From a virus: 28,465 bases of DNA. How positions within the stretch are numbered: position 1 is the stretch's first letter; each line of letters begins with the position of its first letter. Position numbers and translations under genes: made by a program. The notes under the pieces are model-generated. The model was not told the origin of the DNA, searched no databases, and worked only from the letters and a program-made list of their open reading frames with translations. Location of the stretch: positions 1 to 28,465 of the IMG/VR virus record IMGVR_UViG_3300032898_000278; one strand, written 5' to 3'. This document shows, piece after piece, positions 1-28,465 of the stretch.

Positions 1-92
1 AGGCACCTCCTGCCGGAGCGTCAGAAGGCCGCTCCAGGGGACACAATTCTCGGAGGTTCCGGCCGGGATTTCTACACGCGGCTGACCGGGCG

Positions 93-640
93 CTTACGAA
101 ATGGCAGGCGCTCGGGCTGTCGATGGTCGATAGCCAGTTCATCGAGTCTCGCAACTTCCAGCTTCGCGACATCGCCCGCGTTCGACGTGCCGCCCTACAA
201 GCTGGCGATCGAGGGCGAGACCGAAGGCCCGGCGATGGTGCAGATGGGCCAGCAGTATTTGAATGGACCGATCTCGGGGTATTGCGAGCGGTGGAAGGCG
301 AAGGCGGAGCAATTCTACGAACTCGACGGCGACGACACGTTTCTGGATTGGGACTATGGGCATTTCCAAGGCGGACTTGCTGTCGCGGTTCACCGCGTAT
401 CGGCAGGCGGTCGGTGGGCCGTGGATGAAGGTCAACGAGGCGCGGCGCGCCGAGGGGCTGTCGAGCGTGCCGGATGGCGACACGGTGCAGCAGGCGGTGA
501 ATATGGCGCCGCTGGGCTGGGTGCCGTCGGCCAGGGGTGGCGTTGGCGATCAGGGGAGCAACCAGACCGGGGTACCGGGCGAGGGAGGCAATGGGGACCC
601 GAACCGCAACCCGGCGGATGATCCGGCGCCGGGGGTGTGA
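93..640 (+). pseudogene. HK97-family phage portal protein, C-terminal remnant with two frameshifts
   Basis: In an intact phage the portal forms the dodecameric DNA-entry ring at one capsid vertex and contacts the terminase. Three frames join into one portal-like C-terminus. Frame 3 (93 to about 177) gives WQALGLSMVDSQFIESRNF and RDIAR, the usual stretch before the portal VPP motif. Frame 1 (about 178-370) gives FDVPPYKL and later YLNGPISGYCERW. Frame 2 (about 375-640) gives ADLLSRFTAYRQ, NEARRAEGL and a Gly/Pro-rich tail. The first break fits loss of two bases in a GTGT run near 178-181. The second fits one extra G near 373. Bases 1-92 show no convincing portal similarity in any frame. The window starts inside the gene, so its 5' half is unseen. 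It is the only portal-like sequence here and lies about 13 kb upstream of the protease gene it would normally precede. Confidence 0.75.
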
Positions 641-749
641 GAGAAATGGGGTCGGTGGCTGGGCGGAAGTGCGTTAGTCTGAGTGCCGGCGTCCGGCGCG
701 AGGTCGTCATTCGCCGCAATGTGGACCGGTCTGCGCGATCGAGCAGCTC

Positions 750-1520
750 TTATCTGCGCCGCCGTCTCCTGCGCAGATGCTGAGTTTCATGCTCTGGTGC
801 CTGCTCGACGGGCACCATGTTTCGGCCAAGGTGAAGTGTTCGCCGCTCAACGCGTGTGAAGTCGTGTACGACCTGGGATCCCTGGATAACCTCAGCAAAC
901 CGCAGATCGAGACAGTCCGCCGCAGAAGCGCCCTCGAAGCTGCTGCGCGGCCGCCAGTGCTCTGGATAATACAGTCGTGCAATCATCATGCTGAACGCCA
1001 GCGGTCCAAGAAGCACCGCACATGGCCACCGATTGTCCACGTCTCGACCAATATGAAAATGTGCCGCTGGATGAGAAATTTCGCGGTACTGCGAACGAGA
1101 GTACTCGAATCGAATCGGAGGTACGGATGCCATATAGGGGAGCTCCCCGATAAGGTCCGAGGCCTCCTCATGGGTGAGGTAGCCCACCGCCTCCATAGCC
1201 TCCCAATGCTCCACAGCCTCCTGCGCATCGGCAACACCTGTTATCCAAGGATTGGGGAAATAGGCCATGCGCCATGCGTGTTCGCTTTCCCAAGAGAATT
1301 GGAAATAGGAGTAGTCTTGTAGAATGAAATTGTAGGCCGACCGACTTAATCCAACTCGGTAAATCTCAGCGTATGATGACTCTGGTTCCATCGCGACTCT
1401 CCTGACTTCGTCGTCTGCCAATAGCAACACGGGACAAATCATCGCCCTGCCAAGATTCAGGTCCACATCGAACAAATTCCACGCGTGCCCGATTTGTCGG
1501 ATAAATTCAGGAGCGTCCAT
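750..1520 (-). CDS. DUF2290 domain-containing protein
   Basis: This 256-residue protein starts at ATG 1520, which overlaps the 3' end of the upstream helicase gene by 14 bp, so the two are almost certainly co-translated. The pattern matches DUF2290: an N-terminal helical segment (IRQIGHAWNLFDVDLNL), a central IRFEYSRSQY, then HPAAHFHIGRD, WPCAVLLGPLAFSMMIARLYYPEHW. The conserved His residues of the HPxxHxHIG segment are present. The biochemical function of the family is unknown to me. The tail after about residue 190 is less typical and ends in seven consecutive arginines encoded within an inverted repeat. Pairing with a helicase suggests a two-component nucleic-acid-directed system; that is inference. 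Confidence 0.7.
   Translation of the reverse strand: MDAPEFIRQIGHAWNLFDVDLNLGRAMICPVLLLADDEVRRVAMEPESSYAEIYRVGLSRSAYNFILQDYSYFQFSWESEHAWRMAYFPNPWITGVADAQEAVEHWEAMEAVGYLTHEEASDLIGELPYMASVPPIRFEYSRSQYREISHPAAHFHIGRDVDNRWPCAVLLGPLAFSMMIARLYYPEHWRPRSSFEGASAADCLDLRFAEVIQGSQVVHDFTRVERRTLHLGRNMVPVEQAPEHETQHLRRRRRRR
752..778 (-). repeat. 8-bp perfect inverted repeat at the 3' end of the DUF2290 gene
   Basis: ATCTGCGC (752-759) and GCGCAGAT (771-778) form a perfect 8-bp stem with an 11-nt loop. It lies on the last codons of the leftward DUF2290 gene and touches its stop codon. It could act as a transcript-end hairpin, but no T-tract follows on the minus strand, so terminator function is uncertain. 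Confidence 0.35.
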
Positions 1521-3615
1521 TGCGACGACGCCCGCTGAGAAGCGGCCTCAGGTCCTCATCTGTCAGCCCCAAGTCTTCTTTCAAGCGCTCAAGCTCTGCC
1601 TGTGCACGCTGTAGTCGTGCATCTTTTTCTGATAGGTCGCGCTGGATAAGCTCAATCTTCGCCGGGTCAGGCATCACGAAGCGCATCTCGGGAGCTAGGC
1701 GTATCGCAGTCTCGATCTCTCTCTTCAGCGGGACGAACCGAGGCTCCATACCTGTGATACGCAGCCAGCCTTTCGTGCGCGTGAATGCGGTGAAAAGTCG
1801 ATTTCGGCCCGTCCTGGCTCCGAGTGGCACCGCGTCGCAACCTAATACTGCAACAACCGCTGCTTCATTTCCTTTTGCACGATAGACCGTGGTTAGCGTA
1901 GTTTTGCCTTCGATCATAAATGGCGGCTCGCTGTATCTGTCAGCGATAATGTTGTTTGAGTGAATATTACGCTGAGCCAACGCCTCAGCAAGCCTTGCCA
2001 GGTAAGATTGGGCTACACGGTCGTCGATCGCGATGGCCATGAGGTCCTCTGGCTGAAGGCCACCCGCGATGAATTTGGCGAACTCATCGGCGCAGAATGT
2101 TACCTCCTCATCCATTGACGCGAAACTGCGGACCTCAATGAGGGGGATATCGTGCGTAGGGCTGTTTCTGTCAGGGCGCCGGATAACAACGCTTGTACCG
2201 ACCCGCATGTTGCCGGAGACAACTTCATAGCCAACGTCCTCCCAGTGGTTCTTGTCCTGGAGCATCTGGACGGGCTGTCCGTACAGGCCGAAACCGGTCG
2301 CATGCGCTAGCACAAGAACATCACGTTGGTTCCGGTAACATTTTGGAAGGACGAAATCGTTGGTCTCGGCGTTTTCAGGGAGTGACCTCTGGAGCGAGAT
2401 CCGAGGGTGTCCGTCGACGTCAGTGCCGAACAACTCTGCTGGCGAGCGGACCTTCACGTCGAAAATATCCTGGAGCTCATCGTATGCCCAGATGATCTGC
2501 TTCGCGTCTCTCTCACCATTTGTCAAGTGGAAACAGAGTTCGTAAAATCCGTCTGGAAAATCCTGACCCTCGTCAATTAGTACTAAGTCGTAGTATGGAG
2601 CAACGCGACCCGTGTCGATTAGCGCTCGACATACATAGTCGAACGGAGTTTGACGAGGATCCTTACCCGACTGGGCTTCGCCGAGAGACAATGGTGATAT
2701 GCCCGCTCGCGCGCAGGCCTCCCTGTAGGTACCGCGCAGATCCTTACGGCCCCATCCGTGGTAGACGTGGATTCTCGCCCAGTCGGGGTCGCCCTCACCG
2801 AAATGGCGATAGAACCGTGTGATCAGTCTCCTAAGGGTATCGCGTAGACTCCTGGTATAGTACGTGACAAGTATGCGCGCATCTGGATTGTCGAGATGAG
2901 CCAACGCTGCTCTCATCGCAAGGATTACCGTTTTCCCAGATCCGGCAAGACCACGGATGCGCTGTGGGCCACCAAGAGCAGTCAGAGCCACAAGCCGTTG
3001 GCGCGCGTCGAAGCTAGCGATCTCTTCCTCGAGTCGGCTCAGGGCTACAGCCAGTGTTTGTCGCGACGGGTCAGGAATGGCCCTACGACTGCCCCGAACG
3101 AGCGCTTTCGCTCCTTCCAGGATGGACCGCGTTTCGGCGATTTGGTCCACCAGCAATTTCTGGTCATCTATGTCGCCAATGAAAGCCAGCAGTGCGGCCT
3201 CTGACCCAAAGACAGGAACGTCATCGACCAGGACATCGTCACTCCCCGGGGCGAAGACGATCGGCGTCACTTCGTAACACAGGCGCTGGCCCCTCGCCCT
3301 CAGGGTTGGGCTGCGAATAAGCTGGGAAACGGCGCTAGCGGTGACCTGTGATATGCTCTCAACGGTATCACGGATCACGCGGGCATTTGGAGCAGAGAGC
3401 ACTCTCATGAGCACAACCCCGGCCCTCGCGGAAACCAGAGCTAGGTCGACGCGATGCCTGACCGCGTCATAGTCTGTAAATTTCGGCCAGCCGTAGTAAA
3501 GGACCCCATCTCCCAGCATCCGCGAACCGGCACCGGTGGTGATTTCGGAAATCAAGTGATCTAGAACCGGGTATCTGGTCCGGTCTGCTCTGGTTGGGAT
3601 GAAGTCAATGGGCAT
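1507..3615 (-). CDS. UvrD/SF1-like helicase with a degenerate nuclease-like N-terminus
   Basis: This 702-residue protein is an ATP-dependent helicase or translocase of superfamily 1. Motifs in order: Walker A GLAGSGKT (222-229); Walker B LVLIDEGQD (344-352); a motif-III-like IIWAYDELQDIF (374-385); motif V TTVYRAKGNEA (575-585); motif VI RLFTAFTRTKGWL (606-618). The C-terminus (about 650-695) is charged and probably coiled coil. Residues 10-75 resemble a NERD/PD-(D/E)xK-like fold (HRVDLALVSARAGVVLMRV), but the expected ExK is absent, so nuclease activity is doubtful. The start chosen is ATG 3615, beginning MPIDFIPTR; the frame stays open to 3741, but the upstream stretch is Arg/Pro-rich and unlike a folded domain. 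No strong ribosome site precedes it. It overlaps the DUF2290 gene. Gabija-type GajB is another UvrD-like helicase, but no GajA is present. Confidence 0.85.
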   Translation of the reverse strand: MPIDFIPTRADRTRYPVLDHLISEITTGAGSRMLGDGVLYYGWPKFTDYDAVRHRVDLALVSARAGVVLMRVLSAPNARVIRDTVESISQVTASAVSQLIRSPTLRARGQRLCYEVTPIVFAPGSDDVLVDDVPVFGSEAALLAFIGDIDDQKLLVDQIAETRSILEGAKALVRGSRRAIPDPSRQTLAVALSRLEEEIASFDARQRLVALTALGGPQRIRGLAGSGKTVILAMRAALAHLDNPDARILVTYYTRSLRDTLRRLITRFYRHFGEGDPDWARIHVYHGWGRKDLRGTYREACARAGISPLSLGEAQSGKDPRQTPFDYVCRALIDTGRVAPYYDLVLIDEGQDFPDGFYELCFHLTNGERDAKQIIWAYDELQDIFDVKVRSPAELFGTDVDGHPRISLQRSLPENAETNDFVLPKCYRNQRDVLVLAHATGFGLYGQPVQMLQDKNHWEDVGYEVVSGNMRVGTSVVIRRPDRNSPTHDIPLIEVRSFASMDEEVTFCADEFAKFIAGGLQPEDLMAIAIDDRVAQSYLARLAEALAQRNIHSNNIIADRYSEPPFMIEGKTTLTTVYRAKGNEAAVVAVLGCDAVPLGARTGRNRLFTAFTRTKGWLRITGMEPRFVPLKREIETAIRLAPEMRFVMPDPAKIELIQRDLSEKDARLQRAQAELERLKEDLGLTDEDLRPLLSGRRRNGRS

Positions 3616-4060
3616 TCGATCAGACGCTTTCGCTGTTGAAGCCACGTGTGCGCGCGGCCCAACGCCTGACGGACGCACGAGGGCGTCCCGAACGGGGGGC
3701 ACCGTGCATAGTGCCCGCGGCACGGTAGGACACAAGAGCACCGGTCCCGGACGGTGGGGCGACTCGCAGTCAGGTCATCACTGGGTGCCCGGTCGGTCTG
3801 GGTTGGAGGGAAGGATGCTTCGGTTGTGCTTCGGTCAGTGAGAACCTGATCAGCATTCCACGTAGCGGCGGGTAGCCTGTCGCTGGCCCGCCGGCAGGTA
3901 TGGGGTATTAGCCCCACCGCGTTCCCCCTCCGGGACCGTGCGTGGGTGAAACGCGCTACGGCGCGAATTCGGGTGGGGGGTATGGCGCCCGCCGGCGGGA
4001 GGCCCGCGCGCGCGCAAAGCCAGCCGTCAGCGGCGATTGGCAGTGCCTGGTCTGCGGCCG
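3616..4060. other. Non-coding gap of about 445 bp between the helicase cassette and the leftward phage operon
   Basis: I see no convincing gene. The frames open here are Arg/Pro-rich with no domain pattern. It should hold the promoter of the helicase cassette near its left end, but I could not pick hexamers with confidence. Its right half contains the intron-like hairpins listed separately. Confidence 0.5.
3899..3968 (-). mobile_element. Possible 3'-end remnant of a group II intron (domain V/VI-like hairpins)
   Basis: Read on the minus strand, 3964-3932 begins GCGCCGTAGCGCG and ends CACGCACGGTCCC, followed by GGAGGGGG. That resembles a bacterial group II intron domain V (AGCCGT...GCACGGTTC) and the purine-rich linker after it. 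A second perfect hairpin, TGGGG (3901-3905) with CCCCA (3912-3916), lies where domain VI would be. Against the call: the catalytic AGC triad reads CGC, the tetraloop is not a clean GNRA, and no reverse transcriptase lies upstream. At most this is a short relic. Confidence 0.2.
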
Positions 4061-4348
4061 TCAGGAGTCGTCATCCGGGTCCAGGACCTCGCCCAGCCCG
4101 TCAAGGAGTGCTTTCAGGTTGAACCGGACCTCGCCGAGATCGCCCTTGTCCAAGGCGATCAACGCGTCGGCGGCGCAAATCAGCAGTTCGTCCGAGCCGA
4201 CATCGTTGACCTCGATATTGGGGTGTCCCCGGTAGGCCAGCATGGTTTCCAGGTTGGACCGGACCGTCGCCAGATCGCCCGTCACCAACGCGTCCACCGC
4301 GTCGGACGAGCAGGCAAGCAGATCGTCAAAGATGACATCGTGGGCCAT
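4061..4348 (-). CDS. Small acidic phage protein with an internal 34-residue duplication
   Basis: This 95-residue protein has no family I recognise. It is built from two copies of one helical unit. Copy 1 (about residues 8-41) reads DDLLACSSDAVDAL, GDLATVRSNLETML; copy 2 (about 53-86) reads DELLICAADALIAL, GDLGEVRFNLKALL. The spacing is identical, which points to a tandem helical-hairpin protein that may bind a partner or dimerise. ATG 4348 has a good ribosome site (AAAGGGG) six bases upstream. The gene lies just downstream of the methyltransferase-ParB gene on the same strand. A set of 8-bp tandem repeats (4359-4390) lies immediately upstream of its ribosome site, so it may have its own regulated promoter. 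Confidence 0.7.
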   Translation of the reverse strand: MAHDVIFDDLLACSSDAVDALVTGDLATVRSNLETMLAYRGHPNIEVNDVGSDELLICAADALIALDKGDLGEVRFNLKALLDGLGEVLDPDDDS

Positions 4349-4358
4349 GTCATGCCCC

Positions 4359-4390
4359 TTTGCTGTTTTGCTATCATGCTACTTTGCTAC
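4359..4390. repeat. Four tandem 8-bp iteron-like units
   Basis: Four contiguous 8-bp units: TTTGCTGT at 4359, TTTGCTAT at 4367, CATGCTAC at 4375 and TTTGCTAC at 4383. They lie between the methyltransferase-ParB gene and the 95-residue gene. A related set occurs at 9562-9585. An operator or partition/iteron-type binding site for a phage protein is plausible. Confidence 0.5.
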
Positions 4391-4427
4391 CTGGGCAGCC
4401 CGGCTCTGAGCGGGGCAGCCCCGTGCG

Positions 4428-6116
4428 TCAGGCGGCTTTCGCCGCCGTGTCGAGGAAACTTGCCTGGATGGCGACCTCGCGCAGCGCGACTTCGATGCGG
4501 CGCAGGTCGGTCTGCATGACGGCCAGCAGGTCGGCCAGGGTGCCGGCGCGGTGCGGGCTGGTCTTCCGGACCGCGACGATCTGGTTCTCCTGGATGCCGG
4601 AGCGCAGCAGGCCGGCGATCCGTTCGACGTGAGCCTCGAAGGCGTTGGCAAGGTCGCGGTCGGCCTTGGTCGGCGGCGGCGGCGCATCGGGCATCAGCAG
4701 AAGCTGGGCCTCCGCGTTGACCAGCGCGGTGGCCGAGGCCCGCAGGTCGTTGTAGTTCCGGCAGCCGCCGGTGCGGATGGCGTTGAACAGGGTGTCCTGC
4801 CCGCGCGGCGACAGGCGCACCAGTTCGGTCGCCTCGGAGGGTTTCAGGTTGCCCCTCGCCAGCAGGGCCTGGTACTCGGGCCGGAGATGGAGCAAGGCGG
4901 TGCGCTCGGTGATGCGCCACGGCGCCTTGCCGATCCGGGCGGCCAGTTCCTCCACGGTCCAGCCGGTCGAGTCCATCAGCGCCTGATAGGACCGCGCTTG
5001 CTCCAGCGGCGTGACGTCCTGGCGCTGATCGTTCTCGATGATCTGCATGACGCGGATCGTGGTGGTGTCTTTCGGCGCCGTCACGAACGCCCGGATCGTC
5101 GGGGCGCCGTTGATCTGGTGGGCGCGCCAGCGCCGCTCGCCGACCGCGATCATGTAAGGCGTGCGGCCGGTGGTCGAGGGCCGCACGACGATGGGCTGCA
5201 GTAGCCCGTCCGCCCGGATGGAGGCGGCGAGTTCGCGTAGCGCGGCCGGCTCGAACACCTTGCGAGGCTGGTCGGGGTCGGGCTCGATCTGGTCCATCGG
5301 GATGTCGCGGGCCGTGGCCTCGGGTTCCTCGGTGACCGCGGGCGCCGGAGGGGCTGCCTTGGTGGCGAAGATGATCCGGGTAGCGACGCCGGTCCCGCTC
5401 TCGCGGAACGTGTCGTCGGGTAGCTTCACTGCGTCGGCGCCGATCTCTTCGAGCCACGCGCGGAACTCGCGTGCCGCGGTGTCCTGCCGGAAGAACGGAC
5501 CCTCGGAGCAAATGGCGATCACGCGCCGGCCGGGCCGGACGAACTGCCATGCCGCGCGAATGTGCTTGATGTCCTGATTGTTCGAGAACGGCGGGTTCAT
5601 CACCACCGCGTCGTACAGCGCGGCGTCCACCTTCGCGTACTCGAGGAAATCCTGCTCGCACACGCAACGAATGTCAGGGATGGCGCGGAGGACCTTGCAG
5701 TTTTCCCTATCGATCTCGACGGCATCGACCATCGCGCCCCTGGCCATCAGGTGCCGGACGATCCGGCCCTGGCCGGCGCTCGGTTCCAGGGCAATCTCGC
5801 CCGCGCCGATGCCGGAGACGCTGACCATGCGCTGCGCGAGATCGTCGGGCGTCTCGAAGAATTGGAGGTTTCGCTTGGCGTCAACGACAACGCCGTTCGC
5901 GACTACCGCGCCGATCAATTCGCGCGGATCGAAGGGGAAGACGTGACCGTTGGCCTTGCGGTTCCATTTGCCGCGCGCCGCGGTCAGCACCTTGGCCACG
6001 CGGAGGTAGGTTGGGCGGTCGAGTTGCTCGGGGAGGGTAAGGACGTTGCCGGCGATGGTGCTGCGGCGGAGGATCGGGAGTACGTCGTCTGGCACCCGCG
6101 TTCTGGTGGCGGACAT
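4428..6116 (-). CDS. Adenine-specific DNA methyltransferase fused to a ParB/Spo0J domain
   Basis: This 562-residue protein has two parts. Residues about 80-250 are an N6-adenine-type methyltransferase: FFETPDDLAQRMV, the SAM-binding LEPSAGQGRI (110-119), acidic EID (134-136) and the catalytic NPPF (174-177). Residues about 268-440 are ParB-like: IPMDQIEPDPDQPRKVF, GLLQPIVVRP, the GERRWRA box (326-332), then a helix-turn-helix region (VEELAARIGKAPWRI). The C-terminus is helical. Phages use such proteins to methylate their DNA against restriction; the ParB half would give site recognition or CTP-switch behaviour. The start is ATG 6116, at the end of a leftward cluster. GC-rich codon use matches the neighbouring phage genes. 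Whether it methylates specific sites or regulates transcription cannot be seen. Confidence 0.85.
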   Translation of the reverse strand: MSATRTRVPDDVLPILRRSTIAGNVLTLPEQLDRPTYLRVAKVLTAARGKWNRKANGHVFPFDPRELIGAVVANGVVVDAKRNLQFFETPDDLAQRMVSVSGIGAGEIALEPSAGQGRIVRHLMARGAMVDAVEIDRENCKVLRAIPDIRCVCEQDFLEYAKVDAALYDAVVMNPPFSNNQDIKHIRAAWQFVRPGRRVIAICSEGPFFRQDTAAREFRAWLEEIGADAVKLPDDTFRESGTGVATRIIFATKAAPPAPAVTEEPEATARDIPMDQIEPDPDQPRKVFEPAALRELAASIRADGLLQPIVVRPSTTGRTPYMIAVGERRWRAHQINGAPTIRAFVTAPKDTTTIRVMQIIENDQRQDVTPLEQARSYQALMDSTGWTVEELAARIGKAPWRITERTALLHLRPEYQALLARGNLKPSEATELVRLSPRGQDTLFNAIRTGGCRNYNDLRASATALVNAEAQLLLMPDAPPPPTKADRDLANAFEAHVERIAGLLRSGIQENQIVAVRKTSPHRAGTLADLLAVMQTDLRRIEVALREVAIQASFLDTAAKAA

Positions 6117-6152
6117 GAGGGGATTTCCTTGTGGCGGGAGGGCAGGCAGGCG

Positions 6153-6374
6153 TCAGTAGACGCGGCCCATCAGCAGGAGCTCTTCGGCGCCGTAGACCTC
6201 GGATTTGCCGCAGTTGTCGCAGCGGTACTTCCGAGCGTCGGGTTCGCAACATTCCTGCATGGCGCCGCAGGCGAGGCAGAAGCCGGCTTGCATGCCGCTC
6301 GCCTCTTCGATCTGCCGCATGGTGAAGGTTCGCGGTTTCAGGGAGCGGACCGCTGTTGTCGTTTGGTGGGCCAT
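6153..6374 (-). CDS. Small zinc-ribbon phage protein
   Basis: This 73-residue protein starts at ATG 6374 (MAHQTTTAVRSLKPR). Its second half holds a zinc-ribbon: CLACG near residues 32-36, CCEP, then RCDNCGKSEVYG near 50-61. Two CxxC knuckles are expected to bind one zinc. The frame is open further upstream, but that stretch is Pro/Arg/Trp-rich and unlikely to be translated. It lies between a 113-residue hypothetical gene and the methyltransferase-ParB gene on the same strand. Such proteins in phage early operons usually bind nucleic acid, but the role here is unknown. Confidence 0.65.
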   Translation of the reverse strand: MAHQTTTAVRSLKPRTFTMRQIEEASGMQAGFCLACGAMQECCEPDARKYRCDNCGKSEVYGAEELLLMGRVY

Positions 6375-6444
6375 TGGATTGCTCCATCGCGCGCCGGCGG
6401 GTGGTTCGCCATGCGCGGGTAAGTTACTCATAAACGGCGTGCAT

Positions 6445-6786
6445 TCAGCCGTGCATGGATTCCAGGTGATCGGCTTCGGCCGTCGCGCCGGCCAGCAACG
6501 GCTCCAAGTTCGTGGTGTAGTCATTGACCACGTCCCAACCGTCGTTGCCGTAGACCAGCCGCACCCAACCCTGGAGCGGCTCGCCGGGCTTGTTGACGTA
6601 GAGGAAGTCCTGATCGGTCAGCATCACCGCCGCTATGACGGCAGCTTCGTCGGTTGAACGCCTGACGCTCGGTGCTTCGCCACCGTCATCGACGGTGATT
6701 TGAAATCCACCATCGAGTGCATCGCGCACGATGCGCTGGATGATGCGGCGTTCGATCTCCTGCCGCTGCTGCACGGTCATGGTCAT
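6445..6786 (-). CDS. Hypothetical phage protein, 113 residues
   Basis: The protein begins MTMTVQQRQEIERRIIQRIV and ends in a mixed alpha/beta region (LQGWVRLVYGNDGWDVVNDY). No family is recognised. ATG 6786 is preferred because GGAG lies about eight bases upstream; a second ATG at 6780 is possible. Its start overlaps the upstream gene's stop by four bases (ATGA), so the two are translationally coupled. Composition is that of an ordinary soluble phage accessory protein. Confidence 0.65.
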   Translation of the reverse strand: MTMTVQQRQEIERRIIQRIVRDALDGGFQITVDDGGEAPSVRRSTDEAAVIAAVMLTDQDFLYVNKPGEPLQGWVRLVYGNDGWDVVNDYTTNLEPLLAGATAEADHLESMHG

Positions 6787-7022
6787 GGTCGGCTCCTGTT
6801 CGGGGGATAGAGTTCTTGAAGCGCGGCGATGCCGGCTGCGATCGTCGCCTCTGGATCGCGGCCGACGCTGCGATAGAACCGGGGATGCACTCGGCACTCA
6901 TGCGCGAGGCGGATCGTGTCTCGGTGAGGGCCGAGCCGGCGGAAGGTGTTGGCGAGGCTAAGTGCACGCGGCCAGTCGCCCGCGCGCATCAGCTCAATCA
7001 ACCGCTGGGTTTTGGATTGCAT
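6783..7022 (-). CDS. Hypothetical phage protein, 79 residues
   Basis: The protein begins MQSKTQRLIELMRAGDWPRA and is mainly helical and basic, with LAHECRVHPRFYRSVG in the middle. No family is assigned. The start at ATG 7022 overlaps the preceding gene's stop in an ATGA arrangement, and its own stop overlaps the next start in the same way. This tight coupling supports it as a real gene. Confidence 0.65.
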   Translation of the reverse strand: MQSKTQRLIELMRAGDWPRALSLANTFRRLGPHRDTIRLAHECRVHPRFYRSVGRDPEATIAAGIAALQELYPPNRSRP

Positions 7023-7264
7023 CACACCGGCGCCCGCTTCGGCGCTGCGACGATGAAATACAGATCGCCTTCGCGGCGCAGCCGCCGCACCGAGACCAGC
7101 CCGTCCATCAAGGTTTGGTACTGCGAGAGGCTGCACCCCTGCCCCATCAGCGCGGCGTAGATGACGCCGCCCGGGGCACCGCATGGACCAGCGGCGGCGA
7201 CGGCTTCGAGGATCGCGTCGAGGACCGCGCGGAGGGCGGTTACCTGGTCTGGGGTGGGTGTCAT
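7022..7264 (-). CDS. Hypothetical phage protein with a winged-helix-like pattern, 80 residues
   Basis: The protein begins MTPTPDQVTALRAVLDAI. The pattern PGGVIYAALMGQGCSLSQYQ, LMDGLVSVRRLRREGDLYFI resembles a small winged helix: a recognition-helix-like segment followed by a basic beta-hairpin. A regulatory or DNA-binding role is inference. Both ends overlap neighbouring genes by four bases (ATGA). Confidence 0.65.
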   Translation of the reverse strand: MTPTPDQVTALRAVLDAILEAVAAAGPCGAPGGVIYAALMGQGCSLSQYQTLMDGLVSVRRLRREGDLYFIVAAPKRAPV

Positions 7265-7893
7265 TTCACACCACCTTTCGGTCCCCAGGGCAGGTCCCAC
7301 TTCTTCGCGCAGGTCGGGCCGTAGCCGGCCTCGACGCTGCGCGCATCGGTGAGTTCGCTGCCGCAGTAGCAGCAGGCTCCGGCCGACTTGCCATTGGCTG
7401 CCAGGGTGGCCTGCGGCGCGGCGATCAGTTCGCACAGGAGGTCCGCGACGCTGTCGTATTCGGCGGCACTGCGGGTGTGGCCCGGCGCCCAGGTGCCATC
7501 CTCCAGCACGCGGCCAAGCCACTCGCGGTTGACCGCGGTCGTCGTGACGGACAATGAGCCGGGCTGCATGGAGCGCGGGCCGGCGATCCAGATTTTCAGG
7601 GTCTCGCTGTAGCCGTCGTGGGCATGGCGCAGCAGCAGATGGGGAAACTTGAGCCTCGCGGCAGCGGTGGCGAACATCGCGCGGAGTTCGGTTTGGTCGC
7701 CGAGATTGCGCGGGCCGTCGGCTGGTTGCGGGTGGTCAATGCGCTCGACCAACTTCTTGACGAAGGGCCATTGCCGGTCGGAGAGGCGACCGCTGCTGGC
7801 ATGCTGCTGGAGAAGCGACAGAGCGAAGGTCTGATCCTTTTCGGGCAGCCGGACATACTCGGTCTTCAACCGAGCGAGTTCCGCGGTGAACAT
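7261..7893 (-). CDS. DUF6011-like phage protein with C-terminal zinc knuckle
   Basis: This 210-residue protein starts at ATG 7893. The last 40 residues show CCYCGSELTDARSV, GYGPTCAKKW, which matches the DUF6011 treble-clef-like metal-binding pattern. The first 60 residues are helical (LPEKDQTFALSLLQQHASSG). The middle (about 75-140) looks like a beta-rich substrate-binding region. Proteins of this kind are frequent in phage early operons and are thought to act on nucleic acids, but their activity is unknown to me. The stop is coupled to the next gene by an ATGA overlap; the upstream gene ends seven bases before its start. Confidence 0.7.
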   Translation of the reverse strand: MFTAELARLKTEYVRLPEKDQTFALSLLQQHASSGRLSDRQWPFVKKLVERIDHPQPADGPRNLGDQTELRAMFATAAARLKFPHLLLRHAHDGYSETLKIWIAGPRSMQPGSLSVTTTAVNREWLGRVLEDGTWAPGHTRSAAEYDSVADLLCELIAAPQATLAANGKSAGACCYCGSELTDARSVEAGYGPTCAKKWDLPWGPKGGVK

Positions 7894-7899
7894 TGGGAA

Positions 7900-8346
7900 T
7901 TACCCCTTGGTAGGAGCGGATGGGGTTGCCGCGAACGGGATTTTGCGGCCGTGGGACGGGCCGCCCTTGAAGCGGAGCGGCAGGTTAAGATCGATGGCGC
8001 CGCGCAGCGTGACGCTGTAGAGCGTCTTGCTCGCGTTCGGCACCAGCCAGCCCTTCGTGACGCAGTATTTGATCGCGGAGGGGGGAACCGTGCCCAACAT
8101 TTCGTTGGGTTCGACCGCCACGCGGTTGCGGAGGGTCGAGGCGATATCGGCATTGGAGTACGACGACATTTCCGAGGACTTCCACACCCGGATCACGTTG
8201 CCGTCTTCGTCCTGGTAGGTTTCAGGCTTCACGATGTGCGCAGCGACCAGGATTTTTGCTGACCGTTTGTCCATGCCCGTGCGGGCGGCGTAGGCGTCGC
8301 GCACTGCTGCGGTTTTTTTGGAAATCTTCGCGGTCCGTGCGGGCAT
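7900..8346 (-). CDS. Hypothetical phage protein, first gene of the leftward operon
   Basis: This 148-residue basic protein begins MPARTAKISKKTAAVRDAY and contains LPLRFKGGPSHGRKIPF. No family is recognised. ATG 8346 lies about 36 bp downstream of a good sigma-70-type promoter, so this is the promoter-proximal gene of the 8346-to-4428 transcript. No obvious Shine-Dalgarno sequence precedes it. Lys/Arg richness at the N-terminus suggests nucleic-acid binding. Confidence 0.6.
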   Translation of the reverse strand: MPARTAKISKKTAAVRDAYAARTGMDKRSAKILVAAHIVKPETYQDEDGNVIRVWKSSEMSSYSNADIASTLRNRVAVEPNEMLGTVPPSAIKYCVTKGWLVPNASKTLYSVTLRGAIDLNLPLRFKGGPSHGRKIPFAATPSAPTKG

Positions 8347-8381
8347 CGAAGTGGCTTTCGGAGCAAGTTCTTAGTGAGTAT

Positions 8382-8410
8382 TTTATAGCATAATTACGCG
8401 CCTACACCAA
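8382..8410 (-). promoter_or_regulatory. Sigma-70-like promoter for the leftward phage operon
   Basis: On the minus strand, TTGGTG (8410-8405) is followed by a 17-bp spacer and TATAAA (8387-8382). The surrounding TTATGCTATAAAAT is AT-rich in an otherwise GC-rich region. It is about 36 bp upstream of the ATG at 8346. Confidence 0.55.
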
Positions 8411-8600
8411 ACATAAAGCGCCAACATGGCAATATAGTTCTCGGTTTTCCTGCTCTATACCTCGCCCGCTGGGCGCTTGCACTTGGTGCCACCTGACTGA
8501 ACAGATTTGCGGCGACAATCAGTTGACCGTGGGGCACCACCCCGCGGGCGGGTGCAGTTCCCGTAGCCGCTCCAGGTTTTCTGCTGCGGGCCGGCGGATT

Positions 8601-8831
8601 TCAGGAGTTTTGCAGCGCGCTCTCTACGTTGCGGAGCTCGGCGAGCCATTGCGGCCCGATGCGGTCGATGGCCTCGACCATTGTGTAAGATTTCTCGTCC
8701 AGCCAGTCGGATCGATTCAACAGGAGGGCGGCCGCGAGGTATTCGCCGGTGGAAAGCACATGGCGTTGTTCGTTGTCACGCCTGATGCGCTCGGCCAGAT
8801 CGAGCAAAACCTGAAAGGTGTCTTGGGCCAT
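8601..8831 (-). CDS. Small hypothetical phage protein, 76 residues
   Basis: The protein is acidic and helical, beginning MAQDTFQVLLDLAERIRRDN, with LLLNRSDWLDEKSYTMVEAIDRIG. No family is recognised. It starts two bases after the stop of the upstream gene (8834), so the two form one transcript. The 254 bp downstream (8347-8600) holds the promoter for the next leftward operon and an imperfect inverted repeat (TGGTGCC 8484-8490 with GGCACCA 8533-8539) that could end this transcript. Confidence 0.6.
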   Translation of the reverse strand: MAQDTFQVLLDLAERIRRDNEQRHVLSTGEYLAAALLLNRSDWLDEKSYTMVEAIDRIGPQWLAELRNVESALQNS

Positions 8832-8833
8832 CG

Positions 8834-9469
8834 TCAGGCTCCTCGGAAGTAGCGGCGCAGCGTGGCGAGGCCAGTGGAATATTCGCGGTCGCCAGTGCTG
8901 ATGATCGCCTTCCCTGGCTGGTGAGGGTCTGCTCCGACGACGCGGTGCAGTTCACCGTCGATGACTGCGGTGTGACCTGTGAAGGGTGCAACGTCAGGGA
9001 TAACGGTCGAGGCGATGACGCGACGAAGCTGCGGCGGCATCAGGGGATGCTCGTGCTGCGGCAGCAATTCAAATCCGAACTCCGGCACGGTGGCGCCGAG
9101 TGCCTCGGCGAGCCATTCCGCGGCCATCGCGCGGTGACACCACTGGCCGGCTGTGGGCGGTTCATAGCAAAGAAGGACCGGAACCCGGCCGCCGCCGAGA
9201 CCAAGCAGCGCGTCGGCGACGAGCCTGGGGTCGAGACGTCCGAGGATCTCGGTCCGATAAAGCTGGTAGTATTCCTCGATCCCGACACTGTTGAACCAAG
9301 GCCCTGGTGCGAGCGCCCGATAGACACGATAGCCAGCCGGCAGTCGGCGCGGCGTGCCGCGTGAAATGCCGATCCGCAGATGATCGTCGGGCAGATTCGT
9401 TGTCCACGACGCGGTCTTGATGAGAGGTAGCGCCGACACGGAAATCGTCCTTCGCGAAAGCCATTTCAA
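8834..9469 (-). CDS. DUF488-like phage protein
   Basis: This protein of about 211 residues has a clear conserved core: HLRIGISRGTPRRLPAGYR, LAPGPWFNSV, then VPVLLCYEPP, WCHRAMAAEWLAEALG. The LLCYE...CHR pair is typical of DUF488-like proteins, whose function is unknown. The start is uncertain: TTG at 9469 is the most upstream option and GTG at 9439 is also reasonable. ATG 9464 is in another frame and opens a protein without the conserved core. An AT-rich promoter-like segment lies just upstream (9478-9506). It is the first gene of a two-gene leftward transcript. Confidence 0.65.
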   Translation of the reverse strand: MKWLSRRTISVSALPLIKTASWTTNLPDDHLRIGISRGTPRRLPAGYRVYRALAPGPWFNSVGIEEYYQLYRTEILGRLDPRLVADALLGLGGGRVPVLLCYEPPTAGQWCHRAMAAEWLAEALGATVPEFGFELLPQHEHPLMPPQLRRVIASTVIPDVAPFTGHTAVIDGELHRVVGADPHQPGKAIISTGDREYSTGLATLRRYFRGA

Positions 9470-9477
9470 ACATCACC

Positions 9478-9506
9478 ATATTAGCATAAGTGACTCACAC
9501 GTGACA
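9478..9506 (-). promoter_or_regulatory. Putative promoter for the DUF488-like gene
   Basis: On the minus strand, TGTCAC (9506-9501), a 17-bp spacer, then TAATAT (9483-9478). The -35 is weak. The -10 region shares the string TTATGCTA with the promoter at 8382-8410. If the TTG start at 9469 is right, the leader is very short. Confidence 0.35.
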
Positions 9507-9561
9507 CTGAAAGTTCTCGTTGTTTCCTTCGACTTTGCTGCCCGAACAAGCCACGATGCGC

Positions 9562-9585
9562 GCTGCTACTTTGCTAGCATGGTAG
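9562..9585. repeat. Second set of 8-bp iteron-like units
   Basis: Units GCTGCTAC (9562), TTTGCTAG (9570) and CATGGTAG (9578) repeat the order and spacing of the set at 4359-4390. The stretch GCTAGCATGGTAGC (9573-9586) is also nearly palindromic about CATG. It lies in the divergent region between the leftward genes and the late operon, a natural place for an operator. Confidence 0.5.
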
Positions 9586-9641
9586 CGTGATGTCCTGATA
9601 GCACGTCAGATATTTCGGCATGTGTTGCGCAAGGGTAGACT

Positions 9642-10970
9642 ATGTTTGTTGGAGCTGTGCCGCGCCCCGCTGTTGAGCAAATCACGCGCTCGGTCCCCTT
9701 CACCGACTGGCACCAGGTCTTTGTCGGATGCTCCGGATCATTCCGCTTCGACCGAGCGGTGCGGGAGATTCACCCGACCGTCGCCGTGCATTCGAACGAC
9801 GTCTCGCTGCTGTCCTGCACGGTGGGTGCGCTCGCCACCGGCGCCGAGTTCCCGATTGAGTTCAAGGGCCGGCTCGCCTTCATTGAGCCGCTGCTCGCGG
9901 GCCAGCCCTTCGCAGCGCGCGCCGCGGCGGTCCAGATCGCACTGGAAATGGCAAAATACAAGGGCACCAACCCGTACGCCCAGGCGCATTTCCGGCACTA
10001 CGAGGAACAGTTTGTCGAGTTCCTCGCGCCGGTTCGGACGCGGCTCGATCAATTCCTCGAAGGGCTGCACATCGCGAGCTTCCATCCCGGAGATTTCCGG
10101 GAGCAAGCGCGCCGCGCGGCCGGCGCCGGCGGTGGCGTTGCCGCGTTCCCGCCGACCTACAAGAACGGGTATGAGCGGCTGTACCGCTTCGTCGATCAAA
10201 ACACCGACTGGCCGCGGCCGTCCTATGGCGTTTGGGACCCTGCCGCGCTTGAGGCGTGGCTGGATGAGCTGGACGCCATGCGGGTGCGGTATTGCGTGCT
10301 GACCGACCACACGCTCGACCATCACCAGCCGGTGACTGTCTATCGCGGAGAATCAAACAAGCCGGTCTTCACCTTCGCGGACCAGTCTGCCAGTTCGGTG
10401 CGCCGCACCCAACACCGGTCAACGCCGTTCCGTTACACCAAGCTCGATCCGGCGGTACTGACCCCTGCCTCGCGCGTCGAGATCGTCGGCGCAACGTCAG
10501 GACAGATGAACTTCCTGAAGGACATCTACCTGGCGAAGGGGATCGCGCACACCGCCGGCATCGCGAACTTCCTGGTGTTGATCGACGGCCACCTGGCCGG
10601 TGGCTTCATCTACGCCCGCGACAAGTGGGGCGGCGACCTGCTCTACCTGCTTTCGGATTTCGCGCTGTCGCCGCGCAGCCGGGTGTCGAAGCTGATCGCA
10701 ATGCTGGCGACCTCGGCGACGATCATTGAGCGGATGCAGGTCCGGCTGGTGCAGCGGATCGACTCGCTGATGACCACGGCTTTTACGTCGAAGCCGGTGT
10801 CCATGAAGTACCGCGGCATCTTCGAACTGTTGGGCCGCGGCCCCGGGATGTTGAACTATGGCAGCAAGATCAGACAGCAAACCCCAACTGAAATCTACGC
10901 CGAGTGGTTCCAGCGGTTCGTTGCAAACGCGCGTCACACGGATGCGGCTCGCCGACCTGACGCTGCTTGA
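9642..10970 (+). CDS. Putative phage antirestriction DNA-modification protein (methyltransferase-like plus Mom/GNAT-like)
   Basis: This 442-residue protein resembles phage proteins annotated as putative antirestriction adenine methyltransferases. The N-terminus has a SAM-fold-like pair: FVGCSGSF (27-34) and HSNDVSLLS (50-58), reminiscent of D12-type motifs. No DPPY/NPPF catalytic motif is seen. The C-terminal third (IANFLVLIDGHLAGGFIY, LLSDFALSPRSRVSKLI, MTTAFTSKPVSMKYRG) looks like a GNAT fold of the Mom type, which in phage Mu modifies adenine so that host restriction fails. ATG 9642 has AGGG about seven bases upstream. It opens the late operon and overlaps the ParB-like gene that follows. 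The chemistry and two-domain reading are inference. Confidence 0.6.
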   Translation: MFVGAVPRPAVEQITRSVPFTDWHQVFVGCSGSFRFDRAVREIHPTVAVHSNDVSLLSCTVGALATGAEFPIEFKGRLAFIEPLLAGQPFAARAAAVQIALEMAKYKGTNPYAQAHFRHYEEQFVEFLAPVRTRLDQFLEGLHIASFHPGDFREQARRAAGAGGGVAAFPPTYKNGYERLYRFVDQNTDWPRPSYGVWDPAALEAWLDELDAMRVRYCVLTDHTLDHHQPVTVYRGESNKPVFTFADQSASSVRRTQHRSTPFRYTKLDPAVLTPASRVEIVGATSGQMNFLKDIYLAKGIAHTAGIANFLVLIDGHLAGGFIYARDKWGGDLLYLLSDFALSPRSRVSKLIAMLATSATIIERMQVRLVQRIDSLMTTAFTSKPVSMKYRGIFELLGRGPGMLNYGSKIRQQTPTEIYAEWFQRFVANARHTDAARRPDAA

Positions 10971-11637
10971 AAAGAACGCCAGGTTTATGAGGGGAGCGAC
11001 GTTCGCCCGCCTCGTTGCGAACATCAAAGCGGATGGCTGTCTCACCAGCGTTCCGCTGGTCGGACACGTGGATGGCAAGCTGCTGGTGGCGTCGGGCAAC
11101 CATCGCGTGCCGGCGGCGATGAAAGCGGGCATCGAGGAAGCGGACGTTCTCGAAATCCTGACGCCGCTGACCCGCGCCCAATTCGTCGCACTGCAACTGA
11201 GCCACAACGCAGTCGTCGGCGAGGACGATCCGAACATTCTACAGTCGCTCTATGCCGAACTCGACTTCGGCTGGAAAGAGTACTCCGGCCTGACCGACGA
11301 CGCGTTCAAGGTCGAAGACCTCGATACCTCCGTGCTGCGGGTCGGCCAGCCATTTTACGAGGAACTGCAAATCGCCTTCCTGCCGGCTGACGCGGCGATC
11401 TTCATGGGCTGGCTGACCAAGATCGCCAAATCGAAGGCCGCGGTCACCCGCCTGGTCGGAGCCTATGCGGACTTCGATCGCTTCTTCCAGGGCCTGCTGG
11501 CGGTCAAGCACGCGACCGGCGTGCACAACACCGCCGTTGCGCTGCGCATGATGGCCGAGCTGGCCGGCAAGGCGCTCGCCGAGCAAGAGGCCGCACGCGC
11601 GTCGGTCGGCCCGGAGGGAGCCGATGCAGGGGCCTAA
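10942..11637 (+). CDS. ParB/Srx-fold N-terminal domain protein
   Basis: This protein of about 231 residues has a ParB-like N-terminal domain: MRLADLTLLEKNARFM, FARLVANIKADGCLTSVPLV, and SGNHRVPAAMKAG (about 51-63), which corresponds to the ParB box where GNHR replaces GERR. The rest is helical (LQLSHNAVVGEDDPNILQSL). It overlaps the upstream modification gene by 29 bp and the terminase small subunit by 14 bp. ATG 10942 is preferred because the ParB domain begins there; ATG 10858 is in frame but adds a Ser/Thr/Lys-rich leader. ParB-fold proteins often accompany phage DNA-modification genes, so a role in guiding the modification enzyme is plausible. It lacks an obvious DNA-binding helix-turn-helix of its own. 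Confidence 0.75.
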   Translation: MRLADLTLLEKNARFMRGATFARLVANIKADGCLTSVPLVGHVDGKLLVASGNHRVPAAMKAGIEEADVLEILTPLTRAQFVALQLSHNAVVGEDDPNILQSLYAELDFGWKEYSGLTDDAFKVEDLDTSVLRVGQPFYEELQIAFLPADAAIFMGWLTKIAKSKAAVTRLVGAYADFDRFFQGLLAVKHATGVHNTAVALRMMAELAGKALAEQEAARASVGPEGADAGA

Positions 11638-12088
11638 ACCGAAGCCCACGAAACTGAAACTCGTCACCGGCAACCCGGGCCGGCGCCCTCTCAACGATCG
11701 AGAGGCGACGCCGCGGACGGTGATCCCCGATCCGCCCGACATGCTGAAAGACGAGGCGCTGGCGGAGTGGCGCCGCATCACGGTGTTGCTGGCCGAGGTC
11801 GGCCTGATCGCGAAGCTCGATCGCGCCGTCATCGCCGGCTACTGCCAAGCCTGGGCGCGCTGGGTCGAGTGCGAACGCCAGCTTGTGAACACCGGACTCA
11901 TCATCAAGGCACCGAACGGGTTCCCGATGTATTCGCCCTATCTCACCGCCGCGAACAAGGCACTCGACCAGGTACGCCAGCTCTCGGAACAAATCGGCCT
12001 GTCGGGTTCGGCGCGCTCGCGGATCAGGGCGAGCGACGCGCCGGGGGACATCGACCCGGCCGAAGACTTCCTGCGTGGCAGGGCGTAA
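11624..12088 (+). CDS. terS: P27-family phage terminase small subunit
   Basis: This 154-residue protein recognises phage DNA and recruits the large subunit at the start of packaging. The basic, proline-rich N-terminus (MQGPKPKPTKLKLVTGNPGR) and LKDEALAEWRRITVLLAEVGLI, LDRAVIAGYCQAWARWVE are typical of the P27 family. The segment MYSPYLTAANKALDQVRQL is the usual oligomerisation helix. ATG 11624 follows GGGAG closely. Both ends overlap neighbours by 14 bp, giving a tight packaging operon. Confidence 0.9.
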   Translation: MQGPKPKPTKLKLVTGNPGRRPLNDREATPRTVIPDPPDMLKDEALAEWRRITVLLAEVGLIAKLDRAVIAGYCQAWARWVECERQLVNTGLIIKAPNGFPMYSPYLTAANKALDQVRQLSEQIGLSGSARSRIRASDAPGDIDPAEDFLRGRA

Positions 12089-13793
12089 GCGGCCGGCTGA
12101 GCCGCAGGACCCGGTCGAGGCGTATGCCAGGGCGGTTGTCGGGAACCAGCACGTCACCGGGCGCCTGGTTCGGCTCGCCTGCGAGCGCCACATGCGCGAC
12201 CTGGCTGATGGTCGAGCGCGTGGCCTGCGCTGGGACCGCGACTCCGCCCAGCGCGCGATCGACTTCTTCCCGAAGGTCCTGCGCCACAGCAAGGGGCAGT
12301 ATGCCGGCCAGCCGTTCAATCTGCTCGATTGGGAAGCGTTCGTTGTCGGCTCGATTTTCGGCTGGAAGCTCTGGCTGCCGGACAAGCAGATCGAGGTTCG
12401 GCGGTTCCGCACCGCGTTCGTGTCCACCGCCCGCAAGAACGGCAAATCCACCATCGAGGCCGGCATCGGTCTCAAGGCGCTGATCGACGAAAACGAGCCC
12501 GGCGCGGAAATCTACTCCGCCGCAACAACGCGCGATCAGGCGCGGATCGTGTTCTCCGAGGCCGAACGCATGCGGGCCGGTTCGCTCGCGCTGCGCCGGC
12601 GGATTGTCAAGACAACAAACAACCTCGCGGTGTTGTCCACCGCATCGTGGTTCCGGCCGCTGTCGGCTGACACGTCGAAGATGGACGGGTTGAACGTCTT
12701 CGTCGCTCTTGTTGACGAACTGCACGAGCATCCCGATGCCGGCGTGATCGAGAAACTCGACACCGGCATGGGAGCGCGGCTCCAACCGCTGATGTACGAA
12801 ACAACCACGGCTGGCGTGAGTCGCACGTCCGTCTGCTACCTGCACTGGGACTTTTCGGTGAAAATCCTGGACGGGGTCATCCCCCAGGTCACCGCCGACC
12901 GATGGTTCGCCTACATCGCGACCGTTGATGATGGCGACGACTGGCAGGACGAACTGGCCTGGCGCAAGGCCAATCCGTCGCTGGGCACGGTGCTCCAGAT
13001 CGAGGACCTGCGCGCCGAGGTTGCACTCGCGCTGGAGATGCCATCGCGGCAGAACTCGATCCGGCGCCTGCGGCTCAACCAGTGGACCCAGCAGCTCGTG
13101 CGCTGGATCCCGATGGAGGTCTGGGCTGACGGCGCCGAGCAAATCGACGCGGAGGCGCTGCGGGGCCGGAGGTGCTTCGCCGGGCTGGACCTGGCGCGGA
13201 TCAACGACCTGTCGTCGCTGGCACTGCTGTTCCCGCCGGTCAGCGACGGCGAACGATGGAAAGTTCTGTGGCGCCACTGGTGCCCGGCCGACAACATCGA
13301 GGAGCGATCGAGGCGGGACCGTGCGCCCTACCAGGTCTGGCGCGGCCAGGGCCATTTGATCGCGACCGAAGGCAACACGACGGACTTCAAGTTTGTCGAG
13401 GCGGCGATCCTGGAGCTTGCCGGCATCTACAACATCGAAGAACTGGCGTTCGACCGGACATTTGCCGGCGAGATCATCCGTAACCTGGCGGACGAGGGCA
13501 TGAACCTGGTCGAGTTCGGCCAGGGCTTCCTCAGCATGGGGCCGGCAGCGGCGGAGTTCATGCGCAAGGTGCTGGCGCGCGAACTGCAGCATGGCGCCGA
13601 TCCGGTGGCCGACTGGTGTGCGTCTAACGTGTCGATCCGCACCGACCCGGCCGGCAACGTGAAGCCGGACAAGGAACGCTCGATCGAGCGCATCGATCCG
13701 ATCGTCGCGGTGATCATGGCGGTGGGCCGCTCGATGGCGGAGGAATCCGGCATCTACGCCGACGGCCGCGGCCTGTTGATTGTCGGAGGCTGA
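12075..13793 (+). CDS. terL: Phage terminase large subunit (HK97 type)
   Basis: This 572-residue ATP-driven motor packages and cuts DNA. The start is GTG 12075, inside terS. ATPase motifs: Walker A STARKNGKS (117-125) and Walker B NVFVALVDELHEH (207-219). The RNase H-like nuclease has GLDLARINDLSSL with Asp372, LAFDRTFAGEII with Asp460, and an Asp at about 541 (DPIVAVIMAVGRSM). Length is normal and no break is seen. In an HK97-like phage the portal gene should follow. Here the next gene is the protease, whose ATG lies seven bases after this stop. Confidence 0.95.
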   Translation: MAGRKRPAEPQDPVEAYARAVVGNQHVTGRLVRLACERHMRDLADGRARGLRWDRDSAQRAIDFFPKVLRHSKGQYAGQPFNLLDWEAFVVGSIFGWKLWLPDKQIEVRRFRTAFVSTARKNGKSTIEAGIGLKALIDENEPGAEIYSAATTRDQARIVFSEAERMRAGSLALRRRIVKTTNNLAVLSTASWFRPLSADTSKMDGLNVFVALVDELHEHPDAGVIEKLDTGMGARLQPLMYETTTAGVSRTSVCYLHWDFSVKILDGVIPQVTADRWFAYIATVDDGDDWQDELAWRKANPSLGTVLQIEDLRAEVALALEMPSRQNSIRRLRLNQWTQQLVRWIPMEVWADGAEQIDAEALRGRRCFAGLDLARINDLSSLALLFPPVSDGERWKVLWRHWCPADNIEERSRRDRAPYQVWRGQGHLIATEGNTTDFKFVEAAILELAGIYNIEELAFDRTFAGEIIRNLADEGMNLVEFGQGFLSMGPAAAEFMRKVLARELQHGADPVADWCASNVSIRTDPAGNVKPDKERSIERIDPIVAVIMAVGRSMAEESGIYADGRGLLIVGG

Positions 13794-13800
13794 TGAGTCC

Positions 13801-14952
13801 ATGACCGCGTTGATGAGCGCCGACCAGTTCCGCGGGGAACTGCGGGCGAAGCGCAAACCTGTCGGGGGCGTGTATAGGGTCAGCGTGGCGCAACCCCTGC
13901 CGGTGGACGGTGCGGCGCGCACGCTGCGCTTCTGCTTTTCCGACGGCAGCATCGATCGCATGAACGACACGATCGCCGCGGCCGGCTGGGACCTCACTGA
14001 CTTCCTGGCGAACCCAGTGGCACTGTGAGCACATGACAGTTCCGCCCCGCCGATCGGCGGCGCGCGCAACGTCGGCGTCGAGGGCGACCGTTTGCTGGGC
14101 GACATCGAGTTCGCGCCGCCCGAGACCTATGCGTTCGCCGACACGATCTATCGCCTGGTGCTGGGCAAGTTCTTGCGCGCGGTCAGCGTCGGCTTCCTGC
14201 CGACCCGCTACGCCTTTGTCGAGAACGATCCCGAGCGCGGATTCGGCATCGACTTCCTCGAACAATCTCTTCTCGAAATCAGCGTGTGCCCGGTGCCGGC
14301 AAACCCAAACGCGCTGCAAGAGGCACGCCGCAAGGGCATCGACACGCGGCCGTTGGTGGAATGGGCGGAGCGCACGCTCGATTGCGACGGCAAGGCGACC
14401 CTACCACGCGCCGAATTGGAACGCCTGCGCAGGGCAGCAAAGGAACCGGCTATGACAGCACGCACGCCCCCTCGGTCCGCCAGCTCGGGGCGACCCGCAC
14501 GACGCGCTGGCGGCGGGAGCGAAGACGATCCCACCGTCCGCACCTGCGGACGCAGCGCCGACGACGAATGCGGGCTGGCCGACCCGTCCGAGTGCGCGGT
14601 TCACGGTGGTACCGCCGCGGCGCCGGACGCCGACGAGAAACTGCTGGCAGCCTTGCGCCGGCTTCTGGGGCGCCGGAAAGATGACAGCGTACCAGGGGAT
14701 GACGACCCGCCGGTGGCGCACGAGGACGCGATCCGGCTCGCTCACAAATCCATGCGCACCGCAAAGGCTTACATGGCGGAAGGGATGACGCACCACGCAA
14801 AGGCGCTGAGCCTGCTTGATGGCGTGGTCGATGCGTTGGACGCCGACCCAGTCACCGATCCACCAGCCGACCCTGATCCCGATGCCAACGCGGAGAAAGC
14901 TGCGCAACTCGCGCGCGCGACTGCACTGAAAGCGCGCCTCGCCGCGACCTGA
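13801..14952 (+). pseudogene. HK97-family prohead protease with an in-frame TGA at codon 76
   Basis: This would be the capsid maturation protease, about 383 codons with a long C-terminal extension. ATG 13801 has GGAGG 11 bases upstream. Residues 1-75 end FLANPVAL, then TGA (14026-14028), then AHDSSAPPIGGARNVG in the same frame. Relatives read LWAHDSS here, so TGA replaces a Trp codon (TGG) by one substitution. The catalytic His is codon 78 and the Ser (AVSVGF) codon 129, both beyond the stop. The 5' fragment alone is inactive, and a restart at TTG 14092 would lack the His. From about codon 220 the protein has an Arg/Gly-rich and then acidic tail (DPPADPDPDANAEKA), perhaps a scaffold-like segment. 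The downstream frame is otherwise intact, so decay is recent, unless TGA is read through. Confidence 0.85.
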
Positions 14953-14970
14953 CCTACGGTCAAGGGTCGC
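14944..14970. terminator. Hairpin between convergent protease and Uma2 genes
   Basis: GCGACC (14944-14949) pairs with GGTCGC (14965-14970), and inside it GACC (14951-14954) pairs with GGTC (14958-14961) around a TAC loop. The stem covers the protease stop codon and ends just before the Uma2 stop. No T-tract follows. A bidirectional transcript-end structure is plausible. Confidence 0.4.
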
Positions 14971-14975
14971 GCGTA

Positions 14976-15557
14976 TTAGACGAGCCCGGAGGTGCGATAG
15001 AACGCCACAAGCGGCGCGGCGAAGCCGATGCTTTCGAGCACCACCTCGCCGCCGGCGGCGATCAGTCGGGGATTGTCCGGCCACAGGCCATCAGCCTGCC
15101 GGCGCAGCAGATCGGCACGGATTTCCGCAGTATAAAGCACGAGGATTTCCTGCACGCTGGGTATCGATACATAGGCCCATACGTTCGCCCAGGTATCGTT
15201 TTTGTTCGACGGCGAGAGAATTTCGACCAGCACGAGCGGCGCCAACAGCAGCCGATCATCGTTCCGCCAGGGGGCACAGGTGACCCCCAGATCGGGCACA
15301 CGGATGTTGTGATCGGCGCGCACCCGCGGCCGGACTCCGGGCTCAACGACTGTGCGGCACTCCGGGCGGGTCGCCGCGAGGTGATTGCCGATCAGGCGAT
15401 CGGTCTCGCTCTGAATCGCACCATGGATGGGCGAGGCGGGCGCCATTGCACGCGGCGTGCCGTCCACCAACTCCCACCGATCGCCGGCGCCCGATGGGTG
15501 CCAGTCGAGAAACTCTGCCACCGTCATTGCCGGAGGCAGTTTGCTTGCTGCGCTCAT
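14976..15557 (-). CDS. Uma2-family (DUF820) putative endonuclease, antisense cargo gene
   Basis: This 193-residue protein has the Uma2 PD-(D/E)xK-type fold: MTVAEFLDWHP, RWELVDGTP (27-35), a central VPDLGV (87-92) and VEILSPSNKNDTWANVWAY (111-129). The Asp of PDLGV and the Glu of VEILSPS are the expected metal ligands. The usual following Lys is replaced in this subgroup by the TWANVWAY segment. ATG 15557 is chosen over longer starts because GAGGG lies just upstream and the family begins here. Family members are common in bacterial genomes, and their targets are unknown. The gene is inserted leftward between the protease and capsid genes of the rightward late operon, as expected for a moron. 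Confidence 0.8.
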   Translation of the reverse strand: MSAASKLPPAMTVAEFLDWHPSGAGDRWELVDGTPRAMAPASPIHGAIQSETDRLIGNHLAATRPECRTVVEPGVRPRVRADHNIRVPDLGVTCAPWRNDDRLLLAPLVLVEILSPSNKNDTWANVWAYVSIPSVQEILVLYTAEIRADLLRRQADGLWPDNPRLIAAGGEVVLESIGFAAPLVAFYRTSGLV

Positions 15558-15757
15558 TCGGCCCTCACCGTGCGAGATGTCGAAGATACAGTCGTCATAC
15601 TCGTAAAGTAGCTCCTGCCGCTGCTTCACGCGAGGACTTCGGGCAATGTGACCGGCTTGCGCAAGGTAACTCTCGGCGCGGCATTCGTAGCATGGCGGGC
15701 TCCAGAGGCTCCAGGGCCGGCCTCTGATGACCGACAATTTGAAGGGAAACATACCAC

Positions 15758-17125
15758 ATGAGCACACTGCTGTCGCTCCGCCGCGCCCTCGGGGCGGCGG
15801 TGGATGAACTTGCGCCGCTGGCCGGGACGCCTGCCTTCGCCGCCAAGGAGGCGGAGATCGCGACGCTTGAGCGCACGATCGGGGAACTGGACCGCGCGGA
15901 GAAACTCGCCGCCAAGCTGGCGCGGCCGATCGGCGCCGGTCCGGGCGACGACGTGATGGAGATCAACCCGTCGCAGCGCACTCTGTCGCAAATCCGCGGC
16001 ATGGACCCGCGCCAGGGCAGGCTGCGGGGCTTTGACGACTATCTCAGCCTGGCTCGGAAGGGGCTGGATTTCACGCCGCGCGCCGGCGAGCAATACCGGA
16101 CGTTGGGCGAGCAGCTCCAGGCGGTTTTCAAACACTACAGCTCGAAGGGGAGCGACACGGATCGCCGCCTGGTACGCGCGCCGACCGGTGCGGGCGAGGT
16201 CGATCCGACCGGCGGCGGCTTCCTGGTCCAGGTCGATTTCGCGGCTTCGATCTTCATGCTCGCGCACGACATGGGGGAGATCCTCAGTCGCGTGAACAAG
16301 CTGCCGATCAGCGCGAATGCGAACAGCATCAAGATACCGGGCGTGGATGAAACCAGCCGAGCGACCGGCAGCCGCTGGGGTGGCGTGGCGTCGAACTGGG
16401 TTGGCGAAGGGACCGCGGTCACCCCGTCGAAGCCGAAGTTCCGCACCATCGAGTTCGACCTGAAAAAGCTGATGTCGGTCATGTACACCACCGACGAGCT
16501 GTTGCAGGACTCCACGGCGCTGACCTCGATCGCGGCGCAGGCGTTCTCGGAAGAAGTCATGTTCATGACCGAGGACGCCATCGTAGAGGGCACCGGAGCG
16601 GGCATGCCGTTTGGCTACATGAAAAGCCCGGCTTTGATTACGATTCCGAAGGTGGCCGGCCAGGCCACGCAGACGATCGTCAAGGAAAACATCGACCAGA
16701 TGTGGTCGCGCCTCTGGGCGCGGTCGGCGAAGAACGCCGTGTGGTTCATTAATCAGGATTGCCTGCCCCAGCTCATGGCGATGAACCAAGCGGTCGGCAC
16801 CGGAGGCCAGCTCGTCTACCTACCGCCCGGCGGTCTGTCCGCCACGCCGTTCTCGACCCTCTATGGTCGCGAGGTGGTTTGGACGGAATACAATTCTACG
16901 CTGGGCACCACAGGGGACATCACGCTGGCTGACCTGAGTCAGTACATGCTGGTGGACAAGAACGGGGTGCAGGCGGCGACCAGCATGCACGTCGCCTTCC
17001 TCACCGACGAGATGGTGTTCCGCATCACCTATCGGGTGGACGGCAAGCCGATGTGGGCGGTGCCGCTGACGCCGTTCAAGGGATCGAACACCAAGAGCCC
17101 CTTTATCGCGCTGGCGTCCCGCTAA
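15758..17125 (+). CDS. Phage major capsid protein, HK97 family
   Basis: This 455-residue protein builds the icosahedral head. Residues about 1-90 are a helical delta-like scaffold domain (VDELAPLAGTPAFAAKEAEI), normally removed by the prohead protease. The HK97 fold follows: GGFLVQVDFAASIFML, IKIPGVDETSRATGSRWGGV, FDLKKLMSVMYTTDELLQDS, AIVEGTGAGMPFGYMKSPAL, and the C-terminal FLTDEMVFRITYRVDG. ATG 15758 has GAAGGGA about nine bases upstream. The frame is intact. It is separated from its protease by the antisense Uma2 gene. The 200 bp between that gene and this start show nothing further that I can name. Confidence 0.95.
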   Translation: MSTLLSLRRALGAAVDELAPLAGTPAFAAKEAEIATLERTIGELDRAEKLAAKLARPIGAGPGDDVMEINPSQRTLSQIRGMDPRQGRLRGFDDYLSLARKGLDFTPRAGEQYRTLGEQLQAVFKHYSSKGSDTDRRLVRAPTGAGEVDPTGGGFLVQVDFAASIFMLAHDMGEILSRVNKLPISANANSIKIPGVDETSRATGSRWGGVASNWVGEGTAVTPSKPKFRTIEFDLKKLMSVMYTTDELLQDSTALTSIAAQAFSEEVMFMTEDAIVEGTGAGMPFGYMKSPALITIPKVAGQATQTIVKENIDQMWSRLWARSAKNAVWFINQDCLPQLMAMNQAVGTGGQLVYLPPGGLSATPFSTLYGREVVWTEYNSTLGTTGDITLADLSQYMLVDKNGVQAATSMHVAFLTDEMVFRITYRVDGKPMWAVPLTPFKGSNTKSPFIALASR

Positions 17126-17158
17126 CACTCTTCCGAGTTTCGTCAGGAGCATTCGACG

Positions 17159-17641
17159 ATGGCACGTCAGATTTCTATGCCGTATCAGTTTCCGCCGGTC
17201 GCCCTGCTGCCGCCGGCAGCCGATGCGGCCGGTCGCACCAGTTCCTACCGAGACCTGGCGAACGCGCTCAAGGCGTGGGTCGTCGTGCATGTGAACCAGG
17301 GCAATGCGGCACAGGTGACTCTGTCGATCCTGCAAGGTCAGGACACGCTCGGTACCGGATCGAAGGCGGTCGGTGTCATGCCCACGTGGCTCTGCGCGGC
17401 CACGGCCACCAGCGATGCCCTCACGGTGCAGACGCCCGGGGCGACCTTCCAGACTTCCGCGGCCGTGGCGGACAAGATCGTGGTTTTCGAGATCACGCCG
17501 GAGATGTGCATGGACCTGATCAACGGGTTCCACACCATCGCCGTGCAAACCAGCGCGTCGAATGCGGCGAACATCACCGAAGCCGAGTTGTTTCTCTGGG
17601 AGTCTTACCAGGGCGCGTCCGCACCATCGACCTTGGTCTGA
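17159..17641 (+). CDS. Putative phage head-associated structural protein, 160 residues
   Basis: The protein begins MARQISMPYQFPPVALLPPA and continues as a beta-rich sequence (WVVVHVNQGNAAQVTLSIL, DKIVVFEITPEMCMDLINGF). No family is recognised with certainty. ATG 17159 has AGGAG upstream. Position directly after the major capsid gene and before the connector suggests a decoration, stabilisation or minor head protein; this is inferred from position only. Confidence 0.6.
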   Translation: MARQISMPYQFPPVALLPPAADAAGRTSSYRDLANALKAWVVVHVNQGNAAQVTLSILQGQDTLGTGSKAVGVMPTWLCAATATSDALTVQTPGATFQTSAAVADKIVVFEITPEMCMDLINGFHTIAVQTSASNAANITEAELFLWESYQGASAPSTLV

Positions 17642-17674
17642 TCCGTCTTCATCTCGGCCGTTCGGGAGAATGAC

Positions 17675-18418
17675 ATGACCACGACTTCGAAATTCCATGC
17701 CGGGCGGCTGGAGTTCTTCGACACCGCGACTTTCGAATACGTGCTGCCGGTCGCGCCGGTGCATTTCTACGAAGATTTCCTTGGACAATCGTACGTCGCG
17801 GTCCCGGCTGCCGGTTCGGCCGTTGATGGCTGCCCCTTCGTCAAGAAGATCGTCGGTGCCGGGCCGCCAACCCTCGCCGGAGTGGCGAATGCCATCGGTG
17901 GCCAGGTCGCATGCACCCTGGCGGCGACGAGCGAGAAAGAGGATTGCGTGCTGTACTGGGGCGACAACCTCGCGCTGGATTGCACCAAGGGGCTGATCTT
18001 CGAGACTCGCGCTCAGTTGTCAGTGACGCCGAGCGCGGCGGGCGCACAAGCCGTGTGGGGCGTTGCCTCCGCATGGATCGACGGGCCGCAGAACAACACC
18101 TGCTATCTGGAATTCAGTGCACAAGCGAATGGCGCCGTGCTGGTCACCGCTTTCGACGGCGTTACCACGACCTTGGTTGCCAGCGGCGTCACGGTCGGCA
18201 CCACCGATTGGCACATCTACCGGATCGACGCGGCCAACCCAACCGACGTGGCATTCTTCATCGATGGCAATCGAGTGAACGCGGACAACTCGATCAACTT
18301 CGCAGCGACCGGCGCGCTGGCGGTCCTGCAACCATACCTCGCTGCATACAAGGTGTCAGGCACGGGCGTTGCCACCCTGACGATCGACTATGTGCGGGCC
18401 TGGATGAACCGGCAGTAA
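17675..18418 (+). CDS. Putative phage structural protein with a concanavalin/LamG-like pattern
   Basis: This 247-residue, beta-rich protein begins MTTTSKFHAGRLEFFDTATF. The stretch LIFETRAQLSVTP, WIDGPQNNTCYLEF, WHIYRIDAANPTDVAFFIDG looks like a jelly-roll, concanavalin-A-like fold (ligand-binding or capsid decoration). No signal peptide is present. GGGAG precedes ATG 17675. It sits among the head genes, so a surface decoration role is plausible; no family name is certain. Confidence 0.6.
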   Translation: MTTTSKFHAGRLEFFDTATFEYVLPVAPVHFYEDFLGQSYVAVPAAGSAVDGCPFVKKIVGAGPPTLAGVANAIGGQVACTLAATSEKEDCVLYWGDNLALDCTKGLIFETRAQLSVTPSAAGAQAVWGVASAWIDGPQNNTCYLEFSAQANGAVLVTAFDGVTTTLVASGVTVGTTDWHIYRIDAANPTDVAFFIDGNRVNADNSINFAATGALAVLQPYLAAYKVSGTGVATLTIDYVRAWMNRQ

Positions 18419-18436
18419 GCCTGGGGAGCGCGCGGC

Positions 18437-18799
18437 ATGTTATCAGTCGGCATCACCCTCAACCCGGCGTCGATCGCGGCAGGAGCTTCGCTGTCCGGCC
18501 CAGTGTCGCTCGGCGCGCTGACGCTGGTCGGCATCTCGATGCCGGCCGTCTGGACCACGGCCCCCCTGACGTTCCAGGTCAGCCCGGACGGAGTTACTTG
18601 GCAGGAGCTGTACGACGGCGCGGGCAACGAGGTGACGATCACCGCCGCAGCGGGCCAGTTCATCATTCCGCTGGCCGATCCTTCTTATCTCTGGCGCGGG
18701 GTCAACATGCTCCAGGTTCGGAGCGGCACGCTTGCAGCTCCGGTGAACCAGGTCGCCGCAGCCGTGGTGAACATCGTCACCCGATCGGAAATGCTGTGA
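18437..18799 (+). CDS. Small beta-rich phage protein, 120 residues
   Basis: The protein begins MLSVGITLNPASIAAGASLS, with PLTFQVSPDGVTWQELYDG and FIIPLADPSYLWRGVNML. The pattern is a small beta-sandwich resembling head-decoration or fibre-base proteins. GGGGAG precedes ATG 18437 and the spacing to the previous gene is short, so it belongs to the same late transcript. The exact family is unknown to me. Confidence 0.6.
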   Translation: MLSVGITLNPASIAAGASLSGPVSLGALTLVGISMPAVWTTAPLTFQVSPDGVTWQELYDGAGNEVTITAAAGQFIIPLADPSYLWRGVNMLQVRSGTLAAPVNQVAAAVVNIVTRSEML

Positions 18800-18882
18800 A
18801 GGATGCAACGCGATGATGGAACGCGGCGGATATCGCAACCGCGCCCTGGTGGCGCCGGTGCGCAAGGACAGGGGGCCGAGCG

Positions 18883-19524
18883 GTGCGAACCACGCTGACG
18901 GTGACGGCGGAGCCGACCGCGGAACCGGTGTCGATCGAGCAGGTGAAGCGGCATTGCCGGATCGACAACAACGCGGACGACGAACTGCTGACGGGCTACC
19001 TGACCGCGGCCCGGGTCATGGCGGAGGGCTACCTTAGCCGGGCACTGCTGACGCAGACGCTGCTGTGGACCATGCGGCCGTCGTCCGATCTGCCTCGCGA
19101 TCGTCTCTGGCTGCACGAGACCCTGGAACTGCCGCGCGCGCCGGTGCAGTCGATCTTGTCGGTGACGACGCTCGATGAATGGGGCAACGCCACGACGATC
19201 GCGCCAGCCTCGCTGCCGGTGACGCCGCCGGCGGTGATCCTCGGCTATGTCGCCGACCTGACGTTGGAGCCGGCGACGCTGTTCATCGGCCCCGAGACAG
19301 TGCTGAGCGGCGGCTTTGCGGCCTACCGGACCAAACTGCAGCACCTGCAAGTCTCGATGGTTGCCGGCTATGGCGATGCCAGCGACGTGTCCTCCACGGT
19401 GATCCAGGCGATCATGATGACCACGGCATTCCTCTATGAGCATCGCGGTGACTCTGCCGCCGCGATGCCGGACGCAGCGACCTGGCTACTCGACCGGCAG
19501 CGGTTGCAGTTCCTGGGCGGGTGA
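18883..19524 (+). CDS. Phage gp6-like head-tail connector protein
   Basis: This 213-residue protein binds under the portal and joins the head to the tail adaptor. The start is GTG 18883. Typical features: VSIEQVKRHCRIDNNADDELL, LTGYLTAARVMAEGYLSRAL, a central beta-hairpin, and the C-terminal AIMMTTAFLYEHRGD, with a conserved helix that packs against the portal. Length is usual for the longer family members. The gene is intact, though the portal it would contact is missing from its expected place. Confidence 0.85.
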   Translation: MRTTLTVTAEPTAEPVSIEQVKRHCRIDNNADDELLTGYLTAARVMAEGYLSRALLTQTLLWTMRPSSDLPRDRLWLHETLELPRAPVQSILSVTTLDEWGNATTIAPASLPVTPPAVILGYVADLTLEPATLFIGPETVLSGGFAAYRTKLQHLQVSMVAGYGDASDVSSTVIQAIMMTTAFLYEHRGDSAAAMPDAATWLLDRQRLQFLGG

Positions 19525-19525
19525 T

Positions 19526-19924
19526 TTGAGCGCAAGCGTGGGACCCGAGCCGGGACCGGACCCGAATGCAGTCAGGATCGGCTCGCTGCGCTGGCGCGTG
19601 GTGATTGCGACCCGCGAGCAGGCGGCGGACCCGGACAGCCCGGGGTTCCTGGAGACCATCGCGAAGCGGCAGACCGTGCGGGCCGATGTACAGCCGATCG
19701 GCACGATGACCTTCTATGCGGCGGAACAGGTCAACACGCCGGTCACCCATCGCATCGTCATCCGGTGGCTCGATTGGGTTGACACGACGCACGTCATTTT
19801 CCGCATCACCAAGCGGCCGGATGAGAGCGAAATGGTCGAGCGGTTCCGGGTGCGGCGCGTAATGCCGATCGACGGCCGCCAGCGATTCCTGCGGCTCGAT
19901 TGCGAACTGGAGAGGCGCGTCTGA
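19526..19924 (+). CDS. Phage head closure protein
   Basis: This protein of about 132 residues matches head closure/head-tail adaptor proteins (SPP1 gp16-like): IGSLRWRVVIATREQ, LETIAKRQTVRADVQPIG, HRIVIRWLDWVDTTHVIFRI. No ATG begins the conserved part. TTG 19526, with GGGCGGG just upstream, is the best start; GTG 19538 is an alternative. The stop overlaps the next gene's ATG at 19922-19927 (ATGA). Its role is to seal the connector after packaging. Confidence 0.8.
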   Translation: MSASVGPEPGPDPNAVRIGSLRWRVVIATREQAADPDSPGFLETIAKRQTVRADVQPIGTMTFYAAEQVNTPVTHRIVIRWLDWVDTTHVIFRITKRPDESEMVERFRVRRVMPIDGRQRFLRLDCELERRV

Positions 19925-20424
19925 TGGCCCTTCTGCAAATCACCGTGCCGGGCGGCTGGACGATCGTCGCCGGCAAGCAGCAGGTGCGCGCCGTCATGCG
20001 CGGTGTTGGGGCCGAGGTGGTGGCGCGCGCCCGCGCGTTGATCCGGGCCGGCAGCAGGAAACGCCCATCCGCCCCCGGCGAGCCGCCGCGGAGCGTTTCG
20101 GGGAAGCTGGCGCGGTCGATCCGGGCCCGGGTCTGGAACGATGTCGAGGGCGTTACGATCCGTGCCTCCGAGTTCTATGCCCTGTTCCTGTCGCGTGGCG
20201 CGAAGGGCGGAGGCGGTGACACCAGCAAAGCATCCAATTTCGTGTCGGCCGCTTCGATCGTACCTCGCCGCATGAAGCGGAGCGCCATCTCGAAGAAGCG
20301 CATCCTGCTGCCGCGCCCGTTCCTGGGGCCGGCACTCGACCAGGCTATCGCGAACGGCCTGGCCGACCGGGTGCGCGTCGCGGTGATCAGTGGGCTGAAG
20401 TTTCAGCGGGTAGGGCGTCGGTAG
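19924..20424 (+). CDS. HK97 gp10-like phage tail-completion/head-tail joining protein
   Basis: This 166-residue basic protein begins MALLQITVPGGWTIVAGKQQ. It has the gp10 pattern: VVARARALIRAGSRKRPSAP, PGEPPRSVSGKLARSIRAR, IRASEFYALFLSRGAKG, and RPFLGPALDQAIANGLAD near the end. ATG 19924 overlaps the upstream stop. It is followed by an antisense cargo gene, then by the tail-terminator candidate. Confidence 0.85.
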   Translation: MALLQITVPGGWTIVAGKQQVRAVMRGVGAEVVARARALIRAGSRKRPSAPGEPPRSVSGKLARSIRARVWNDVEGVTIRASEFYALFLSRGAKGGGGDTSKASNFVSAASIVPRRMKRSAISKKRILLPRPFLGPALDQAIANGLADRVRVAVISGLKFQRVGRR

Positions 20425-20497
20425 CGGGGCAGTTTGATTGTCTGCAATGGGTGGAAACCGGCCGCTCCAGCAACGCGGGTGGGCCATCAGCGGACTT

Positions 20498-21253
20498 CTA
20501 GGAAGTTGGTGCAACCACTGATTTACCATCCGGTATAATGCGAAAAGAGCGGAACGCAAGGCGCGCTTTGTAAACCATCACACCATGATAGCTCCGGCCA
20601 ACCAGGGCGTGGATTTTGCGCAAATTCAAGTCACACAGCGGCCCTAATATCACCTCAACCAGCTTGAGGTTTCCGCTAAACGGCATGAAATATAGTCCAC
20701 CTTCGAGCTCTGAATCGGCTAAATTGCATAGGATCCTCCATTCTCTCTCGTACTCCCAGGTTTCGAATTTTGAATATATCAAAGCGTCAGCGATTAGCGG
20801 GGTAATGCTACTCGTTCCCTTCGGCATTTTGAGCTTAAGTCTAGCTGAGGAATATCGGACTTCCTTGACCAGAGATTCTTCTACATCGAAGCCAAGAGCG
20901 ACACCTTTGTGCTTAGCTGCATAGTGACTCCACAGGACCGGATCTGTCCAGTCCGCGCTGAAGCAGACAACACCTTTCTTCTCGTTGAATGTATCTTTGT
21001 GCTGACGAACAAGTTTGCGAATGCCAGGGTCACCGAAATTCTGACCTAGTAACTCGAACGGGTCATTAAGTTCTGAGAATCGTGAAATCTTTACTCGCCC
21101 AAATATGATGTTTGAAAGGGCATGCTCTGATCCTGTGAGATAGTAGAGCCGCTTGAAGCCCGTTGGTGCAGGGAGCAGAACGGCATCGCTGCCGTGCCCG
21201 CGCTCATAGCCAGCAGCCTTCCACTTTTTACGAAGCCCCGCGTCCAGTGGCAT
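20498..21253 (-). CDS. DUF2971 domain-containing protein, antisense cargo gene
   Basis: This 251-residue protein has the DUF2971 signature: YYLTGSEHALSNIIFGRVKI, FSELNDPFELLG (59-70), then CFSADWTDPVLWSHYAAKHK and GVALGFDV (97-124), and EYEREWRILCNLAD later. DUF2971 proteins are common in accessory islands and defence-associated loci; their activity is unknown to me. The region is lower in GC than the flanking phage genes, which suggests separate acquisition. ATG 21253 is preceded by GGGAAG and a TATAAT -10 box. It lies leftward between two rightward late genes. Confidence 0.8.
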   Translation of the reverse strand: MPLDAGLRKKWKAAGYERGHGSDAVLLPAPTGFKRLYYLTGSEHALSNIIFGRVKISRFSELNDPFELLGQNFGDPGIRKLVRQHKDTFNEKKGVVCFSADWTDPVLWSHYAAKHKGVALGFDVEESLVKEVRYSSARLKLKMPKGTSSITPLIADALIYSKFETWEYEREWRILCNLADSELEGGLYFMPFSGNLKLVEVILGPLCDLNLRKIHALVGRSYHGVMVYKARLAFRSFRIIPDGKSVVAPTS

Positions 21254-21281
21254 TTTTCTTCCCGCCGGATATTGAACCTAG

Positions 21282-21312
21282 ATTATAGCGCTGAATGCGC
21301 GGTGACTCGCAA
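21282..21312 (-). promoter_or_regulatory. Promoter of the DUF2971 cargo gene
   Basis: A perfect -10 TATAAT (21287-21282, minus strand) lies about 30 bp upstream of the ATG at 21253. A -35-like TTGCGA (21312-21307) is 19 bp further up, so the spacing is slightly long. This marks the gene as separately transcribed from the late operon. Confidence 0.5.
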
Positions 21313-21396
21313 GAGTTTTGCACGGCACGTGTGCTGGACGCACTACCGTGGGTTGGGACCCAACATTCAAGCTGACCTTATTGGGACGTTTCTCTG

Positions 21397-22017
21397 ATGG
21401 ACATCTCGTTGGTAATCGAGCAACTCCGGCGCTACTGCCCGGAGTTGGGCGGGCGCGTCGGCGGCGCGGCAGACTTTGAAACCGGGGTCGAGTCCGTTAT
21501 CGCGATCACCGATCCGGCGACCGGCAAGTTCGTCTATCCGGCAGCCGTGGTGATCCCGCTGGAGGATGAAACCGGCAGCAACGACCTGTTGGACGGCAAT
21601 ATCCAAACCGTCACCGAGACCATTGGCGTGATTGTCGAGTTCGACGCCTCGGCCGATCGTCGCGGCCAGGTCGGCGTCAGCCAGGTCGAGGCGATGAAGT
21701 ACGCGCTGTTCCGCGCGCTGCTGAGCTGGGTGATCGAGCCCGAGCGAGGCGCGCGGGGCCTCTATTATGCCGGCGGCGAACTGCTGACCTTCGATCGCGC
21801 ACGCCTGTTCTGGATGTTCCGGATGAGCTTCGACGCCACGATCAGCGATGCAGACGGCTTCGTGCCGCGTGGCGATCCGCTGACCAACGTTACCGAAACA
21901 ATCCAGCCAGACGATCCGATCAAGCTCGCCACGCCGATCGTCGGAAAGGAAGCCGTCCGCGGGACGGTCGCCGTCTGGGGTGGGTTCGTTTGGGATGACG
22001 GAGACGTGTGGGGATGA
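21397..22017 (+). CDS. Putative phage tail terminator/neck protein
   Basis: This 206-residue protein begins MDISLVIEQLRRYCPELGGR. It contains AVVIPLEDETGSNDLL, ETIGVIVEFDASADRRGQVG, and a helix AMKYALFRALLSWVIEPERG, a layout seen in phage tail-terminator (gpU/Gp37-like) proteins. Start ATG 21397. It follows the gp10-like gene in the late order after the DUF2971 insertion. A major tail protein would be expected next but is not present; the next gene encodes a fibronectin-type tail protein. Confidence 0.6.
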   Translation: MDISLVIEQLRRYCPELGGRVGGAADFETGVESVIAITDPATGKFVYPAAVVIPLEDETGSNDLLDGNIQTVTETIGVIVEFDASADRRGQVGVSQVEAMKYALFRALLSWVIEPERGARGLYYAGGELLTFDRARLFWMFRMSFDATISDADGFVPRGDPLTNVTETIQPDDPIKLATPIVGKEAVRGTVAVWGGFVWDDGDVWG

Positions 22018-22081
22018 CGCAATCTTGCAAACGGTCGCGAAGCGAACGTGATGCGTCATTCGTCGAAAGGCGGTTAGCACG

Positions 22082-24040
22082 ATGACGATCGCTACCGGCG
22101 ACGAGGCGCTCGCGGCCGATGTCCTCGCGGTGCAGGCAACTGCGGCATCTGCGCTGACCGCGGCGGGAACGGCGCTCGCCAATTCCGCCACTGCGCTGTC
22201 GAACTCTGTGGCGGCGCAGGCCTCGGCGACTTCTGCTGTGGCGCTCGCGGCCGTCGCATTGTCGGTGCCGGCGCTGGACGTGGTTTCGTCTGTGACGTCG
22301 ACCGACATGGTGCCGATCGGGCAGGGCGGCAGCACCGTGGCGGTGACCCTCTCGACCTTGCTCAACCCTGAGACGATCGATCTGTTGGCGAACGCCAACC
22401 CGGCCTCCGACACCGACACCTTCCCGAGCGGCCAAGGCAGCAACGTGCTGCTGCGGCAGACTCTGGCGGGCGTGTGGTCGCTGATCGCGTCGCACCTGCC
22501 GGACTATCACCAGCCCGTGGTGGAGCTGACCGCAAACACCAACCTCGACGGATCGACGCACAACAACCGGCTGCTGATTTGTAGCCAGGGAATCACGATC
22601 ACGCCGACCGGCACGATGGGCAGCGGCTTCGTCTGCGACGTGGTGAATGTCAGTGGCAGCAACGTGACCCTGGGCGCAGGAATCACCACCAGCAACGCGG
22701 GCAACGTCCTGCCGACCGGCGAATCCGCCCGAATCGTCTCGGCCACCTATAGCGGTGGCACGGTGAACTTCGCGACGCTGTCGGCCGGCAGCGGCGGCGC
22801 TGCACCGGCCGCACCGGGCCAAGTCACCGGGCTTGCGGCGTCAGGCGCCACGTCCTCGACCATGACGCTGAGCTGGACCGCGCCCGGCAGTGGCGGCACG
22901 CCGACGGCCTACACCGTGAACTACCGCGTCACCGGCACCAGTCCGTGGAGCTCCGCCACGACCAGCGCCAGCGCATCGCCCTACACGGTGACCGGCCTGT
23001 CGGTCTCGACCTCGTATGATTTCGAGATCATTGCCACCAACAGTGGCGGCAGCGGCACCGCCTCATCGACCATCACCGCATCGACCAGCGCAGCCGGCGC
23101 GGCGCCCGGCGCACCGGCGAATCTTGCCGCGGGCGCGGCGACCAGCAGCACGATGACTCTGACTTGGAGTGCGCCGTCGAGCGGCGGCACCGTCTCGGGT
23201 TACTCTGCCTATTTCAAGCTGCACTCAGGCAGCACGTGGTCGCTGGCGACGGCGGGGCTGGCTGCGTCCGCGACCAGCTACACGGTGACCGGCCTCGCTT
23301 CCGGCACGTCCTACGATTTCTATGTGGCCGCGAACTCGGCCGGCAACGGCAGCACGGCGTCGGGCACGGTGACCGCATCCACCACCACGATCGCGAGCCC
23401 AAACGCGGTGACCGCGCTCGCCGCCGGCACGGTGACCAACTTCACCGTGCCGCTGTCGTGGACGGCGCCGGCGATCGACGGTTCGCACGGGGCGGCGGCA
23501 ACCTACACGATCCAGTATCGAATCAACGGCTCTGCAAATTGGGCGACCGCGGCGAGCGGGATTGCCACCGCCTACTACACGGTGGCGAACCTGATCGCCG
23601 GACTGGAATACCAGTTCAACGTGTTCGGGGTGAACGCGGCCGGCAGCGGTCCCGGCGCGACCACCACCGGCACGCCGGGGCCGGCGTTGGGCAGCCTCAC
23701 CTATTGGGGCACCGGCGGTTACCCGAACGCTCCGGTGGCGCACGGCACGACGGGAGCGATTGCCACCTTCACCGTCAGCGCGTCGGTCGCCTCGGCGAGC
23801 TTCGGATGGTCGGCAACCCAGGTCGATCCGCCGGCGACGTTGCAGGCGATGACCTTGTTCAACAGCAATCCGCTGGTCTACGGCTCCTACGCGGCGAATA
23901 TGCCCGCCTCGGCCGGCACCTGGTACGGCTGGATGATCTTCTATGACAGCGGTGGCGACGCAGTGTTCGCCGTGATCGCGACCACCGGCCAGACGATGCA
24001 GAACGGCACGGCGATCACCCCCGCCGTCACGGCGACATGA
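22082..24040 (+). CDS. Phage tail/fibre protein with three fibronectin type III domains
   Basis: This 652-residue protein begins with an Ala-rich helical segment (about 1-60), often a trimerisation or attachment stalk. A beta-rich segment follows (about 140-235). Three FN3 domains come next: about 243-335 (GLAASGATSSTMTLSWTAPG...YTVTGLSVSTSYDFEI), 343-435 (NLAAGAATSSTMTLTWSAPS...YTVTGLASGTSYDFYV) and 440-530. A C-terminal domain (about 531-652) is Tyr/Trp-rich (YWGTGGYPNAP, TWYGWMIFY). FN3 repeats on phage tails bind cell-surface glycans or act as spacers. The stop codon overlaps an ATG (ATGA) that begins the next coding frame. Confidence 0.8.
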   Translation: MTIATGDEALAADVLAVQATAASALTAAGTALANSATALSNSVAAQASATSAVALAAVALSVPALDVVSSVTSTDMVPIGQGGSTVAVTLSTLLNPETIDLLANANPASDTDTFPSGQGSNVLLRQTLAGVWSLIASHLPDYHQPVVELTANTNLDGSTHNNRLLICSQGITITPTGTMGSGFVCDVVNVSGSNVTLGAGITTSNAGNVLPTGESARIVSATYSGGTVNFATLSAGSGGAAPAAPGQVTGLAASGATSSTMTLSWTAPGSGGTPTAYTVNYRVTGTSPWSSATTSASASPYTVTGLSVSTSYDFEIIATNSGGSGTASSTITASTSAAGAAPGAPANLAAGAATSSTMTLTWSAPSSGGTVSGYSAYFKLHSGSTWSLATAGLAASATSYTVTGLASGTSYDFYVAANSAGNGSTASGTVTASTTTIASPNAVTALAAGTVTNFTVPLSWTAPAIDGSHGAAATYTIQYRINGSANWATAASGIATAYYTVANLIAGLEYQFNVFGVNAAGSGPGATTTGTPGPALGSLTYWGTGGYPNAPVAHGTTGAIATFTVSASVASASFGWSATQVDPPATLQAMTLFNSNPLVYGSYAANMPASAGTWYGWMIFYDSGGDAVFAVIATTGQTMQNGTAITPAVTAT

Positions 24041-24167
24041 GCGTGTTCCAGGCCGGGCCGGGCGCGGCGCTGGGCCTCGGCGCCGGCCACCTCTACCGGT
24101 CACCTCAGCCACACCCGGGAGCATCGCGGGCCTGTCCGGCTGGTGGTACGCGGGCGCCCCCGCCAAC

Positions 24168-26072
24168 ATGGTGAACGCGGCCGGCGTGCCGCTGGCGAGC
24201 CTGTCAGGCGGCTCGGTGGCCGCGCTGACCGATCTCTCCGGGTCGAGCAGGGCGATGGTGCCCAGCCTGCCCGTGCAGGCCGCGCCGCGCATCAACGGCC
24301 TGTTGGGCGGGGCGGGCCTTCCGACTCCGATGCCGGCCGGCGCGGGCCTGGCGCCACTGCTCGATCCGCGCGTCGGGTTCGCGGTGAATGGGCTGTCGAT
24401 GGGGTCGGGCAGTTCCTGGACCCGGTATCTGGTCTGGACCCGCCCGAACCTGCGCTCTGGCACCAGCTATGACGCCGATCCGGTGGCGCTGCTGACCATC
24501 GCCTCGACCGTGGTGCTGGCGCTGGACAGCGTCGTCGCCGGGCGCCTGGTGTTGTTCCCCGGCGCGTCGCAGACCGTCCTGTCGGTGACGATGGAGCGGC
24601 GGCACACGCACAACGTCATCCTGCGCTACACCGCGGGGACGGGCGTGGACGCCTGGCTCGACGGCGTGAAGGTGGCGAGCGCCGTCGCGAACCCTCTGCC
24701 CGTCAGCAACCCCGGCACCCTCACCTTTCTGTCCGATACGACCGCGCAGGGATCGGCGCAGTGCTGGTTCAACGAGGCAGCGACCTGGGAACGGGCGCTG
24801 TCGTCGGCGGAGGTGACGACGCTGATCACCGCCTCGGCGCGGTGGCTATGCGGCGCGCGGCGCGGCGTGAACCTGCTGGTGATCGGCCAGAGCAATGCGG
24901 TCAACTCGCTGGCGGACGGGGCGTGGAACCTGTGCGCGCAGGGCCTCGCCTGGCACCTGGGCGCGGCCAGCTACGGCGTGATCGGCGGCCAGGGCAGCGC
25001 GGCCTACACCGCGATCGGCGGCCACGGCATCTACAACGTGCGCCAGCCGCCGGGCACGGGCGGCATCTACATCCCGGGCAACTTCCTGGCGGACCCCGGC
25101 GACGGCTCCGATCCGGGCGGCTGGGGCCTTGGTGCGGACGGCCTCGCGGTCGAGGCGTATCTCGCCGCGTGGTCCGCTGCCGACCTGGCGGACATCGCGG
25201 CGATCGTGTGGCCGTGGTTCGAAAGCGACAGCACGCGCGCATACGGCGAGGGCGCGTTCTGGCAGGCCGGCGCACAGAATTTTCTGGCGCTGGTGCGCGG
25301 CATGCTCGGCCGCGCGGCTGCGTCGCTGCCGCTGGTCTGGTGGGACCCGATCGCCTTCTGGTCGTCGCCCGGCATCCTGATGATCCGCAACGCGATGCCG
25401 GCGATGTCGGCGCTGCCGGCACAGAACGCGGTGTGCGCGATGCCCCTGACGGCCGACAGCAACCCGCGCGGCGCGACCTGGGATGCGAACACCGGGCTGG
25501 TGACCGGCGGCGACTACAACCACCTGGACGCGACCGACAACCTGCGGCTGGGCCAGGTCGCGGCCGGTCCGATGGCGCGGGCGGTCCTGGCATCGAGCGG
25601 CGGCGACAGCATCACCGCGATACCCTCCGGCGTGCCGAGCGTCGGCCCGACGATCACGCACGCCTACCGGCAGAGCAACACGGTGATCATCGTCACCGTG
25701 GCGCACAATGCCGGCACCGACCTGATCGTGCCGCTGCAAGCTGTGAACGGGGTCGGCTGGGCGGTGATGGATGGCGGCTCGGAGGCCAACCCTGGCACCG
25801 TCCGCACGGCGACGGCCTGCGCCTATGTCGATCCGACCCACCTGCAGGTGACACTTGGATCCGCGCTGACCTCGGCCAGCTCGGGCTGCCTGCTGTTCTA
25901 CCCCTATGGCAACACCTGGATTTATCGCGGCAACTCGGTGACCGACAATTCGGCATCGGTGGCGCGGCCGGCCGGGTGGGACATCGGCGCGGATCTCGGC
26001 CGCGGCTGGGATTGGAACCTGCCCGTCCAGGCGACGGACACCCCGATCCAGCTCAGCGACAGCGCAACATAG
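24168..26072 (+). CDS. Tail-associated LamG-like/SGNH hydrolase protein, 5' end probably frameshifted
   Basis: This 634-residue protein is read from ATG 24168. Residues about 60-225 are a LamG/concanavalin-like sugar-binding fold. Residues about 233-465 are an SGNH (carbohydrate esterase) domain: NLLVIGQSN (235-243, nucleophile Ser242), IVWPWFESDS (346-355), and DYNH (449-452), the block V DxxH. A beta-rich C-terminus follows. Such tail enzymes deacetylate surface glycans during adsorption. The upstream in-frame sequence PGSIAGLSGWWYAGAP looks like the true start of the LamG-type domain. The coupled ATG 24037 reads MSVFQAGPGAALGLGAGHLY in another frame. The gene was probably 24037-26072 and lost one base in between. 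Confidence 0.75.
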   Translation: MVNAAGVPLASLSGGSVAALTDLSGSSRAMVPSLPVQAAPRINGLLGGAGLPTPMPAGAGLAPLLDPRVGFAVNGLSMGSGSSWTRYLVWTRPNLRSGTSYDADPVALLTIASTVVLALDSVVAGRLVLFPGASQTVLSVTMERRHTHNVILRYTAGTGVDAWLDGVKVASAVANPLPVSNPGTLTFLSDTTAQGSAQCWFNEAATWERALSSAEVTTLITASARWLCGARRGVNLLVIGQSNAVNSLADGAWNLCAQGLAWHLGAASYGVIGGQGSAAYTAIGGHGIYNVRQPPGTGGIYIPGNFLADPGDGSDPGGWGLGADGLAVEAYLAAWSAADLADIAAIVWPWFESDSTRAYGEGAFWQAGAQNFLALVRGMLGRAAASLPLVWWDPIAFWSSPGILMIRNAMPAMSALPAQNAVCAMPLTADSNPRGATWDANTGLVTGGDYNHLDATDNLRLGQVAAGPMARAVLASSGGDSITAIPSGVPSVGPTITHAYRQSNTVIIVTVAHNAGTDLIVPLQAVNGVGWAVMDGGSEANPGTVRTATACAYVDPTHLQVTLGSALTSASSGCLLFYPYGNTWIYRGNSVTDNSASVARPAGWDIGADLGRGWDWNLPVQATDTPIQLSDSAT

Positions 26073-26084
26073 CAGGAGGGCCGC

Positions 26085-26339
26085 ATGGCGGCTGATTGCC
26101 CCCATGACGTCATAGTGCGCGAGCGCGTGGCGGTGGTGGAGACGCTTCTGCTGACTGTCACCCGGTCGGTGGAAAAGCTCGCTGCCACGGTTGAAACGCT
26201 GTCCGAGCGGGTGAACCAGGAGCGGGGCCAGAATTCGGTCACGTCGAGGCTGGACTCGGCGGTGATCGCCGGCGGCGCGGGACTGGCCGGCGCGCTGATT
26301 ACGATGTTAATCAATCTGCTGTTGCATCACGCACCATAG
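26085..26339 (+). CDS. Small C-terminally anchored membrane protein (XhlA/holin-like)
   Basis: This 84-residue protein begins MAADCPHDVIVRERVAVVET. A coiled-coil-like segment (SVEKLAATVETLSERV) precedes a single C-terminal membrane helix (AVIAGGAGLAGALITMLIN) and a short tail. The shape matches XhlA-type haemolysin/holin-accessory proteins that sit at the end of phage late operons. A strong AGGAGG lies just upstream of ATG 26085. No endolysin is visible next to it. Confidence 0.65.
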   Translation: MAADCPHDVIVRERVAVVETLLLTVTRSVEKLAATVETLSERVNQERGQNSVTSRLDSAVIAGGAGLAGALITMLINLLLHHAP

Positions 26340-26469
26340 GCGCCGGAACCTGCGGGCTGGGCTGCGGCTGGCCCAGGTCGTCCAACCCGGAAGGGCTGTC
26401 CGCCATCCGCGGATCGGTTTTAACCACCTCGACCTCAGAGCGGCGGTAGACCTGACAGTGGGTTGACAT
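26311..26469 (-). CDS. Possible small proline-rich protein convergent with the XhlA-like gene
   Basis: This 52-residue frame from ATG 26469 begins MSTHCQVYRRSEVEVVKTDP and ends in a Pro/Gln-rich tail. AGGA precedes the start, and third codon positions are mostly G or C. Its 3' end overlaps the XhlA-like gene by 29 bp. The hairpin CTGGGC (26357-26362) with GCCCAG (26371-26376) lies within it and may end the rightward transcript instead. It could equally be chance. Confidence 0.3.
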   Translation of the reverse strand: MSTHCQVYRRSEVEVVKTDPRMADSPSGLDDLGQPQPSPQVPAPMVRDATAD

Positions 26470-26490
26470 TCGTCTAGTCCTGGCAACAAT
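26463..26490 (+). promoter_or_regulatory. Promoter for the right-end two-gene operon
   Basis: A perfect -35 TTGACA (26463-26468), a 16-bp spacer and a fair -10 AACAAT (26485-26490) lie about 90 bp upstream of the first gene's ATG at 26582. The local sequence is lower in GC than the phage genes to the left. Confidence 0.5.
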
Positions 26491-26581
26491 GGTTTCTCGC
26501 ACCGATTAAAGCGCTTGCGCCTGGGACATCTGCGTCGTCACCGGAGAAGACAGCAAAACGACCATGGGGGATTGAGGTAGG

Positions 26582-27435
26582 ATGCTTGTTCCTCAAATGA
26601 TACTATCCGGCCGCTACGAGTTCGGGGATATGTCGTGCGAGTGTAGTGTCGAACCTCGCTCTCGGCTCAACAATGGCAAGATTTAGAGCTCAGGTTCACT
26701 ACTGAGCCCTCACCACGTTCGGCCCTGTGCCCAGCACAACTGGGATTTTTCATAAACGATACCAATGCCACGAACGCCCTAGTCGAAGCAATTATCGCAA
26801 CCATCACTGAAGCTGGCTTTGAGCGGGTTCGCCAAAAATATTTTGAACTCGCTAAAGCGTCCCAATATGTCGAGCACAAGTCAATACCGGCCCGATCCAG
26901 CTTCGCCATTTACTCTGAGAATAGCTATCTTCAACACATTCCGACTTCAAGGTTAAGAGATCTAATAGATTTGACAGGGGATACCGAGTTCGGATATGGG
27001 CAGAATCTTTCCATAACAAACTTCCTATTCAAACACATCGATCTTCAACCGATATCCCTGCTAAAGCTCGCCAAGGTTGTAGGAATTGAACTTTCCGATT
27101 GCCGAGCATTTACGTTTACATATGGGCCTTATCGCGCGTTCGATCCTGGCTGGACGCCCCGAGAGCCACGGGGAGTCATTGCCTATTCTATAGAGTTCGT
27201 GCCAGCATCTGACGATCAGGCCATTCTCGCTTCCATACAGGATCAGGTTGAGCTAATTGGTGAGCGTTTGAGTGTTAACAATGGACCCATATTTGCTAAC
27301 CTCGTCGCGATCAAGAATACGCTAGAGAAACTTTCTGTCCTACTTCAAGACTGTACTAGGGCCGTCGGCACTCCATCAGATATCGCGGGCATTGAGAAGT
27401 CGTTGGGCGACATTCGGCGGGCTCTACATATATGA
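26582..27435 (+). pseudogene. Unknown-function gene with a one-base frameshift; first gene of the right-end operon
   Basis: ATG 26582 follows GAGGTAGG and reads MLVPQMILSGRYEFGDM for 34 codons to TAG at 26684-26686. From 26647 another frame is open to 27435 but has no ATG, GTG or TTG until 26971. Restoring one T in the ATTTAG run (26681-26686) joins the frames as NNGKILELRFTTEPSPRSA, giving 284 residues. The joined protein is soluble, with QLGFFINDTNATNALVEAII in the N-terminal third and a helical, probably coiled-coil C-terminus (LASIQDQVELIGERL, NLVAIKNTLEKLSVLL). No family is recognised. The gene may be recently broken, a sequencing error, or expressed from TTG 26971 as 154 residues. It overlaps the next gene by ATGA. 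Confidence 0.6.
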
Positions 27436-28465
27436 CGGCTCCTGCAGAAGACGATCCCTGCACCGATCGTGTAGGTGGCGTTGTGAAGGCTGCCACCACC
27501 CTCCGCAGAAGAGAACTGATGCTTGCCACAGCGAGCTTGGCACTATGGCCTTCGCCCACTCAATCTCACGGTGATACCAAGCCAACTCGCGCTGCCGGAC
27601 CGCAAGCATCCTTAGACCACGATAGGAACAGCGTTTACCGTAGCAGTTCTGCTACCTCTGGACCAGGGCAATTGAATGCTATCGCGGATCGCCTAAAAGA
27701 GATTGTGGATGCGTTAAATGCTGCTGAGACAGAGACCAGCCAGGAGGCCGCCGCAGCGACCGAGGTTCGATCACGTTATGATCAGTTGTCTCAGTCATTA
27801 GCGGCGCTTCCAAGCGCGTCAGAGGCGGCTGCTTCGATTGTTCGAGCGATTGCACTCGTCGGGCATCATGTTGAACTGATTTGCTCGTGGCGCTACATTA
27901 CCGAACGCCTTAAGCTCGCGGAAAGAGTGTCTACAGCTCTCGACAGCAGTTCCTACAATTTTGGCCTAAGACTAAGCCTCGCCGACAACCCCATATTAAT
28001 CGATGAGTGGACTCAGATAACAGGCTGTGATCGAGTCCCAGCAAACCAAGTAGTACTCCGGATCCCTCTCAATATCCAACTCATAGACGGCCGAATTGTT
28101 TTGCTGACAGTGCGCGTGCCTATGTCGTGCGGCATAGGCGATGTCGTCACTCAGACACCCAATCGACTTGCGGTAAACAGAGCCGCTGCGACTACTTTTG
28201 AAGGCAAAGATTTCTGGCCCCTCCCAAATGCAGGCTACATCGCGGAAACGATGGCCGATACGCTAGAACACTCGATCGATGACGCGCTCTCGCAGCACAC
28301 GCTTCAGTTGGATTGGAGTTTGGACCTAGGAAACCTGCCTAGTGGTTTTGGCTTTGATGAGCATGATGTACTACGGGTGTGGCCGATAAGCTGTGATCTA
28401 CGGGGAGGTCTGAGGTGCTACGGAATGCTATGGACTGACGTCATCGCGTACATCTTGTCCGATGG
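27432..28465 (+). CDS. Unknown-function protein with a Tat-like N-terminus, partial (runs off the window)
   Basis: The frame opens at ATG 27432, overlapping the previous stop (ATGA), and stays open to the window end (344 codons, no stop). The N-terminus has TLRRRELMLATASLALWPSP (about residues 24-43), a twin-arginine followed by a hydrophobic stretch, as in Tat signal peptides. A helical, Ala/Glu-rich segment follows (about 80-150: QLNAIADRLKEIVDALNAAE). From about residue 170 the sequence is mixed alpha/beta (NQVVLRIPLNIQLIDGRIVL). No family is recognised. GC is lower than in the phage late genes. With its partner it forms a compact cassette at the prophage edge. Confidence 0.7.
   Translation, partial: MTAPAEDDPCTDRVGGVVKAATTLRRRELMLATASLALWPSPTQSHGDTKPTRAAGPQASLDHDRNSVYRSSSATSGPGQLNAIADRLKEIVDALNAAETETSQEAAAATEVRSRYDQLSQSLAALPSASEAAASIVRAIALVGHHVELICSWRYITERLKLAERVSTALDSSSYNFGLRLSLADNPILIDEWTQITGCDRVPANQVVLRIPLNIQLIDGRIVLLTVRVPMSCGIGDVVTQTPNRLAVNRAAATTFEGKDFWPLPNAGYIAETMADTLEHSIDDALSQHTLQLDWSLDLGNLPSGFGFDEHDVLRVWPISCDLRGGLRCYGMLWTDVIAYILSD

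Follow-up and report, generated by a model that had tools for sequence, protein, structure and literature searches.

A predicted Helicase-DUF2290 defence pair in a variable cargo slot of a phage genome

What does a helicase gene that overlaps a DUF2290 gene contribute when it is carried by a phage, and has such a pair been described before? The question was raised by a locus in IMG/VR virus record IMGVR_UViG_3300032898_000278, of which positions 1 to 28,465 (28,465 nucleotides) were analysed as a whole and are referred to here as the window. The original prediction regarded the pair as a defence-type module and stated that no described system had this exact pairing. The latter statement is contradicted by the literature, as Helicase-DUF2290 (Rst_HelicaseDUF2290) has been published as an active anti-phage system that inhibits T7 and is found at hotspots in prophages and satellites (Rousset et al. 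2022, PMC9122126), was listed in a 2023 review of defence domains where its role was described as unexplored (PMC10952713), appears by name in the phylogeny of Hachiman (PMC12278908) and is modelled in PADLOC. Helicase-DUF2290 is already characterised for activity. The pairing itself is known, and new here are the evidence on the slot, the pattern of live and dead NERD domains and a new carrier.

Gene pair and family membership

The helicase was composed of a NERD-like pseudo-nuclease (aa 1-185), a core (aa ~190-650) and a C-terminal helical tail, and contained a UvrD_C_2 match (E=3e-9) above the Pfam curated cut-off. The partner matched DUF2290 (PF10053) with 47.6 bits against a curated cut-off of 25. 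The coupling of the two genes by a 14-bp overlap was exact in the ORF coordinates as predicted (Table 1), and the same overlap was found in the homologous loci L002, L010, L011, L015 and L022. The range originally given for the pair, 1507-3615, was found to be that of the helicase alone, with DUF2290 at 1520-750. A chance pairing was excluded because full-length relatives, with helicases 66% and 52% identical to that of the window, carry the same pair.

Table 1. Coordinates of the gene pair, its slot and the flanking genes in the window
Feature	Position	Strand	Basis
Left flank: 3' end of HK97-type portal gene	98..640	+	whole in L048, L052
Variable cargo slot with the pair	about 634..3896	.	flank comparison with related phages; G+C
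DUF2290 protein, 256 aa	750..1520	-	ORF; PF10053
14-bp overlap of helicase and DUF2290 genes (translational coupling)	1507..1520	-	
SF1 (UvrD-like) helicase/ATPase, 702 aa	1507..3615	-	ORF; ATG at 3615, stop ends 1507
NERD-like domain of helicase, catalytic D57 kept, ExK lost	3061..3615	-	alignment, hhalign, model
Right flank: small gene, 95 aa, conserved in relatives	4061..4348	-	
Right flank: methyltransferase-ParB/HTH fusion, 562 aa, conserved in relatives	4428..6116	-	

The ATPase motifs, which had been read as intact, were invariant across the family alignments, including Walker A (residues 222-229), DEGQD (348-352), YDELQ (378-382), YRN (427-429), AKGNEA (580-585) and R613. The closest PDB folds to the whole AlphaFold2 model of the helicase (pLDDT 85.2, pTM 0.86) were the SF1 enzymes SLFN11, SLFN14, Dna2 and UvrD. 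The human Schlafen proteins SLFN11/SLFN14 were the top matches (E=3.7e-17), but with low TM-scores (0.33-0.43) and 13% identity they are structural neighbours only, and the likeness is that of a shared SF1 core and no evidence for a common function.

The PADLOC 'Helicase' model PDLC03002 matched the helicase with 417 bits over aa 36-683 of 702, and the PADLOC DUF2290 models PDLC02998/02999 matched the partner at 54 bits. Since PDLC03002 also matched unpaired sister helicases with intact NERD domains (242-389 bits, core only), this profile alone was not taken as proof of membership. Judged by profile and synteny together, namely a family-profile helicase with invariant motifs, a neighbouring DUF2290 gene within one operon and a location in a variable slot of a mobile element, the pair almost certainly belongs to the published Helicase-DUF2290 system, carried here by a phage, and we regard it as an intact-looking, real member of a known defence system. 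The window shares with that system the same two genes, matches to both PADLOC models and a phage cargo site, although its helicase belongs to a divergent branch, about 31% identical to the form on an E. coli plasmid, and the plasmid forms closest to the PADLOC model were only about 30% identical to it. The nearest kin of the window pair were carried by an Agrobacterium plasmid, by a viral contig and by a MAG with the label Proteobacteria. The window slot lies between portal and parB genes and differs from a P4-like satellite hotspot.

Two other defence systems of similar composition were compared. Gabija (GajA-GajB) likewise joins a UvrD-like helicase to a second protein, but the window has no GajA; no GajA-type OLD/TOPRIM nuclease was present beside the helicase, whose partner was DUF2290 and whose upstream genes were the small unknown gene and the methyltransferase-ParB gene, and the GajB models gave 21 bits compared with 417 for the Helicase model. 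Hachiman (HamA-HamB) is also a two-gene system of a helicase and a former DUF acting as effector nuclease, but HamB is an SF2 Ski2-like helicase and HamA a DUF1837 protein with D-ExK (PMC12278908), whereas the window helicase is SF1/UvrD with a DUF2290 partner, and no HamA or HamB domains were found. The PA1372-PA1371 pair of Pseudomonas aeruginosa PAO1 has been assigned to the same helicase and DUF2290 system (PMC11637435), and its likeness to the window pair is by that published assignment; it lies in a chromosomal island and is known from an effect on plasmid cost, not from phage defence.

Cargo slot and distribution

The predicted cargo position of the pair was confirmed as a variable slot by comparison with the related phages L047, L048 and L052. 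Similarity to the window ended at 3897 in all three and resumed at 633, within the portal gene, in L048 and L052 at about 90% identity. The slot contained about 3.26 kb with the pair in the window, and other DNA of 756 bp in L052 and about 1.26 kb in L048, while L047 featured pentapeptide-repeat and transposase sequence on its own side of the slot. The G+C content was 55-57% in the helicase and DUF2290 genes versus 64% in the remainder. Because relatives share both flanks with other DNA between them, and the G+C content of the pair is lower, the pair is exchangeable cargo outside the phage core. A further contig from this phage (L003, L051), 99.8-100% identical, ended in the helicase gene at 2784, which may reflect a branch in the assembly at the variable slot.

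The left flank had been described as a broken portal relic. Positions 98-634 corresponded to residues 265-444 of a portal protein of 445 aa that L048 and L052 encode in full, and the frame was indeed broken twice, near 179 and between 360 and 440. The gene is however cut by the start of the contig and is whole in the relatives, so that the term relic was only partly upheld, and a sequencing or assembly error near the contig end would explain the frame breaks equally as well as decay. The portal sequence, at 1-640, was located apart from the terminase (12075-13793) and head protease (14092-14952) genes of the window, between which no portal gene was found. In L048, too, the portal gene was close to parB, and an integrase gene lay beyond it.

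On the right flank, phage contigs with 77-100% identity were found for the methyltransferase-ParB gene. This gene encodes a small-methyltransferase domain fused to ParB N and HTH domains, the halves of which matched separate records in deposited phages. The 95-aa protein had no Pfam or PHROG match and was made up of two similar halves, DDLLACSSDAVDAL.. and DELLICAADALIAL.. respectively. Another fusion, at 9642-10970 (+), joined phage DNA adenine methylase-like and phage GNAT-like domains (PF22555 and PF22559).

DUF2290 was located directly downstream of the helicase on the same strand in all 21 distinct loci surveyed (the window, one MAG (L002), eleven plasmids (L005-L015) and eight viral contigs (L017-L023, L025)), with a gap of -20 to +43 bp, and in L012 DUF2290 was annotated as two overlapping pieces. 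Searches that started from DUF2290 found the helicase adjacent in 5/5 plasmid records and 5/5 viral loci. The original prediction would have been refuted by DUF2290 being rarely adjacent to this helicase and lacking defence neighbours, and these loci showed the opposite. Defence genes in the neighbourhood included SIR2 and HsdR (L005), BrnTA toxin-antitoxin (L008), an Abi protein (L013), type I RM (L014) and BREX (L015), among loci that were selected for homology and inspected visually and so do not amount to an enrichment test. The earlier defence reading gained support from these neighbours and from the place of the pair in a published anti-phage family. On the Thioflavicoccus plasmid (L015, 3455-6308) the pair was situated between the methyltransferase and PglZ genes of the BREX locus.

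Neither protein had a match in 50,697 deposited phage genomes. Single-sequence scans with the helicase returned one genome locus and one viral locus, the latter from the same phage, and those with DUF2290 returned no locus; alignment queries subsequently returned 11 viral loci. The single DUF2290 carrier among 369 genomes of the phylum of the MAG was the MAG itself, which provides no host-range statistic, and E. coli genomes searched at near identity with the plasmid form gave no match.

NERD-like domain and DUF2290 protein

The nuclease-like N-terminus without ExK was correctly anticipated. D57 was kept and the E and K positions were occupied by R71 and L73, the predicted model had the alpha-beta-beta-beta-alpha-beta order of the PD-(D/E)xK core, and the N-terminal 185 residues matched the intact NERD domains of related helicases by hhalign (E=2.3e-7, probability 93.5%). 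These features identify the N-domain, as judged from sequence, as a catalytically dead NERD (PD-(D/E)xK-like) nuclease domain. The NERD-UvrD helicases (PADLOC C3a187; 'nuclease-related domain-containing DEAD/DEAH box helicase') have a homologous core and N-domain, but they keep PD-ExK and are without a DUF2290 gene, whereas the window helicase has lost ExK and has DUF2290. The PD-(D/E)xK catalytic residues required of a NERD-UvrD nuclease-helicase were thus absent from its N-domain.

This distinction extended across the family. ExK was absent in all 22 helicases of the paired set, consisting of 21 for which DUF2290 was seen and L026, which was cut off by its own contig end. It was kept in seven of the eight sampled unpaired full-length sister helicases, whose loci had no DUF2290 match, so that in this sampling of roughly 30 cases it was the DUF2290-paired helicases that lacked their own working nuclease. 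The unpaired sisters formed one clade with 100/100 support in a tree which, being unrooted, gives no order for the loss of catalysis with DUF2290 versus its gain without DUF2290. The sole exception was a Haloferax plasmid (L028, 2350-4581) that encoded an unpaired helicase without ExK in its NERD-like domain, and loss of ExK alone does not imply a DUF2290 partner.

Among DUF2290 proteins with about 20% identity, D69, R137, H150-P151-x-x-H154, R164, F176 and Y185 were invariant. The D/R/HPxxH/R cluster would probably form an active or ligand site, and it is the conserved residues alone that hint at a catalytic activity. A Foldseek search with the AlphaFold2 model (pLDDT 79, pTM 0.77) gave no significant fold, the best matches being E=0.68 in PDB and 0.24 in BFVD, and the DUF2290 profile returned only noise from PDB sequences. 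Two possible relationships were considered and rejected. TumE toxins (PF20126) appeared similar by eye (D..H.H and DN...HxH), but hhalign with 7 TumE sequences only gave E=0.74 over 1 column, and NERD domains gave E=0.53 and 0.35. A Pantoea plasmid (L033, 2653-5270) encoded a divergent helicase and, after it, a protein of 212 aa in which an HPxxH element occurs; this protein is possibly a further branch of DUF2290-like partners (hhalign to DUF2290 with one sequence, E=0.0018, probability only 15%). AbiJ-NTD4 and PemK/MazF genes were located upstream of the L033 helicase.

Candidate mechanism and meaning

The pair would most likely shield the phage-carrying host cell from competing phages and plasmids. 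The SF1 helicase may load onto and translocate along structures of invader DNA (ends, forks, ssDNA) as sensor and motor, the catalytically dead NERD-type domain may serve as a docking or DNA-binding module, and the co-translated DUF2290 protein, with its D/R/HPxxH/R cluster, would be the effector that damages nucleic acid once the helicase engages its target. This sensor-effector mechanism as a whole is given a probability of about one half; the sensor role of the helicase, the effector role of DUF2290 and a physical complex of the two are what we infer. Hachiman provides a precedent, as its DUF proved to be a nuclease released by the helicase (PMC12278908), and a DUF partner can therefore be an effector. 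A more specific version, in which DUF2290 is an unrecognised effector enzyme (a nuclease or phosphodiesterase with a D/R/HPxxH/R site) whose fold is not represented in PDB, with catalysis swapped between NERD in cis and DUF2290 in trans and NERD left as a dead docking module, is put forward tentatively. Anti-phage activity has been published for relatives, against T7.

The roles could also be reversed, with the helicase as effector that unwinds or displaces the phage replication or transcription machinery and DUF2290 as a non-catalytic loading or specificity factor or a brake. The structurally nearest SF1 helicases (SLFN11, Dna2, UvrD) do act directly on DNA or forks, no known enzyme fold matches DUF2290, and tight coupling with gene overlap fits an obligate accessory subunit. 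This arrangement is nevertheless rather doubtful, as the D/R/H/H/R set is invariant at such low identity, in the manner of an active or ligand site, and a working nuclease is missing from precisely the helicases that have DUF2290 beside them.

It is less plausible again that the pair resembles a toxin-antitoxin module, in which one protein restrains the other until infection releases it and leads to abortive infection. The two genes are co-translated, plasmid carriers occur near toxin-antitoxin genes and PA1372 is costly in plasmid-bearing cells (PMC4410645), but a large helicase is unlike known antitoxins and the relation of DUF2290 to TumE failed in hhalign. A function for the phage itself, as a replication or recombination accessory or in counter-defence instead of host defence, appears very improbable. 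The pair adjoins the phage methyltransferase-ParB gene and SF1 helicases do occur in phages, yet the deposited phage genomes held no match while many were found on plasmids, published relatives block T7 (PMC9122126), and the pair is considered dispensable for the phage because close relatives have the same slot without it.

The sensor-effector mechanism may also bear on plasmids. Loss of the P. aeruginosa PA1372 helicase abolishes the cost of plasmid pNUK73 and an SOS-type response (PMC4410645), an effect that its authors attributed to raised expression of the plasmid rep gene, not to attack on DNA (PMC4410645). The result would be consistent with action on replicating plasmid DNA.

Helicase-DUF2290 is present in defence catalogues, and the interest of the pair lies in its mechanism. 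The mutual exclusion of a dead NERD domain with DUF2290 and a live NERD domain without it provides a concrete, mutable prediction on the site of catalysis, and the PAO1 pair of the same system connects plasmid cost with defence against phages. In the window, a cargo slot of the phage is seen in which a defence pair is swapped with other DNA.
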